Made by a program: the position numbers and the translations under genes | Source: Sulfurospirillum diekertiae | GTDB lineage: Bacteria > Campylobacterota > Campylobacteria > Campylobacterales > Sulfurospirillaceae | DNA: 64,000 bases | NCBI RefSeq assembly: GCF_002309535.1 | Contig: NZ_CP023275.1 | Coordinates: 310,001 to 374,000 of the forward strand | Reading direction: 5' to 3' | The notes under the pieces: generated by a model | What the model was told of the DNA's origin: nothing | The model's input: only the letters and a program-made list of their open reading frames with translations | Databases searched by the model: none | In this document: positions 1 to 64,000 of the stretch, in pieces | Layout: every line of letters begins with the position of its first letter | Position numbering within the stretch: the first letter of the stretch is position 1

Positions 1-423
1 AAAGTCGATGAACTTGAACTTCCGATGATGGTTTCTCACAACGAGTCAAAATTTCAAACGGGTTTTACCATTACCATAGAAGCCAAAGAGGGTGTGACCA
101 CGGGTGTGAGTGCACAAGATCGTCTCACGACTATACAAGCCGCCATTCATCCTAAGGGCAAAGCAAAAATCGTCTCTCCTGGACATGTTTTTCCGCTTCG
201 TGCCAAAGAGGGTGGCGTATTAGAGCGAGATGGTCATACCGAAGCTTCGGTCGATTTGATGCGTCTTTCAGGACTTTCACCCTATGCCGTTTTGTGTGAA
301 CTGACCAATGTAGATGGGACAATGACCGTAGGCGATGACATTTATGACTTTGCTGCGAAACACGGGTTTCCCATTGTGAGCATTGATGAAATTATTGAAT
401 ATCGCAAAAAGCACACACTTTAA
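1..423 (+). CDS. ribB: 3,4-dihydroxy-2-butanone 4-phosphate synthase, 5' truncated by window edge
   Basis: The reading frame is open from base 1, so the N-terminus lies outside the window. The product converts ribulose 5-phosphate to the four-carbon precursor of riboflavin. Family landmarks are visible: MVSHNES, then [15 protein letters not shown], then [15 protein letters not shown] and [10 protein letters not shown]. These hold the acidic metal ligands and the His used in catalysis. The protein stops soon after this domain (IEYRKKHTL), with no GTP cyclohydrolase II domain, so it appears to be a stand-alone RibB rather than a RibBA fusion. The gene converges with the LysR gene that follows, 10 bases away. 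Confidence 0.9.
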
Positions 424-433
424 GATGTACCCG

Positions 434-1333
434 TTATAGGCTTGTGAGCTTATGACGGGCACTCATTTGTGCGTGAACAAACTGTTTAAATTCGTTAAAA
501 AGTCTACTTTGGTATTTATTTTTATGGTAAATGAGGTAAAACGATCGACCAATTTTTAAGTTGACCAAGTTCACTTCAAAAAGTTCACCACGATTCAGTT
601 CGTTGGTAACGGCAACTTTGGAAAGACAGGTGATGGTTTGAGGATTATTGAGCAAAATGGTTTTCGCCTCTTCAAATTCAGAAAACTCCATAAAAATATT
701 TAAATCCAGAGCAATCTCGCCTAAAGCTTTTAAAAAAACCTCTCGTGTACCTGAGCCTTTTTCCCTTAAAATCCACTTTTTATGAAACAGCTCATCGATA
801 TAAAATGTTCCTTCCCCAAGACACGCATCACTGCTCACAACAATGAGTTGGTCATCGCCAATGGCATCTTTGAGAATGTCTGCATCTTCGCACGATGATT
901 CGATAAAGCCTATATCGATGGTCGAATCTTTCACCATTTGAATAATCTGAGAAGAGTTTTGAATGTCTTTTTGAATTCTCACCTCTTCATGGTGTGCTAA
1001 AAAATCAAAAACAATTTGTGGGGTGATAAAATCCCCAATCGTTTTACTCGAAGCGATTTTTAAAATACCCGAGATTTTACTGTTCTTAAAAAAATCCTCG
1101 GCATCATTGAGTGCTCTAAAATGCGAGTAGGTTTTTTCTTTAAAAAGCCTGCCGATTTCATTCAATACTAACTTTTTTCCGATGCGATCAAAAAGCTGTT
1201 CTCCTATTTGCGCTTCCAACGACTTGATAGAAAGCGAAATAGCTGATTGGCTGATACCCATTTTTTGTGCTAAATTAGAGATATGTGAATCTTCGCAGAG
1301 AGAATAAAAAAATCTCAATTCTTGAAAGGTCAT
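434..1333 (-). CDS. LysR-family transcriptional regulator (YeiE/CysL-like context)
   Basis: The 299-residue length is typical of LysR proteins. Residues about 1-60 form the winged helix-turn-helix (LAQKMGISQSAISLSIKSLE), followed by the effector-binding domain. It is divergent from a YeiH-type exporter with about 100 bases between them. That arrangement matches yeiE/yeiH in enterobacteria, where the regulator answers to sulfite. Control of the neighbour is inferred from context and from a short palindrome in the shared gap. The effector cannot be read from the sequence. Confidence 0.85.
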   Translation of the reverse strand: MTFQELRFFYSLCEDSHISNLAQKMGISQSAISLSIKSLEAQIGEQLFDRIGKKLVLNEIGRLFKEKTYSHFRALNDAEDFFKNSKISGILKIASSKTIGDFITPQIVFDFLAHHEEVRIQKDIQNSSQIIQMVKDSTIDIGFIESSCEDADILKDAIGDDQLIVVSSDACLGEGTFYIDELFHKKWILREKGSGTREVFLKALGEIALDLNIFMEFSEFEEAKTILLNNPQTITCLSKVAVTNELNRGELFEVNLVNLKIGRSFYLIYHKNKYQSRLFNEFKQFVHAQMSARHKLTSL

Positions 1334-1359
1334 AATGGCTCTTTAATATAATATATTTA

Positions 1360-1370
1360 TGATTATATCA
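1360..1370. promoter_or_regulatory. candidate LysR operator
   Basis: TGAT-TAT-ATCA lies midway between the divergent LysR and YeiH-type genes, inside AT-rich flanks. The arms form a dyad in the place expected for autoregulation and divergent activation. The site is short and the region very AT-rich, so this is only a candidate. Confidence 0.3.
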
Positions 1371-1435
1371 AATATAATTTATTTTACTTATCAAAAAAAT
1401 GATTTTATAATGGCACAAATATTTCAAGGATGCGT

Positions 1436-2464
1436 ATGTTTCAAAAAGAAAATCGAAATAACACCTTTAGTGGTATTTTATTTGTAGCGCTCTTTTCAAT
1501 GAGTGCAACGTATTTAGCTGATTTTGCCATTTTGAAACATCTTGGCATCAGCCCTTTAATTGTGGGCATTGTCTTGGGTATGATTTATGCCAATACTTTG
1601 CGTAACAGACTGCCGCATGAATGGGTTCCTGGCATTCTTTTTTCAACCAAAACCATTTTACGAACAGGCATTGTCCTTTATGGCTTTCGCATTACGTTTC
1701 AAAACATTGAAGCGGTGGGAACGGCAGGTATATTCACCAGTGTAGTTATCGTTGCTTCGACCTTCATCATCGGTTATATTGTTGGAACAAAAGTGTTGAA
1801 GCTCGACAAAGAGACGACGATTCTGACCAGCGCAGGCAGTTCCATCTGTGGGGCGGCGGCTGTGTTAGCCACCGAGCCTGTCATCAATGCTGAGCCTTAT
1901 AAAAGCGCCATTGCGGTTTCTACGGTGGTAGTGTTTGGAAGCATTGCCATGTTCTTGTATCCGTTTTTATACACATTAGGTCTCATTCCACTCTCGCCTG
2001 AGGCAATGGGAATTTACATCGGCGGAACGATTCATGAGGTAGCGCATGTCGTGGCTGCTGGCAATGCCGTGGGGATTGAAGCTGCAAAAACTGCGGTCAT
2101 CGTAAAGATGATACGGGTGATGCTCCTTGCTCCTTTTTTGGTGATTTTAGGATTTTGGTTGGTACGCACAACTCAGCACGTCGCTCAAAAACAAAAGAGC
2201 AAGATTACGATTCCTTGGTTTGCTGTCTTTTTTATCATTGTTGCAGGATTTAACTCTTTTAATTTCTTGCCTCAAGGCTTGGTGGGTGACATCAATGCCA
2301 TTGATACTTTTCTGCTGACCATGGCGATGACGGCACTGGGAATGGAAACGAGTGTAGACAAGTTTAAAAATGTGGGGATGAAACCCATCTATCTCGCAAC
2401 GATTTTATTTGCATGGCTGATGGTGGGAGGCTTCTTTATCGTTCAATGCTCTTTGAGTTTATAG
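1436..2464 (+). CDS. YeiH/UPF0324-family membrane protein (putative sulfate/sulfite exporter family)
   Basis: About ten hydrophobic segments run through the protein. Family signatures include GISPLIVGIVLGMIYAN near the N-terminus and SAGSSICGAAAVLAT in the middle. The protein probably exports a small anion from the cytoplasm. The substrate is not established for the family; the usual label is putative sulfate exporter. An ATG at 1430 overlaps the Shine-Dalgarno AAGGA (1426-1430), so the ATG at 1436, five bases after it, is preferred (342 residues). It is paired with a divergent LysR gene as in yeiE-yeiH. Its 3' end overlaps the convergent glutathione peroxidase gene by six bases. Confidence 0.85.
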   Translation: MFQKENRNNTFSGILFVALFSMSATYLADFAILKHLGISPLIVGIVLGMIYANTLRNRLPHEWVPGILFSTKTILRTGIVLYGFRITFQNIEAVGTAGIFTSVVIVASTFIIGYIVGTKVLKLDKETTILTSAGSSICGAAAVLATEPVINAEPYKSAIAVSTVVVFGSIAMFLYPFLYTLGLIPLSPEAMGIYIGGTIHEVAHVVAAGNAVGIEAAKTAVIVKMIRVMLLAPFLVILGFWLVRTTQHVAQKQKSKITIPWFAVFFIIVAGFNSFNFLPQGLVGDINAIDTFLLTMAMTALGMETSVDKFKNVGMKPIYLATILFAWLMVGGFFIVQCSLSL

Positions 2465-2935
2465 GTAAAGAAGAATATCAAGCTCCAACGATTCTGGTTT
2501 GGTGGCGGGGGCAAAACGATTGACAACAACCCCATTTTTATCGACTAAAAATTTGGTGAAATTCCATTTAATCGCTTCAATACCCAAAAGCCCTTTTTGC
2601 GCCTCTTTAAGGTAGGCGTAGAGCGGGTGGGTATGCTCTCCATTGACATCGATTTTGGCAAACATAGGGAAGGTAACACCATACGTAATTGAGCAAAAAC
2701 TCTTGATGTCATCTTCGCTTAAGGGCTCTTGGTTCATAAATTGATTGCATGGAAAACCTAAGATGGTAAATCCCTTATCTTTGTACTTTTCGTATAAATT
2801 CTCTAGCCCTTCATATTGATTTGTAAAACCGCATTTACTCGCAACATTGACGATGAGTAAAACTTTGTTTTGAAACATATTCATTGAGATAGTTTCACCG
2901 TTGATCGTTTTGACTTCAAAGTCGTAAATGCTCAT
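2459..2935 (-). CDS. glutathione peroxidase-family thiol peroxidase (cysteine type)
   Basis: 158 residues, a normal length for the family. The peroxidatic residue is Cys35 in NVASKCGFT. The supporting Gln and Trp/Asn lie in LGFPCNQFMNQEP and WNFTKFLVD. The enzyme is thioredoxin-fold and cytosolic, since no signal peptide is present. Cysteine-type members usually use thioredoxin rather than glutathione to reduce hydrogen peroxide or lipid peroxides, so the electron donor is uncertain. It is a monocistronic-looking gene, separated by 57 bases from the yitT operon on the same strand. Confidence 0.9.
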   Translation of the reverse strand: MSIYDFEVKTINGETISMNMFQNKVLLIVNVASKCGFTNQYEGLENLYEKYKDKGFTILGFPCNQFMNQEPLSEDDIKSFCSITYGVTFPMFAKIDVNGEHTHPLYAYLKEAQKGLLGIEAIKWNFTKFLVDKNGVVVNRFAPATKPESLELDILLYL

Positions 2936-2992
2936 GAAAGCTCCTTGTTTTTACAAAACATGAAAAGCAGAAAATTATAGCAAAGTTATCCG

Positions 2993-3844
2993 TTAGTTTC
3001 GTCCTAAAAATTCAGAAGCTTCAGAGATGATGAGAAATGCTTCAGGGTCATATTCTCGAATGATGTCTTTTAAGAGTTGAATCTTTGACATCTCAACAGT
3101 GACTAAAATCATTGTCTTGATTTGCTTTTGATGGTGCAAGCCAATGCCTGTAAAAATTGTACCATGCTCTTCAATACGCTCCCTAATCTGTTCGGTTAAG
3201 GCTTCCACATTGTTAGAGACAATCTTAACTACTTTTTTGGAAGGACGACCGGTCAGAATAACGTCGATGATTTTTGTGCTCATGTAAACGCTAAACATAC
3301 TGTAGAGTGCTTTTTTGACATCGCCATACGCAAAAATATAGGCCATCATAATGGAAAGGTCGATGGCTAAAAGGACTTCTGCTGCTTTAAATTTACTTCT
3401 TTGCGCGGCAATTTCGCCCAGAATGGACGTACTTCCTGTCGAAGAACGTCCTTTGATAATCAATCCAACGCCAAGGCCAATGCAGATGCCACCAAAGACC
3501 GAAGCGAGTAAAATATCATCGGTAATGGGTTTGAGGTGCAAGACTTCGCGAAAAAGATCGGTGAAAAATGAGGTTGCAAAAAGTGCCATTAACGTTTTAA
3601 GGCAATAGAGTTTTCCAAAATAAAAATAACCGAGCACGACAAATGGAATGCTAACAATCAAAATGAGTGTTCCTAGTGTTAGTTGTGTGATGAAAAAATG
3701 CAAAATCAGTGCAATACCAATGCCACCACCCGTTATGACGCCATTAGGAGAGAGAAAACAGACGACACCAAATGCCATCGACATGGTTCCTAACAGAACG
3801 TAAATTGTTTGCAACAGTTGTGTAGAAAGCATAGAATATTTCAT
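2993..3844 (-). CDS. YitT-family membrane protein
   Basis: 283 residues with about five or six N-terminal transmembrane segments (DUF161/YitT region). A soluble C-terminal domain of about 90 residues follows (from about 205, VKIVSNNVEALTEQIRER), as in the DUF2179 part of this family. Glycine-rich membrane stretches such as GGGIGIALIL and GICIGLGVGLIIKG are typical. The transported substrate is unknown for the family. Its ATG overlaps the sppA stop by one base, so it is the last gene of the amidohydrolase-sppA-yitT operon. Confidence 0.85.
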   Translation of the reverse strand: MKYSMLSTQLLQTIYVLLGTMSMAFGVVCFLSPNGVITGGGIGIALILHFFITQLTLGTLILIVSIPFVVLGYFYFGKLYCLKTLMALFATSFFTDLFREVLHLKPITDDILLASVFGGICIGLGVGLIIKGRSSTGSTSILGEIAAQRSKFKAAEVLLAIDLSIMMAYIFAYGDVKKALYSMFSVYMSTKIIDVILTGRPSKKVVKIVSNNVEALTEQIRERIEEHGTIFTGIGLHHQKQIKTMILVTVEMSKIQLLKDIIREYDPEAFLIISEASEFLGRN

Positions 3845-4704
3845 TATTTGAGATACCCCATCAAATTAAAAATAGGCAATTTGGAACTGCTCTCTAGTTT
3901 TTTCATCCATTTGTCCATTTTGTCTGGTTTTTCCCAAACGGGATGACTGACATTGGAAAGCTCTTCAACTTTGCTTTTAGCGGTTTGAATAGAGCCTACT
4001 TCATCAATAAGGTGAATGCCGAGTGCTTTATTGGCGATAAAGACTTGCGCATTGGCAAATTCGTTAGGTTTGGCAAGATTGAGTCCGCGTGCTGTGGCAA
4101 CATCGGTGATGAAAAGCGTGTAGGCATCATCAATCAAATCTTTGAGTGCACCGCGCTCTTTGGGTGTCCACTCTCTGGTGAACGTTCCCATCTGTTTGTA
4201 ATCGCCTGCGGTGATAATCTGCTCGGAAATGCCCAGTTTTTTAGCCAGTTCTGCGACATTAGGCGCTTGGAAAAGAACACCGATAGAGCCGATAAAAGCT
4301 CCTGGATTGGCGATGATGTAATTGGACCAAATCGAAGCATAATAACTTCCACTGGTCATACTGCCTGCGGCATACGCCACGACTGGTTTGTGTTCAGATA
4401 ATCGTTTTACCGCCATCGAAAGCTCGATGGAAGGCGCTAATGCACCACCTGGGGAGTCTACTTGTAAAAGGACACCCTTGATCTTTTCGTCTTTGTCTGC
4501 TTTGTCAATCTCTTCTAAAATATCTTGGACATTTAAGATTTCGCCTTCGATTTTCACAACTGCAAGGTTTGGGGTTTTAAGCTCTTCTTGAGAACCATAA
4601 ATGAACACCAAAAGCAGTACAAAAAGCATCGCTTTAAAGTGGTTTTGGATGTAGCTCAAAATAGCGCCGATCCAGATAAAAGGCTTTTTAATCAGTTCTA
4701 GCAT
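3844..4704 (-). CDS. sppA: signal peptide peptidase SppA (S49 serine protease)
   Basis: A membrane-anchored Ser-Lys protease that degrades cleaved signal peptides at the inner membrane. One transmembrane segment is at about residues 24-37. The catalytic Ser is about 118 in SMTSGSYY and the general-base Lys about 170 in AGDYKQMG. VDSPGG (about 82-87) is the oxyanion/substrate strand. At 286 residues it is the short single-domain form. Its start overlaps the end of the upstream amidohydrolase gene by seven bases. Confidence 0.92.
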   Translation of the reverse strand: MLELIKKPFIWIGAILSYIQNHFKAMLFVLLLVFIYGSQEELKTPNLAVVKIEGEILNVQDILEEIDKADKDEKIKGVLLQVDSPGGALAPSIELSMAVKRLSEHKPVVAYAAGSMTSGSYYASIWSNYIIANPGAFIGSIGVLFQAPNVAELAKKLGISEQIITAGDYKQMGTFTREWTPKERGALKDLIDDAYTLFITDVATARGLNLAKPNEFANAQVFIANKALGIHLIDEVGSIQTAKSKVEELSNVSHPVWEKPDKMDKWMKKLESSSKLPIFNLMGYLK

Positions 4705-5924
4705 AATTGTTCTCCGTCAATAAAAGTTAAATGGGTTTGATGTGTGTGTAAGATAAGTTGCAAAGGCATATCTTCTTTTTCACACGCTTGGGGTAAGGTT
4801 ACTACGATGAGGTCAGCATAACGTTCTTTTTCAAGCACGCCACACGGTAGTTGTAGCGCTTTTGCCGCATTACATGTAACGCTTTGTAAAAGCGTTTGCG
4901 CAAGGCTTGAAAGCTCTAATTTGGGGTGTAACATCAGAGCACTTCGCATCTCATCCCAGAGGCTGAGTGAAATGTTGGAGCTAAGACCATCGGTTCCTAG
5001 GGTGAGGTTAATGTTCTCTTTTTGCACTGCTTCAAGATCAAGTTTTCCTACACCTAAAAGTCGGTTGGAAACAGGGCAATGGGTTAGAGTTGCTTGTTGT
5101 TTGGCAATCGTATCTAACTCGTGTTTTGTTGCTTGTACGGCGTGGGTGAAAAGCGTTGGATTGTGTGAAAAGAGCTCTAGGTATTCGACCGCTTCACACA
5201 TCGGTTTGGCGTGTGGATTAAACGCACTAAAGAAGCTTTGAAAATCGCCACTCCCTGTATCAATCCATGCACGCTCCGCAGGGCTTTCCATAAAATGCGT
5301 CGAGACCACACATCCCTCTTCACGAGCAATTTGAAGCGCTTTTTTAGCCAAAATCGGGTGTGTTGAATAGGGCGAATGCACTGAAACGGCAGGTATAAAA
5401 CGTTTACATGTAAACTCTTGTGAGGCTTCAAGTCGTCCTCTGAAATCTCCATACATAGCATCCACCGCACTGGGGACTGAACCTAAAACCTCATTGAAAT
5501 AAACGACACGTTGAGGTGCCTCAACACACGCTTCCAAGTCGGCTCCAAAACTGCTGATGGCACCTAAAGTTGTAGTGCCACTTTTGAGCATCTCTTGGAG
5601 TTTACATGTAATGAGTTCTGTTGTTGCAAGTGCACTGAGCTCTTCACGGTGTTTGATGACGGATTGAAGCCATGAAATAAAATCACCATAGCGGAGCATA
5701 CTCTGGTTTGCACTAAATTCTAAATGCACATGGCTATTAATCAGTCCGGGTAAAATGACGCTATTTTGAGGCGTTTCAATCAATTCTGCATGAGGGTATT
5801 TGTGTTTTAAATCTTCACTTAGTCCTACATCAATGATGGTTTCATCAAAAGCAACAGCACCTTTTTCTATGATCTCAAAAGAGGCGTTACAGGGCACTAC
5901 AAAGTCTGCAATTAACAGTTTCAC
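4698..5924 (-). CDS. amidohydrolase, probable aminofutalosine deaminase of the menaquinone pathway
   Basis: Metal-dependent deaminase of the chlorohydrolase/Mtad superfamily. Metal ligands are seen in order: HVH in NSHVHLEFSA (about residues 65-67), then STHFMESPAE, LTHCPVSNR and LGTDGLSSN. Campylobacterota make menaquinone by the futalosine route, and this subfamily deaminates 6-amino-6-deoxyfutalosine in Campylobacter and Helicobacter relatives, so mqnF-like is the best guess. Close alternatives are S-adenosylhomocysteine or guanine-type deaminases. A GTG at 5924 with AAAAAAGGA just upstream is chosen (408 residues). The longer frame to 6032 would run into aroQ and has a non-family N-terminus. 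Confidence 0.7.
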   Translation of the reverse strand: MKLLIADFVVPCNASFEIIEKGAVAFDETIIDVGLSEDLKHKYPHAELIETPQNSVILPGLINSHVHLEFSANQSMLRYGDFISWLQSVIKHREELSALATTELITCKLQEMLKSGTTTLGAISSFGADLEACVEAPQRVVYFNEVLGSVPSAVDAMYGDFRGRLEASQEFTCKRFIPAVSVHSPYSTHPILAKKALQIAREEGCVVSTHFMESPAERAWIDTGSGDFQSFFSAFNPHAKPMCEAVEYLELFSHNPTLFTHAVQATKHELDTIAKQQATLTHCPVSNRLLGVGKLDLEAVQKENINLTLGTDGLSSNISLSLWDEMRSALMLHPKLELSSLAQTLLQSVTCNAAKALQLPCGVLEKERYADLIVVTLPQACEKEDMPLQLILHTHQTHLTFIDGEQLC

Positions 5925-6003
5925 ATCGATCCTTTTTTGGCGTAATTGTATCCTAAACTTACCCCTGATATAATAAGAGTAAATTTTAAACAAAAGGTAA
6001 CCA

Positions 6004-6489
6004 ATGAAAATTGTCGTGATCCAAGGTCCCAATCTTAATATGCTCAGTCACAGAGAGCAAAGTATTTATGGCGGTATGAAACTTGAAGAGATTCACTCTC
6101 AAATGGATACGGTAGCAAAACAAAATGGGTTTGAAATTGAATTTTTTCAATCCAATTTAGAGGGCGAAATTGTCGATCGTGTCCAAGAGTGCTTGGGCGA
6201 TGCAGATGGTATCATCATCAATCCAGCGGCGTATACACACACCTCTATTGCGATTCGTGATGCGATCAGTGCGGTTGCTTTACCAGCGATTGAAGTGCAT
6301 ATTAGCAACATTCACAGACGTGAAGAGTTCCGTCAAAAAAGCATGACAGCGCCTGTTTGTACGGGTCAAATCAGTGGTTTTGGACCGTTTGGTTACCATC
6401 TTGCGATGATCTCTATGATGCAAATGCTCGGTGAACTTGATGCGCTTCGCAAAGCACAAGCAGCACAACAACAAGTCACAAAAGCGTAA
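6004..6489 (+). CDS. aroQ: type II 3-dehydroquinate dehydratase
   Basis: Third step of the shikimate pathway: trans-dehydration of 3-dehydroquinate to 3-dehydroshikimate, in the cytosol. Family motifs are [13 protein letters not shown] with the catalytic loop SIYGG (active-site Tyr), [15 protein letters not shown], the His motif [14 protein letters not shown], and GFGPFGY. Members form dodecamers. 161 residues is normal. The SD AAAGGTAA lies just upstream of the ATG. It is the first gene of aroQ-M24 peptidase-folK, with one base to the next start. Confidence 0.95.
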
Positions 6490-6490
6490 G

Positions 6491-7519
6491 ATGAACTACA
6501 TTCTCCAAGATGAAAACGCACTCTACTTCGAGTGCGGTTTTTCATGCGACCATGCGGTTTTTTTAAAGCTGGGAAGTGAAGCCTTTTTTATCACCGATGC
6601 ACGTTATACTACAGAAGCCTCTGAAGTGATTAAAAATGCTACCGTTTTGGAAGGTGACAGACGCGATCTTTTAAAAACAGCGCGTCTGTTAATTCGAAAA
6701 AGTGGTATCACGACGCTTGCGTATAATCCAGCCGAATGGAATGTGGAAGCGTATGCAAGGCTGAGTGAAAAACTGAACATCAACTTTCAAAAAAAACCGA
6801 ATTTTTCGCAACAAAAACGCATCATCAAAAGTGATCGAGAGCTTGAAATCCTCAAAAGTGCGGCACTTTTTGGCAAAGAAGCCTTTACACGTTTTGGAGA
6901 ATTTTTAAAACATCATGGGGAAGGTATGGATGAAAAACGTGCCTTCTTTGAAGCCGAAGCGATTTTAAAACGCCATGGTGAACTAGGACTTAGTTTTGAG
7001 CCGATTATCGCTCTTGGAGCCAATGCTGCCAAACCACATGCACTGCCTACATGTAAAACGCTTCAAAAGGGTGAACTCGTTCTTTTAGATGCGGGGGTGA
7101 AATACCAGCGTTACTGTTCCGATCGTACACGCACGAGCTTTTTTGGTGAAGCGTTTAACTTTGAAAAAGAGCAACATTTTAACGAGACCTTGAAACAGAA
7201 AGTTTATGATACAGTGTTGCTCGCGCAAGAAGCAGCACTGAAAGCAGTTAAAATAGGTGTTAAAGCCAAGCAGATTGACAAAGCGGCACGCGATGTGATT
7301 GATAAAGCGGGATTTGGACAGTTTTTCATTCACTCAACAGGGCATGGCGTCGGACTTGACATCCATGAATTGCCTGTGATCAGTGCGCGCTCTGAAACCA
7401 TCATTGAAGAAAACATGGTCTTTACCATTGAGCCTGGCATTTACTTACCAGAGCAATTTGGTGTGAGAATTGAAGATACCATTATCGCGCGATATGACGG
7501 TGCCGAGGTTATGGGGTGA
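6491..7519 (+). CDS. M24-family metallopeptidase (Xaa-Pro aminopeptidase type)
   Basis: Pita-bread metallopeptidase that removes N-terminal residues before proline. The five metal ligands are visible: two Asp in LLDAGVKYQRYCSDRTRT, His in STGHGVGLDIHE, Glu in FTIEPGIY and Glu in VRIEDTII. An N-terminal creatinase-like domain occupies about residues 1-115. The ATG at 6491 is chosen (342 residues). A longer in-frame start at 6431 would read through the end of aroQ and add a lysine-rich, non-homologous leader. The stop overlaps the folK start by four bases. Confidence 0.88.
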   Translation: MNYILQDENALYFECGFSCDHAVFLKLGSEAFFITDARYTTEASEVIKNATVLEGDRRDLLKTARLLIRKSGITTLAYNPAEWNVEAYARLSEKLNINFQKKPNFSQQKRIIKSDRELEILKSAALFGKEAFTRFGEFLKHHGEGMDEKRAFFEAEAILKRHGELGLSFEPIIALGANAAKPHALPTCKTLQKGELVLLDAGVKYQRYCSDRTRTSFFGEAFNFEKEQHFNETLKQKVYDTVLLAQEAALKAVKIGVKAKQIDKAARDVIDKAGFGQFFIHSTGHGVGLDIHELPVISARSETIIEENMVFTIEPGIYLPEQFGVRIEDTIIARYDGAEVMG

Positions 7520-7983
7520 AGCTAGAGCGCATTCGATTTTTCCCTACATGTAAAAAAGCGAGACCCTCTTTTTTACACCGCGCAGTGGTTGGACTGGGTG
7601 GCAATCAAGGCGATGTTAAAAAGCGTTTTGTGAAACTGTATCGCCTGTTTGTAAACGATCCACGTTTTTTTATTCAAGAGAGTTCGATGGTGCTTCAAAA
7701 TCCACCTTTTGGCTACCTGGATCAGCCTGATTTTTACAATGCGGTTATTGTGTTGCAAACATCTCTAAGCGCAAAAGCATTGCTGAAAGTGCTTTTACGC
7801 TTAGAACATCTTTTCGGGCGAGTGAGGCTCTTTAAAAATGGACCAAGAACGCTGGATTTGGATATAATATTTTTCGATAATCAAAAAATTCAACAACCTA
7901 ACTTAATCGTTCCACATCCTAGATGGCAGGAGCGAGCATCGGTTATCGTTCCACTCTTTACACTAAAAAGTTTTAAAGGATAG
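7516..7983 (+). CDS. folK: 6-hydroxymethyl-7,8-dihydropterin pyrophosphokinase
   Basis: Folate synthesis: transfers pyrophosphate from ATP to 6-hydroxymethyl-7,8-dihydropterin. Motifs are VVGLGGNQGD near the start of the domain, QPDFYNAVIVLQT, and the magnesium/ATP motif GPRTLDLDIIFFD with PHPR after it. The start is GTG, overlapping the previous stop (GTGA). An extension of about 20 residues precedes the usual N-terminus, which may mean the true start is slightly downstream. It lies just ahead of flhF, as in other Campylobacterota. Confidence 0.92.
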   Translation: MKLERIRFFPTCKKARPSFLHRAVVGLGGNQGDVKKRFVKLYRLFVNDPRFFIQESSMVLQNPPFGYLDQPDFYNAVIVLQTSLSAKALLKVLLRLEHLFGRVRLFKNGPRTLDLDIIFFDNQKIQQPNLIVPHPRWQERASVIVPLFTLKSFKG

Positions 7984-7985
7984 AG

Positions 7986-9266
7986 GTGAAATTTCATACG
8001 TTTAGTGGCGAAACACCAGCAGAAGCACTCAAGCAGGCTCAACAAGACTGTGGTGAAAATGCGCTTGTAATAAGCACCAAACAAATTCGCAAAAAGACCA
8101 TTAGTACTTCAGCTCTGTATGAAGTGGTTGTTGCCATTGAAGATGATCAACCTACTGCTGTCCCTAAAAAACCAGAACCAAAAGTTGAGCACAAATATAA
8201 AAGTGGCGAAGATGTCCTTTTTAGCCTCTCTGAGGCGGCAAAACAAATCTCTCAAATTGCACAAGCTACGGGTGATATGGGGGGTACAAATGCTTCAAGA
8301 GAAGCAGAGCGAGCTCAAAATAGCGAGGGTATTGGCGAGATTAAATGTGAAATCAATAAGCTTGCCGATAAAATTAAACTGATTCAAGAGATGTTCTGGG
8401 AAGAGCGAGCCCCACACCGCAATCATTTAGCCATTCCTTCAGAATTTTCAGAGATCTATAAACTCGCAAAAACCAGTGGTATGGGCGAAGATCATTTAGA
8501 AAATATTATGAACCTTACGTTAGAACACATGCCTGTGCGAATGAAAAATAGTTCCGAGACAATCAAACGCTATTTTCAAGTCTTACTTCGCAAACTCATT
8601 CCTGTACGGATGGAAGCAGAACTTCCTAAAGGCAATAAGCGCGTGATGATGTTTGTGGGACCTACCGGTGTGGGAAAAACAACGACGATTGCAAAGTTGG
8701 CAGCACGTTACTCGTACATTCAAGAAAAGCGCGCCAAAGTGGGTATTATCACCCTTGATACTTATAGAATTGGTGCAGTAGAACAACTCTTTCAGTATGC
8801 TAAAATGATGCGCTTACCGATAGAGGATGTGGTTGATCCGAGTGATTTTAATAACGCTCTTTCATCGCTCAGCCATTGCGATGTGATTTTGATTGATACC
8901 GTAGGAAGCTCACAGTACGATAAAGATAAACTGGTGAAACTGAATAAGTTTTTACAAAGCTCACAATTACAAATTGACGTTAACTTAGTGCTCTCCGCAG
9001 GTAGTAAGCTTGAAGATCTTAAAGAGATCTACAAAAATTTCTCTTTTTTAGATATTGATACCCTGATTTTTACAAAATTTGATGAAACAAAGGTTTTTGG
9101 AACGATATTTTCTTTGATTTACGATATTGACAAACCTGTAAGTTATTTTTCCATTGGTCAAGAGGTGCCTGACGACATAGTTCCTGCATCCAGTGATTTT
9201 TTGGTTGAATGTATTTTAGATGGCTTTGAGAAAAAAAGAGGTGAATATGGAAACGCAGGCGAATAA
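7986..9266 (+). CDS. flhF: flagellar SRP-like GTPase FlhF
   Basis: SRP-family GTPase that sets the position of the polar flagellum and is needed for FlgSR signalling in Campylobacter. B domain at residues 1-140 (MKFHTFSGETPAEALKQAQ, then a low-complexity linker), N domain about 150-210, G domain from 215. The P-loop is GPTGVGKT (about 225-232), with DTYRIGAVEQ and a switch region following. The start is GTG at 7986, three bases after folK. The 3' end overlaps the flhG start, so the two are translationally linked. Confidence 0.95.
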   Translation: MKFHTFSGETPAEALKQAQQDCGENALVISTKQIRKKTISTSALYEVVVAIEDDQPTAVPKKPEPKVEHKYKSGEDVLFSLSEAAKQISQIAQATGDMGGTNASREAERAQNSEGIGEIKCEINKLADKIKLIQEMFWEERAPHRNHLAIPSEFSEIYKLAKTSGMGEDHLENIMNLTLEHMPVRMKNSSETIKRYFQVLLRKLIPVRMEAELPKGNKRVMMFVGPTGVGKTTTIAKLAARYSYIQEKRAKVGIITLDTYRIGAVEQLFQYAKMMRLPIEDVVDPSDFNNALSSLSHCDVILIDTVGSSQYDKDKLVKLNKFLQSSQLQIDVNLVLSAGSKLEDLKEIYKNFSFLDIDTLIFTKFDETKVFGTIFSLIYDIDKPVSYFSIGQEVPDDIVPASSDFLVECILDGFEKKRGEYGNAGE

Positions 9267-10119
9267 ACTCCAAGAACTAGTCGGCGCAGCTTCTGCTAAC
9301 GAACATAGCCATACAAAATTTATTGCCATCACAAGCGGCAAGGGTGGCGTGGGTAAAAGTACAGTCAGTGCTAATATGGCAAATATCTTAGCAAATAATG
9401 GTTATAAAGTAGGGCTCTTTGATGCCGACATTGGCTTAGCAAACCTCGATGTCATTCTCAATGTTCGTATCGATAAAAATATTTTACATGTACTTAAAGG
9501 TGAGTGTACACTAGCAGATGTCATTGTCCCTATTAAAAAAAATCTTTTGCTGATTCCTGGTGAAAGTGGCGACGAGATCTTAAAATATTCCGAACAGTTT
9601 TTGTTTGAGCGCTTTTTGGAAGAGACCAAAGTACTGGATGATCTTGACTTTATGATTATTGATACAGGTGCTGGTATTGGGGGACATATTCAACTCTTTT
9701 TAGAAGCAGCCGATGAGGTGATTGTAGTAACGGTTCCTGACCCTGCTGCCATTACCGACGCCTACGCAACCATTAAGATTACCAGCAAAACGCAGTCTAA
9801 TATTCATGTGATTTTGAACATGACCAAAAGCGAAAAAGAGGCACAACTCATTTTTGATAAGATCAATAAAGTAGCTATGGCAAATATTGGTAATGGTTTA
9901 AAGCTTAATCTTATAGGTAAACTGCCTGAGGATAAACTCATCTCCAAGAGCATTAAACAGCGCACACTTTTTACCAATGATGCACCCAATTCACTAGCCG
10001 CCCTTGATATGAAACGGATTGTCAACAATTTAGTTTATAAATTGGAACGAAAAGTGCTTAAAACTGATACAAATAAGAGCTTCGGAAGCTTTTTTAAGCG
10101 TATTATTGAGCAATTTTAG
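9247..10119 (+). CDS. flhG: MinD-like ATPase FlhG/FleN, flagellar number regulator
   Basis: MinD/ParA-type ATPase that limits flagellar number, and in Campylobacter also cell-division placement, by acting on FlhF. Deviant Walker A ITSGKGGVGKSTVSANMA (about residues 29-46), then GLFDADIGLANLD and DFMIIDTGAGIG. The ATG at 9247 (290 residues) is chosen over 9220 because it follows AAAGAGGTGA and avoids a leader that lies wholly inside flhF. It overlaps flhF by 20 bases. Confidence 0.93.
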   Translation: METQANKLQELVGAASANEHSHTKFIAITSGKGGVGKSTVSANMANILANNGYKVGLFDADIGLANLDVILNVRIDKNILHVLKGECTLADVIVPIKKNLLLIPGESGDEILKYSEQFLFERFLEETKVLDDLDFMIIDTGAGIGGHIQLFLEAADEVIVVTVPDPAAITDAYATIKITSKTQSNIHVILNMTKSEKEAQLIFDKINKVAMANIGNGLKLNLIGKLPEDKLISKSIKQRTLFTNDAPNSLAALDMKRIVNNLVYKLERKVLKTDTNKSFGSFFKRIIEQF

Positions 10120-10141
10120 ATACATTTTGTAAAGGTATTGT

Positions 10142-10510
10142 ATGGTCAAATCAGAAAATTTCATCTACTTCTTCACCATATGTGGATTTTTTATTGGGTT
10201 GATGTTTTCGGTGCTAAATTTTACAGAACCAGAAGAGATACTCTTTTACACATTAGAAATAACGTTAGTTTTCTATCTTATTATCCATGTGGCTGTCATG
10301 AATTTCTTTGATTTTGATCGTTTAAGTACTTTTATTTTTGATAAAAAAGATCATGAAAGTATTGGTGATTACTTTATTCAAGAGTTGGAAAATAGAGAGA
10401 AGGTCATGGATAGTCTTTTAGCGAGCATTGATAATATGAATCAGCATTACGACAAGATAATGAAAGGCTCAATGGAGAGTAATGAATCCTACAGTAAAAA
10501 AGCAGCCTAA
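10142..10510 (+). CDS. small two-TM membrane protein of the flagellar operon
   Basis: 122 residues with two transmembrane segments (about 8-27 and 38-57) and a charged C-terminal tail. No catalytic motif is visible. Campylobacter genomes have an uncharacterised integral membrane gene at this same place between flhG and fliA, so the position is conserved. A flagellar role is inferred from the operon only. Its 3' end overlaps fliA by 29 bases, which suggests translational coupling. Confidence 0.75.
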   Translation: MVKSENFIYFFTICGFFIGLMFSVLNFTEPEEILFYTLEITLVFYLIIHVAVMNFFDFDRLSTFIFDKKDHESIGDYFIQELENREKVMDSLLASIDNMNQHYDKIMKGSMESNESYSKKAA

Positions 10511-11195
10511 TCCTTACAGTCAAAATCTTAAAAAAGAGCAAGACGAACTCGTTTTGCAATATCTCCCAGCAGTGCGCGCTATGGCGTATCGTCTTCGTGA
10601 GAGACTTCCTGCTTCGGTAGACGTCAACGATCTTATTTCGATTGGAACGGAAGAGATGATAAAACTCTCTCGCCGTTATGATAAAGACCAAAATGATTCT
10701 TTTTGGGGATATGGTAAAAAACGTGTTTATGGTTCGATGCTTGATTTTTTGCGCTCCTTAGATACAATGAGCAGAGCTAATAGACGTTTAATAAAAATGG
10801 TTGATAACGAGATTACTGCTTACTTGAGTGAGCATGGAAATGAACCTGATGATGCTTACTTGGCAAAAGCTTTGAATGAAGATATCGAAAAAATTGCTGA
10901 AGCACGCAATAGCTCAATGATCGTTTCAGTGATGTCTTTAAATGAGCAAATTACAATTTTATCAGGTGAAGATACTGCGCAGAAAGTCGAAAAAGATGAA
11001 CTCATGGAGATGATTCAGAGTATTCTTTTAACCTTTGGTGAACGTGAGCAGATGATTATTCAGCTTTATTATTTTGAAGAGCTTAACCTCAAAGAGATCA
11101 GTGAAGTTTTGGATATTAGTGAGTCGAGAATTTCTCAAATTCATAAAAAGCTTTTAGCAAAGATCAAAGAACAATTGGGAATTAACCATGGCTGA
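10482..11195 (+). CDS. fliA: flagellar sigma factor sigma-28
   Basis: Directs RNA polymerase to late flagellar promoters. Region 2 is about residues 22-95 (LPAVRAMAYRLRERLPASVDVNDLISIG and GYGKKRVYGSMLDFLRSLD). Region 4 is at the C-terminus (FGEREQMIIQLYYFEELNLKEISEVLDISESRISQIHKK). 237 residues is normal. It overlaps both neighbours, placing the sigma factor inside the switch-protein operon as in Campylobacter. Confidence 0.95.
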   Translation: MNPTVKKQPNPYSQNLKKEQDELVLQYLPAVRAMAYRLRERLPASVDVNDLISIGTEEMIKLSRRYDKDQNDSFWGYGKKRVYGSMLDFLRSLDTMSRANRRLIKMVDNEITAYLSEHGNEPDDAYLAKALNEDIEKIAEARNSSMIVSVMSLNEQITILSGEDTAQKVEKDELMEMIQSILLTFGEREQMIIQLYYFEELNLKEISEVLDISESRISQIHKKLLAKIKEQLGINHG

Positions 11196-12249
11196 TATAC
11201 TAAGTCAAGAAGAGATTGACGCACTTTTAGAAGTTGTTGAAGAGGATGGCGACACTCTCTCGACAGAAAATGAGAGTAGCGATACCAGGCAAGTCATCCT
11301 TTATGATTTTAAACGTCCTAATCGTGTTTCTAAAAAGCAGTTACGTGCGGTTAAAGGTATTCACGATAAAATGGCGCGAAATCTTGCTTCTCAAATCTCT
11401 TCTATTATGCGAAGTATTGTTGAAATTCAGCTTCATTCTGTCGATCAAATGACCTATGGCGAATTTTTGATGTCTCTACCTAGTCCAACAAGCTTCAACG
11501 TTTTTTCGATTAAGCCACTCGATGGTAATTGTATTATTGAAATTAACCCGTCCATTGCCTTTCCGATGATCGATAGACTTTTAGGCGGTCTTGGTGAGTC
11601 GTATGAATCGACACGTGAACTTACAGACATTGAATTAAATCTATTGGACGCCATTTTGCGTATTATTATGCAACGCCTTAAAGAAGGATGGGCGCCAATT
11701 ACAGATATGTATCCAACGGTTGAGACCAAAGAATCCAGTCCAAACGTTGTTCAAATTGTTTCACAAAATGAAATCGTCATTATGGTGGTCATGGAGATTA
11801 TTATAGGAAATTCCAGTGGGATGATTAACCTGTGTTATCCTGTTATTTATTTGGAGCCAATTCTCTCTCGTTTAGCAAATCGTGATATTATGTTGGGTGA
11901 AACTAGCGCTAAAAAAAGTCGTAATAAAGAGCTCAATACACTTATTTCGCGTGCCGAAGTTTTTAATGAAGCGATTATTGGGCAAGCAGAGCTGAGTGTG
12001 GGTGAACTTTTGGAACTTAAAAAAGGTGATATTGTCAGACTGGATCGCCCTGCTGATGATAAAGCTATTGTCATGATTGATAAAAAAGAGCTCTTTTTAG
12101 CGGAAATTGGTTTGCATCGTTTTCGTAAATCCATTAAAATAGAGAGTTTGGTTAAAACAGATAAAGATGAGGTTAAGAGTGCTTTAGAAGAATTAGAGCA
12201 CATTCGAAAATCAAAAATTTCATCCTTTGATACAACGCAACAGGGGTAA
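11188..12249 (+). CDS. fliM: flagellar motor switch protein FliM
   Basis: C-ring protein that binds CheY-P and sets rotation direction. The N-terminal CheY-binding peptide is clear (MADILSQEEIDALLEVV). The middle CheC-like domain spans about residues 40-230 and the C-terminal SpoA/FliN-like domain about 265-335 (VGELLELKKGDIVRLDRPADDKAIVMID). It overlaps fliA by eight bases and is followed by fliY after three bases. Confidence 0.95.
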   Translation: MADILSQEEIDALLEVVEEDGDTLSTENESSDTRQVILYDFKRPNRVSKKQLRAVKGIHDKMARNLASQISSIMRSIVEIQLHSVDQMTYGEFLMSLPSPTSFNVFSIKPLDGNCIIEINPSIAFPMIDRLLGGLGESYESTRELTDIELNLLDAILRIIMQRLKEGWAPITDMYPTVETKESSPNVVQIVSQNEIVIMVVMEIIIGNSSGMINLCYPVIYLEPILSRLANRDIMLGETSAKKSRNKELNTLISRAEVFNEAIIGQAELSVGELLELKKGDIVRLDRPADDKAIVMIDKKELFLAEIGLHRFRKSIKIESLVKTDKDEVKSALEELEHIRKSKISSFDTTQQG

Positions 12250-12252
12250 GGT

Positions 12253-13116
12253 GTGAATACATTTGTACAATTATTACAGCAAGAGGTAGTCTCGACAATA
12301 GAGGGGTTAACGGGTATTGCACCTACCGTTGAACTTAACGCAGAAGAGAGTGGTGAGAGCAAACTCACACTCAGCCCTCCACTCGCCAAACTCGATATTA
12401 CTGTGGGTGGTGAACTGCATGGTAAGATGCGTGTTACGATGGCAACATCTATTGCAACTGCCATTGGTGACATGATGCTAGGTGGTGAAGGTAATGAAAA
12501 GGAGGACATGGATGCTGAAGATCTTGATGCAACCAAAGAGATTATCTCTAACATCCTTAGCTCTTTTTCACGCTCACTTGGTAGCCAAAAAAATATGCCT
12601 AAACTTGAATTTGAAATTGAAAATGTTGAGTATATAGATCCGAACAGTACGATTGATTTTAAGGGCTTTGAGAAGCTTTTTATTTATAATTTAGCTGTTC
12701 ACAATTCGCATGATACCATTGCATTTGCTATTACGCATGAACTGACTCCTCTTATTGGTGAAGAGGTTTCCGCCCCATCTGCTTCATCTGCGGCAGCACA
12801 AGAATTTATATTTGAAGAACCTAAAAAAGTTGTCACAAATATGAGTCCCGAAGAGCTTAGCAATATCGAACTTATTAAAGATGTTAGGCTTCCAATTCGT
12901 GTACGTATTGGCTCTAAAAAAATGCTTTTAAAAGATGTTTTGAGTATGGATATAGGTTCTGTGATTGAACTTGATCAATTAGCAAATGATCCATTAGAAA
13001 TCCTTGTTGGCGATAAAGTTATTGCCATGGGTGAAGTGGTGATTGTAGATGGTAACTTTGGTGTACAAATAGGTGAAATTGGTACCAAACGTGAACGACT
13101 TGAAAAATTACGATAG
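12253..13116 (+). CDS. fliY: flagellar motor switch protein FliY (FliN-type C-terminus)
   Basis: 287 residues. A CheC/CheX-like region fills about 40-180 (KLDITVGGELHGKMRVTMATSIA) and a FliN/SpoA domain about 205-285 (LIKDVRLPIRVRIGSKKMLLKDVLSMDIGSVIELD...VGDKVIAMGEVVIVDGNFGVQIGEI). This two-domain layout is the Campylobacterota FliY, which works beside a separate FliN. The conserved CheC phosphatase residues are not obvious, so dephosphorylation of CheY is not claimed. The start is GTG at 12253. Confidence 0.9.
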   Translation: MNTFVQLLQQEVVSTIEGLTGIAPTVELNAEESGESKLTLSPPLAKLDITVGGELHGKMRVTMATSIATAIGDMMLGGEGNEKEDMDAEDLDATKEIISNILSSFSRSLGSQKNMPKLEFEIENVEYIDPNSTIDFKGFEKLFIYNLAVHNSHDTIAFAITHELTPLIGEEVSAPSASSAAAQEFIFEEPKKVVTNMSPEELSNIELIKDVRLPIRVRIGSKKMLLKDVLSMDIGSVIELDQLANDPLEILVGDKVIAMGEVVIVDGNFGVQIGEIGTKRERLEKLR

Positions 13117-13124
13117 TAGAGATT

Positions 13125-13859
13125 ATGCAACAACAAAAACATATTAAAGATACGGAACGTAGTAATGAGTGGAGTGTTCTTCGGATTATGTCAGATTTTG
13201 TCAAAGGATTTGATGAACTTCAAGATTTAGGACCTTCTGTTACTTTTTTTGGTAGTGCTAGATTTCACGCCAATAATCGTTATTATCAAGATGCACATAC
13301 ACTTGCGTATAAGTTAGGGAAGAAAGGCTATTCCATTATTACCGGTGGCTCAAAAGGAATTATGGAAGCAGCCAATAAAGGTGGCTTTGATTCCGAAAAA
13401 TGCCAATCTATAGGGCTGAATATTAATCTTCCACATGAACAATCGGGTAACCAATACACTACGAAACATCTTAATTTTGACTATTTTTTTGTACGTAAAG
13501 TAATGTTGGTTAAATACTCTCTTGCCTATGTTATCTTTCCAGGCGGTTTTGGAACACTTGATGAATTTTTTGAAGCGTTAACCTTGACCCAAACAGGTAA
13601 AATTACGAAAATTAGTATTTTTTTGTATGGCAAAGATTATTGGGAAAAGCTACTTGATTTTATTAAAACAACCATGGTGGAACATCATACCATTCGCCCT
13701 GAAGATGTTGAGCTCATTATTCTTACCGATGATCTGGATGAGATTGTTACGAAAATAGATGAGCGTTTGGTGCTTTATATTAATGAGCTTAAAAATGAAG
13801 GTTTGGAGCATAGTCATTACTATCAAAAAGCTGTAGAATTTTTATCAAATCAAGAGTAA
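13125..13859 (+). CDS. LOG-family (TIGR00730-type) protein
   Basis: 244 residues with the LOG signature PGGFGTLDEFFE at about 141-152 and the nucleotide-fold start VTFFGSARFHANN. LOG proteins are phosphoribohydrolases that release the base from nucleoside 5'-monophosphates. They are often mislabelled lysine decarboxylase, and their bacterial role is unclear. The N-terminal extension of about 30 residues is polar. The gene follows fliY after nine bases and precedes the glycan module by three, so it is probably cotranscribed. Confidence 0.85.
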   Translation: MQQQKHIKDTERSNEWSVLRIMSDFVKGFDELQDLGPSVTFFGSARFHANNRYYQDAHTLAYKLGKKGYSIITGGSKGIMEAANKGGFDSEKCQSIGLNINLPHEQSGNQYTTKHLNFDYFFVRKVMLVKYSLAYVIFPGGFGTLDEFFEALTLTQTGKITKISIFLYGKDYWEKLLDFIKTTMVEHHTIRPEDVELIILTDDLDEIVTKIDERLVLYINELKNEGLEHSHYYQKAVEFLSNQE

Positions 13860-13861
13860 AA

Positions 13862-15547
13862 ATGACAAAAAAATTATATTTCCAATACCTGCTAAAAAAA
13901 CATTTGCCTCTTTTAGGAGCTCTTTTATTATTGAGTTTTGTTCTTTATGAAATTAGTTTTTATATCTTTAAAACGTATCGTTCTTTTTTTAATTCTGATG
14001 CTGCCATTGCTAATATTTTAGCAGAAGAAATGGTCCTTGCAGGGAGTTTTTTCCCAAGTCATTGGTGGTATGTCAACAATGATCTTTGGGTTTTTTATAA
14101 ACAATTACTCGTCATTCCATGGGTCCTTGCGGGCAAAAATGGTTATTTTGCACACGCCTTTACAGTTTTTGAAGTCAGTGTGTTTATGATCGTATTTATT
14201 TATCTCTTTTTGCGTTCTTTAATGCTTTCTCGTGCTTCTGCCATTATGGGTGGTGTGGTTGTTTGTATTGCTTATTCGCCAATGTATTTACGAGAACTTT
14301 TTGGTGAAGCTGCCTATACGTGGTACTTTCTTTTTATGATCGGATTTATGTTTATTTTTCGCAAGCTTAGCCCTCATGTCATTAGCAAGAGTACGCAAAT
14401 TAAGGCTTTTATCTTTTTTATGATGTTGCTTTATTTACTGGTACTTGCGAATCCTATACGTTTTTTTGTTTATTATGTTGTGCCTTTTTTTGGAGCACTT
14501 GCTTTAAGTATTTACTTTGCTAGAGATAGTATTAAAACATTTCAACATGCAGTGTATCGCCTTTTATCTGTCAAAAAAATGGTTATTTTTGCTTTTGCAT
14601 GTTTGGTAATGGGACTTGCTGGAATGGCGCATTACAATCTTTTGGAGAGTTTGCATTTAGCGGGTGGTGCCAATAATGCAGGACTTGTTTCACTTGAAAT
14701 TCTCCCCGTACATGCGGCACATGCTTTTTTAGGATTACTCAATTTTATAGGAGCTGAATGGAATGAAGGTGTTCGAGCATCGTCTATTGAGGGTGCCATT
14801 TCACTTTTAAAATTTGCACTTTACCCGTGTGTTTTAATTATTCCAGCGTTACATGTAAAAAAAGCTTTTTATCAGATGAGCGCAACGGAGCGCTTTTTTG
14901 TTCTTTTCTCCTATGTGGGGTTTGCCATTATTTATATTCTTTATTCGACAACGGCATTGCATGAAAGTGCATGGGCTGCGCGTAACAATATTCGCTATAT
15001 CTCCCCTTTTATTATGATGATTTTGGTTTGTAACGTTATTATGTGGCGCTTTTTTTCTTTGTTTTCCAAAGTTATTTTATCCGTCTGTTTAGCAATGGCA
15101 TTGGGATTATCGTGGAACTATGTCTCCCCTAAAGAGTGGCGTGGAATTGTTGATGAGCGGATCGCTTTGGTAGAAGAGCTTAAAAGCAGAGGGTTACATT
15201 TTGGCTATGCGGAATATTGGGATTCACACCTTTATACGGTCTTTAGTGATGGCGACGTGGATATTCGTCCGATTGAGGTTGATGAAAAAGGTATTTCGCT
15301 TGTCAAATGGTTATCCAGTGATCGATGGTATCAGAAAGACTCAACCGATGGGAAGGTCTTCTTTATGCTTAAACATGAAGATATTGCTGATTTCAACGTA
15401 AGCCTTAAAAATCTTAATATGCCTGATCCCATTGATCAATTTGCAATGAATCAATACACTATATATGTTTTTGAAAAAAATCCGCTTTATGTGAAAAAAA
15501 GTAAAGCAGAAGCTAGGAAGAAAAAGCGTATAATGACAGCTCCGTAA
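13862..15547 (+). CDS. polytopic membrane protein, possible GT-C glycosyltransferase
   Basis: 561 residues with about ten to eleven hydrophobic segments and a soluble C-terminal domain of roughly 130 residues. The first periplasmic loop carries FFNSDAAIANILAEEM. An acidic residue there is common in GT-C enzymes that use polyprenyl-phosphate sugars, but I cannot assign a family. Its neighbours are a GtrB/ArnC-type transferase and a small flippase-like protein, which makes it the natural third, polymer-modifying member of such a system. That role is inference; it could be another envelope protein. Confidence 0.6.
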   Translation: MTKKLYFQYLLKKHLPLLGALLLLSFVLYEISFYIFKTYRSFFNSDAAIANILAEEMVLAGSFFPSHWWYVNNDLWVFYKQLLVIPWVLAGKNGYFAHAFTVFEVSVFMIVFIYLFLRSLMLSRASAIMGGVVVCIAYSPMYLRELFGEAAYTWYFLFMIGFMFIFRKLSPHVISKSTQIKAFIFFMMLLYLLVLANPIRFFVYYVVPFFGALALSIYFARDSIKTFQHAVYRLLSVKKMVIFAFACLVMGLAGMAHYNLLESLHLAGGANNAGLVSLEILPVHAAHAFLGLLNFIGAEWNEGVRASSIEGAISLLKFALYPCVLIIPALHVKKAFYQMSATERFFVLFSYVGFAIIYILYSTTALHESAWAARNNIRYISPFIMMILVCNVIMWRFFSLFSKVILSVCLAMALGLSWNYVSPKEWRGIVDERIALVEELKSRGLHFGYAEYWDSHLYTVFSDGDVDIRPIEVDEKGISLVKWLSSDRWYQKDSTDGKVFFMLKHEDIADFNVSLKNLNMPDPIDQFAMNQYTIYVFEKNPLYVKKSKAEARKKKRIMTAP

Positions 15548-15567
15548 TTTACATGTAAAGGTGTCGC

Positions 15568-16497
15568 GTGGAGTCTGTCAAAATTAGTGTCGTTTCTCCC
15601 ATTTATGGCTGTAAAGAGTGCTTGTTTGAACTGTATGACCGTTTGGTTAAAACACTCAGCCAAATCACAGATAATTTTGAAATTATTTTGGTGAATGATG
15701 CCTGTCCTCAAGCTTCTTGGGAGCGTATAGTGATGTTGTGTGCTAAAGATGCACGTGTTAAAGGCATCAATCTTTCACGTAATTTTGGTCAACATTATGC
15801 CATTACCGCGGGACTTGATCATGCCAAAGGCGATTGGGTTGTTGTGATGGATTGTGATTTACAGGATAGACCTGAAGAGATCATCAAGCTTTACAACAAA
15901 GCATTGGATGGCTATGATATTGTCTTTGGCAAACGTGTTGAACGTCAAGATACTTTCCTTAAACGCCTTGGTTCCCAAGTGTTTAACAGAGTTTTAGAGT
16001 ATTTTACTGAGACCAAACATGATAATAGCATTGCCAATTTTGGTATTTATGCTCAAAAGGTTGTGGAAACAATTAATCGTTACCGTGAACAAAGTAGGGA
16101 CTTTTTGTTGTTTGCTCAAATGGTAGGATTTAAAAAGGCTGAGATTGAGATTGAGCATGCTGCACGTGCGTATGGATCATCTTCCTATAATCTTTCCAAA
16201 TTGATCCGTTTAGCCATTGATTCCATTGTGTCACACTCTAACAAGCCATTAAGGCTCTCTATTCAGTTAGGATTTTTTATTGCGTTAATTAGTCTTATCT
16301 ATGCCTGTTGGCTCGTGATTCGTTACTTTTTCTATCATACGCCAGCGGAAGGTTGGACCAGCTTAATGGTATCCATGTTTTTCATGTTTGGACTTCTGTT
16401 TGCCATTATTGGCATTGCAGGACTTTACATTGGGAAGATTTTTGATGAGGTTAAAAGACGACCTCTTTATATTATTCAAGAGACAATTAATTTATGA
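15568..16497 (+). CDS. family 2 glycosyltransferase, polyprenyl-phosphate type (GtrB/ArnC-like)
   Basis: 309 residues. GT-A domain at 1-230 with the start motif SVVSPIYGCKECLFELYDRL, nucleotide loop ILVNDACPQASWE and metal motif VVMDCDLQDRPEEI. Two C-terminal transmembrane helices follow (about 225-250 and 265-292) with a basic tail. This is the layout of enzymes that load a sugar onto undecaprenyl phosphate on the cytosolic face. The start is GTG at 15568, after a TTACATGTAA palindrome and AAAGG. The stop overlaps the next start (ATGA). Confidence 0.85.
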   Translation: MESVKISVVSPIYGCKECLFELYDRLVKTLSQITDNFEIILVNDACPQASWERIVMLCAKDARVKGINLSRNFGQHYAITAGLDHAKGDWVVVMDCDLQDRPEEIIKLYNKALDGYDIVFGKRVERQDTFLKRLGSQVFNRVLEYFTETKHDNSIANFGIYAQKVVETINRYREQSRDFLLFAQMVGFKKAEIEIEHAARAYGSSSYNLSKLIRLAIDSIVSHSNKPLRLSIQLGFFIALISLIYACWLVIRYFFYHTPAEGWTSLMVSMFFMFGLLFAIIGIAGLYIGKIFDEVKRRPLYIIQETINL

Positions 16498-17186
16498 AAA
16501 AAATAGCAATTTTACAATCAAACTATATCCCATGGAAGGGATATTTTGACATTATTGGCAGTGTGGACGAATTTGTCCTTTATGATGATATGCAGTACAC
16601 CAAAAATGATTGGCGTAACCGCAATAAAATTAAAACGCAAAATGGGCTTCAGTGGTTGAGCATTCCTGTGCGTCAAGAGAGCTTGCACCAAAAGATTAAT
16701 GAGACCAAAATTATTGATCCGAAATGGAATGTCAATCATTGGCGTAGTATTTCTCAAAGCTATGCCAAGGCACCACATTTTAAAGCGTACAAAGAGCAAA
16801 TGGAAGCGTTGTATATGAGCGCAACGATGGAGACGATTAGCGAGATCAATCGTCATTTCATTGATGCCATCTGCGCAATGATTGAGATCAAAACGGTCAT
16901 TCGAGACTCACGTGAATTTGTTTTAGCCGATGGTAAAAGTGAGCGACTCTTGGCACTCTGTCAAGATTTGGGTGCGACAACGTATCTGAGTGGTCCAGCG
17001 GCGCGTGATTATCTGGATGAATCTATTTTTAAAGAAGCGGGGATAGCAGTCGAGTGGATGGATTACAGTGGGTATGAAGAATACCACCAACTTTTTCCTC
17101 CCTTTGAACACGGCGTTAGTGTGATCGATCTGATCTTAAATGAAGGCGAAAATGCCAAAAACTTTTTAAAGAGTACACCAAAATGA
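16494..17186 (+). CDS. WbqC-family protein
   Basis: 230 residues opening with the family signature KKIAILQSNYIPWKGYFDII, followed by EFVLYDDMQYTKNDWRNRNKIK. WbqC-like genes sit in O-antigen and capsule clusters next to amino-sugar genes. Their reaction is not established; acyl or amino-acyl modification of the sugar has been suggested. Here the gene is between an undecaprenyl-sugar transferase and a WecE-type aminotransferase, which fits a role in finishing the 4-amino sugar. It overlaps both neighbours by four bases. Confidence 0.85.
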   Translation: MKKIAILQSNYIPWKGYFDIIGSVDEFVLYDDMQYTKNDWRNRNKIKTQNGLQWLSIPVRQESLHQKINETKIIDPKWNVNHWRSISQSYAKAPHFKAYKEQMEALYMSATMETISEINRHFIDAICAMIEIKTVIRDSREFVLADGKSERLLALCQDLGATTYLSGPAARDYLDESIFKEAGIAVEWMDYSGYEEYHQLFPPFEHGVSVIDLILNEGENAKNFLKSTPK

Positions 17187-18316
17187 TACATTTTAATAAA
17201 CCTCCATTAACCGGAAACGAAGAGAAATATCTTTTAGAGACCCTGCACAGCCTTAAAATGTCAGGCGATGGTGTTTTTGGAAAGCGTTGTCAAAAATGGT
17301 TTGAAGAACGCTATCACTGTTCTAAAACCTTGCTTACCCCGTCATGTACACATGCGCTTGAAATGGCTGCTTTGTTACTCGAAATCAAGGAGGGTGATGA
17401 AGTCATTATGCCAAGTTACACGTTTGTGAGCACCGCTGATGCGTTTGCCTTGCGTGGTGCGAAGATCGTTTTTATTGATGTTCGACCTGAAACGATGAAT
17501 ATTGACGAACGACTCATTGAAGCAGCGATTACCCCTAAAACCAAAGTGATTGTTCCAGTGCATTATGCTGGTGTAGGATGTAATATGGATATTATTATGG
17601 ATATTGCACGTCGCCATAATCTTTTTGTCGTGGAAGACGCTGCACAAGGGTTTGAGTCAACGTATAAAGGCAAGCCACTTGGAACGATTGGGCACTTGGG
17701 TGCGTTTAGTTTCCATGAAACGAAGAATGTGACCAGTGGTGGTGAAGGTGGATTATTACTGATTAATGATGAGCGTTTTTTACAACGTGCCGAAATTATC
17801 CGTGAAAAAGGAACCAATCGTAGCCAATTTTTTAGAGGAATGGTGGACAAATACAGTTGGGTAGATATTGGGAGTAGCTATTTGCCTTGTGAATTTCAAT
17901 CTGCCTACTTGTGGGGGCAACTTGAAATGGTGGATACCATTCAAACACACCGACTCAACAGTTGGAAAGCGTACTATGAGAGACTTGAACCACTGGCAAA
18001 AAAAGGGTTGATCGAGCTTCCCTTTATTCCTGATGGATGCTCTCACAATGCACATATGTTTTATTTAAAAGTGAAAGATTTAGACGAAAGAACTGCGCTT
18101 TTAGAAAAATTCAAAGAGCTTAATATTGGTGCTGTTTTTCATTATATCCCATTGCATAGTGCACCTGCTGGATTAAAATTTGGACATTTCTTTGGGAAAG
18201 ATATTTATACTACAAAGGAGAGTGAGCGTTTGATTCGCCTTCCAATGTATTATGGCTTGACACTCGAAGAGATCGATTCTGTTTGTGAAGTTTTGATAAA
18301 ATGGAGTGCACGTTAA
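17183..18316 (+). CDS. wecE: dTDP-4-amino-4,6-dideoxygalactose transaminase (WecE/RffA type)
   Basis: PLP aminotransferase of the DegT/DnrJ/EryC1/StrS family, converting dTDP-4-keto-6-deoxyglucose to a 4-amino-4,6-dideoxy sugar. The similarity to enterobacterial WecE as I recall it runs the whole length: LLTPSCTHALEMAALLL, GDEVIMPSYTFVSTADAFAL, REKGTNRSQFFRG, YTTKESERL. The PLP lysine is about residue 181 in FHETKN. No dTDP-glucose synthesis genes lie beside it, so the substrate must come from elsewhere on the chromosome. The product sugar is probably used by the adjacent transferase. Confidence 0.9.
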   Translation: MIHFNKPPLTGNEEKYLLETLHSLKMSGDGVFGKRCQKWFEERYHCSKTLLTPSCTHALEMAALLLEIKEGDEVIMPSYTFVSTADAFALRGAKIVFIDVRPETMNIDERLIEAAITPKTKVIVPVHYAGVGCNMDIIMDIARRHNLFVVEDAAQGFESTYKGKPLGTIGHLGAFSFHETKNVTSGGEGGLLLINDERFLQRAEIIREKGTNRSQFFRGMVDKYSWVDIGSSYLPCEFQSAYLWGQLEMVDTIQTHRLNSWKAYYERLEPLAKKGLIELPFIPDGCSHNAHMFYLKVKDLDERTALLEKFKELNIGAVFHYIPLHSAPAGLKFGHFFGKDIYTTKESERLIRLPMYYGLTLEEIDSVCEVLIKWSAR

Positions 18317-18678
18317 TGGCGCATTTATACATCTTTGGAACGATTTTTTTTACCGTCTATGGTCAGCTTGTGATCAAATGGCGTATCCCTTTTCATGGGC
18401 ATTTACCCGATGCATCAGCTGAAAAACTCTTCTTTTTACTCAAACTTTTTTTAGACCCATTTATTTTGAGTGGTTTTGTTTCTGCATTTATCGCCTCTTT
18501 ATGTTGGATGGCAGCTATGACAAAGTTTGAACTCAGCTACGCTTATCCGTTTATGGGACTTACCTTTGTGGTTGTTTTTGTCTCTTCGGTCTTTTTATTT
18601 AGTGAAAGCGTTACTCTTTATAAAATCCTTGGTCTTGCCTTGATCGTGCTGGGAATTTTTATCTCCAGTCGCGCCTAA
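18316..18678 (+). CDS. small four-TM EamA/ArnE-like membrane protein
   Basis: 120 residues from the ATG at 18316, which overlaps the wecE stop (TAATG). Four hydrophobic segments (about 4-20, 40-60, 68-88 and 97-117) give the small-multidrug-resistance/ArnE topology, with ELSYAYPFMGLTFV typical of half-size EamA proteins. In glycan modules such proteins flip undecaprenyl-linked sugars. Flippase activity is inferred from size, topology and neighbours. It is the last gene of the module, followed by a strong hairpin. Confidence 0.75.
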   Translation: MAHLYIFGTIFFTVYGQLVIKWRIPFHGHLPDASAEKLFFLLKLFLDPFILSGFVSAFIASLCWMAAMTKFELSYAYPFMGLTFVVVFVSSVFLFSESVTLYKILGLALIVLGIFISSRA

Positions 18679-18714
18679 TTACTGCGATAATATCAGATAA
18701 AAACCATTGAAAGA

Positions 18715-18740
18715 GTGAAGAGAGAAAATTCTCTCTTCAC
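18715..18740. terminator. bidirectional hairpin terminator
   Basis: GTGAAGAGAGAA and TTCTCTCTTCAC pair perfectly over 12 bases around an AA loop. It sits between the end of the plus-strand glycan module and the end of the minus-strand EF-hand gene, where a shared terminator is expected. No long T-run follows on either side. Confidence 0.8.
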
Positions 18741-18749
18741 ATGAGTATT

Positions 18750-19052
18750 TTAGCGAGAGCGCATACGTCTGAGCTGTCCATCTTGCAGCTCTTCTTTAGT
18801 AATTTTACCGTCTTTGTTGGTATCAAAGTAGGCAAAATCAGGTGAATTGGCAGCATTTCTCATAGGCATCCCCGCTTCCGCCCTTGCGCTCATACGCTCA
18901 GCTTTCACTGCATCAAACTCTTCTTTGGTAATGACCCCATCTTTGTTTTTATCATACGCTTCAAATGCAAGAGGTCCACGCGTTGTATCTGCGGCAAAAA
19001 GATTTAAACCTACAAAACTTACCATGGTTAAAAGCATGAGTGCTTTTTTCAT
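18750..19052 (-). CDS. secreted EF-hand calcium-binding protein
   Basis: 100 residues with an N-terminal signal peptide (MKKALMLLTMVSFVGLNLFA). Two canonical EF-hand loops follow: DKNKDGVITKEE (about 34-45) and DTNKDGKITKEE (about 76-87), each with acidic positions 1, 3, 5 and 12. The protein is probably periplasmic and Ca2+-binding; its partner is unknown. The start overlaps the stop of the upstream DUF4405-type gene by four bases, so the two are one operon. Confidence 0.88.
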   Translation of the reverse strand: MKKALMLLTMVSFVGLNLFAADTTRGPLAFEAYDKNKDGVITKEEFDAVKAERMSARAEAGMPMRNAANSPDFAYFDTNKDGKITKEELQDGQLRRMRSR

Positions 19053-19873
19053 TTTGACTCCTTCGTTTGGATTGTTTTAAGTAATTCTAAGAGCTCGATA
19101 GGCTTTACATGTAAAGCTTCTGCACACTCTTTCAGTGTTGAATTCTCTGTTGCATTAAAGCCTTTTTCGTGGATAATTTGTAGTGCTTTTTCAAGCTCAA
19201 ATGCTTGTTGTATGCTTGCTTCTTTAAGGGTTAATTTACCATATCCTCCACCAGAAGAAGAACTTTGAGGTTGAGGTTTGGTGTTAATGATATCAAAAAT
19301 TTGTGCGGGAGATTTGCCGTTTTCTTTTGCAATTTGTGCAATAGATTTTGTAAGCGTGGCACCTTGAATTTGATGAGCGTTCAGTTGTGACATGATGGTA
19401 ATAACATTGCTATTAGTACGCTGTGAAAACTCTTCTAAACTTGAGAGTTCAGCATGTCCATAAGGTGCTTGATCGGCTTTTTTTTCCCAAGAGGCTTTTA
19501 TCTCATCTTGAAAATCCAAAAATTGTTCGAATGGTACCCAATAATAAAGGGTTCCAAAAAGAAAAAGAAGATTCAATCCAAGGGCTAAAAGAAACTCTTT
19601 AGTAAACAGTGAAAACTCTCGTGATTTGTTCATCAAATAGTTGATAAGTGCATTCCAATTAAGATAAATATGAAAAAGCATACCTACCAAAAAAAGCACC
19701 ATAAAGGTTACATGTAAATGAGTATAGTGTGTTTTATCAAGCCCTAAAATCTCCCAGTTCGTCCAGTTGGCTACTCTGCCTTTGGGGGAAAGAAAAAGGA
19801 TAATGCCTGTGTAACTCATTACAAGAAAAGAAAATCCGATACATAAAGAGATAAAGCGTCTGAGCGAGTACAT
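19049..19873 (-). CDS. DUF4405-type membrane protein with helical C-terminal domain
   Basis: 274 residues. Three or so hydrophobic segments in the first 120 residues contain His residues in transmembrane stretches (HYTHLHVTFMVLF, MLFHIYLNW). This resembles the cytochrome b561-like DUF4405 fold, although haem binding is not proven. The C-terminal part repeats a helix-turn pattern (HQIQGATLTKSIAQIAKENGK, ENSTLKECAEALHVKPIELLELLK) of the kind seen in small modular domains. It is first in an operon with the EF-hand protein. Confidence 0.7.
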   Translation of the reverse strand: MYSLRRFISLCIGFSFLVMSYTGIILFLSPKGRVANWTNWEILGLDKTHYTHLHVTFMVLFLVGMLFHIYLNWNALINYLMNKSREFSLFTKEFLLALGLNLLFLFGTLYYWVPFEQFLDFQDEIKASWEKKADQAPYGHAELSSLEEFSQRTNSNVITIMSQLNAHQIQGATLTKSIAQIAKENGKSPAQIFDIINTKPQPQSSSSGGGYGKLTLKEASIQQAFELEKALQIIHEKGFNATENSTLKECAEALHVKPIELLELLKTIQTKESK

Positions 19874-19933
19874 GTGAGTCCTTTATTTTCTTATAATATA
19901 AATAAACTTTGCTGATAGTATGACACTTTAATG

Positions 19934-19959
19934 TTAAAAGAGTGTTAACGCTATCTTAA
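19934..19959. promoter_or_regulatory. helically phased TTAA repeats, candidate OmpR/PhoB-type response-regulator site
   Basis: In the gap between the DUF4405-type gene and prs, TTAA occurs at 19934, 19945 and 19956, an exact 11-base period, with flanks GTTAA, GTTAA and CTTAA. A fourth TTAA at 19928 is out of phase. Direct repeats one helical turn apart are the usual binding pattern for OmpR-family regulators. Which gene is controlled is not clear; the DUF4405/EF-hand operon is the likelier target. Confidence 0.35.
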
Positions 19960-20008
19960 GTCCCTATTGGATAAAATAGAGAACTTTTTGATGTAAAGGA
20001 TATTTCAT

Positions 20009-20938
20009 ATGAGAGGCTACAAAGTCTTTGCAGGAACAGCAAATCCAGAGTTTGCTAAAAGGGTTGCCAAACATCTTTCATTACCACTTTCAGCGGCTGA
20101 AATCAAACGCTTTAGCGATGGTGAGATCAGTGTTCAAGTGAGTGAGAGTGTACGTGGAAAAGATGTTTTTATTATTCAATCAACATGTGCCCCTGCGAAT
20201 ATTAATTTAATGGAATTGCTTATTCTAACCGATGCTCTACGCAGAAGTTCAGCGAACAGCATTACTGCGGTTATGCCTTATTTTGGCTATGCACGACAAG
20301 ATAGAAAAGCGGCTCCTCGTGTTCCTATTACGGCAAAACTTGTTGCCAATATGATTCAAACAGCAGGTATTGATCGTGTTGTAACCATTGACCTTCATGC
20401 GGGTCAAATTCAAGGCTTCTTTGATATTCCTGTTGATAACCTTTACGGTTCTATCATATTTAACGATTACGTTAAAGCTAAAAATCTTAAAAATCCTATC
20501 ATTGCAAGCCCCGATATTGGTGGTGTTGCACGTGCTCGAAGTTTTGCAAAACTTTTGGGCGTTGATATGGTTATTGTCGATAAGCGTCGCGAAAAAGCCA
20601 ATGTATCAGAAGTCATGAACATCATTGGTGATGTTGCGGGTAAAGATGTTATTTTGGTTGATGATATGATTGACACAGCAGGTACCATTGTCAAAGCGGC
20701 TGAAGTGTTGAAGAAAAAAGGTGCAACCAGTGTTATGGCATGTTGCACACATGCGGTTTTAAGTGGTCCAGCGTATGAGCGTATTTCTAAAGGTGATTTG
20801 GATGAGCTTATCGTTACTGATACTATTCCCCTCAAAGAAGCCAATGATAAAATCAAAGTGCTTAGTGTTGCTCCTGTCTTTGCAGAAGTTATTCGTCGTG
20901 TCTATCACAATGAAAGTGTCAATGGATTGTTTGTTTAA
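20009..20938 (+). CDS. prs: ribose-phosphate pyrophosphokinase
   Basis: Makes PRPP from ribose 5-phosphate and ATP for nucleotide, His and Trp synthesis. 309 residues, normal for class I. Motifs: [29 protein letters not shown] loop FGYARQDRK, and PRPP-binding [18 protein letters not shown]. It is cytosolic and hexameric in the family. The stop and the lepA start share a base (TAATG), so the two are coupled. Confidence 0.97.
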
Positions 20939-22731
20939 TGCAGAAACATATTCGTAATTTTTGTATTATTGCTCATATCGACCATGGTAAAAGTACCTTA
21001 GCCGATCGTCTTATTCAAGAGTGTGGTGCGGTCAGTGCGCGTGAAATGACGGCGCAGATGATGGATACTATGGACATCGAAAAAGAGCGTGGCATTACCA
21101 TTAAAGCACAAAGTGTGCGACTGACCTATGTGAAAGATGGACAACCCTACATTCTTAACCTTATCGACACTCCCGGCCACGTTGACTTTTCCTATGAAGT
21201 GAGCCGTTCTTTAGCTTCCAGTGATGGTGCGCTTTTGGTGGTCGATGCCTCTCAAGGTGTTGAAGCCCAAACCATTGCCAATGTCTATATTGCTTTGGAA
21301 AATAACTTAGAAATTATTCCCGTTCTTAACAAAATAGACCTTCCTGCGGCTGATCCTGAGCGTGTGAAAGATGAGATTGAGCATACCATTGGACTGGATT
21401 GTTCCGAAGCTTTAAGTGTTAGTGCAAAAAGCGGTATTGGAATTAGAGAACTTCTGGACACACTGGTCGATAAAATCCCCGCTCCAACAGGTGATGAAAA
21501 TGCTCCTACCAAAGCGCTCATTTACGATAGTTGGTTTGACAACTATTTAGGTGCGCTTGCGTTGGTTCGCGTTTATGATGGCGCGATCAAAAAAGGGCAA
21601 GAAGTCTATGTCATGGGTACGGGTAAAAAGCATGAAGTCTTAAACCTTATGTATCCGCATCCCCTTGTGTTAGAAAAAACACCGATGATTAAAACGGGTG
21701 AAGTGGGCATTGTTGTACTGGGGCTTAAAAACGTGGGTGATGTTAAAGTCGGCGATACTATTACGGATTTTCGGAATAAAACGAAAGAGCCGATCGCTGG
21801 GTTTAAAGAGGTCAAACAGTTTGTTTTTGCGGGACTTTACCCGATTGAAACTGATAAATTTGAAGAGCTTCGAGACGCACTCGATAAGCTGAAACTCAAT
21901 GACTCAAGTATCTCCTATGAGCCTGAAACGTCTGCCGCACTGGGCTTTGGCTTTCGGGTTGGCTTTTTGGGGCTTTTGCATATGGAAGTCATTAAAGAGC
22001 GTTTGGAGCGAGAGTTTGACCTTGATCTTATCGCAACCGCCCCAACGGTAACCTATAAGGTGAAAACGACCAAAGGGACAGTTTTAGACATTCAAAACCC
22101 AAGTCAACTGCCTCCGGTCAATGAATTTGAAGAGATTCAAGAACCGTATGTCAAAGCAACCGTGTTAACACCGACGGAGTTTTTGGGCAACATTATTATA
22201 CTCATGAATAACAAACGTGGTATGCAAAAGAAAATGGACTACCTCAGTCCTGAGCGTGTGCTTTTGGAGTATGAAATTCCACTTAACGAAATCGTGATGG
22301 ACTTTTACGACAAACTCAAATCAGTCTCTAAAGGGTACGCAAGCTTTGATTACGAACCGATTGGGTATCAAGTGGGTGATTTGGTCAAGCTTGATCTTTT
22401 GGTTGCAGGTGAGCCTGTGGATGCGCTTTCCATCATTGTGCCTCGTGTGAGCGCGCAAACTAGAGGACGTGATTTTGTTAAAGCGATGAAAGAGATCGTT
22501 CCACGACAGCTTTTTGAAGTAGCGATTCAAGCGAGTATTGGCACGAAAGTCATTGCGCGTGAAACGGTTAAATCTATGGGTAAAAACGTGACCGCGAAAT
22601 GTTACGGTGGTGATATTACGAGGAAGCGAAAACTGCTTGATAAACAAAAAGAGGGTAAGAAACGCATGAAATCCATTGGTAAAGTGCAACTGCCGCAAGA
22701 AGCGTTTCTCACCATCCTCAAAATCGACTAA
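20938..22731 (+). CDS. lepA: translation elongation factor 4
   Basis: Translational GTPase that acts on stalled ribosomes. 597 residues. G1 [10 protein letters not shown]2 in [10 protein letters not shown]3 DTPGHVDF, G4 NKIDLP, G5 SAKSG. The LepA-specific C-terminal domain ends in [22 protein letters not shown]. It is followed within 14 bases by comF. Confidence 0.97.
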
Positions 22732-22744
22732 TCTTTACATGTAA

Positions 22745-23317
22745 ATGCGTTGCCATCTTTGTTTAAATCTTAGTTGGCAACCACTTTGTAAAACCTGCCT
22801 GCAAACCATTTTAGCCCCAACGCCTGCTTTTAGGGTGTTGGAAAGCGGACTGAAAGTCTACTCTTTTTATAACTACAACGACATAGCGCCACTGCTCCAC
22901 ACCAAACATACCTACATCGGCGCTAAAATCTTCGCACAACTTGGGCATCACACCTTCTTTGAATTTTTAAAAACCTTTGAACTCCCCAAGGGCATTTGTG
23001 CCATTCCCATCGACGATCATGTGAGACACGGCTATTCACACAGCGCCATTTTAGCCAAAGCCACCAAACCATTTTTAACACCACTGTATGGAAGTTTAAG
23101 AGCGCAAAATCATGAGAGTTATTCGGGCAAAAGCAGAGCCTTCAGACAAGCCAATAAACGCAATTTCATCGTTACATGTAAAGATGAAATGGATGTTATT
23201 TTGATTGATGATATTGTCACCACGGGAAGTACTTTGGAAGAGGCGCATGAGACACTTAAACAGCATGGGGTGAACGTATTGTTTGCACTTGTTTTGGCAG
23301 ATGCGAAAGAGAACTAA
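22745..23317 (+). CDS. ComF-family phosphoribosyltransferase-like protein
   Basis: 190 residues. Four N-terminal Cys in CHLCLNLSWQPLCKTC look like a zinc ribbon. The C-terminal half is PRT-like with the PRPP loop VILIDDIVTTGSTLEEA. In transformable bacteria ComF acts with the ComFA helicase in DNA uptake, which makes its location among TTACATGTAA-rich DNA of some interest. Its own ATG directly abuts such a palindrome (22735-22744), so the usual SD is replaced by it. Confidence 0.82.
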   Translation: MRCHLCLNLSWQPLCKTCLQTILAPTPAFRVLESGLKVYSFYNYNDIAPLLHTKHTYIGAKIFAQLGHHTFFEFLKTFELPKGICAIPIDDHVRHGYSHSAILAKATKPFLTPLYGSLRAQNHESYSGKSRAFRQANKRNFIVTCKDEMDVILIDDIVTTGSTLEEAHETLKQHGVNVLFALVLADAKEN

Positions 23318-23330
23318 TCCAGTCTCTTTC

Positions 23331-23351
23331 AACATTTACATGTAAAATGTT
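23331..23351. terminator. AT-rich palindrome between convergent genes
   Basis: AACATTT-ACATGT-AAAATGTT, off by one base from a perfect dyad, fills the short gap between the comF stop and the MFS stop. It contains one of the TTACATGTAA palindromes. A terminator role is suggested by position; the stem is weak in GC. Confidence 0.4.
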
Positions 23352-24665
23352 TTAGATATCTTTTGCCAACTCTTTTTCTTTACGAATAATATACCAACCA
23401 AGAATAGCTCCCAATAAAAAGACAGCGATAACATAAAAACCTGCGGCGTATTTGCTGAAAAAGTTTGCTAGAATTGGGATGAGAAAAGCAGTTAATGCCC
23501 CTGTGATAGCGTAGGAAATATTGAACGAAAAAGCAACGCCACTGTACCTGACTTTTGCAGGAAAGGCTCTTACCATGTAGTAAGGGAATGCCCCAACGAT
23601 ACCAATACTAAAGCCAACAATGGGATACGTGATGTAGAGCATTTCTCTGCCTGCAGAAAGGGATGAGAGGAATACGATCGTTGCGATAACAACAAAAAGG
23701 CATCCTATCATAATGACTTGACCAATCGAAAATTTATCGGTAAGGTAGCCATAAAAGACACATCCAAGCGCTAAACCAGCGGTTGCAAGCAGTCTTGAAA
23801 TAGAGACATCCATTTCGGAAAAACCAAATTGTCCTTGTAAATAGACATGCGACGTAACGATAATCACCATGATGCCCGCAGAGAGAACCCAGGTGAGTAA
23901 AATAGAAAGTGTCACTTGGGGTAAATAATTGGACAAAACGTCCCAAATAGGTAATTTTTTCGAAATTTCCTTCTCGCCACGTTGTTGCATTTCAAGAAAA
24001 ATAGGCGTTTCTTTGAGCCATTGTCTTAGGTACATGGCAATAAAACCGAAAATACCACCCACGATAAAGGGAATTCTCCACGCCCAAGCATGCATTTCGC
24101 TTGCATTAAAATTGCTTTGCATTAAGATAGAAACGATAGAGCCAAGCAGAATGCCAAGTGTCAGGCCCGAAGTCAGTGTTCCACACGCAAGCCCAACTTT
24201 ATCTTTTGGTACATGCTCCGCTACAAAGGTCCAAGCACCGGGTATTTCACCACCGACTGCAAGTCCTTGACAAACACGAAGAAGTAGAAGAAAAACAGGC
24301 GAAAAATAACCCACAACGGCATAGGTTGGTAGACAACCAATCAGAAGTGTAGGAATAGCCATCAGAAGAATACTGAGAGTAAACATACGTTTTCTGCCCA
24401 GTAAATCGCCAAAATGTGCCATGACAATGCCACCAAAAGGACGTGCTAAATAACCGGCTGCAAAAATACCAAATGTTTGTAATTGACTCAGCCACATAGG
24501 CATGTCTGCAGGGAAAAACAAGCTACCAATCACTTTGGAAAAAAAGACAAAAATAATAAAGTCATAAAACTCTAATGCTCCACCAAAAGCAGAAAGGGAA
24601 AGTGTTTTGTAATCTTGAGCGCAGAGCATTCTTTTATGCTTCATTGCCGTATGTTGCTGAGCCAT
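23352..24665 (-). CDS. MFS transporter, metabolite:H+ symporter (MHS/ProP-like) family
   Basis: 437 residues with about twelve transmembrane segments. MHS signatures include SAFGGALEFYDFIIFVFF in helix 1, ARPFGGIVMAHFGDLLGRKRMF between helices 2 and 3, and LRVCQGLAVGGEIPGAW. Family members take up osmolytes or carboxylates such as proline, betaine, 2-oxoglutarate or citrate with protons. The substrate cannot be read from the sequence. It appears to be a single-gene unit on the minus strand. Confidence 0.88.
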   Translation of the reverse strand: MAQQHTAMKHKRMLCAQDYKTLSLSAFGGALEFYDFIIFVFFSKVIGSLFFPADMPMWLSQLQTFGIFAAGYLARPFGGIVMAHFGDLLGRKRMFTLSILLMAIPTLLIGCLPTYAVVGYFSPVFLLLLRVCQGLAVGGEIPGAWTFVAEHVPKDKVGLACGTLTSGLTLGILLGSIVSILMQSNFNASEMHAWAWRIPFIVGGIFGFIAMYLRQWLKETPIFLEMQQRGEKEISKKLPIWDVLSNYLPQVTLSILLTWVLSAGIMVIIVTSHVYLQGQFGFSEMDVSISRLLATAGLALGCVFYGYLTDKFSIGQVIMIGCLFVVIATIVFLSSLSAGREMLYITYPIVGFSIGIVGAFPYYMVRAFPAKVRYSGVAFSFNISYAITGALTAFLIPILANFFSKYAAGFYVIAVFLLGAILGWYIIRKEKELAKDI

Positions 24666-24806
24666 TGTGCTGTCCTTTGGTTTTTAAAAGCTTAAATTAT
24701 AACGAAAATTTATCGGACGCAATAGGTTTTACATGTAAAAAACTGTTTATAAAATAAGCATTGAAAATAGGAAGTGTGGTAGATTGAATTTTGTTGGTGA
24801 GCCAGT

Positions 24807-25325
24807 TTAGACTCTATCACATGAATTTATAAGAATAGGTGATGGGCTATTTTTCTCTACATGTAATTTCATCATCAGCAAAAGTATTTGGTACATGTCT
24901 TTGTCATTACGTTTTGCAATCGTTTTCAATGTATCTTCATCCTTTTCAACTGTAATATGGTTTTCCAAAAGTTTTTCTTTTATGAAATCAGCATCAAAAT
25001 GAAACAGTACACACAGTGCATGAAAAGATTGATGTTTAGTATTTTGAATCAGAAAGTCTATGTTGTCTTCATTGCGGATATGTTTGTTCAAAATAATGGC
25101 AATACTTTCTTGCAAAAGTTTTCGAATCGTGCATCTTCTTAACCAAGCATGTACGCCTAAAAGCCCGATAATTATAAGTGCAGCCAGCTTATGTAACAGG
25201 AGGTTTGAGAATGTATAAGAACCTAATACAAAAGCGATTCCCGTGGTATAAAGAGTAATAAACATCACAATAATGGCTATAATTATTATGACTTTAAGAA
25301 CTGTTTCATTAAAGCGTGTAAACAT
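24807..25325 (-). CDS. membrane protein with two TM helices, unknown function
   Basis: 172 residues. Two hydrophobic helices (about 9-32 and 42-62) are followed by a soluble helical region (HQSFHALCVLFHFDADFIKEKLLENHITVEKDEDTLKTIAKRNDKD). Its layout of membrane part plus small helical modules recalls the gene at 19049-19873, so the two may be distant relatives; this is only an impression. Only the SD (AAGGA, 25331-25335) separates its ATG from the RAYT element, so its native promoter was probably displaced. Confidence 0.6.
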   Translation of the reverse strand: MFTRFNETVLKVIIIIAIIVMFITLYTTGIAFVLGSYTFSNLLLHKLAALIIIGLLGVHAWLRRCTIRKLLQESIAIILNKHIRNEDNIDFLIQNTKHQSFHALCVLFHFDADFIKEKLLENHITVEKDEDTLKTIAKRNDKDMYQILLLMMKLHVEKNSPSPILINSCDRV

Positions 25326-25339
25326 AAAATTCCTTTAAA

Positions 25340-25367
25340 AGGGGTCAGGGCTAAACTTTTAACTTTT
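25340..25367 (+). repeat. left terminal inverted repeat of the RAYT element
   Basis: Begins AGGGGTCAGGGCTAAAC and ends AACTTTT. All 28 bases are the reverse complement of 26160-26187. Confidence 0.9.
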
Positions 25368-25409
25368 CAATATTCCATGTTATAATTCTAGCAAAAAAAG
25401 ATGGTAAGT

Positions 25410-26168
25410 ATGTCACGAAGGTTACGCATTGAAAGTTTAGGCTATCATCATGTCTATAACAGAGGAGTTGCTAAAAGTGCAGTATTTATAGACGAGATAG
25501 ATAAAGCAAAGTTTATAGAACTGATGGCCAGTATGGCGAGAGAGTATAAATTCAATATCCATGCTTTTTGCCTAATGGACAATCATTATCACATTTTAGT
25601 TCAAAATACACGGGAAAATCTCTCTTCAGGAATGCGTCAACTGGGCGCACAGTATGCAAGTTACTTCAATAAACGCCATTGCAGAGTAGGGCATTTATGG
25701 CAAGATCGCTTTAAGTCATGGTATGTTTTAGATGACAAATACCTCTTCACGCTTTTCAAATACATCGAATCCAATCCGCTTAAAGCTAAAATGACAAATA
25801 TAATCGGCGAGTACATGTACTGCGCAACGTATAGCATGCTCAAAGATGCCGTGCCACCTTTCTTGCAAAATTCATTTGTATTGCGAGATTACAATACACA
25901 AGAGTTGTTTGATCTTTTAAGTATTCCTCTAAGTGCTTTGGAGCGTTTAACTATAGACGCATTTCACAAAACAAAGTATAAGCATGAAGATGGTCAGATA
26001 GCACTTTTACACAAAGAAGAACTATCAAATTACTTTTTACATGTAAAGAATAAAGAACAACGAAATGAAGCGATAAAAAATGCATATGAAGATGGATATA
26101 GCAAAACAGATATTGCAAAAAAACTTTCTCTAAGCGTTGCAGGAGTGAGTAAAATTCTCAAAAGTTAA
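25410..26168 (+). CDS. REP-associated tyrosine transposase (Y1/HUH)
   Basis: 252 residues from the ATG at 25410 (MSRRLRIESLGYHHVYNRGV); an ATG at 25401 is also possible. The HUH motif is MDNHYHILVQ and the catalytic Tyr lies in FKYIESNPLKAKM. GHLWQDRFKS is the usual RAYT motif. A C-terminal helix-turn-helix (YSKTDIAKKLSLSVAGVSKIL) is present, as in many stand-alone RAYTs. The last codons and stop lie inside the right inverted repeat, so gene and end evolve together. Catalytic residues look intact. Confidence 0.9.
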   Translation: MSRRLRIESLGYHHVYNRGVAKSAVFIDEIDKAKFIELMASMAREYKFNIHAFCLMDNHYHILVQNTRENLSSGMRQLGAQYASYFNKRHCRVGHLWQDRFKSWYVLDDKYLFTLFKYIESNPLKAKMTNIIGEYMYCATYSMLKDAVPPFLQNSFVLRDYNTQELFDLLSIPLSALERLTIDAFHKTKYKHEDGQIALLHKEELSNYFLHVKNKEQRNEAIKNAYEDGYSKTDIAKKLSLSVAGVSKILKS

Positions 26169-26187
26169 AAGTTTAGCCCTGACCCCT
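26160..26187 (-). repeat. right terminal inverted repeat of the RAYT element
   Basis: Reverse complement of 25340-25367 across all 28 bases. It contains the transposase stop codon and ends 59 bases before the gyrA start. Confidence 0.9.
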
Positions 26188-26246
26188 ATTGAAACCAAAG
26201 GAAAAGTAAAGTACAATGAAACAATTTTACATTGCAAGGCTAATGA

Positions 26247-28775
26247 ATGGATAATATTTTTGATTCGAACCAAGACATCAAAACAGTAAGTATTGAAGAG
26301 TCGATAAAGACCAGTTATCTTGATTATTCGATGAGCGTTATCATTGGGCGTGCACTTCCGGATGCACGAGATGGACTAAAACCCGTACACAGAAGAATTT
26401 TATATGCGATGAATGATCTTGCGATCTCTTCGCGCAGCCCGTACAAGAAATCAGCCCGTATCGTCGGTGATGTTATCGGTAAATACCATCCACATGGTGA
26501 TACAGCGGTTTATGACGCTCTTGTTCGTATGGCACAGCCGTTTTCAATGCGAATTCCGATTGTTGATGGACAAGGAAACTTCGGTTCAATAGACGGCGAT
26601 AGTGCGGCAGCGATGCGTTATACGGAAGCGAGAATGACACCACTGGCAGAAGAGCTTCTTCGCGATCTTGATAAAGACACTGTTGATTTTGTTCCAAACT
26701 ATGATGATAGTATGATCGAACCAGACGTATTGCCAAGTCGTGTTCCTAACTTACTTCTTAACGGCTCAAGCGGTATTGCAGTTGGTATGGCAACGAATAT
26801 TCCACCACACTGCTTAGACGAGCTTTTAGACGCACTTCTTCTTTTGATTGAAAATCCAGAAGCAACCTTAGATGAGGTGATGGAGTTTATCAAAGGTCCT
26901 GATTTTCCAACTAGTGGTATTATCTTTGGTAAAAAAGGAATTCTTGAGGCGTATAAAACGGGACGCGGTCGTGTAAGAATACGTTCTAAAGTGCATATTG
27001 AGAAAAAAGGCAATAAAGATATCATTGTTATTGATGAGCTACCATATCAAGTCAATAAAGTTCGTTTGATTGAGCAAATTGTAGCGCTTGTTAAAGACAA
27101 GATGATTGAAGGTATCAGTGAAATCAGAGATGAAAGTGATAGAGATGGTATTCGTTTGGTCATTGAGCTTAAACGTGAAGCGATGAGCGATATCGTTCTC
27201 AATAACCTTTATAAATCCACCAATCTTGAAGTGACTTTTGGTGTTATTTTACTTGCAATTCATAACAAAGAGCCAAAAGTCTTTACGTTGATTGAGCTTT
27301 TACTCCTCTTTTTACGCCACCGTAAAACGGTTATTATTCGCCGTACTATTTTTGAGCTTGAAAAAGCCAAAGCCAAAGCCCATATTTTAGAGGGTTTAAC
27401 AATTGCACTTGATAACATTGATGAGATCATCGCACTTATTAAAGGCAGTGCCGATACGAAGAGTGCAAAAGACGGCTTGATCGAACGATTTAATCTCAGC
27501 GAAGTTCAAGCGGGCGCTATTTTAGACATGAGACTCCAACGCCTTACAGGACTTGAGAGAGAAAAAATTGAAAATGAGCTTGCAGAATTGCTTAAAGAGA
27601 TCCAATATCTTACAGACATTCTTAAAAGTGAAGTTGTGTTAAATGATCTTATCAAAAAAGAACTGATTGAAATTAAAGACAAATTCAAATCAAAACGTAT
27701 TACAGAAATCGTTGATGATTATGATGATATTGACGTTGAAGATTTGATCGCCAATGAGTCTATGGTTGTAACCATTACACATCGTGGTTATATCAAACGT
27801 GTACCATTGAAACAGTATGAGAAACAAAAACGTGGTGGTAAAGGTAAAATTGCAGTAACCACATACGATGATGACTTTATCGAGAGCTTCTTTGTTTCCG
27901 ATACCCATGACACGTTGATGTTTGTGACAGACCGTGGACAACTCTACTGGCTCAAAGTTTATCGAATTCCAGAAGGAAGTAGAACCGCTAAGGGTAAAGC
28001 AGTTGTTAACCTCATTCAGTTACAAGCGGATGAAAAAATTATGGCAATTATTCCAACAACCGATTTTGATGAAACCAAATCATTGGCATTCTTCACGAAA
28101 AACGGTGTCATCAAACGTACCAACCTTAGTGAATTTAAAAATATCCGCTCCGTGGGCGTTAGAGCGATTACATTGGATGATGACGATGAATTAGTCACCG
28201 CAAAAGTCGTAACGCAAGAAACGAAAAATCTTTTCATTGTCACTAAAAAAGGTATGTGTATACGATTTGAAGTAAGTGATGCAAGAGAGATCGGCAGAAC
28301 TGCACGAGGGGTCACAGGCATTCGCTTTAAAGAAGAGAATGATCGAGTTGTAGGTGCCGCAGTAATTTATAACGATCAAGAAGAGCTTTTAACTGTCACT
28401 GAAAAAGGTATCGGAAAACGTACAACGGCGGAAGAGTATCGATTGCAAGGCCGTGGTGGTAAAGGTGTGATTGCTATGAAACTTACACCGAAAACTGCCG
28501 ATCTAGTAGGTGTTGTTATTGTTGATGAAGACAAAGACCTTATGGCACTGACAAGCAATGGTAAAATGATTCGTGTTGATATGGAAACCATCCGAAAAGC
28601 AGGACGTAATACCAGTGGTGTTAAGGTTGTTTCAGTTGAAGGTACTGATATTGTTGCAAGTATTGCGCGATGCCCAAAAGAAGAGATCGATGAGCTTGAA
28701 GGTGAATTTGAAGAAGGAGACGAGGGTTCTAATGAAGGAAGCTTGATCTCTGATATAACTCCAAGCGAAGAGTAA
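26247..28775 (+). CDS. gyrA: DNA gyrase subunit A
   Basis: 842 residues. Breakage-reunion domain at about 1-500 with catalytic Tyr125 in [11 protein letters not shown], then a C-terminal DNA-wrapping beta-pinwheel with GyrA-box-like QRGGKGK (seen as [11 protein letters not shown]). The quinolone-resistance region has Thr86 and Asp90 ([17 protein letters not shown]), the susceptible-type residues. Only 59 bases separate it from the RAYT element; TACAAT at 26212-26217 is a possible -10 box. It begins the conserved gyrA-flgP-flgQ-flgR-asd order. Confidence 0.98.
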
Positions 28776-28823
28776 TTGGAATAGTAGTTGCTTAAAGATA
28801 AAAAAATATTTAAAGGTGTCCCT

Positions 28824-29264
28824 ATGAATAGATGGTTTGTAACACTTTTGGCAAGTTTGGGTTTAATTTTATTGGTTGCAGGGTGCTCAGCAAAAAAGGA
28901 TGAACCACCTAAAAATCCAAAAGACGCTATGTATGATTTTAGTAATGAAAAATCAATTGTCGTTTATGGTGAAGGTATTGCACCTCAAAATACAGTTTCT
29001 CCAGCACAAGCAATTGCATTAGCAAAACGTGCTGCAATTACCGATGGGTATCGCCAACTGGGAGAGAAACTTTATGGTGTCAAAATCAATTCTACTGAAA
29101 CCGTTAGAGATGCAATGTTGAAAGATTCTCGTATTACTGCACAAGTGAATGCTTTGATTAAAGATGCTGCGATTACGGATGCAACCTTTAAAGATGGTTT
29201 GTACAGTATCCGTATGGAAGTTACTATGAGTGCACGTAGGTGGCAAGAACTTTTTGCTTATTAA
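28824..29264 (+). CDS. flgP: FlgP-like outer-membrane lipoprotein (LPP20 family)
   Basis: 146 residues from the ATG at 28824, chosen over a TTG at 28788 because it follows AAAGGTG and begins a lipoprotein signal (MNRWFVTLLASLGLILLVAGCS; lipobox VAGC). The mature part has the LPP20 region AIALAKRAAITDGYRQLGEKLYGVKI. In Campylobacter, FlgP builds the basal disk of the flagellar motor. The assignment rests on family plus gene order gyrA-flgP-flgQ-flgR. Confidence 0.82.
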   Translation: MNRWFVTLLASLGLILLVAGCSAKKDEPPKNPKDAMYDFSNEKSIVVYGEGIAPQNTVSPAQAIALAKRAAITDGYRQLGEKLYGVKINSTETVRDAMLKDSRITAQVNALIKDAAITDATFKDGLYSIRMEVTMSARRWQELFAY

Positions 29265-29629
29265 TAGGTCTGACACAAGCGCTTTTTTGCAGTGATCTTT
29301 TTTGGTTTTCATACAAAATTGTCACTGTAAATGGCCTTGTCGTTTATGAACAAAAAAACATTGCTCCTGTAATGATCCCTTATGAGGGCAAAGTACAGAA
29401 GTTATGCTCTATTGTGCTATCCAACACGCAAAACCTTCCTAAAGAGCAATTTTTGCGAAAACACTTTGATGATATTCTTCCCTGCTTCTATCAACTTTCC
29501 TCACATCTTCTTGCCTGGGATGATCAATATCTGAAACATGGAAATGATAGGATAGAGTTGGTCATCGAGCCGGTGCGCTTTACAGTAGATTTTAAAGATG
29601 AATTCGCTACCATAAATGCCATTAGGTAA
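29240..29629 (+). CDS. flgQ: FlgQ-like secreted protein
   Basis: 129 residues from a GTG at 29240 that lies inside the end of flgP. A hydrophobic N-terminal segment (FCLLIGLTQALFCSD) looks like a signal peptide. The rest has four further Cys or aromatic clusters but no motif I recognise. The position between flgP and flgR matches Campylobacter flgQ, whose product stabilises FlgP. I infer identity mostly from synteny. Confidence 0.65.
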   Translation: MARTFCLLIGLTQALFCSDLFWFSYKIVTVNGLVVYEQKNIAPVMIPYEGKVQKLCSIVLSNTQNLPKEQFLRKHFDDILPCFYQLSSHLLAWDDQYLKHGNDRIELVIEPVRFTVDFKDEFATINAIR

Positions 29630-29656
29630 AACTTTTTTTGGTAGGATTGATTCAAA

Positions 29657-30820
29657 ATGCATGTTGCAATTGTAGAAGATGATATAAATATGAGAAAATC
29701 CCTTGAGATAGCACTTGGGGAGTATGAAGAATTTAAAATCTCTACGTACAAAAGCGCACTTGATGCACTTAAAAAGATTGATTCCAGTGTCGATTTGATT
29801 GTGACGGATATTAATATGCCTGGGATGGACGGTATTGAGTTCATTAAAAAACTAGATGGTGCTTATGACATCATCGTTATTACAGGCAATGCAACACTCA
29901 GTCGTGCCATTGAGTCTGTTCGTTTAGGTGTGAAAGATTTTTTGACCAAACCTTTTGAAATTGAAACGCTCGTTGAAGCCATTAAACGACACGATAAAAT
30001 ACGAACCAAAGTAAAAGAGAGTTTTGAAAAGATCGATAGTGCTAAAGAGGAAAATGGCGATTTTATAGCCACTTCACCCGAGCTTGAAAAAGCATTAACG
30101 ATTGCAAGAAAAGCAGCAAAAACAGATGTGAGTGTGCTTCTTTTAGGAGAAAGTGGTGTGGGTAAAGAGCTTTTTGCCAACTACGTGCATAAAAACTCTC
30201 CGCGCGCTAAAAATCCTTTTGTAGCGATCAATATGGCGGCTATTCCAGAAAACCTTTTGGAAAGTGAGCTTTTTGGTTATGAAAAAGGCGCATTTACCGA
30301 TGCTATCGCGGAGAAAAAAGGCTATTTTGAAGTTGCCAATGGCGGAACACTTTTTTTAGATGAAATTGGCGAAATGCCAATGACACTTCAAGCCAAGCTT
30401 TTAAGAGTCATTCAAGAACGCGTGATGGTGCGTGTGGGTGGAACAAAAGAGTTAACAATCGATGTTCGTATTGTTTCCGCAACAAATGCCGATATTAAAA
30501 GAAGCATCAAGGAAGGTCACTTTAGGGAAGACCTTTACTATAGGCTCAATACGATCCCTATTGAAATAGCACCGCTTCGACAACGTAAAGAGGAAATTTT
30601 ACCGATTTGTGAGGTAATTTTAGAGCGTGTTACAAAGAAATATGGTTTGCAAAAACGCTATTTTTCAGAAGAAGCAATTGAGTCATTAATGACGTATCGA
30701 TGGCCTGGTAATATTCGTGAGTTGATCTCTGTGGTAGAGCGTGCAGTGATCTTAAGTGATACGGAAGCGATTAGCAAAGAAGACCTTTTCTTAGAGAGTC
30801 GTAACTGGTTTAGTTCGTAG
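29657..30820 (+). CDS. flgR: NtrC-type sigma-54 activator FlgR without C-terminal DNA-binding domain
   Basis: Response regulator of the FlgS-FlgR pair that turns on sigma-54 flagellar genes. Receiver domain 1-118 with phospho-acceptor Asp51 (VTDINMPGMDG) and Lys98. AAA+ domain about 140-370 with Walker A GESGVGKE (164-171) and the sigma-54 contact loop GAFTDA (211-216). The protein ends at residue 387 after RWPGNIRELISVVERAVIL and a short tail. No Fis-type helix-turn-helix is present. Helicobacter pylori FlgR has the same short form, whereas the Campylobacter jejuni protein is longer. Confidence 0.92.
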   Translation: MHVAIVEDDINMRKSLEIALGEYEEFKISTYKSALDALKKIDSSVDLIVTDINMPGMDGIEFIKKLDGAYDIIVITGNATLSRAIESVRLGVKDFLTKPFEIETLVEAIKRHDKIRTKVKESFEKIDSAKEENGDFIATSPELEKALTIARKAAKTDVSVLLLGESGVGKELFANYVHKNSPRAKNPFVAINMAAIPENLLESELFGYEKGAFTDAIAEKKGYFEVANGGTLFLDEIGEMPMTLQAKLLRVIQERVMVRVGGTKELTIDVRIVSATNADIKRSIKEGHFREDLYYRLNTIPIEIAPLRQRKEEILPICEVILERVTKKYGLQKRYFSEEAIESLMTYRWPGNIRELISVVERAVILSDTEAISKEDLFLESRNWFSS

Positions 30821-30833
30821 TAGACATAACAAT

Positions 30834-30884
30834 AGACTTTTTTGATAACTTAATACCAGCACCATTGGGTTATTAAAAAAGTCT
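30834..30884 (+). terminator. long hairpin between flgR and asd
   Basis: AGACTTTTTTGATAAC (30834-30849) pairs with GTTATTAAAAAAGTCT (30869-30884) with a single mismatch over 16 bases, loop about 19 bases. It can end flgR transcription or act in the asd leader, whose ATG is 24 bases downstream. No U-tract follows the stem, so simple intrinsic termination is uncertain. Confidence 0.55.
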
Positions 30885-30908
30885 CACATAAAAATCAAGG
30901 TAAGAGAA

Positions 30909-31937
30909 ATGAAAAAGTACAATGTAGCAATCGTTGGTGCTACGGGTGCCGTTGGCGAAGAGCTGTGTAGAGTTTTAGAAGAGGTTGACTTTCCTGTCAA
31001 TAACCTGATCCCTTTAGCAAGTAGTAAAAGTGCAGGTCTTGAAGTTGAATTCAAAGGCAAAATCTATAAAGTCCTTGAACTCACTGAAAAAGCGTTTGAA
31101 GAGAATGATGTCGAGATCGCATTTTTTAGTGCTGGTGGCGATATTTCCGCACACTATGCTCCCTTTGCCGCAGAAGCAGGTGCTGTTGTGATTGATAATA
31201 CAAGTCATTTTAGAATGGATCCAGATGTTCCTTTAGTTGTTCCTGAATGCAATCCTGATGACATTGATCAATGGCAAAATCGAGGGATTATTGCCAATCC
31301 AAACTGTTCGACGATTCAAATGGTGCAAGTGTTAAAACCACTCGATGATATCTTTAATATTACCCGTGTGGATGTTGCAACCTATCAAGCGGTGAGTGGC
31401 GCAGGAAAAAGTGGTATGGAAGAACTGGTCAATCAGATGCAAGACTTTTTTGCATTTAAACTCGATCAGTGTGAGCCAAAAACATTTTCACACCAAATTG
31501 CTCTCAATGTTATTCCTCATATTGATGTTTTCATGGATAATGACTATACCAAAGAAGAGATGAAAATGGTCAATGAGACTCAAAAAATCTTAGGTAAAAA
31601 AATGGAAATCAGCGCAACATGCGTTAGGGTTCCTGTTATGAGAAGTCACTCTGAAGCGATTACGATTCATTTTGAAAAAGATGTCAATTTAGAAAAAGCA
31701 GTTGAAGCACTTAAAAATGCAGAAAATGTTGTGGTTCTTGATAATCCAGCTAAAAAAGAGTACCCAATGCCGATTATCTCGACTGATACCAATGACACCT
31801 ATGTGGGAAGAATTCGTAAAGATATCAACCGCGATAATATACTCCATCTTTGGTGTGTTGCTGATCAAATTCGTGTTGGTGCTGCGACCAATGCGGTGAG
31901 AATTGCACAAAAATGGATCAAAAGAGAAGAGGCTTAA
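30909..31937 (+). CDS. asd: aspartate-semialdehyde dehydrogenase
   Basis: Reduces aspartyl phosphate to aspartate semialdehyde for Lys/diaminopimelate, Met and Thr synthesis. NADP fold starts VAIVGATGAVGEELCRVLEE. The catalytic Cys133 lies in NPNCSTIQM, and substrate-binding SGAGKSGMEE and the His of HSEAITIHFE follow. 342 residues is normal. The stop overlaps the next ATG (TAATG). Confidence 0.97.
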   Translation: MKKYNVAIVGATGAVGEELCRVLEEVDFPVNNLIPLASSKSAGLEVEFKGKIYKVLELTEKAFEENDVEIAFFSAGGDISAHYAPFAAEAGAVVIDNTSHFRMDPDVPLVVPECNPDDIDQWQNRGIIANPNCSTIQMVQVLKPLDDIFNITRVDVATYQAVSGAGKSGMEELVNQMQDFFAFKLDQCEPKTFSHQIALNVIPHIDVFMDNDYTKEEMKMVNETQKILGKKMEISATCVRVPVMRSHSEAITIHFEKDVNLEKAVEALKNAENVVVLDNPAKKEYPMPIISTDTNDTYVGRIRKDINRDNILHLWCVADQIRVGAATNAVRIAQKWIKREEA

Positions 31938-32452
31938 TGCTAGAAAAATTATTTGAGCGAGGGTTGTGGTCGACACGGCTGATGACCCTCTTAGCGGTCA
32001 TCTTTAGTATTTTAGCCGCTTTTGCGCTTTTCTTTTTAGCCAGTGCCGATCTCTACCATGTTTTGGTATTGACCTATCAGTATTTTTTCACAAATTTTCA
32101 TCCTGAAAATTTTCATGCAGATATTGTTGCAGATATTATTGGTGCAATTGATCTTTATCTGATCGCCGTTGTTCTGCTGATCTTTGGATTTGGTATTTAT
32201 GAGCTTTTTATTTCTGAAATTGATGTGGCTAAAGGTACGGGTGGCGATAAAATTTTGTATGTGAGCTCTTTAGATGAGCTGAAAGATAAAATTGCAAAAG
32301 TTATTGTGATGGTATTGATTGTAAGCTTTTTTCAACGTGTACTTCATGCTGAATACAAGGGCGCTTTAGAGATGCTCTATCTTTCATTCTCTATTTTGGC
32401 TCTTTCCTTAGGGCTCTATTTTTTACATAAAAATGGGGGAAACCACGAATGA
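31937..32452 (+). CDS. YqhA/UPF0114-family membrane protein
   Basis: 171 residues from the ATG at 31937. The N-terminal [22 protein letters not shown] and the middle [29 protein letters not shown] are characteristic of UPF0114. About four transmembrane helices. The function of the family is unknown. It is tightly packed between asd and hemE with four-base overlaps. Confidence 0.85.
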
Positions 32453-33471
32453 TTTTTGTTGATGCATGTTTCGGTAAAAAAACGCCTTATACACCGGTAT
32501 GGATGATGCGTCAAGCAGGGCGTTATTTGCCTGAGTATATGGAAGTCAGAGCCAAAGCAGGGGATTTTTTATCTCTCTGCAAAGACCCTGAAAAAGCATG
32601 TGCTGTAACACTGCAACCCGTAGATATTTTGGGTGTGGACGCTGCAATTTTATTTAGCGATATTTTAGTGGTTCCTTTAGAAATGGGCATGGAACTTCAA
32701 TTTTTAAAAGGCGAAGGTCCTGTCTTTTCCCATCCTATTAAAAATCAAGCGGATTTGGATAAGCTCAGTGTTGAAAAAGCGATTGATGGTTTAGAATATG
32801 TTTATGAAACCATCAAACTGATTCGCGGTAAATTGGCTGCGGATAAAGCGTTGATCGGTTTTTGTGGTGCGCCTTGGACACTTGCAACCTATATGATCGA
32901 AGGACAAGGCACGAAAACGTATGCGCTTGTCAAAAAGTTGATTTACTCTAACCCGCAGTTTATGCACGCCCTTTTGAAAAAAGTGACGGAAGTGCTTAAA
33001 GGGTATATGGAACGTCAGATTCAAAGTGGAGCAAACGTCGTGATGATCTTTGATTCATGGGCAGCTGCTTTGGAAGAGAGCGCGTATTTTGAATTTAGCT
33101 GGTCGTATATGAAAGAGATTAGTGCGTATCTGAAATTAAAATACCCACATGTTCCCGTCATTTTATTCCCTAAAGGCATTAGTGGCTATCTTGATAAAAT
33201 CGATGGTGAATTTGATGTTTTTGGTGTGGATTGGTCAACGCCGATTGAGCTTGCGAAAGCAAAACTAGGAGGCAAATATGTCCTTCAAGGCAATATGGAA
33301 CCGACACGTCTTTACAATAAAGAGGCGATTGATGAAGGGATTGAGCATATTGTGAATGTGATGAAAAATGAGAGACATATCTTTAATTTAGGACACGGCA
33401 TTTTGCCAGACATTCCTGTTGAGCACGCTCAATACTTCATTAAACAAGTACAAACTCGTACAAAGATCTAA
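32449..33471 (+). CDS. hemE: uroporphyrinogen decarboxylase
   Basis: Haem pathway enzyme removing four carboxylates from uroporphyrinogen III. N-terminal signature [19 protein letters not shown] carries the active-site Arg residues; [13 protein letters not shown] holds the catalytic Asp; [16 protein letters not shown] follows, and [14 protein letters not shown] is near the end. 340 residues is normal. A hairpin begins three bases after the stop. Confidence 0.97.
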
Positions 33472-33473
33472 CC

Positions 33474-33498
33474 GTTTGCCCTTTATATAAGGGCAAAC
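33474..33498 (+). terminator. hemE hairpin terminator
   Basis: GTTTGCCCTT (33474-33483) and AAGGGCAAAC (33489-33498) pair perfectly around TATAT. TTCTTT follows. The hairpin ends 24 bases before the proposed start of the radical SAM gene, so that gene needs read-through or its own promoter very close by. Confidence 0.8.
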
Positions 33499-33522
33499 TT
33501 CTTTACATGTAAAGGATTTCCC

Positions 33523-34434
33523 ATCAGCCAGATTATATTTGGACCCATTACGTCAAGGCGTTTTGGACAGTCACTTGGCATTGATCTTAGCCCCTCCATT
33601 AAACAATGTAATTTTGATTGCCTCTATTGTGAGCTTAAGGGGGCTAAAACCGTCGATAAGGCGAAAGATACACCTTCCTTCCTCGAAGTGTTAGATGCAC
33701 TTAAAACGGCACTCTCTAAGCATCAGAATCTTGATGTCATCACCCTCACTGCCAATGGTGAGCCCACCCTTTACCCTGAACTTGACGCACTGGTGAGTGC
33801 AATTCTTAAAATAGAAAATCGCCCAAAACTGCTGATTCTCTCCAATGGTTCTACGATTTATGATGAGGCGATTCAAACAACACTTTCTAATATTGATATT
33901 GTCAAGCTCTCTTTGGATTGTGTCAGCCCGAAATGCTTTAAGAAGCTTGATCGTGCGCACAAAGGAATTGAAATTGAGCAGATTATTGAAGGCATGCAAC
34001 AGTTTCGAGCACGCTATCAAGGTACTTTAGTCATTGAAATTTTGGTGGTAGAAGGGCTGAATGACACCGAAGAGGAATTTCGTGCTTTAAATGCGGTATT
34101 GCATAACATCAATCCGGATCGTATTGATGTAAGTACCATCGACCGACCGCCTGCTTATGAGGTCAAAGGTGTAAGCATCGAGCGTTTAGTCGAGCTTTCA
34201 AATCTTTTGGAAGATTTACATGTAAACATTGCGTATAAGAAAAATTATATCTCACAAAAACGTTATTTTAGTGAAGAAGAGATTTACGAACTTCTTAAAC
34301 GTAGGCCTCAAAGCTTTGAAGATATAGCGCTCTGTTTTGATGAACAAAGCCTTCAAAATCTCAACTATTTAGTTGAAAAAAATGCTTTACATGTAAAAAA
34401 TATTGCAGGGGTGAATTTTTATAAAGTAACATAG
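33523..34434 (+). CDS. radical SAM protein, COG0731-like, with apparent ATC start codon
   Basis: 303 residues if begun at ATC 33523. The iron-sulfur motif is CNFDCLYC (CX3CX2C) at codons from 33607, inside IDLSPSIKQCNFDCLYCEL. GEPTLYPEL follows. Its overall form resembles small radical SAM proteins related to wyosine-type tRNA synthases; the substrate is unknown. The C-terminal 60 residues look like a winged helix. Between the upstream in-frame stop (33469) and GTG 33688 there is no ATG, GTG or TTG, yet the protein is clearly conserved upstream of that GTG. AAAGGA (33511-33516) sits six bases ahead of ATC, giving a normal N-terminus (xSQIIFGPITSRRFG). The GTG at 33688 would delete the cluster motif. 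Confidence 0.8.
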   Translation: MSQIIFGPITSRRFGQSLGIDLSPSIKQCNFDCLYCELKGAKTVDKAKDTPSFLEVLDALKTALSKHQNLDVITLTANGEPTLYPELDALVSAILKIENRPKLLILSNGSTIYDEAIQTTLSNIDIVKLSLDCVSPKCFKKLDRAHKGIEIEQIIEGMQQFRARYQGTLVIEILVVEGLNDTEEEFRALNAVLHNINPDRIDVSTIDRPPAYEVKGVSIERLVELSNLLEDLHVNIAYKKNYISQKRYFSEEEIYELLKRRPQSFEDIALCFDEQSLQNLNYLVEKNALHVKNIAGVNFYKVT

Positions 34435-34454
34435 TGGGCAAAATGCCCACTATG
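34430..34454. terminator. bidirectional terminator between convergent genes
   Basis: CATAGTGGGCA and TGCCCACTATG form a perfect 11-base stem around AAA. It overlaps the radical SAM stop and ends just before the TRAP permease stop. Confidence 0.85.
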
Positions 34455-34457
34455 CTA

Positions 34458-36533
34458 TTAAGCAAGCGCTAATTGCTGTTTTTTGTATTTGACTCTTTGT
34501 CCAAAGTAGATTAAACCATAGAGTGTAAAACCGATTACATACGCAAAATAATAGCTCGGAAGTCCCAATTTTGCTGCCATAAGTTTTGGGAGCATTAAAA
34601 ATGGAATGACGACAATCAATAAAATTCTCTCAATATTGTTAATCTTAGTTAAGATAAAACTTTGTGTTGCCGATGTAAAGGCAAACATACCAAAGATGGC
34701 TCCACCAAAAATAAGCGCTATTTCAAACGGATTGGTAATCCAAATCCATTTCGAAGGATCATTTGGATCATTCGCATCAACACCACCAATTAACAGTAGC
34801 TCATTATTAAAGAAGAACATAAATGGCAAGATACCAGTTCTAATGTCATAAATAAAGGCTTGAATTCCTGTAATAATAGGATCACTCTTTGCAACAGCTG
34901 CTGCGGCATAGGCCGCCATGCCAACCGGAGGTGTATCATCCGCTAAAATACCAAAGTAGAAGACAAACATGTGTGCAGCAAGGGCAGGAATAAGATACCC
35001 ATTATTTCCTGCAAGATCCATGATAATCGGTGCGGTTAAAGCGGCCATAACAATATAGTTCGCTGTGGTTGGAAGTCCCATACCCAAAACCAAAGAGACA
35101 AACGCTGTTAAGAAAAGAACACCTAAAATATAGCCATTGGCTAAGTTATCAATGACTTCGGCAAGTACGAGTCCAATACCTGTTAGGGTAACGGAGCCTA
35201 CAATGATACCCGCAACAGCAGTTGCAATCGCAACCGAAACCATATTCTTACCACCGTTGACCATGCCATGTCCAATATCTGCCAGCCCTTCTACAAAGAG
35301 AGACAAAGTCACTTTCTCTTGATGGATCAAGGCTTTGAGTGGCTTTTGCACAAGCATGATGATCATCAAAAACATAATGGCGCTAAAAGCGGCACTTTGT
35401 GCAGATTGTCTCAGTACCACAAGGGTATAGATTAAGAAGAAAATAGGAATAAGGTAGTGAATTCCGTGAATAAAGATAGTCCAGACACGACCAAGTATAT
35501 TGGGGTCTTCACCTTTAAGACCATTTTTCTTCGCTTCTAAGTGAACAATGTAAAAAAGAGCAATGTAACACGTAAAGGCAGGAATAAAAGCTGCAAAAAC
35601 GATGTCAGTATAATCCAGACCCAAAAATTCTGCCATAATAAATGCGGCAGCACCCATAATTGGAGGCATCAGCTGACCATTGACTGAAGCAGCTGTCTCA
35701 ACAGCGGCAGCTTTGTGAGAACTAAAGCCAAGGCGTTTCATCAATGGAATGGTAAAAGTACCCACGGTGACCGTATTTGCGATGGATGAACCTGAGATCA
35801 TACCAAACATACCTGAAGCGGCAACGGCAGCTTTGGCAGGACCTCCATCGTAACGTCCCAAAATAGTGTAGGCAAGTTTGATGAAGTATTCACCCGCACC
35901 TGCTCGATCCAAAAGTGCGCCAAAAAGAACAAATAAAAAGACAAAACTTGCACTTACCCCCAGTGGTACACCAAAAATACCTTCGGTTGTGAGAACCATT
36001 TGTCCGACAATTTTATTAAGACTCGCCCCTTTATGGGCAATCATATCCGGTAAATAAGGGCCAAAGTAGTCATAGGCTAAAAAGACCATTGCCACAACCA
36101 TCAATGGGAGTCCCATGACTCTTCGTGAGGCTTCAAGAACAACCAAAATGGTTGTAACACCAACGATAATATCGGTTTGTGTCCATGCACCTGAGCGCAT
36201 AGCAAGGTCTTTATAGGCATACCATTGGTATAAAACAGCAGTAATACCTACAATCATAATACCAAAGTCATACCATGTAATGGTTAGCTGAAGTTTAGGG
36301 CTTTTAGACATAGCATGCATTGAAAATGCGAGAGCAAGGCCAAATGCTAAGTGAATAGCTCTCGCATGAGTGCTATTACCTGGGTCAATGACCATATAAA
36401 GTTGGAATAAAGACCATGAAAAAGCAATAGCAGCTATAAGCCAGTAATGCCAACTCCCTTTTTCAAAATCTCTATGTCCTTCAAATTCACTGATGAGCTT
36501 TTCATCGTCTAGTCTTTCTTCGAGTGTTTTCAC
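34458..36533 (-). CDS. TRAP transporter fused 4TM/12TM permease (TAXI type)
   Basis: 691 residues: about the first 190 correspond to the small (DctQ-like) part and the rest to the large DctM-like part. DctM signatures are seen: GSSIANTVTVGTFTIPLMKRLGF, GLGLPTTANYIVMAALTAP (read as GMGLPTTANYIVMAAL), and FYFGILADDTPPVGMAAYAAAA. The start is GTG at 36533. It is downstream of the TAXI solute-binding gene on the same strand and uses a Na+ or H+ gradient. Substrates of the fused class are often dicarboxylates or glutamate; here unknown. Confidence 0.92.
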   Translation of the reverse strand: MKTLEERLDDEKLISEFEGHRDFEKGSWHYWLIAAIAFSWSLFQLYMVIDPGNSTHARAIHLAFGLALAFSMHAMSKSPKLQLTITWYDFGIMIVGITAVLYQWYAYKDLAMRSGAWTQTDIIVGVTTILVVLEASRRVMGLPLMVVAMVFLAYDYFGPYLPDMIAHKGASLNKIVGQMVLTTEGIFGVPLGVSASFVFLFVLFGALLDRAGAGEYFIKLAYTILGRYDGGPAKAAVAASGMFGMISGSSIANTVTVGTFTIPLMKRLGFSSHKAAAVETAASVNGQLMPPIMGAAAFIMAEFLGLDYTDIVFAAFIPAFTCYIALFYIVHLEAKKNGLKGEDPNILGRVWTIFIHGIHYLIPIFFLIYTLVVLRQSAQSAAFSAIMFLMIIMLVQKPLKALIHQEKVTLSLFVEGLADIGHGMVNGGKNMVSVAIATAVAGIIVGSVTLTGIGLVLAEVIDNLANGYILGVLFLTAFVSLVLGMGLPTTANYIVMAALTAPIIMDLAGNNGYLIPALAAHMFVFYFGILADDTPPVGMAAYAAAAVAKSDPIITGIQAFIYDIRTGILPFMFFFNNELLLIGGVDANDPNDPSKWIWITNPFEIALIFGGAIFGMFAFTSATQSFILTKINNIERILLIVVIPFLMLPKLMAAKLGLPSYYFAYVIGFTLYGLIYFGQRVKYKKQQLALA

Positions 36534-36600
36534 GCATAAACCTTTATGTCAATCTGTAAGACTTCTCTTTCAAAAAGCCTTACATGTTAAGAAATTTATT

Positions 36601-37554
36601 TTATTTAAGAAGTCCTGCTTCTTTAAATGCTCTCATTGCACCTGGATGTTGTGGCACACTTAAGCCTTCGAGCAAGCTTTCTTTGGTAATTGTTTTGTAA
36701 GAAGGGTGAAGTTCTTTAAATTTATCGAAGTTGTCAAGAATCGTTTTTACTACTTGGTAAACTACTTCATCTTTAACTTTACTGCTGGTCACAAGAACAG
36801 CTTTCACACCAATACTTGGAACATCATTTGGCACACCTTTGTAGTATGTACCTGAGATAGTACCTTTAGCATAATAAGGATATTTTTTAACCAACGCATC
36901 AATCGCAGGACCTGCAATAGGAACAATGTTGATGTCTACAGAACTCGCTGCATCTTTAATGTTTGCTGTTGGATGACCTGCTACAAAGAAGTAACCATCG
37001 ATATGGTTGTCTTGGAGCATTGTTGGACCTTCTGTCGATTTGAGTTCATTGACAAGCGCTAAGTCTGAACGTTTAATACCAAGTGCTTCAAAAACAACAT
37101 CAACCGTCATATTGGTTCCTGAACCTGGAGAGTCTAAATTCAGTCTTTTACCTTTAAGGTCTGCCATCGTCTTAATCCCCGATTTTTGGCTGACAACAAG
37201 GGCAAGGAGTTCTGGGTAAATCGCAATAGCACTGCGAAGTTCTGGCACAGAAGCAGCACCTTCAAATTTACCTTCGCCTTTATACGCTTGGTAAGCAGTA
37301 TCACTTTGAGCAATACCAAAATCAAGCTCACCAGCTTTGATGGTATTAACATTATAAACAGAGCCACCGGTAGATTCTACTGAGCAGCGAATATTCGTCT
37401 CTTTTTTATTTTTATTGACCATCTGGCAAATAGCACCGCCTGTTGGATAGTATGTTCCAGTAACGCCACCTGTACCAATTGTAATAAACTCCGCTGCAAA
37501 CAGAGAGATACTTAGCGTTCCCATAAGCGCTAATGTAGTGAGTATTCTATTCAT
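36601..37554 (-). CDS. TAXI-family TRAP solute-binding protein
   Basis: 317 residues with a signal peptide (MNRILTTLALMGTLSISLFAAE). TAXI motif ITIGTGGVTGTYYPTGGAICQMVN opens the mature protein. KGKRLNLDSPGSGTNMT is the second family landmark. The periplasmic protein delivers ligand to the fused permease encoded 67 bases downstream. Expression probably starts from a promoter in the gap before the tRNA. Confidence 0.93.
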   Translation of the reverse strand: MNRILTTLALMGTLSISLFAAEFITIGTGGVTGTYYPTGGAICQMVNKNKKETNIRCSVESTGGSVYNVNTIKAGELDFGIAQSDTAYQAYKGEGKFEGAASVPELRSAIAIYPELLALVVSQKSGIKTMADLKGKRLNLDSPGSGTNMTVDVVFEALGIKRSDLALVNELKSTEGPTMLQDNHIDGYFFVAGHPTANIKDAASSVDINIVPIAGPAIDALVKKYPYYAKGTISGTYYKGVPNDVPSIGVKAVLVTSSKVKDEVVYQVVKTILDNFDKFKELHPSYKTITKESLLEGLSVPQHPGAMRAFKEAGLLK

Positions 37555-37703
37555 CTTGACTCCTTGAATTGTAGTGTTTCATTTAATGCTACTACGTTTT
37601 TTCTTACTGTTACTTGAATAAATCTATAAAAGGGTGGTTTGATTATGTTTTTTTTAAGATTAGTACAACAAATTTTTCTTGAATAATTATTTTTAAATAA
37701 GTC

Positions 37704-37732
37704 TTGACAATAATTTTTTTTTTGACTATAAT
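37704..37732 (+). promoter_or_regulatory. consensus sigma-70 promoter of tRNA-Asn
   Basis: TTGACA (37704-37709), a 17-base spacer rich in T, then TATAAT (37727-37732), ending 20 bases before the tRNA. Both hexamers are perfect consensus, which is unusual in this group, where -35 boxes are often missing. Confidence 0.85.
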
Positions 37733-37752
37733 TTCGACCTCATTCAAAGTGT

Positions 37753-37827
<75 letters not shown>

Positions 37828-37940
37828 CTCTTTTATCTAACATCCTCCAAAATAGTCTAAAAATCCCTATAAAATCGGCACTCTTTCGCAAATATTCATC
37901 TAATACAATACAACACAATTTAACCCAAACTAAGAGTCAA

Positions 37941-37961
37941 AGTAGTAATATTGGTAGTAAT
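37941..37961 (+). promoter_or_regulatory. paired 9-mers near attL, candidate integrase arm sites
   Basis: AGTAGTAAT (37941-37949) and GGTAGTAAT (37953-37961), 12 bases apart in the same direction. The same pair with the same 12-base spacing occurs near attR at 55710-55730. Tyrosine integrases bind short direct repeats in the arms of att sites, which fits. They also lie in the integrase leader, so autoregulation is possible. Confidence 0.5.
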
Positions 37962-37999
37962 TTTTGATAATTTCTACTTTTCTAAGGAGAATGACTACT

Positions 38000-39211
38000 A
38001 TGGCATCAAAACTCCTGAAAGACTTGCAAGTACGTAATGCCAAGCCTTTAGCGCAAGATTACAGACTGACAGATGGAGAAGGCTTATATCTTCTCGTGAA
38101 ACCCAATGGTAGTAAACTTTGGCGTTACAACTACTCTTTTGAGAACAACAAGTATGTCTATTCGATTGGAAAATACCCAGAGATCAGCCTTGAAAGAGCA
38201 AGAATTTTACATCAAGATGCAATGAAACTTAAAGCTGATGGCATTAACCCTGTTGATCAAAAGCGAAAAGCGAAACTTGAAAAGAAAATGGCTACAGTTA
38301 GTACCTTTAAAGCTATTGCAAAAGAATGGCTTGAAAAGAAAAAGAGAGAATTAGCAGAAAAGACTTTTGAGGGCGTTGAGCAGAGAGTTGAAAAGAATCT
38401 TTATCCGATTTTGGGTGATATGGACATTCGTGAAATCAAGAAGCAAGACGTTGCAAGTGCTTTAAAAATTGCAGATTTACGTAGTCCTGAAGTAGCTAGT
38501 CGTTGTTTAGGTTATGCTAAAAATATTTTCGAGTATGCAGAAGATTTAGGGGTTATTGAGTTTAGCGTTATATCTTCTATGACAGCTGGTAAATTTTTAA
38601 CCAAATATGAGAATGAAAGATTCGCACACATTAAAGACCCAAAAAGATTAAAAGAGCTTTTAATTGCAATTGATTCATATTCTGGTGAATATGTTGTTAG
38701 ACAGCTTTTGAGATTATTGCCATTAGTTGCTTTACGTCCAACTGAAGCAAGGGCTGCAACATGGAATGAAATCGACTTTGAAAAAAAGATTTGGTCTATC
38801 GGCAAAGAGCGTATGAAAATGAGAAAGGATCATCTCGTACCCCTTTCATCCCAAGCATTAAAAATTTTAGAAGAACTGCACCCTTACACAAAAAATAGTA
38901 AATATATTTTTCAAAGCCCTCGAAAATCGGATACTCCGTTATCGGATAATTCTATCAACAAGGCCTTGTCGATTTTAGGCTTTAAGGATGAACAAACCGG
39001 ACACGGTTTTCGCCATATTTTCAGCACAACGTGCCATAGTAATTTAAGGGAGCATCAATTTGATTCTCTTGTTATTGAAGCATGTTTATCGCATAAAGAT
39101 AAAAATAAAGAACGTGACGTATATAATGGTGCTAAATATATACCCGAGAGAATGCAATTGATGCAATGGTACGCACATTATTTGGATGATTTGAAAAATA
39201 GCAAGAATTAA
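38000..39211 (+). CDS. tyrosine integrase, P4/DUF4102 type
   Basis: 403 residues from the ATG at 38000, nine bases after AAGGAGA; earlier in-frame starts overlap or precede that SD. N-terminal DUF4102-like domain (LTDGEGLYLLVKPNGSKLWRYNY), SAM-like core-binding domain about 95-190, catalytic domain after. Catalytic residues: Arg in ALRPTEARA, His-x-x-Arg in GHGFRHIFST, His in LSHKDKN, and nucleophile Tyr in DVYNGAKY. It inserts the island at tRNA-Asn. Confidence 0.95.
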   Translation: MASKLLKDLQVRNAKPLAQDYRLTDGEGLYLLVKPNGSKLWRYNYSFENNKYVYSIGKYPEISLERARILHQDAMKLKADGINPVDQKRKAKLEKKMATVSTFKAIAKEWLEKKKRELAEKTFEGVEQRVEKNLYPILGDMDIREIKKQDVASALKIADLRSPEVASRCLGYAKNIFEYAEDLGVIEFSVISSMTAGKFLTKYENERFAHIKDPKRLKELLIAIDSYSGEYVVRQLLRLLPLVALRPTEARAATWNEIDFEKKIWSIGKERMKMRKDHLVPLSSQALKILEELHPYTKNSKYIFQSPRKSDTPLSDNSINKALSILGFKDEQTGHGFRHIFSTTCHSNLREHQFDSLVIEACLSHKDKNKERDVYNGAKYIPERMQLMQWYAHYLDDLKNSKN

Positions 39212-39416
39212 TTGATTGATCCAGTTCATCTGATGAATTTGTAATTTTCCGAAAAGTCCTAAAATAGGAATTATCTGATATATTTTGATTATTTCGTTAA
39301 TCCGAAAAAATCTGTATAAAGAGATAATTTATGATATATCTTATAACTCTTATTTTGATTTGGATAAAATAAACATATAATTTTCTCACAAAGTATTAAC
39401 ACAAGGCATATGTTCA

Positions 39417-42068
39417 ATGACTGTCTTAGAAATAGAAAATAATCTTCATAATCTAGTAGCAAATCTTGACAAAGAAAACTTCATCTTCGAGCTACTCTTA
39501 GCATATGGTATCCCAAAAGCAACCATCAAACGACTGCAAGGAAGTGATCACGACAAACTTACATCATACGGTGAACTTGTCATGAGAAAAAAGCTTTTTT
39601 TCAAAGTGACGGATAATGAACTTCATGCCACGATAGATGAACTTAAATCTTCAAAAGAAGTTCTTAAACACTTACCAAGATTTGTTCTTGTAACAGACTA
39701 CGAAACACTCCTTGCCTATGACGTTAAAACGGGAGATAGCCTCGATATCGAACTCTTAAACATTATCAATCATTACGATTTTTTCTTGCCTCTTGCAGGG
39801 ATGGAAAAAGCCACCTTTACCGATGAAAACCCAGCCGATGTCAAAGCCTCACTCAAGATGGCAAAACTCTATGATGAGCTTCAAAAAAACAACCGCTTTG
39901 AAACCAAAGAGGAAGTTCACTCTTTGAATGTCTTTCTCACAAGGCTTTTATTTTGCTACTTTGCTGAGGATACCAACATCTTTGAAGATAACATCTTTAC
40001 CGCTTCACTCTCGTCGCACACGCAAATTGACGGGAGCGATTTGGATGCTTACTTGCAAAGACTTTTTACCATTTTTAACACGCCAAACACGAAAAGAGAG
40101 CCAAACACACCCGCATACCTAAACGCATTTCCTTATGTCAATGGCGGACTTTTTGCTTTACATGTAAAGCTTCCGACATTTACGACCCGCTCACGCTCTC
40201 TCATATTAGAAATCGGACAGTTAAAATGGTCGCAGATAAACCCTGACATCTTTGGAAGCATGATACAAGCCGTAGTCACGCCAGAACACCGTGGCGGGTT
40301 AGGGATGCACTACACAAGTGTGCCAAATATCATGAAAGTCATAGAACCGCTCTTTTTAGATGAACTCTATCAAGAGTTTGAAAAAGCGTATGACCATAAG
40401 TCTAAACTTCAGGATTTACATGTAAGGCTTTCAAATATCAAAATCTTTGACCCTGCGTGCGGAAGTGGGAACTTTCTCATCATCGCTTATAAAAAACTGC
40501 GAGAGTTAGAGATGAGTATATTGCAACACATCGATGCTCTGAGTCATGAGCGAAGCTTTCAGTTTAGTGAGATAAAACTTACTCAATTTTACGGTATAGA
40601 ACTAGATGACTTTGCCCATGAAGTTGCACTTCTTTCTCTTTGGCTAACAGAACATCAGATGAACTTAGAGTTTTACAAAGCTTTTGGCAGAACAAGTCCA
40701 AGCCTACCGCTACATGACGGCGGACATATCGTGCATGGCAACGCCACAAGGATAAACTGGGAAGAGGTTTGCCCTAAAAATGACAAAGATGAGATCTATA
40801 TTTTGGGAAATCCGCCGTATTTGGGAGCGAGACTGCAAAACAAAGAGCAAAAAGCAGATATGGCGGAAGTGTTTCAAGGTGTAAAAAACTTTAACAACCT
40901 TGACTATATAGCATGTTGGTTTTACAAAGGTACAAATTACATCAAAAATACACATGCCAAAGTTGCTTTTGTAAGTACAAACTCCATCAGCCAAGGGGAA
41001 CAAGTCGGCATTCTTTGGACACATATATTAGATGAAAATATAGAGATAGATTTTGCATACAAGTCTTTCAAGTGGCAAAATAACGCCAAAGCAAATGCGG
41101 CGGTAATAGTTGTTATTATTGGGCTTAGAAACAGTTCAAATAAGCCAAAATATCTGTACATCGACAATATCAAACAAGAAGTCAAAAATATCAATGCGTA
41201 TTTAGTAAATGCTGAGAATATTATTGTACAAAAAAGAAGTCAACCTAGACAACGCATTCCTCCTTTAGTGTTTGGTAATCAAGTGATTGATGGCGGGAAC
41301 TTGATTTTACAAGAAGATGAAAAAAATGAAATAGTTGCTTTGTATCCGAGTTCAGAAAAGTTTTTTAGACGATTGTATGGAGGAGAAGATTTTATAAAAG
41401 GTTTTGTTAGATGGTGTGTATGGGTTAAAAAAAATCAATTAGAGGAAGCACTAGCTATACACGCATTAAAAGAAAAATTTGAAAAAACTAAGCAATATAG
41501 ACAATCAGGTGGAGAAGTGGCTCGTTCTTTAGTAGATATACCTTATAGATTTCGATATGTCCACGAAGCTAAAAATAATTTACTTGTTCTTCCTAGAACT
41601 ACAACAGAACGAAGAGATTATTTACCTATTGGGTTCTTAGATAACAATTCAATTGTGACTGATGCAATACAAGTAATATATGATCCTGAAATATATTTAA
41701 TGGGTATTTTATCATCAAAAATACATATGCTTTGGGTTAAAATAGTTGCAGGCAGGTTAAAATCAGATTTAAGATATTCAAATTCTTTATGTTACAACAC
41801 CTTCCCATTCCCAAACATCTCACAAAATCAAAAAGATGAAATCACTGAGTTTGTATTTGGAATACTCGATGAGCGAGAAAAACACAGCCAAAAAACACTA
41901 TCCTATCTCTACGACCCAGACAAAATGCCAGAAGGCTTACGAAAAGCCCACCACGCCTTAGATAAAGCCATAGAACAATGCTACCGAACCAAACCATTTG
42001 AAAGCGATGAAGAACGCTTAGAGTACCTCTTTAAAATGTATGAAGAGATGACAAAGGATAAGAAATGA
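39417..42068 (+). CDS. MmeI-like N6-adenine DNA methyltransferase, no visible nuclease motif
   Basis: 883 residues. MmeI-family layout: N-terminal domain (FELLLAYGIPKATIKRL; PRFVLVTDYETLLAYD; FFLPLAGMEK), helical spacer, methyltransferase with motif I FDPACGSGNF (344-353) and catalytic NPPY (465-468), then TNSISQGEQV and a target-recognition domain at about 575-800. MmeI itself has a D...ExK nuclease motif near its N-terminus; I cannot find one here (the equivalent stretch reads GELVMRKKLFFK), so this copy may only modify DNA. It is the first gene of the operon. Codons for about 575-795 are more AT-rich than the flanks, and it holds two TTACATGTAA palindromes. Confidence 0.88.
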   Translation: MTVLEIENNLHNLVANLDKENFIFELLLAYGIPKATIKRLQGSDHDKLTSYGELVMRKKLFFKVTDNELHATIDELKSSKEVLKHLPRFVLVTDYETLLAYDVKTGDSLDIELLNIINHYDFFLPLAGMEKATFTDENPADVKASLKMAKLYDELQKNNRFETKEEVHSLNVFLTRLLFCYFAEDTNIFEDNIFTASLSSHTQIDGSDLDAYLQRLFTIFNTPNTKREPNTPAYLNAFPYVNGGLFALHVKLPTFTTRSRSLILEIGQLKWSQINPDIFGSMIQAVVTPEHRGGLGMHYTSVPNIMKVIEPLFLDELYQEFEKAYDHKSKLQDLHVRLSNIKIFDPACGSGNFLIIAYKKLRELEMSILQHIDALSHERSFQFSEIKLTQFYGIELDDFAHEVALLSLWLTEHQMNLEFYKAFGRTSPSLPLHDGGHIVHGNATRINWEEVCPKNDKDEIYILGNPPYLGARLQNKEQKADMAEVFQGVKNFNNLDYIACWFYKGTNYIKNTHAKVAFVSTNSISQGEQVGILWTHILDENIEIDFAYKSFKWQNNAKANAAVIVVIIGLRNSSNKPKYLYIDNIKQEVKNINAYLVNAENIIVQKRSQPRQRIPPLVFGNQVIDGGNLILQEDEKNEIVALYPSSEKFFRRLYGGEDFIKGFVRWCVWVKKNQLEEALAIHALKEKFEKTKQYRQSGGEVARSLVDIPYRFRYVHEAKNNLLVLPRTTTERRDYLPIGFLDNNSIVTDAIQVIYDPEIYLMGILSSKIHMLWVKIVAGRLKSDLRYSNSLCYNTFPFPNISQNQKDEITEFVFGILDEREKHSQKTLSYLYDPDKMPEGLRKAHHALDKAIEQCYRTKPFESDEERLEYLFKMYEEMTKDKK

Positions 42069-43237
42069 ATGATTTTATAGAAAAGTATAGATTGATTGAC
42101 AGGATTCAAGATAGTAATATCAATTTTTTATTTGGTTCTGGAATGTCGGCAGGCTATCTAGAAATCTTGGGGAATATTGAGAACCTTTTGACACAATTAG
42201 ATAAAGAAGTTTTTGCAGAGCAAAAGCAAAAAGATTTAATAAGAGCTTCCATACTTAATAAATATTTTGAAGGTGTTATTGAAAAGAATATAAATATTTT
42301 GGATTACTCATCTTTAGAACCTGAGGAAGTTTTATCGATACTCTGGACACTAGATAGTTATAAAAACTTTTTTAAAACTGTAAATCAATTGATTCTACTT
42401 AGGAGAAATAAACTCCTGAGTAAACAAGTAAATATTTTTACTACAAATATTGATATTTTTCTTGAACGAGGTGTTGAAGAGGTTGGATTAGAAAGTAATG
42501 ATGGATTTGGTAAAGGTTTTAAACCAAAATATGATTTAAGTAATTTTAAAAAATCTATATTTCAAAAAAGTCTTCATTTTGATAATAGTTCGGAAATTCC
42601 CGTATTTAATATCTTAAAAATTCATGGTTCTTTAACTTGGAAAAGAGAAAATCAAAATGTTTTTTTTGATAATTCACTCGAACAAATTCAAAAAGTTCAA
42701 ACAACTAGAAGAAAATCATTATTAAGTGTTGATACATCAAAAGACACTATTTCCAGTTTAAAAACAAAATTTCCTAAACGAATCAATATACGAAACTTTA
42801 ACACTTTTTTAGAAGAATATGATAAATTATCCATAGTTAATCCTACAAAAGGCAAATTCCAGCAAACTGTACTTGACCAAAAATACTACGACCTACTTAG
42901 AATTTACGCAAATGAGCTTGAAAGAGAAAATACTTTACTTTTTGTAATGGGCTTTTCTTTTGCTGATGAGCACATAAAAGATTTAACAATTAGAGTTGCC
43001 AATTCAAATCCTACTTTGATGATTTATATTTTTGCTCACACTACACATGCTAAAGAAGAATTAGAACAAACTATAGATATTGAAAACAATGTTAAAAACA
43101 AAAATATAGCAATAATACCACCATCTCAAAGTGAAAAAGAAGATAAAAATTTAAAAGATGATTTTTCTTATAATTTTGACAATATAAATAGCAGAATATT
43201 CATGCAAATACTCAATAAAATAAAAGAACAAAAATGA
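42065..43237 (+). CDS. SIR2-domain protein, NADase partner of HerA
   Basis: 390 residues. Rossmann start NINFLFGSGMSAG (19-30), catalytic Asn in TTNID (126-130, Asn128), catalytic His187 in KIHGSLTW, and MGFSFADEHI (295-304), the usual order for bacterial defence SIR2 domains that destroy NAD+. Overlaps both neighbours by four bases. SIR2 next to a HerA ATPase is a known two-gene anti-phage system (SIR2-HerA, also Nezha). Base composition is strongly AT-rich compared with the methyltransferase. Function by family, not shown here. Confidence 0.9.
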   Translation: MNDFIEKYRLIDRIQDSNINFLFGSGMSAGYLEILGNIENLLTQLDKEVFAEQKQKDLIRASILNKYFEGVIEKNINILDYSSLEPEEVLSILWTLDSYKNFFKTVNQLILLRRNKLLSKQVNIFTTNIDIFLERGVEEVGLESNDGFGKGFKPKYDLSNFKKSIFQKSLHFDNSSEIPVFNILKIHGSLTWKRENQNVFFDNSLEQIQKVQTTRRKSLLSVDTSKDTISSLKTKFPKRINIRNFNTFLEEYDKLSIVNPTKGKFQQTVLDQKYYDLLRIYANELERENTLLFVMGFSFADEHIKDLTIRVANSNPTLMIYIFAHTTHAKEELEQTIDIENNVKNKNIAIIPPSQSEKEDKNLKDDFSYNFDNINSRIFMQILNKIKEQK

Positions 43238-45078
43238 ATAATCAACAAATATTAGATGATTCAATTTTTAAAGTTGGAGAAGTACTATCGGTTGATGGTA
43301 GAAAAATAAAAATCAAAGTTGATAAAAGTAAAAATAACTCACACATAATGTATAAGGGAGAATTACTTAAAAATACTTCCGTTGGTAGCTATGTGAAAAT
43401 AATCAAAGGTTATACGAGAATTATTGGAAAAGTTGAGGGTGAATATGTCGAAGAAGATAAAGTTTACAGCTCAAAAGACTATACAACGGAAGCAAAAAAA
43501 ATCAATAGGAATCTTAGTGTAAGTTTATTGGGATTTTTTGATGGAGAAAAATTCAAAAGAGGAATAAAAGAACTACCCCTTGTCTTCAATGAGTGCTTTT
43601 TACTCGATAACCAAGAGTTTGAACAAGTGCATGATTTTATCGAGAAAGATGATGAACCTCTTGAGATAGGTGTTTTATCACTTGAAAAAGGTCAAAAAAT
43701 TCAAGTAGGAGTAAATAGTTTATTTGCAAGCCATATAGGTGTTTTTGGAAATACAGGAAGTGGAAAATCATATACTTTGGCAAAATTTTACAATGTGCTT
43801 TTTGAGAAATATCAGCAAGAACAAAAGTTTAAAGAAAATGCTAGATTTTTGTTAATAGATTTTAACGGTGAATATTCACATGAAAAAACAATAATTGAAA
43901 ACAAACAGATTTATAATCTAAGTACCAAGCAGGAAACAAATGCAAATTCACAAAAAATTCCATTAAAAGAAAAAGATTTACTTGATATTGAACTTATATC
44001 AATTTTGGCAAATGCAACAGATAAAACTCAAAAGCCATATATAGACAGAACTCTGAAGTTTATTAATAAAGTAAAAAAAGATGAGAATCCATTAACATAT
44101 TTCAGAAACATACTCAAAAGCTATATAAAAAAAGTCTTGAAAATGGCTGATAAAGAAAAAGCATACATGCTTGTAGATTATCTTACTTTGATAATTAATA
44201 AAGAGAATAATGAGAGCTTAATAGAAACCTTAGGTTGGCATAATTCACTAAAATATTTTTATAAAATGCCAAATACAAATAATGGTCAGGTGTCTGATTC
44301 AGATATTGAAGAAACCGATTTATATAAAAATGTTGATAGTTATGAATTCCCAAATAACGTAGTTTCTAAGTTAGTAGATTTTTTATATCTTCAAATTGTT
44401 TATGATATTTATTATGATAAAGCACAAAATGAGCATATATCTCCTGCAATCAATAAATTAAAAAGTAAACAAAAAGATATAGAAAAAGTCTTTGATACAT
44501 CAACTCAGGAAAATTCAATATTTAATTCAAGTCAAAACTTTGTAACAATAAATTTGAATGATGTGAATATTGAAATGAAAAAAACTATCCCTATGCTAGT
44601 GGTTAAAAAACTGTATGAAGAGCAAAAAGAAAAGTATAAACTATTAAATACAAGTTACCTCAATATAATCGTTGATGAAGCACATAATATTTTATCTCAT
44701 ATCTCAAACAGAGAAAGTGAAACTTGGAAAGATTATAGACTTGAAACTTTCGAGGAAATTATTAAAGAAGGTAGAAAATTTGGTGTTTTTTTAACAATTG
44801 CAAGTCAAAGACCATCCGATATTTCAAGCACTATTATTTCGCAGTTACATAATTACTTTTTACATAGATTGATAAATAATAAAGACATTGAAGCTGTAGA
44901 GAAAACTATTTCATATCTTGATAAGGTTTCTTTTGAAGCTCTACCAATCTTACCTACGGGAAGCTGTATATTTGCGGGTCTTGCTGCTCAGGTTCCAGTA
45001 ATGATTGACATTGGCAAAATGAGTGATGAACATAAACCACAAAGTGATACTATTAAATTAACTGAAAATTGGAAATAA
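43234..45078 (+). CDS. HerA-like hexameric ATPase/translocase
   Basis: 614 residues. HAS barrel at about 15-75, then ATPase core with Walker A GNTGSGKS (172-179), DFNGEYSHE, Walker B NIIVDEAHNIL (Asp481, Glu482), and SQRPSDIS (525-532) followed by an Arg-finger region. A long lysine-rich insertion fills about 240-430. HerA proteins form hexamers that move DNA. With SIR2 they make a large complex that combines NAD+ depletion with DNA processing on infection. Confidence 0.9.
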   Translation: MNNQQILDDSIFKVGEVLSVDGRKIKIKVDKSKNNSHIMYKGELLKNTSVGSYVKIIKGYTRIIGKVEGEYVEEDKVYSSKDYTTEAKKINRNLSVSLLGFFDGEKFKRGIKELPLVFNECFLLDNQEFEQVHDFIEKDDEPLEIGVLSLEKGQKIQVGVNSLFASHIGVFGNTGSGKSYTLAKFYNVLFEKYQQEQKFKENARFLLIDFNGEYSHEKTIIENKQIYNLSTKQETNANSQKIPLKEKDLLDIELISILANATDKTQKPYIDRTLKFINKVKKDENPLTYFRNILKSYIKKVLKMADKEKAYMLVDYLTLIINKENNESLIETLGWHNSLKYFYKMPNTNNGQVSDSDIEETDLYKNVDSYEFPNNVVSKLVDFLYLQIVYDIYYDKAQNEHISPAINKLKSKQKDIEKVFDTSTQENSIFNSSQNFVTINLNDVNIEMKKTIPMLVVKKLYEEQKEKYKLLNTSYLNIIVDEAHNILSHISNRESETWKDYRLETFEEIIKEGRKFGVFLTIASQRPSDISSTIISQLHNYFLHRLINNKDIEAVEKTISYLDKVSFEALPILPTGSCIFAGLAAQVPVMIDIGKMSDEHKPQSDTIKLTENWK

Positions 45079-45081
45079 AAA

Positions 45082-45906
45082 ATGGATACCAATATTACAT
45101 CTTCTATTTTAAGTGATTTTACAATGACACCTGAGTGGGTAACTGCAATCGCAACAATTATTTTAGTATTAGCAACTTGTATTTATGTGTTTTTTTCTTA
45201 TAAACTAACAAAGGAAACTATAAAACTTAGAGAAGTAGAAACTTCTCCATTTATTTCAATCATTTTTGATATATCTTTTCAAGCAGTAAGTCACTCAAAG
45301 ATAATTATAAAAAACATTGGTAAAGCTCCCGCATACGACATAAGTTTTAAAGTAGATGAAAAATATTTATCTCATTTTAATGGCTATACATTTGAAAATA
45401 CAATTGAATACTTTGCACCTGAGCAAGAGTTTTTTATTTTGGCAAATGGTTTTAACAACTTAAAAGAAGCAGGATTTGAAAGTATTCCTATCACAGTTCA
45501 CTATAAATCAAAAGACAATAGAAGTTTTACAGAGGTATTTAATTTGAGATGGCAGCATTTTAAATATTTTGAGAAAGATACTTTAGAAGATATCAAAAAA
45601 TCGTTTGATGATCTCAACAAAGAAATCAAAGAGCTAAATACAACAGTTAAAAATAAGAAGTATTTTGTCTCAAATAAATTAAGTGTTTTGGAGATTGAAA
45701 AAAAAGATGATTATGTACAATTTATTTTTAGTAATGGAGAGATTTGTAAAATTAATAAAAAGTTTATAGCAGATATTGGTTTTAAAAATATAGAAAATGT
45801 TGATATTGATGACGGAGATATACAAGATTATTCAACAAGAACAAAATTTACTGCTGAAGAAGTCTTTAGTAATATAATGAATTTAAAATTATCAAGCGAG
45901 GAGTGA
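45082..45906 (+). CDS. membrane-anchored protein of the defence operon, unknown
   Basis: 274 residues. One transmembrane segment at about 18-39 (VTAIATIILVLATCIYVFFSY) with a short outside N-terminus. A beta-rich domain follows (SPFISIIFDISFQAVSHSKIIIKNIGKAPAYDISFKV), then a coiled-coil stretch at about 170-195 (LEDIKKSFDDLNKEIKELNTTV). No catalytic motif. It starts three bases after HerA and shares its AT-rich composition, so it may be a third member of the SIR2-HerA cassette, for example a membrane sensor or anchor. That role is inferred. Confidence 0.7.
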   Translation: MDTNITSSILSDFTMTPEWVTAIATIILVLATCIYVFFSYKLTKETIKLREVETSPFISIIFDISFQAVSHSKIIIKNIGKAPAYDISFKVDEKYLSHFNGYTFENTIEYFAPEQEFFILANGFNNLKEAGFESIPITVHYKSKDNRSFTEVFNLRWQHFKYFEKDTLEDIKKSFDDLNKEIKELNTTVKNKKYFVSNKLSVLEIEKKDDYVQFIFSNGEICKINKKFIADIGFKNIENVDIDDGDIQDYSTRTKFTAEEVFSNIMNLKLSSEE

Positions 45907-47045
45907 GTTTGAATATCAAAGATTTTAAATCAGGTACACTGAGACAAGAGTATCAATATAAAAGTTTTTTGCCTGAAAAAATCAATCATACTTTTACGTG
46001 GGATGACCCTCAAATCAACACTATGCTTGAAAATGCAACTAGAGCACTTGGGGAACTTAACGCTTTTACGAGGATCGTACCCAATGTAGATATCTTTATA
46101 CAGATGCATATCACAAAAGAAGCAAATACATCAAGTAAGATAGAGGGCACAAAAACAGAGATGGATGAAGTGCTTATCGCAAAAGAGCAGATCAACCCTG
46201 AAAAAAGAGATGACTGGCAAGAAGTACGAAACTACATCGATGCTATGAATACTGCTATAAAAGAGCTTGAAAATTTACCTATCTCAAATCGCCTCATCAA
46301 AAACATTCATGCAATTCTGCTCAATAGCGTAAGAGGTGAAGCAAAACAACCGGGTGAATTCAGAAGATCTCAAAACTGGATAGGCGGTGCTAGTTTGGCA
46401 ACGGCTTATTATATTCCCCCACATCACAATGAAGTTGGAGAACTCATGAGTGATTTAGAGAAATTTTTGCACAACGAAGAGATATTTGTGCCACATCTTA
46501 TAAAAATAGCAATTGCTCACTATCAGTTTGAGACGATCCACCCATTTTTGGATGGCAATGGGCGTATTGGCAGATTACTCATAACACTGTATTTAGTGAG
46601 TAAAGGATTACTTCGAAAACCATCTTTGTATCTTTCTGATTTTATCGAAAAAAATAAATCAGCTTACTATGAAGCACTGACAAAAGTAAGAACAGATAAT
46701 GATTTGATTCATTGGATAAAGTTTTTTCTTGAAGCAGTGATTGTTACTGCCAATAATGGCGCACAAACGTTTCAAAATATTTTGAGTCTCAAACAAGAGA
46801 TGGATGCACTTATAGTAGGATTTGGTAAAAAGGCACACAACGCGAGCAAGTTAATAGAGTTTTTATATCAAAGACCTATTATCTCAATTAGTGAAATCAT
46901 AGAGCCTTTGGAGATTAGTAAGCCTACGGCAAATACTTTAGTCAAAGAGTTTGAGTCAAAAGGTATTTTAAAAGAGATTACCGGATATGAGAGAAACAAA
47001 CTATTTGTATTTGATAGGTATTTAGCAATATATAGTAAAAATTAA
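45903..47045 (+). CDS. Fic-domain protein with self-inhibitory helix
   Basis: 380 residues. Fic motif HPFLDGNGRIGR (213-224) is intact, including catalytic His213. The N-terminal inhibitory motif SSKIEG (77-82) matches (S/T)xxxE(G/N), so it is a class II, self-inhibited AMP-transferase. A C-terminal winged helix (about 318-375: ISISEIIEPLEISKPTANTLVKEFESKGIL) suggests DNA binding. GTG start overlapping the previous stop. It may be a regulator or toxin in the operon; target unknown. Confidence 0.9.
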   Translation: MSLNIKDFKSGTLRQEYQYKSFLPEKINHTFTWDDPQINTMLENATRALGELNAFTRIVPNVDIFIQMHITKEANTSSKIEGTKTEMDEVLIAKEQINPEKRDDWQEVRNYIDAMNTAIKELENLPISNRLIKNIHAILLNSVRGEAKQPGEFRRSQNWIGGASLATAYYIPPHHNEVGELMSDLEKFLHNEEIFVPHLIKIAIAHYQFETIHPFLDGNGRIGRLLITLYLVSKGLLRKPSLYLSDFIEKNKSAYYEALTKVRTDNDLIHWIKFFLEAVIVTANNGAQTFQNILSLKQEMDALIVGFGKKAHNASKLIEFLYQRPIISISEIIEPLEISKPTANTLVKEFESKGILKEITGYERNKLFVFDRYLAIYSKN

Positions 47046-47050
47046 AGTCA

Positions 47051-47125
47051 TAAATTTTACTAAGAGAATTTTATAGTTAAAGTTAGGATCCTAAATTTTA
47101 CTAAGAGAATTTTATAGTTAAAGTT
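47051..47125 (+). repeat. 34-base direct repeat upstream of the helicase gene
   Basis: Two identical 34-base copies (47051-47084 and 47092-47125), each beginning TAAATTTTACTAAGAGAATT and ending AGTTAAAGTT, with seven bases AGGATCC between. The unit starts next to the Fic stop and ends 31 bases before the helicase ATG, in the only sizeable gap of the operon. It could be a tandem operator, perhaps for the winged-helix Fic protein, or a scar of cassette insertion. Confidence 0.85.
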
Positions 47126-47156
47126 CGAGCCAATTTTTTGAATTAGAGAGGGATGA

Positions 47157-49079
47157 ATGACAAATATCATAGATGTAACTTATGGTCAAACAGGTGAGAG
47201 CAAAAAAACAAATAATTTTGGCATGAGAGATATGCAAGCCAAAGCTTATGAAGCTCGAAACGAGCAGTACCTCCTCCTTAAAGCTCCCCCTGCATCTGGA
47301 AAATCAAGAGCTTTGATGTTCATCGCGTTAGACAAACTTTACTATCAAAATATTGCCAAAGTCATTGTAGCTGTACCCGAGCGATCTATCGGTGGTTCTT
47401 TTGAAAAGACTGATTTAAAATCAAATGGTTTTTTTGCTTCATGGGAACCAAACCCTCTGTATAATCTTTGTATTCCCGGCGGAGAAAAGAGTAAAGTAGA
47501 AGCATTTAAAAAGTTTATGAGCAGTGATGAAAAAATTCTGATTTGTACCCATGCAACACTTAGGTTTGCCTTTAAAGAGCTAGATGATGCAAAATTTGAT
47601 AATTGTTTACTAGCGATTGATGAGTTTCACCATGTCTCAGCTGATGGAGAAAACCAGTTAGGAGAACTTATTCGCTCTGTTATGCAAAATTCTAAAGCAC
47701 ATATTGTTGCTATGACAGGTTCGTATTTCAGAGGCGATAGCGTACCGGTTCTGATGCCCGAAGATGAAAGCCAATTTTCAAAAGTGACTTATAACTACTA
47801 TGAGCAATTAAACGGATATGAATATTTAAAATCATTGGGTATTGGGTATCACTTTTATCAAGGGCGTTATACAAGTGCTATACACGAAATTTTAGACACT
47901 AATAAAAAAACAATTTTACACATTCCAAATGTCAATTCTGGTGAATCTACAAAAGATAAACACCGAGAAGTAGATACTATTTTAGATACTATCGGGGCGG
48001 TGGAGCAGATTACCGAGGAAGGGATCATCATTGTTAAACGAAAAGGTGATGGCAAACTTCTTAAGGTAGCTGATTTAGTCAATGATGAACCAAAAGCAAG
48101 AGAGAAAGTCGTAACATACCTACGCAACATCAAAAATGTTGATGATATGGATTTGATTATAGCCCTTGGTATGGCAAAAGAGGGTTTTGATTGGCCTTAC
48201 TGCGAGCATGCTTTGACTGTTGGTTATAGAAGTTCCTTAACAGAGATCATTCAAATCATTGGAAGAGCAACAAGAGATAGCAACAATAAAACACATGCGC
48301 AGTTTACAAATCTTATAGCTCAACCTGATGCACAGGACTCTGAAGTAAAACTTAGTGTCAATAATATGCTCAAAGCCATTACAGCATCACTATTGATGGA
48401 ACAAGTCTTAGCACCAAATTTTAAATTTAAACCGCGATTTGATGGCGATGATGAACCTAATCAAAAAGGTGAACTCAAAATCAGAGGTTTCAAAAAACCA
48501 ACAAGCAAAAGAGTGGAAGATATTATCGAATCAGATTTGAATGATTTAAAAGCAGCTATCTTGCAAGATGAAGTGATGATAAAAGCCATTCCGGGAAACC
48601 TTGATGCAGAAGTGATCAATCGAGTTTTGATCCCTAAAATTATCAAGGTTAAATATCCTGATTTGAATGATAATGAAGTAGAAGAGCTAAGGCAGCATGT
48701 CGTTGTTGATAGTGTCGTTAAAAATGGGCATATCATAGAAAGCGGTGATAAAAAATTTATAAAAATGGCAGATAAATTTGTCAATATAGATGAACTTCAT
48801 ATTGATTTGATAGATCAAATCAATCCATTTCAACGGGCTTTTGAAATCCTATCAAAATCAGTGACGACGTATGTACTTAAATTGATTCAAGAGAGCATTG
48901 AAGCAACAAGAATAGAAATGACACCGGAAGAAGCTGTCATACTTTATAAAAAAATCCCTGTATTTAAAAGCGAGCATGGAAGAATGCCTGATTTAAACAG
49001 TAGAGACTTTACAGAAAAAAGAATGGCGGAAGCGCTCATTTACCTCAATAAGCTTCGACGTGAGAAAGTCAATGGTTGA
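47157..49079 (+). CDS. superfamily 2 helicase, restriction-type
   Basis: 640 residues. Walker A APPASGKS (43-50), motif II DEFH (155-158), TGS motif III (187-189), and motif VI QIIGRATRD (366-374). After the core there are about 250 residues without motifs, ending in FKSEHGRMPDLNSRDFTEKRMAEAL (about 604-628), a helicase-associated repeat. SD AGAGAGGG lies four bases before the ATG. It overlaps the GIY-YIG gene by eight bases, so the two products likely work together, as translocase and nuclease. Confidence 0.88.
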   Translation: MTNIIDVTYGQTGESKKTNNFGMRDMQAKAYEARNEQYLLLKAPPASGKSRALMFIALDKLYYQNIAKVIVAVPERSIGGSFEKTDLKSNGFFASWEPNPLYNLCIPGGEKSKVEAFKKFMSSDEKILICTHATLRFAFKELDDAKFDNCLLAIDEFHHVSADGENQLGELIRSVMQNSKAHIVAMTGSYFRGDSVPVLMPEDESQFSKVTYNYYEQLNGYEYLKSLGIGYHFYQGRYTSAIHEILDTNKKTILHIPNVNSGESTKDKHREVDTILDTIGAVEQITEEGIIIVKRKGDGKLLKVADLVNDEPKAREKVVTYLRNIKNVDDMDLIIALGMAKEGFDWPYCEHALTVGYRSSLTEIIQIIGRATRDSNNKTHAQFTNLIAQPDAQDSEVKLSVNNMLKAITASLLMEQVLAPNFKFKPRFDGDDEPNQKGELKIRGFKKPTSKRVEDIIESDLNDLKAAILQDEVMIKAIPGNLDAEVINRVLIPKIIKVKYPDLNDNEVEELRQHVVVDSVVKNGHIIESGDKKFIKMADKFVNIDELHIDLIDQINPFQRAFEILSKSVTTYVLKLIQESIEATRIEMTPEEAVILYKKIPVFKSEHGRMPDLNSRDFTEKRMAEALIYLNKLRREKVNG

Positions 49080-50223
49080 GTTTTCATTAGATGAGATTTT
49101 AGCTGATGACCCACTAGGGCTTTTGAATGAGCCGAAAGCCATAACAAAAGCTTTAAATGAAGATGATAGGCTTATTTCGAGTTTTGAAGAGATTAGCACT
49201 TTTGTTGAACAAAATGGATATGAGCCTCAAAAATCGGCTAATATGCAGGAGCGTACTTTGTATTCGAGATTGCAAGGCATACGTGAAAACCCTGAAAAGA
49301 TAAAGGCTCTTAAACCGTATGATCGATTGAATATCCTGCAAGAGATTGAGATTAATTCCATTGATGATATTTTAAATAACGATGCGTTTGGATTGCTTGG
49401 CGATGAAAATGAGAATGACATATTTACATTGAAGCATATCCCAAAAGAACGTGAGCAGACAGATTTCGTTGCACAAAGAAAACCATGTAAAAAATTTGAT
49501 AAATATGAGCCTCTTTTTAAAGAAGTACATCAAGATCTAAAAAAGGGCACAAGGAAATTATCTAAATTTAATGAAAAATTTTTTGAAGAAGGTAGTTTTT
49601 TTATTTTAAAAAGGGTATTGGCTTATTTAGAAAAAATTGATAATCCCAAAAAAGATAAATTTAATAAGCTAGATTCCAGAACAAGAATTATCTTTGAAAA
49701 TGGAACTGAGTCAAATATGCTTTTGCGATCCTTTGGAAAGGGTTTGTATGAGGATGGATATTTCGTAAGTTTACAAGATGATAGAGTGCTAGATAAATTA
49801 TCTCAAATTTCAGAAGAAGATAATAAAACGGGTTATATTTATATTTTGGAATCTTTAAGTTCAGATACCAAAATTGCATCTATCAAAAACTTATACAAAG
49901 TGGGTTATTCAACAACTGAAGTTACAGAAAGAATTAAAAATGCCGTTAATGAGCCGACATATTTGATGGCTCCTGTTAAAGTTGTCAGTGTTTATGAAAC
50001 CTATAACATGAACACGCAAAAATTTGAACAACTTATTCATAAATTTTTTGGCAAAGTATGCCTAAATATTGATATTTTTGGAGATGCTAGTAAACGATAT
50101 ACTCCAAGAGAGTGGTTTGTGGTGTCGCTCGATATTATTGAAAAAGCGATAGAACTTATTATTAGTGGTGAAATCATACACTACAGGTATGATGAAAAAT
50201 CAGACAAACTAATTATGATTTAA
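49072..50223 (+). CDS. GIY-YIG nuclease (T5orf172/MUG113-like)
   Basis: 383 residues from ATG 49072 (a GTG at 49060 is possible). The nuclease domain is C-terminal: GYIYILES (about 254-261), YKVGYS (about 275-280), Arg in VTERIKN, and catalytic Glu in KFEQLIHKFF. Residues about 40-85 (FVEQNGYEPQKSANMQERTLYSRLQGIREN) resemble the helicase-associated tail of its partner. Together with the methyltransferase these genes could form a modification-restriction set whose cutting subunit is separate. Confidence 0.85.
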   Translation: MVEFSLDEILADDPLGLLNEPKAITKALNEDDRLISSFEEISTFVEQNGYEPQKSANMQERTLYSRLQGIRENPEKIKALKPYDRLNILQEIEINSIDDILNNDAFGLLGDENENDIFTLKHIPKEREQTDFVAQRKPCKKFDKYEPLFKEVHQDLKKGTRKLSKFNEKFFEEGSFFILKRVLAYLEKIDNPKKDKFNKLDSRTRIIFENGTESNMLLRSFGKGLYEDGYFVSLQDDRVLDKLSQISEEDNKTGYIYILESLSSDTKIASIKNLYKVGYSTTEVTERIKNAVNEPTYLMAPVKVVSVYETYNMNTQKFEQLIHKFFGKVCLNIDIFGDASKRYTPREWFVVSLDIIEKAIELIISGEIIHYRYDEKSDKLIMI

Positions 50224-50264
50224 AGACCATAATGTTTTAAAAAATTTAATATACTCAACAAATA

Positions 50265-50513
50265 TTATTTTGTAGCTTTCTTCATTTGAGGAATCAAATC
50301 CCTTACTTCAATACCAAACTCGTAAGCAATTTTGTAGAGGTGTTCAAGGTTATAACTGACATCATGCTTACGGGTTTCTATTTTAGCCACATAGTTGGGT
50401 GATTTATGACCAAGGATCTGTGCTAATGCTAATTGGCTGATACCTCTTTTGGTTCTTTCAGCCTTTACATTTTCAACAATTTGATCCATAAAACGCTCAA
50501 TCATTTTTTCCAC
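50265..50513 (-). CDS. XRE-family helix-turn-helix regulator
   Basis: 82 residues. The HTH spans about 18-72 (KRGISQLALAQILGHKSPNYVAKIETRKHDVSYNLEHLYKIA). Convergent with the nuclease gene, divergent from the exported-protein genes. A perfect 18-base palindrome and a degenerate copy lie upstream of its ATG, so it is likely an autorepressor that also controls the divergent gene. Confidence 0.88.
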   Translation of the reverse strand: MEKMIERFMDQIVENVKAERTKRGISQLALAQILGHKSPNYVAKIETRKHDVSYNLEHLYKIAYEFGIEVRDLIPQMKKATK

Positions 50514-50530
50514 AATACATTGCCTTTAAT

Positions 50531-50596
50531 AAACACCTATAAGTTGATGAAATAGTAGTGATTAACGGGATTTACAACAAACACTTATAAGTGTTT
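50531..50596. promoter_or_regulatory. XRE operators
   Basis: AAACACTTATAAGTGTTT (50579-50596) is a perfect 18-base palindrome. AAACACCTATAAGTTGAT (50531-50548) is a degenerate copy. They lie 48 bases apart between the XRE gene and the divergent exported-protein gene. Confidence 0.7.
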
Positions 50597-50649
50597 AATA
50601 AGCTCTTTTACGGTATCCTTTATCCATAAATTAGTCATAAGGAACATCA

Positions 50650-50904
50650 ATGAAAAAGGTTCTTTTAGCGTTGATCATGGTCGTTGGTTGTGTCTTAGCA
50701 AGCGAAGGGCAAAAATCAGTCACAACCTGTCGTTTTGAGGCAAGACAGATAGGTGCATTTGCAGATAGTCCAATGACTTGTTCGGGAGACTTTAAAAAAT
50801 CATCAACCACACAAGAGCTTTACGGGGATGGATGGCGATTGATAAACTCCTATACCCAGAATAGTAATGTGTACCTTGTGTTTGAAAAAAACAAAAATCT
50901 GTAA
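50650..50904 (+). CDS. small exported protein, unknown
   Basis: 84 residues with a signal peptide (MKKVLLALIMVVGCVLASEG). Mature part has two Cys (TTCRFEA and MTCSGDF) that could form a disulfide. No family recognised. SD AAGGAA before the ATG. First of three envelope genes (50650-52163) that are probably under the divergent XRE regulator. Confidence 0.7.
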   Translation: MKKVLLALIMVVGCVLASEGQKSVTTCRFEARQIGAFADSPMTCSGDFKKSSTTQELYGDGWRLINSYTQNSNVYLVFEKNKNL

Positions 50905-50916
50905 AGGAGAATAAAG

Positions 50917-51228
50917 ATGCTTTCTATGATTCGTGATTACCTCATTATGGTCTTGGCTAAAATTATTGTTGGGGCTTTCTTTGGTGGTTTAGTTTTGTTT
51001 GGATTTTTCATACTCTATTGGATCTTTCGTGATTATGCAACAGCCGTTACTACCATGAAAGCTACATTGACATGTGATGCTGCAAAATTTTTCTCATTAT
51101 TGCTTCTTGTTGGATGCTTCTTTCATACAGCAGAGTATAAAAGCACTCCTAAAAAATCAGAATTTAATACGTGTAAATACCTTGATAAAGTCTTTTTTGA
51201 GCACGACACAGGTATAAGGCAATGGTAA
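50917..51228 (+). CDS. small membrane protein, unknown
   Basis: 103 residues with two hydrophobic helices (about 15-38 and 57-71) and a soluble tail. Not recognised. SD AAGGAGA lies five bases before the ATG. Its stop overlaps the next ATG (TAATG). Confidence 0.65.
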   Translation: MLSMIRDYLIMVLAKIIVGAFFGGLVLFGFFILYWIFRDYATAVTTMKATLTCDAAKFFSLLLLVGCFFHTAEYKSTPKKSEFNTCKYLDKVFFEHDTGIRQW

Positions 51229-52163
51229 TGAAACGAACACATATTCTTTTATCAAGCATCATGACGGTAGTTTTCCTTTCTGGTTGTGCCACAACACCCT
51301 CACAACCTAATCCTTCCTCTTTGCAGCAAGCAACTTCTTTAAAAGAGTACATTGCCCTCAAACGAGGTGGTGAGACAATAAACTACAATGTTATTGCCGA
51401 AAGAGAGCATCAATCAATTATTGAGTATCGAACCTACGATGAAGCAATGAATGTGGCTGATGCTCGTGACATCATGGAAGTCCTTGATGATGCTAAAGGC
51501 TATTGTGAGAGCATCAAAGGAAAAAGTGTTTATGGTGATAAAGCAATTCAAGCTTTAAATGCACGTCCAACCCTGCTCAGTCTTGATTATGTGAGTTATA
51601 AAAGTGCCATAAGAGAACAAGGATTAGGAAAATACGAAGGATTTTACCAATGCCTCTCACCCAATGATGGTTTTTCCATCGTTTCCATGAAAGATAACGT
51701 TGAGTTGCAACAACGTGCCATTCTTGGCAATAAACGAGATCTAAAAGAGACCTATTCACGCTTTTATCTGATTCAACACGATAAAGCGCAAAGCCTTGGC
51801 TTAAAAACATGGCTAAAAGGCTCAAAATACGCTCAAATTTCAACGAAGTATACTTCGTTCGAGGATTTACTCGACTTGGAGAAAAATAGCTCTGTTTTTC
51901 CTTGGAGATACGAACGTATTACTGGAGCTCAGAAGTACTGCATCTATCATGGCGGTGAACTCTTTGTTTCGAATGCCTTAACACAATTTAAACCTATTAC
52001 GATGGATGAATATCTTTTTATGCGTTTAGAGACTATGAATCCAACAACGATCAATGTTTTTATGAATCAAGAGACCTTTACATGTAAAAACAAAACTACT
52101 CCAGCACAGAGCTTTATATTGATTCATACCGATAAACAACTGGAATACAAAAAAGGGGAATAA
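51228..52163 (+). CDS. lipoprotein of unknown function
   Basis: 311 residues from the ATG at 51228. A lipoprotein signal peptide ends at VVFLSGC (lipobox LSGC). The mature part has six further Cys and no known domain. It is followed at once by a hairpin, so it ends the envelope operon. Surface proteins on islands often serve entry exclusion or phage-receptor masking; no evidence here chooses between these. Confidence 0.7.
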   Translation: MKRTHILLSSIMTVVFLSGCATTPSQPNPSSLQQATSLKEYIALKRGGETINYNVIAEREHQSIIEYRTYDEAMNVADARDIMEVLDDAKGYCESIKGKSVYGDKAIQALNARPTLLSLDYVSYKSAIREQGLGKYEGFYQCLSPNDGFSIVSMKDNVELQQRAILGNKRDLKETYSRFYLIQHDKAQSLGLKTWLKGSKYAQISTKYTSFEDLLDLEKNSSVFPWRYERITGAQKYCIYHGGELFVSNALTQFKPITMDEYLFMRLETMNPTTINVFMNQETFTCKNKTTPAQSFILIHTDKQLEYKKGE

Positions 52164-52176
52164 GACATTTCCCCTT
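52153..52176 (+). terminator. terminator of the island envelope operon
   Basis: AAGGGGAA (52153-52160) pairs with TTCCCCTT (52169-52176) around TAAGACAT. The stop codon of the lipoprotein lies in the loop. GGTGTTTTAG follows. Confidence 0.65.
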
Positions 52177-52241
52177 GGTGTTTTAGAACAATTTGTTCTA
52201 TAATTTCTAAAGCATAAAACAAAAACATGTAAGGATTAACG

Positions 52242-52376
52242 ATGACATGGTTTAATATCATCTTTGGCGCATTATCTTTTATTGTAACTACTCTAGCGAT
52301 TGCTAAACTTCGTTATGAGTCTGGCTATTCCAAATACAGCCCATATTATAAAGGCAATCAACATACTACGAAATAA
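52242..52376 (+). CDS. 44-residue single-TM protein
   Basis: ATG six bases after AAGGA, 44 codons then TAA. A hydrophobic stretch FNIIFGALSFIVTTLAIA is followed by a polar, Tyr-rich tail (LRYESGYSKYSPYYKGNQ). A good SD and signal-anchor shape support translation. Small membrane proteins near phage-defence or replication modules are often toxins or anchors; the role here is unknown. Confidence 0.5.
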   Translation: MTWFNIIFGALSFIVTTLAIAKLRYESGYSKYSPYYKGNQHTTK

Positions 52377-52511
52377 CTCAAAAGAAGAAGTATGGTAAAT
52401 CTCTTCTAAAGCTTCTTTTGAAAAAATTCCTCCTAAAATAAAAATATTTCAACGATTTGCTAGTCATCTTTAGTTTGTACCTTTGTTATCACTCCAAAGT
52501 GTTTGGCACAT

Positions 52512-52879
52512 CACTATTCACTATCGTTCATATATAAGCTATTTTTGTAACAAAAAATAGAATTTTTCAGATTATTTTTTCTACCTCTATAAGAGGTATA
52601 GGCTATTTTCGTAACAAAACTTTTTTTATCATAACACGCTATATATATGCCATTTTTGTAACAAAATATTCATAGAAGATTTCAAGAATTGCAGTTAATT
52701 TTTTCAGAGGGGATTTTAAAGCCTTTATACAGCACTATTCACTGTCGTTCATAATATAGGGGTTTTATTCCCAAAAATGATTTTAGATGCTACCTCTTTA
52801 GAGGATATGTGCATTTTATTCCCAAATAGTAAAACATCCCTACGTAACTATATATAATATAGGCATTTTATTCCCAAAA
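52512..52879 (+). repeat. two-set, six-unit repeat array, candidate replication origin or recombinase site array
   Basis: Six cores share the frame ATTTT-N5-CAAAA preceded by a TATA-like stretch. Set A (52539-52555, 52603-52619, 52650-52666) has TGTAA or CGTAA in the centre. Set B (52761-52776, 52811-52826, 52863-52879) always has ATTCC. The sequences before the cores also match in order between sets. Unit 1: CACTATTCACTATCGTTCAT / CACTATTCACTGTCGTTCAT. Unit 2: CTACCTCTATAAGAGG / CTACCTCTTTAGAGG, each a small hairpin. Unit 3: AT-rich CTATATATA. So set B looks like a duplication of set A in which all three centres changed together. No gene is seen from 52377 to 53058. Confidence 0.85.
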
Positions 52880-53058
52880 ATAAAATTCTTTAACAAATAA
52901 AATATTTTACACCTATAATCATTTACTCAATACTAAAAATTTTTACTATATATTGTTCGTTTATTTAGTCTATATATTTACGTTAAATAGTATATATAAA
53001 AGGTAAATATTTGAGATATTTTTTAGTATAATTACAAAAAGAGGTAAAAGGTTGAAAA

Positions 53059-53691
53059 ATGGCTCAAACGATAGGGTATATTCGTGTTAGTACCAACAAT
53101 CAAGACTTCCAAAATCAACACCATGCTATTCTTTCCTATGTAAATCAAAAGGGTTTAGGAAAAGTTTCGTTTGTGGAAGTTAAAATCAGCAGCAAAAAGA
53201 GTGAAGAAGATCGAAAGATCGATGAGCTTTTAATAACCCTTCAACCCCATGATCATTTGATCGTCTCAGAATTAAGCCGTATCGGACGAAGCGTGGTGAA
53301 TGTAGTCACTATTGTGAATCAACTTATTTCCAAGAAAGTCAATATTCATATCCTAAAAGAGCATCTTTTGATTGAGCCAGATATGCAAAATCCTTTCACT
53401 GACTTTCAAATCAATATCTTCTCCTCTTTTGCCCAATTAGAGAGAGATCTAATTAGCCAACGTACCAAAGAGGCACTGCAAGCTCGAAAAGCTAAAGGGA
53501 TTAAGCTAGGTAAGCCAAAAGGCACGATTCAAGAGAGTATCTACGATAAAGATCAAGCTAAGATCAAAGAGCTTTATGACTTAGGTGTCAGCCTCACAAA
53601 TATTTCAAAAAAACATTTGGGATATGGCACTATCAAGAGCTTGAGCGAATATGTTAAAAATAAGCTAAATAAAAAGGAGAACCATGCGTAA
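53059..53691 (+). CDS. serine recombinase (resolvase/invertase)
   Basis: 210 residues. Catalytic Ser11 in GYIRVSTNNQ; Arg residues in SELSRIGRSV and in FSSFAQLERDLISQRTKEALQARK. A C-terminal helix-turn-helix at about 165-200 (IKELYDLGVSLTNISKKHLGYGTIKSL). TATAAT at 53027-53032 and AAAAGG before the ATG give it its own promoter. It follows the repeat array directly. It may resolve multimers of an excised circle or act at the array. Confidence 0.92.
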   Translation: MAQTIGYIRVSTNNQDFQNQHHAILSYVNQKGLGKVSFVEVKISSKKSEEDRKIDELLITLQPHDHLIVSELSRIGRSVVNVVTIVNQLISKKVNIHILKEHLLIEPDMQNPFTDFQINIFSSFAQLERDLISQRTKEALQARKAKGIKLGKPKGTIQESIYDKDQAKIKELYDLGVSLTNISKKHLGYGTIKSLSEYVKNKLNKKENHA

Positions 53692-53914
53692 TGATAAAGT
53701 CTTAACGGTTATGTCCGATGAATTTAGAGCCTCTTATGATTTTTATGAAGAATATGATGATATGGTTATTCACAAAATATCCAGACAAATTTTCAAACTC
53801 AATTTTGTTCACGGTATGGCACAACTTGTTCCCGTATCCAATGATGCTGCTATCACCAAAATAGAGTCTAGTATGCAATCGTTTGTTGACATGCTCAAGA
53901 AGCAAGGATTTTAG
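53684..53914 (+). CDS. small acidic protein, unknown
   Basis: 76 residues, overlapping the recombinase by eight bases with SD AAAAAGGAGA. Contains FYEEYDDMVIHKISRQIFKLNF; no motif recognised. Its coupling to the recombinase suggests a partner or control role. Confidence 0.6.
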   Translation: MRNDKVLTVMSDEFRASYDFYEEYDDMVIHKISRQIFKLNFVHGMAQLVPVSNDAAITKIESSMQSFVDMLKKQGF

Positions 53915-53949
53915 AGCAGAAGAAAAAATCGTTAAAATATGATCATATA

Positions 53950-54654
53950 CTATGACTGAAAAACTCCTCGATGAGCTTTAATAACCATCGGACTCATAGT
54001 CCTTTCAAGCAAAATTAGGACAGTATCTGTTTGTTCAATTAATAGTTGACATTCACTTTCTGTAAAATCACTATCAATAAGTTCTGTAATATCTTGTTTA
54101 ATTTTTTCTGTAAATGCTGGTTGATTTTTCCAAGAAAATGTTTTGAAATTCTGGATAGTCTCAATAATAAATTGTTTTGCATTTTGGATAGTAGTGTTAG
54201 GTTGATTTTTGGCAACTGATATTATTTGAAAAACATAATATAAAAAAAGAAATGGTCGCTGCCTTACATGACTACCTAAGGAAAAAGCATCTAATAGTTT
54301 GACAAAAGTACCTTCTTTAATAATACCTTTTACTCTTTTGAGAAGGGCTTCTATTAGAATTTCACGTAATTTTTGTGCTAATTCATCTTGAGAAAACAAT
54401 GAAGATAAATCATTTAAAAGATAACCAGTTTCAATGGAAACCTGAGGAGTGGCAGATAATAAGTGAGGTTCTTGACCAAAAAAAAGAAAAGTTGGATTTG
54501 CGTTAAGCGTTTCACAATACTTTTTAATTACTGATGAAGATGGGGAAATGGACTGAGATTCGTATTTTGCCAATGTCGCTTGTTGAATTTCTAATTTTTC
54601 AAAAGCTTCTTTTTGTGAAATTCCAAGTTTATCTCTAAATTCTTTAAAAAACAT
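53950..54654 (-). CDS. phage-type repressor-like HTH protein
   Basis: 234 residues. N-terminal HTH at about 3-56 (FRDKLGISQKEAFEKLEIQQATLAKYESQSISP). The C-terminal part is helical and lacks the Ser-Lys protease of LexA/CI repressors, so induction by SOS self-cleavage is not expected. It is divergent from the replication initiator with two dyads between them, giving a lysogeny-type switch. Confidence 0.8.
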   Translation of the reverse strand: MFFKEFRDKLGISQKEAFEKLEIQQATLAKYESQSISPSSSVIKKYCETLNANPTFLFFGQEPHLLSATPQVSIETGYLLNDLSSLFSQDELAQKLREILIEALLKRVKGIIKEGTFVKLLDAFSLGSHVRQRPFLFLYYVFQIISVAKNQPNTTIQNAKQFIIETIQNFKTFSWKNQPAFTEKIKQDITELIDSDFTESECQLLIEQTDTVLILLERTMSPMVIKAHRGVFQS

Positions 54655-54672
54655 ATAGTAATTCCTTTAAAC

Positions 54673-54760
54673 TATGTTTTATACAACATAATAAGTTAAT
54701 TGTAACATATTTTAAGCAATATATAAAATTTAAGTTGTATAATATGTCATATATAACATA
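54673..54760. promoter_or_regulatory. operator pair between repressor and replication genes
   Basis: TATGTT-TTATAC-AACATA (54673-54690) and TATGTC-ATATAT-AACATA (54743-54760): same 18-base layout, one base different in the arms. TATAAT at 54738-54743 overlaps the second, so binding there would block transcription of the initiator. The first lies close to the repressor start, fitting autoregulation. Confidence 0.65.
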
Positions 54761-54788
54761 ATATGTATGATTATGGAGTGCAGCCACG

Positions 54789-55529
54789 GTGATGATGAAA
54801 AAATACTTTTGGTTAAAATTAAAAAATGATTTTTTTGATCGAGAAGAAATCAAGCTTATTGAAGCCATGCCAAATGGAAAAGATTACATAATTTTTTATA
54901 TGAAACTTCTTTTAAAAAGTATAGAAAATAATGGAGAACTCTTTTTTAGAAATACTATACCATATAGTGCAGAGATGCTTGCAAATGTGACAAATACAAA
55001 TATCGATACTGTCAAAGTATCTGTTGACATATTTTTGAAATTTGAATTGATGGAAAAATGGGATGATGGCACACTATTCATGGTGGAAACTCAAAATATG
55101 ATAGGCAGTGAATCAAAGTGGGCTAGTTATAAGAGGATAGAGCGACAGAAAAAAACAGAAATTGGACATTGTCAAAAAATGTCAAAAAAAATTCCAATAG
55201 AGCTAGATATAGAATTAGAGAAAAATATAGAATCCTCTCCCCACTTCTTACCTGCAAATGAAATAGAGAGGATAGATTTTAAATCTTTCAAAAAAAAGTT
55301 ACTCAATTCTTTTCCTAGTTATGAATTTAAATTAAAACAATTAGATGGTGAAAATTTTCTTTGTACTCATCAGGGCTTTTGTTTAAAAAATGGTTATATC
55401 TATAATCTTCAAACAAAGAGGCTTTGTGATTCAACTGAGAGTTTTAAAATTTGGGAATATTTATATAGCGTTAGAAGTGCTGTTTTTGAACAAGCATTTA
55501 TTCAAAATAATCAAAAGAGTATTTCATGA
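54789..55529 (+). CDS. phage replisome organiser-like replication initiator
   Basis: 246 residues. The N-terminal winged-helix domain (KYFWLKLKNDFFDREEIKLIEAMPNGKDYIIFYMKLLLKSIENNGEL) is typical of phage replisome-organiser proteins that bind the origin. A basic linker (RIERQKKTEIGHCQKMSKK) and a variable C-terminus follow. The start is GTG 54789 or ATG 54792/54795; GGAG is ten bases before the GTG. It suggests the island replicates after excision. Confidence 0.75.
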   Translation: MMMKKYFWLKLKNDFFDREEIKLIEAMPNGKDYIIFYMKLLLKSIENNGELFFRNTIPYSAEMLANVTNTNIDTVKVSVDIFLKFELMEKWDDGTLFMVETQNMIGSESKWASYKRIERQKKTEIGHCQKMSKKIPIELDIELEKNIESSPHFLPANEIERIDFKSFKKKLLNSFPSYEFKLKQLDGENFLCTHQGFCLKNGYIYNLQTKRLCDSTESFKIWEYLYSVRSAVFEQAFIQNNQKSIS

Positions 55530-55711
55530 AAAATCAAATGGAAAAAGAATTTTTTCGCCCAAAAGAAGCAGCACAGTTTCTTTGTATTGGATTGTCAACT
55601 CTATGGCTCCATATAAAGAATAATAAAATCAAAACCTTGAAACCATCTCCAAAAACCACTATAATTAGCCGAGAAGAGTTATTATCTTTTCTAAACAGTC
55701 ATGTTTTGTAG
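55526..55711 (+). CDS. AlpA/Xis-like excisionase (helix-turn-helix)
   Basis: 61 residues, overlapping the replication gene by four bases. MerR/AlpA-like wHTH: FFRPKEAAQFLCIGLSTLWLHIKNNKIKTLKPSPKTTIISREELLSFL. Located 78 bases inside attR. Such proteins bend the att arms to drive excision and often raise integrase expression. Confidence 0.85.
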   Translation: MKNQMEKEFFRPKEAAQFLCIGLSTLWLHIKNNKIKTLKPSPKTTIISREELLSFLNSHVL

Positions 55712-55730
55712 TAGTAATTATAGTAGTAAT
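55710..55730 (+). promoter_or_regulatory. paired 9-mers near attR, candidate integrase arm sites
   Basis: AGTAGTAAT at 55710-55718 and 55722-55730, 12 bases apart. They mirror the pair at 37941-37961 in sequence, spacing and direction. Overlaps the end of the excisionase gene by two bases. Confidence 0.5.
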
Positions 55731-55789
55731 TTAGAAGGCAGTAGTTTTATTTAATCTCTTAAATAAAGGGTTTTTGTGGTATTGTTTTG

Positions 55790-55814
55790 ATCCAGCATTC
55801 GGAGCCACTCTTTT
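55790..55814 (+). repeat. attR
   Basis: Second copy of the 25-base repeat: tRNA-Asn 3' end and CTCTTTT, identical to 37810-37834. Only the tRNA fragment is present; the sequence before it (GTATTGTTTTG) does not pair as a tRNA. Confidence 0.93.
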
Positions 55815-56075
55815 TATAAATCCCTTCAAAAAAATCATCAAAAATAAATTTTCAAGTCCTTGGATACATTATAATCAATCTAACAATCTTTTGTACTTTT
55901 TGGTTAAATTGGTACATCAATATCTTAACATAACAGTATACTATTGCCATTATTTAAGTAGAAATTTTTAACTAAAAATTAATCATTAGTAAAAAGATTA
56001 AATTACTTGATATTAAATACTATTTGCGTTACACTTCCATACATTAATAACAATTATACAGTTCAAGGAGAATAA
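55815..56075. other. gap after the island, met operon leader
   Basis: About 260 AT-rich bases with no gene. It holds the SD AAGGAGAATAA before metQ. No S-box or SAM riboswitch fold is apparent. A possible -10 is hard to place because of the composition. Confidence 0.5.
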
Positions 56076-56903
56076 ATGACATTGAAACAATGGAAATCCA
56101 AATTATCCATTTTGGTTATAGTACTGTTCATTTTTACGGCAAATGCATTTGCAGAGAATAAACATCTTATTATTGGTATATCACCAGGCCCTTACGGTGA
56201 TCTTTTTAAACAAGCGATTGCACCTAGTCTTGCACAAAAAGGGTATACCATAGAGATTAAAGAATTCAGTGATTATGTACAACCCAATCTTGCCCTTGCC
56301 AATAAATCAATTGATGCGAATCTCTTTCAACACCCCATGTATTTGAAAAAGTTTGCAGCGGACAAAGGTCTTAAACTCTCCGCACTGATCAGCGTTCCAA
56401 CGGCAGGCGTTGGTATTTACTCTAAAAAATATAAATCGATTGCGGAAATTAAAGAGGGCTCTTCCCTTACCCTTGCCAATGACCCCACAAATCTAGCAAG
56501 AGCACTTCGTTATTTACAATCAGTAGGCCTTATTAAAATTAAACCAGAGATTGATGCAACGAAAGCTTCAGAGAAAGACATTGTGGAAAATCCAAAAAAA
56601 CTTAAAATTCATCCGCTTGAGGCAGCTCAAATTCCTCGCACACTGGACAGTGTAGACATTGCTGTTGCTTCTGGAAATTATGCGATTTCTTCAGGTATTT
56701 ATCCAACTGCGATTGATCGAGAAATTATTCCTGAAGACTATATCAACATCATTGCGGTCAGAACCGATGATTTAGATGCACAATATGTGAAAGATATCAA
56801 AGAAGTGGTTGAATCAGAGGCCTTTGCAAATATTATGAGTGATCCTGCTAAAATCTTCAAAGATTTTCAAAAACCTGCGTGGTTAAAAGCAAAAACAAAA
56901 TAG
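56076..56903 (+). CDS. metQ: methionine ABC transporter substrate-binding lipoprotein family (MetQ/NlpA)
   Basis: 275 residues. Signal peptide MTLKQWKSKLSILVIVLFIFTANAFA without a clear lipobox Cys, so it may be a soluble periplasmic form. NlpA features: IIGISPGPYGDLFKQAIAP, EFSDYVQPNLALANKSIDANLFQHPMYLKKF, and ASGNYAISSGI. First gene of metQNI. The ligand is probably D/L-methionine, by family and neighbours. Confidence 0.92.
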   Translation: MTLKQWKSKLSILVIVLFIFTANAFAENKHLIIGISPGPYGDLFKQAIAPSLAQKGYTIEIKEFSDYVQPNLALANKSIDANLFQHPMYLKKFAADKGLKLSALISVPTAGVGIYSKKYKSIAEIKEGSSLTLANDPTNLARALRYLQSVGLIKIKPEIDATKASEKDIVENPKKLKIHPLEAAQIPRTLDSVDIAVASGNYAISSGIYPTAIDREIIPEDYINIIAVRTDDLDAQYVKDIKEVVESEAFANIMSDPAKIFKDFQKPAWLKAKTK

Positions 56904-56965
56904 AGTGTGAAGTACGGTATGTTTGTTGCATACCGTATGGATAGATTATTGGAGATTAGGTCATT

Positions 56966-57973
56966 ATGGTAAATATCGAAAATGTAACGGTTACGTTTCA
57001 AACTAAAGAAGCCTCTTTTAAAGCCGTTGATGCTATTAATTTGCAGATTCAAGAGGGTGAAATATTTGGTATTGTGGGTACGAGTGGTGCTGGTAAAAGC
57101 ACCCTTATTCGTACTATTAACCTTCTTCAAAAACCAACCTCTGGAAAGATATGGATTGCGGGAGAGGATATTACAGAATATACAGGATTAAAACTTAGAA
57201 CCATCCGCCATACTATTGGGATGATTTTTCAGCATTTTAATCTCATTCATACAAAAACTGTTTTTGACAATGTCGCTTTTCCTATGGTTATTGCAGGAGC
57301 TTCTAAAGAGGCGATTTTACAAAGGGTTCCTGCACTTTTAGAGCTTGTCGGGTTATCGGACAAAATGCATGTTTATCCTTCCACCCTTTCAGGCGGGCAA
57401 AAACAACGTGTTGGTATTGCTCGGTCTCTTGCAAATAACCCTAGAATTCTTTTATGTGATGAACCTACCTCTGCACTTGATCTTGAGACAACCAATGCAA
57501 TTTTAGATCTTCTTAAAGAGATCAATAAAAAATTAGGCATTACGACCATTCTGATTACTCATGAGATGGATGTGATTAAAAAAATTTGTAACAAAGTTGC
57601 CGTGATGGATAAAGGTGTCGTGGTTGAAACAGGTAGTGTTTACGATATTTTCTCTCTTCCAGAACACCCTTTTACACAAAAATTAGTCGCACATACGCTT
57701 AATCTTGAGTTACCCTTTCGTATTTTGCAAGATGTGCAAGGGCGTCTCATTAAGGTTGTTTATAATGGAGATAGAGCAGAAGAGCCCATATTAAGTGACG
57801 CGATTCGTACTTTTGGAGTGGACATTAATGTATTACATGGAAAAATTGAGTATATTGATGAAAAACCTCTGGGTGTACTTCTTTTAAATATTAATGCAAG
57901 TAGTGCTCAGATCGAACAAATTATAAGTTATCTTAAAGAGCGCACTGCATCAGTGGAGGTATTTCATGGATAG
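56966..57973 (+). CDS. metN: methionine ABC transporter ATPase MetN
   Basis: 335 residues. Walker A GTSGAGKST, signature LSGGQKQRVGIA, Walker B ILLCDEPTSALD and switch His in LITHEMD. The C-terminal NIL domain (about 255-335) senses methionine in this family. The C-terminus overlaps metI by eight bases. Confidence 0.96.
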   Translation: MVNIENVTVTFQTKEASFKAVDAINLQIQEGEIFGIVGTSGAGKSTLIRTINLLQKPTSGKIWIAGEDITEYTGLKLRTIRHTIGMIFQHFNLIHTKTVFDNVAFPMVIAGASKEAILQRVPALLELVGLSDKMHVYPSTLSGGQKQRVGIARSLANNPRILLCDEPTSALDLETTNAILDLLKEINKKLGITTILITHEMDVIKKICNKVAVMDKGVVVETGSVYDIFSLPEHPFTQKLVAHTLNLELPFRILQDVQGRLIKVVYNGDRAEEPILSDAIRTFGVDINVLHGKIEYIDEKPLGVLLLNINASSAQIEQIISYLKERTASVEVFHG

Positions 57974-58625
57974 TTTTATTGAATTTTTGCCCGATCTTTT
58001 AAAAGCATTTTGGGAAACATTACAAATGGTGGGTATCTCTTTTTTCTTCTCCATTATTTTAGGTATTCCTCTGGGGCTTTTTCTTTTCATAACTGACAAA
58101 GGTCTCTTTTGGGAAAATAAATTTCTCAATCTATTCAGTGGTTTGCTCATCAATGTTGTGCGTTCGACTCCCTATGTTATATTGTTGGTTTTACTTCTTC
58201 CTTTGACACAAATGCTCATTGGCTCAACCATAGGCCCCATTGCTGCTTCTTTTTCACTTTCCGTTGCAGCGATTGCTTTTTATGCGAGATTGGTGCAAGT
58301 ATCACTGTGTGAAGTCGATAAAGGCGTCATTGAGGCGGCTACTGCTTATGGTGCAACACCGTTCCAAATTATTAAAAATGTTTTGCTCCCTGAAGCACTT
58401 CCTGGGCTTATGAGGGGACTCACAGTCACAGGCATCAGCCTTGTAGGATACTCTGCCATGGCGGGTATTGTGGGTGGTGGAGGCGTGGGCGATCTTGCAA
58501 TTCGTTTTGGATATTATCGTTATGAAACGGACATAATGATTATTACCGTTGTCATTCTTATTATTTTAGTGCAAATTCTCCAAGTATTTGGAGATAGCAT
58601 TGCTACGAAAGTCGATAAAAAATAA
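57966..58625 (+). CDS. metI: methionine ABC transporter permease MetI
   Basis: 219 residues with five transmembrane helices. The EAA coupling motif is seen at EAATAYGATPFQIIKNVLLPEALPGL. NVVRSTPYVILLVLLLP is typical of the methionine-type permease. Confidence 0.95.
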   Translation: MDSFIEFLPDLLKAFWETLQMVGISFFFSIILGIPLGLFLFITDKGLFWENKFLNLFSGLLINVVRSTPYVILLVLLLPLTQMLIGSTIGPIAASFSLSVAAIAFYARLVQVSLCEVDKGVIEAATAYGATPFQIIKNVLLPEALPGLMRGLTVTGISLVGYSAMAGIVGGGGVGDLAIRFGYYRYETDIMIITVVILIILVQILQVFGDSIATKVDKK

Positions 58626-58629
58626 TTGT

Positions 58630-58649
58630 AGGCTCAAATAGTAGAGCCT
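58630..58649 (+). terminator. metQNI terminator
   Basis: AGGCTC (58630-58635) pairs with GAGCCT (58644-58649) around eight bases, followed by TGGAGTAATTTTAG. A short stem with a poor U-tract. Confidence 0.5.
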
Positions 58650-58777
58650 TGGAGTAATTTTAGAATACTAAATTAACCCCGAAATAGTGCAGCACTTAAA
58701 GAATCATCTTTCAATTAAAGCAAAAAAACCATATTGATTTGATAAAGTAACATTACTAAAAATTAGGATGATAATCT

Positions 58778-60262
58778 ATGTCTGTACTTTGGGACGCTTT
58801 AACAAATGTTGATAATCTTACAATTGCTTTACTACTTTTATCGCTAGGAATTGCTCTCTTTTATGAAATGATTAATGGTTTTCACGATACTGCCAATGCC
58901 GTTGCGATGATTATTTACACGCATTCTATGAAGGCACGTGACTCGGTTATTATGTCAGGTGTCATGAATTTTTTAGGCGTTTTAATGGGTGGAATTGGCG
59001 TTGCCTATGCTATTGTTCATCTGCTTCCTGTGGATATCATGGTTGCAACCAACAAAAATGCTTCCTTAGCAATGGTCTACGCACTTCTTATTTCTGCGGT
59101 CATATGGAATTTAGGGACATGGTATTTTGCCCTTCCTGTTTCAAGCTCGCATTCACTCATTGGCTCTATCATTGGCGTCAGTGCAACGTTTGGCGTTTTG
59201 AATGGGTTTGATATTTCCCAAAGTGTTAACTGGAAAGTCGTTTATGGTGTGCTTGCAGGCTTAGCCATTTCTCCTGTCATCGGCTTTGGTGTTGCATTTT
59301 TTATGATGCGGTTAGCTCGAAAATATATCGATAGTCCCAAATTATTTAAATCACCGACACAAGAAGAAAAACGTAAACACCCTAATTTTTGGGCACGTAT
59401 GGGTATTATTGCCACAGGTGCAGGGGTTAGTTTTGCACATGGCTCGAATGATGGTCAAAAGGGCATTGGTCTTATTATGATTATTCTCATTGGTATCTTA
59501 CCTAATTATTATGCCCTCAATATGAACTCACATCAGTATAAAATAACTCAAACAAAAGACGCCGCCAACAATTTAGCGAGATTTTATGCCGATAATAACG
59601 AAACCTTGGTTCAAATGGTAAGTGAAAAAAGGCTTACGAGTGCCCTTAAAACAAAAAATACCATTGCAGAGTGTAACGTTGATCAAGTTGGTACATCGGC
59701 ATCTTTGGTTGCTCAAAAGCTCGATAATTTAAAATCCTACGAAGACCTTGTCGCAGAAGATATCTGGAGTGTACGTACTACGATTTTATGTTCCGATAAT
59801 TTCTTTGCTCAAGCGGAAAAAATATATCTTATTGGGGACAAAGACAAGTCAGACTACATTGCTACGCAGAGAAAAGCACTTGTTTCTCCCATAGAGTATG
59901 CCCCTACGTGGGTCATTATGGCTGTTGCTCTTGCGATTGGTATTGGTACGATGATAGGATATAAAAGAATTGTTGAAACTATTGGTGAAAAAATTGGTGC
60001 TAAACCGATTAATTATATGCAGGGAACGATTTCTCAATTGACAACAATGATCACCATTTTATTGGCTAACTTTGTACATGCTCCTGTGAGCACCACGCAT
60101 ATTCTCTCCAGTGCTGTAACGGGTTCAATGGTCGCAGAACCTGATGGTGGTATCCAAAGAAGCACGGTGAAAATGATTGTTCTTTCATGGATTTTTACGT
60201 TACCCGTTACAGCAGTTCTTGGTTCGGCGATCTATATGCTTCTGAATTTTTTTATGAAATAA
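58778..60262 (+). CDS. PiT-family inorganic phosphate transporter
   Basis: 494 residues. The duplicated family motif appears as NGFHDTANAVAMIIYT near the N-terminus and AHGSNDGQKGIGLIMI after the middle. The two membrane halves are separated by a soluble loop at about 250-365. It imports phosphate with a cation. FVHAPVSTTHILSSAVTGSM is the C-terminal signature. A single gene, with no PhoU-like partner adjacent. Confidence 0.93.
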   Translation: MSVLWDALTNVDNLTIALLLLSLGIALFYEMINGFHDTANAVAMIIYTHSMKARDSVIMSGVMNFLGVLMGGIGVAYAIVHLLPVDIMVATNKNASLAMVYALLISAVIWNLGTWYFALPVSSSHSLIGSIIGVSATFGVLNGFDISQSVNWKVVYGVLAGLAISPVIGFGVAFFMMRLARKYIDSPKLFKSPTQEEKRKHPNFWARMGIIATGAGVSFAHGSNDGQKGIGLIMIILIGILPNYYALNMNSHQYKITQTKDAANNLARFYADNNETLVQMVSEKRLTSALKTKNTIAECNVDQVGTSASLVAQKLDNLKSYEDLVAEDIWSVRTTILCSDNFFAQAEKIYLIGDKDKSDYIATQRKALVSPIEYAPTWVIMAVALAIGIGTMIGYKRIVETIGEKIGAKPINYMQGTISQLTTMITILLANFVHAPVSTTHILSSAVTGSMVAEPDGGIQRSTVKMIVLSWIFTLPVTAVLGSAIYMLLNFFMK

Positions 60263-60367
60263 AGGAATTTTGATTGCCAAAAGCTTGGATACGTTGAAAT
60301 GCTTATTTTTTAACATAGCCACTTTCATAAAGGATGTTATAATTTCGCATTATTTCAAAGGAAATGT

Positions 60368-61297
60368 ATGCGTGTAGGAATTATCGGAGCGGGTGGTGTT
60401 GGTGTTGAATTGGTCAGCTATCTTTTGACGTTGGGCAATATGAGTGAGATCGTTTTAGTGAATCGCAATAAAGACAAAGCATGGGCAGAAATAGAAGATT
60501 TCTCCTATGTTGCATCTTTTACCTACGCACGAAATACCCACTTGCATCATGGCGATTACACCGATTGTGCGGGATGTGATGTGATCGTCATTACCGCTGG
60601 AGCAACCCTCAAAGGCAATCAAACCAGAGATGAACTTCTAGACGAAAATGCAACATTGATCAAAACCATCGTTCATGAATTACATACCTATGCGCCCAAT
60701 GCCATTTTACTTATGGTGACCAATCCCGTAGATGTTCTTACCCACATCGCCTTTAAAGAGGGACTTTATCCACGTGAACGCCTTATCAGTGCAGGCACTT
60801 TGGTGGATACCGCGCGTTTTATGAAAATTGTCAGCCAGAAAGTAGGCATTGATCCTAAGAATATTAATGGCTATGTTTTGGGTGAACATGGCAAAGGAAG
60901 TACGCTTCCATGGAGTATTTGCAATATTTGTGGGCTGGATGTTGACACCTTTTGTGAACTCAATGGCTTGCCGTTGTTAGATAAAGCACAGATCTATCAA
61001 GATGTCATTCATGCGGGATTTGAAATTTTTTACAAAAAAGGCAATACGAATCATAGTATTGCTGCAAGTGTTTTTCGCATCATCCGTGCCATTGCTAACG
61101 ATGAGCACTCTGTCCTCCCTCTAGGGGTTTATCTTGATGGCGAATATGGATTGAGCGATGTTGTTCTTAATGTCCCCGTCGTCGTTACCCGTGAAGGGGC
61201 AACTAAAATTCTTCATTACAAACTGCTTCCAGAAGAGCTTGAAGCGTTACATGTAAGCGCGCGCGTGATGCAAAAAATGGCGCGTGAAGTGCTTTAG
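60368..61297 (+). CDS. L-lactate/malate dehydrogenase family
   Basis: 309 residues. NAD fold [18 protein letters not shown]; catalytic Asp/Arg in GTLVDTARF and active His in [32 protein letters not shown] is lactate-dehydrogenase-like. The substrate-discriminating loop reads [14 protein letters not shown]; it has neither the plain Gln of lactate nor the plain Arg of malate enzymes at the position I can align. The phosphoketolase next to it slightly favours lactate. Ends overlap by four bases with the convergent xfp. Confidence 0.8.
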
Positions 61298-63660
61298 CGC
61301 TCTCTCGCCCATTTCCAGTTTAAAATCTCTGGCATATCTTGCCCATACAGCTCAATGTAGGTTTTATGCTCACACAGTTTAGCACGCATTTTTGTTTTAA
61401 TTACCTCCGCAAAAGGCTTCATTTTAGGCACGCGATCCATCACATCCATGACTAAATGAAATCGGTCCATATCGTTTAAAACGACCATATCAAAGGGTGT
61501 GGTAGTCGTCCCTTCTTCTTTATACCCTCTTACATGTAAATGGTCATGATTGGCTCTTCGATATGCCAAACGGTGAATTAACCATGGGTAGCCATGATAG
61601 GCAAAAATAACCGGTGTCTCTTTTGGAAAGAGACAATTAAAGGCTTCATGACTTAACCCATGTTGATGCTCTTCGTGAGGTTCAAGTGTCATTAAATCAA
61701 CAACGTTGATAAAACGAATTTTAAGTTTTGGTACGACGTCATTGAGAATACTCACTGCCGCTAAGGACTCTAGCGTGGGAACATCACCACAACATGCCAT
61801 CACCACATCAGGCTCACAACCTTCATCATTACTTGCCCATTCCCAAATACCAATTCCTTTTTCGCAATGTTCGATTGCTGCTTCCATACCAAGCCACTGA
61901 AGTTCAGGCTGTTTGCCTGCAACGATGACATTAATGGCATTGAAACTTTTAAGGCAGTGCTCCCCAACCCACAACAGAGTGTTAGCATCAGGGGGAAAAT
62001 AGACATTGACAATATGAGCCTTTTTATTGACAACAACATCAATAAATCCGGGGTCTTGGTGTGAAAAACCGTTGTGGTCTTGTCTCCAAACATGTGAGGT
62101 TAAAAGATAGTTGAGCGATGCAATGGGTTTACGCCATGGTATTTCACGACTGGTCACCTTCAGCCATTTGGCATGTTGATTGAACATGGAGTCGATGATG
62201 TGGATAAAGGCTTCATAACAGGAGAAAAAGCCATGTCTTCCTGTTAAGAGGTAACCCTCAAGCCAGCCTTGACAGGTGTGTTCAGAGAGTATTTCCATCA
62301 CTCTACCATCTTGAGTGAGATGGTCATCGGTTGCGTAGTGCTCTGCCATCCAGACGCGATTCGTCACTTCGAAAAGAGCTCCTAGACGATTGGACGCCGT
62401 TTCATCAGGGCCAAATACACGAAAGTTGTGCATGTTTTGCTGCATCACATCGCGTAAAAAATTGCCTAAAATACGGGTAGATTCGGCACTCGTTTTTCCA
62501 TGATGCTGAACGTCTACTGCATAAGTTTTAAAATCAGGTAAATGCAAAGGTTGAAGGAGCGCTCCACCGTTGGTGTGAGGGTTTGCTCCCATACGTTTCG
62601 TGCCTTTGGGTGCGAGCGAAGCGAGTTTAGGGATAAGTTTGCCCTTTTTATCAAAAAGCTCTTCGGGTTTATAGCTTTTCATCCAGTTTTCAAGAATAGT
62701 AATGTGTTCAGGCTTTTGATCAAGTGCTGAGAGTGGCACTTGGTGTGAACGCCATGAGCCTTCTGTTTTGAGCCCATCGACCTCTTTAGGACCGCTCCAG
62801 CCTTTGGGACTTCGTAGAATAATCATTGGCCAAGAAGGACGCTCTGTACTTCCGTTGACTCTGGATTCATGCCAAATCGTTTTAATTTTGGAGATGATGC
62901 TATCCATCGTTTCAGCCATTTTTTGATGCATTGCCATTGGCTCATCGCCTTCAACAAAATAAGGCTCATAACCATATCCGATGAAGAGTTTTTCAAGTTC
63001 ATCGTGTGAAATACGCGCCAATACCGTTGGATTGGCGATTTTGTAGCCATTAAGATGCAAGATAGGAAGCACTACCCCATCACGTTTGGGGTTTAAAAAT
63101 TTATTGGAATGCCATGCGGTAGCCAGTGGGCCTGTTTCGGCCTCACCATCGCCTACTACGCAACACGCAATCAAATCAGGATTATCAAAGACCGCACCAT
63201 ACGCATGGGAGAGGGCATAACCCAGTTCACCTCCTTCATGAATAGAACCCGGTGTTTCAGGTGCGGCGTGACTGGGAATACCTCCTGGAAAAGAGAACTG
63301 TTTAAAGAGCTTTTGAAGTCCCTTCTCATCTTGTGAAATATCAGGATAAATTTCGCTGTATGTTCCTTCTAGATACGTGTTGGCAACGACAGCGGGTCCT
63401 CCATGTCCAGGTCCTGCGATAAAGAACATATTGAGATCATCTTGAATGATAACACGGTTCATGTGCGCATAGATAAAATTAAGCCCTGGTGTTGTACCCC
63501 AATGTCCTAAAAGGCGAGGTTTAATATGCTTTAAACTCAAAGGTTCTTTCAAAAGAGGGTTATCAAGCAAATAAATCTGCCCAACGGAAAGATAATTAGC
63601 GGCACACCAATAAGCATGAATTTGTTGAAGTTCTTGGTGTGAAAGTGGTTGATGTTTCAT
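61294..63660 (-). CDS. xfp: xylulose-5-phosphate/fructose-6-phosphate phosphoketolase
   Basis: 788 residues from ATG 63660, preceded by AAAGGAG; a longer start at 63684 would place the SD inside the gene. ThDP enzyme making acetyl phosphate and a triose or tetrose phosphate. ThDP/Mg motif [39 protein letters not shown]; and [12 protein letters not shown]. The last third is the transketolase-like C-terminal domain. An unusual enzyme for asaccharolytic Campylobacterota; it could serve acetate metabolism or be horizontally acquired. Confidence 0.95.
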
Positions 63661-63810
63661 AACAACTCCTTTAGGATGAGTCATGATTATGCTACTTCAA
63701 TTTTACTTAAAACATATGTATTATATTTTACATGTAAACGTAAAAAAGCGTTTTATGTTTTGCAAACTATGCTACAATTTGCGCTTAATTTACATATAAA
63801 AAGGCTGAAT

Positions 63811-64000
63811 ATGGGAATTAGCATTAAAAAGCTTGAAGCATTGGTAGATGATGTTGTTTTACCCTTTGAACAATTTATTATGGAAGATACAAGATTGGCT
63901 CGCTATTTATCCAATCCAGATGTTGCAAAAGTACATAACTTAGCCGTTGCAAAACTTACAATTTACATTTATTCTAATCTTAAACATGCGTATGGCTTAA
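63811..64000 (+). CDS. start of an unrecognised gene, cut by window end
   Basis: ATG 63811 preceded by AAAAAGG; 63 codons are open to the window edge without stop. Begins MGISIKKLEALVDDVVLPFEQF. Helical, no motif. Not enough to name. Confidence 0.6.
   Translation, partial: MGISIKKLEALVDDVVLPFEQFIMEDTRLARYLSNPDVAKVHNLAVAKLTIYIYSNLKHAYGL

Follow-up and report, generated by a model that had tools for sequence, protein, structure and literature searches.

The array at positions 52512-52879 of the window (the whole 64,000-nucleotide stretch of Sulfurospirillum diekertiae DNA that was analysed) consists of two three-unit blocks, A (52512-52666) and B (52735-52879), each of which repeats a short centre of its own. 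We interpret the blocks as stacked, plasmid-derived sites of different specificity that would be read by protein, most likely as oriT mimics, a tentative reading to which we give a probability of about 0.4. With the blocks stacked in this way, the island that carries the array could probably be recognised and moved by helper plasmids of more than one kind.

Architecture of the array

In each block, three cores of the form TTTT-centre-AAA stand behind three position-specific leads, the centre being [T/C]GTAA in block A and ATTCC in block B. By window position, the features are:

52512-52540, + strand: block A lead 1 (CACTATTCACTATCGTTCATATATAAGCT), kept across Campylobacterota
52541-52555, + strand: block A core 1 (ATTTTTGTAACAAAA)
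52583-52604, + strand: block A lead 2, near-palindrome ACCTCTATAAGAGGT then ATAGGCT
52605-52619, + strand: block A core 2 (ATTTTCGTAACAAAA)
52628-52636, + strand: block A weaker fourth centre copy (ATCATAACA), 5' of lead 3; tracks the block's centre in relatives
52639-52651, + strand: block A lead 3 (CTATATATATGCC)
52652-52666, + strand: block A core 3 (ATTTTTGTAACAAAA)
52667-52734, no strand: inter-block spacer, more variable than leads and cores
52735-52752, + strand: block B lead 1 (CTATTCACTGTCGTTCAT)
52763-52776, + strand: block B core 1 (TTTTATTCCCAAAA)
52792-52805, + strand: block B lead 2 (ACCTCTTTAGAGGA)
52814-52826, + strand: block B core 2 (TTTTATTCCCAAA)
52842-52864, + strand: block B lead 3 (ACGTAACTATATATAATATAGGC)
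52865-52879, + strand: block B core 3 (ATTTTATTCCCAAAA)

Two three-unit blocks with a switched five-base centre had been described in the original prediction, and this is borne out, the centre being constant within each block and different between the two. The leads of units 1, 2 and 3 also correspond in order between the sets, as had been noticed: in both, the unit 1 lead reads CTATTCACT[A/G]TCGTTCAT, the unit 2 lead is a near-palindrome ACCTCT..AGAGG, and the unit 3 lead is rich in TATATATA, followed by GCC/GGC. The form ATTTT-N5-CAAAA, once ascribed to all six units, is exact in four; B1 has G for A before TTTT, and B2 ends in CAAAT. A dyad had been pointed out in the set A centres, and it is present, but it is incidental, as the homologous centres GGAAAC and CGTGAC form none.

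The repeat content of the array is far above chance: 24 thirteen-mers have three occurrences each, allowing one mismatch, while only 2 of 200 dinucleotide shuffles contained any such thirteen-mer, and then one at most. A whole-genome search with the exact set A core, ATTTTNGTAACAAAA, returned no second occurrence. Two kinds of copy add to those described earlier, namely the weaker fourth copy of set A, whose position is occupied in relatives by ATCGTAACA, ATCGTGACA or ATGGAAACA, following the centre of the own block, and a truncated copy just 5' of lead 1 in most relatives; in A-type blocks the half-copy tracks the block centre. Lead 1 of block A includes CTATTCACT, a match to the Arcobacter butzleri DnaA-box consensus HTWTTCACW (PMC5043019).

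The surrounding integrative element

The array lies within an 18-kb integrative element at a tRNA-Asn gene (37753-37827), with the integrase at 37964 and a direct repeat at both ends, one copy inside the tRNA gene:

37810-37834, + strand: att repeat, left end, overlapping the 3' end of the tRNA-Asn gene (25-bp exact repeat)
55790-55814, + strand: att repeat, right end (25-bp exact repeat)

Besides the integrase, the element encodes a type IIG restriction enzyme, SIR2-HerA, a Fic protein, a helicase, an XRE regulator, secreted and membrane proteins of small size, a lipoprotein, a serine recombinase, a phage-type replisome organiser and an HTH_17 (excisionase-like) protein. Relaxase or type IV secretion genes were not recognised in the 18 kb, and TraG_N has no match in this genome. 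The element thus resembles integrative mobilisable elements in its integrase, its att site in a tRNA gene, its defence cargo and the lack of recognised transfer genes; it differs in having no recognised relaxase, and its mobilisation is putative. The array would be its candidate oriT.

Homologous blocks change their centres in concert

Blocks homologous to those of the window occur across Campylobacterota, in Sulfurospirillum, Sulfurimonas, arcobacters, Nitrosophilus and Campylobacter, with at least eight different centres; each block has three to eight copies of its centre, similarly spaced. The centres seen are GTAAC, CGTGAC, GGAAAC, ATTCCC, ATTCG, CTTTAC, [A/G]TCC, CCTTAC, CGTTAC and AAGGGAAAC. 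GGAAAC is found in genomes G015 and G051 and CGTGAC at locus 2 of G051, ATTCG and CTTTAC in S. cavolei UCH003, and [A/G]TCC, behind the same lead 1, in Sulfurimonas, Malaciobacter and other arcobacter-type loci. Cores agree within blocks with one exception, ATTAAC at unit 3 of the second S. cavolei block. Lead 1 stays constant in most members while the centres vary in concert, and these concerted centres, each repeated in its own block, support the earlier proposal that something reads the centre.

The spacing between centre copies agrees across plasmids and islands: the distances are 64, 20 and 27 bp in window block A, 65, 20 and 27 in the CGTGAC block of G051, 63, 20 and 28 in the GGAAAC block, 41 and 44 in Sulfurimonas, and 41, 64, 20 and 27 on the plasmid pCIG1485E. 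Among five A blocks, 7 of 129 columns vary in core and lead against 17 of 91 in the spacer (p = 0.003), with limits between these regions drawn by hand on sequences already seen.

Blocks are stacked in the order GGAAAC - GTAAC - ATTCCC, and in the Sulfurospirillum loci that were read the ATTCCC block comes at the end. G051, which belongs to the same species as the window, has three loci with different block sets, and the ATTCCC block is terminal in each; as the same block thus recurs in all three, diversity is not maximised. Downstream of the first array in L061, L055, L063 and L065 lies a second repeat set of three to four AAAATCGTTACTCAA-like copies, separated by hairpin-like stretches with CCCTAT..TAAGGG, which may represent a second stacked specificity there. 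A palindrome, CTTTACATGTAAAG, recurs in intergenic regions of the Sulfurospirillum genomes from which the L085 and L128 flanks derive.

How did the two blocks of the window come to lie side by side? The original prediction envisaged duplication in place, followed by a concerted switch of the three centres. This is not supported, because block B is closer to the block of pCIG1485E (85% identity over aligned columns) than to block A (77%), the identity between A and the pCIG1485E block being likewise 77%. To judge from these identities, A and B probably diverged on separate replicons and were then brought together.

Rearrangement within a set, as had been envisaged, is found in relatives: in G015, the tail of A3 follows A1, the junction lying at the core, and in G006, B1 is joined to B3. 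Ordinary recombination between repeats of about 15 bp suffices for these deletions, and block remnants and internal deletions are common. One remnant of block B, with B1 joined to a B3-like tail, lies at L088:4894 (G000:C1:2014393, - strand), close to where a trpG/pabA-like gene starts; related elements have left ends that resemble this gene start, which may be their integration site.

Arrays on F-type plasmids, next to a gene of about 200 residues

Direct DNA searches with the window array gave no match among plasmids and phages, and the link to plasmids was reached only via contig L053 and a protein of about 200 residues. On L053, which carries a TraG-like gene, a complete block with centre CCTTAC lies directly before the gene for this protein. 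The gene family has no Pfam match and is found on plasmids and integrative elements of Campylobacterota (L136:5998-6594, L085:4769-5452, L087:2738-3457, L048:5233-5841), with plasmid members in Campylobacter and Nitrosophilus. Just 5' of the 200-aa gene, an intergenic stretch of the array design is present on pCIG1485E, on the C. upsaliensis plasmid NZ_OU701460.1 and on pHRV44, all of which have F-type tra genes; the centre is CCTTAC on pCIG1485E and, on the other two, CGTTAC and AAGGGAAAC. On pCIG1485E and pHRV44 the array lies between an RHH gene with the TraG cluster on one side and the 200-aa gene on the other.

The 200-aa gene is strongly associated with the array, occurring in 8 of the 11 genomes with a lead-1 array and in 1 of 388 others, the latter a Nitrosophilus-type genome whose own array has a diverged lead. 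The arrays without the gene are those of the window's genome (G000), G015 and G019. Since plasmid blocks precede the gene and G000 lacks it, the window array would most simply be a plasmid-derived site that was cut off from its gene. Part of the history behind the constraint on cores and leads may predate this loss.

Which protein reads the centre? In Sulfurimonas-type islands, where the 200-aa gene is displaced, it retains one centre copy (TTTTGTCC) before its start. The centres of pCIG1485E and pHRV44 differ, yet the RHH proteins of the two plasmids are almost identical in their strand sequence, which speaks against an RHH reader. Because the 200-aa gene is linked to the array, keeps a centre copy when displaced, and the RHH strand hardly varies, the 200-aa protein is the probable reader. 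It is predicted to be all-helical (pLDDT 77), and Foldseek returned no significant fold match, known initiators included. Among viral contigs there was no relative of the protein, and lead-1 matches fell mostly in one phage coding sequence. Neither GTAAC nor ATTCCC was found as the centre of a plasmid array, and the resident F-type tra loci of Sulfurospirillum have no array.

Stacked oriT mimicry as the preferred reading

What can be concluded about the role of the blocks? In our preferred reading, each would be one protein-recognition region from a family of F-type conjugative plasmids of Campylobacterota, on which it lies directly 5' of the 200-aa gene and beside the start of the tra gene cluster. 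The variable centre, repeated three to eight times at set distances, would be read by a single protein, the 200-aa protein being the likeliest, and the constant lead 1 by a factor common to the whole family. Two regions of different specificity would have been collected side by side in the 18-kb defence-carrying element, and a conjugative plasmid with a relaxosome protein suited to centre A or centre B could pick up the excised element and transfer it.

The match to oriT mimics rests on the position, with the start of the tra cluster (the RHH gene) on one side and ParM on the other, the combination of constant lead and variable motifs, the stacking, and the retention without transfer genes. 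On pCIG1485E and pHRV44 the array is located in the conjugative transfer region near accessory-protein genes, and the blocks relate to one another as oriT subtypes would, sharing lead 1 and differing in concerted centres. In staphylococci, non-conjugative plasmids stack two to three oriT mimics of different subtypes, with an accessory protein setting the specificity (PMC8136818). The oriT of the pWBG749 family, read by SmpO (PMC8136818), likewise combines a conserved core region with specificity motifs that have diverged, each subtype having copies of its own motif a set distance apart, and two to three mimics of different subtype occur on non-conjugative replicons. The window array differs in its Campylobacterota host, its place in a chromosomal integrative element, its three or more cores per block and its likely reader, an all-helical 200-aa protein in place of the RHH protein SmpO; transfer, with its nic site and relaxase, is here putative.

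Several observations count against oriT mimicry. Neither a nic site nor a relaxase was identified, the plasmids have no annotated relaxase, and MOB-suite types the array plasmids as non-mobilizable. The palindromes and TATA-rich leads of the arrays are not needed by an oriT, the predicted all-helical fold is unlike that of SmpO, and the position 5' of a plasmid gene, with ParM/StbA nearby, fits an operator or centromere equally. Also against it are the recurrence of the ATTCCC block at all three loci of G051 and the failure to find a plasmid with either window centre, or an array at the resident F-type tra loci of Sulfurospirillum. Replication or partition sites are serious rivals to oriT mimics.

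The array offers a sequence handle on what appears to be the system by which F-type conjugative plasmids of Campylobacterota are recognised for transfer or maintenance. Its specificity can be read from a short centre repeated at set spacing, so that plasmids and elements can be matched by computer. If the oriT reading is true, stacked oriT mimicry would extend from staphylococcal plasmids to chromosomal defence islands and would suggest how such islands travel with several plasmid types.

Maintenance, replication and decoys as less likely readings

Unlikely, yet strongest among the alternatives, is a role in plasmid maintenance, in which the 200-aa protein would bind the array as a centromere-like or operator region, and the chromosomal copies would be functionless scars of integrated plasmids. 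Repeats around a promoter region are typical of partition and autoregulation systems, on all three plasmids a ParM/StbA gene closely follows downstream, and remnants and internal deletions of blocks are frequent. If the 200-aa protein served in partition or in autoregulation, this would account for the plasmid location just as well as an oriT does. On pCIG1485E, however, another AT-rich stretch of repeats, immediately upstream of the ParM cluster, looks a better centromere candidate, and scars would leave both the stacked specificities and the lower variation of cores than of spacers unexplained.

A role of the 200-aa protein as a novel initiator, with the block as its origin and operator, is unlikely as well; the window would then hold two orphan origins of different incompatibility types. 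The array shares with iteron plasmid origins its direct, replicon-specific repeats 5' of a plasmid gene, its AT-rich leads and its DnaA-box-like motif, as CTATTCACT in lead 1 fits the epsilonproteobacterial DnaA-box core TTCAC (PMC5043019); furthermore, neither a Rep_3 nor an RPA-family initiator was found on pCIG1485E or on the C. upsaliensis and C. jejuni plasmids. The TTCAC core is present in lead 1 of most members, but of the four plasmid arrays that were inspected, those of pHRV44, C. upsaliensis and C. jejuni lack it. The array copies lie 20-64 bp apart rather than in tight tandem, and the 200-aa family is unrelated to known initiators, with no fold match to any. What disfavours a replication origin is that pHRV44 carries a Rep_3 initiator at another place and that, on pCIG1485E, a second cluster of repeats at about 41.3 kb adjoins genes for a 287-aa protein and a DnaB-like helicase, so that on neither plasmid is the array the sole plausible origin. 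This cluster (L141:41285-41500), with five to six CGAAGCAATTTAATA-like copies, is likely the replication origin of pCIG1485E. The original suggestion of iterons of two specificities was close in spirit, but the neighbouring initiator is not supported as their reader.

Still less probable is a function as decoys, in which orphan blocks would exclude incoming plasmids by titrating one of their replication, partition or transfer proteins and would accumulate, just as improbably, as a record of the plasmid types met. If true, this would account both for the differing centres and for the persistence of blocks in a defence island that lacks the partner gene, and it agrees with the siting among defence genes, the stacking of several specificities and the absence of the 200-aa gene. 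However, there are few sites per block, and a plasmid with a matching centre is not known in the genus.

Neighbouring proteins and promoters

The proteins encoded next to the array make poor candidates for its reader, although the serine recombinase and the replication initiator had both been proposed. That the array comprises crossover sites of the adjacent, Mpi-like serine recombinase, in two incompatible sets, is highly improbable. The two are adjacent in G000, G015 and locus 1 of G051, deletions join units at the core, and among 30 genomes examined the recombinase is present in 5 of 11 with an array and in none of the 19 others. Nonetheless, they are separable in both directions: the array occurs without the recombinase in G006, S. 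cavolei G021, G023 and the plasmids, the recombinase occurs without an array upstream in L055 and L135, and in G019 they are 17.8 kb apart. Nor do the cores have the inverted arms expected of such sites. The best NCBIfam match of the recombinase (window 53059-53691) is the model for the Mpi multiple-promoter invertase, below cut-off; at locus 3 of G051 (L083:1829-4104), an IS21-type element splits the recombinase gene beside a three-block array.

The replication initiator at 54.8 kb is no better placed as reader: in G015 an unrelated initiator and regulator stand beside the same block B, none stands beside the array in G006 and at locus 2 of G051, and the array is separable from the phage-type replisome organiser in relatives.

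Least probable of all are six small promoters making short RNAs with a common 5' seed, as also considered in the original prediction: a TATA-like lead does precede each core at a fixed distance, but promoter matches are not in excess, there are no terminators, RNA folding is no better than in shuffles (z -0.54 and -0.39), and Sulfurimonas arrays change one arm of the apparent hairpin without compensation. On this folding, and with no Rfam match, an RNA element was rejected.

Three further candidates were rejected. The integrase (371 aa) is closely similar in G006, locus 2 of G051 and S. cavolei despite different centres, and in G051 the motif upstream of its gene is independent of the centre. 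The HP1021 box, TGTTACA (PMC6052347), matches centre A only. The XRE neighbour has a palindrome before its gene, AACACTTATAAGTGTT, that is absent from the array. This palindrome lies between the XRE gene and a divergent small-protein operon, both in the window (50582-50597) and in the epsilonproteobacterial contig L055 (3195-3210); conserved between this contig and Sulfurospirillum, it is likely the operator here.
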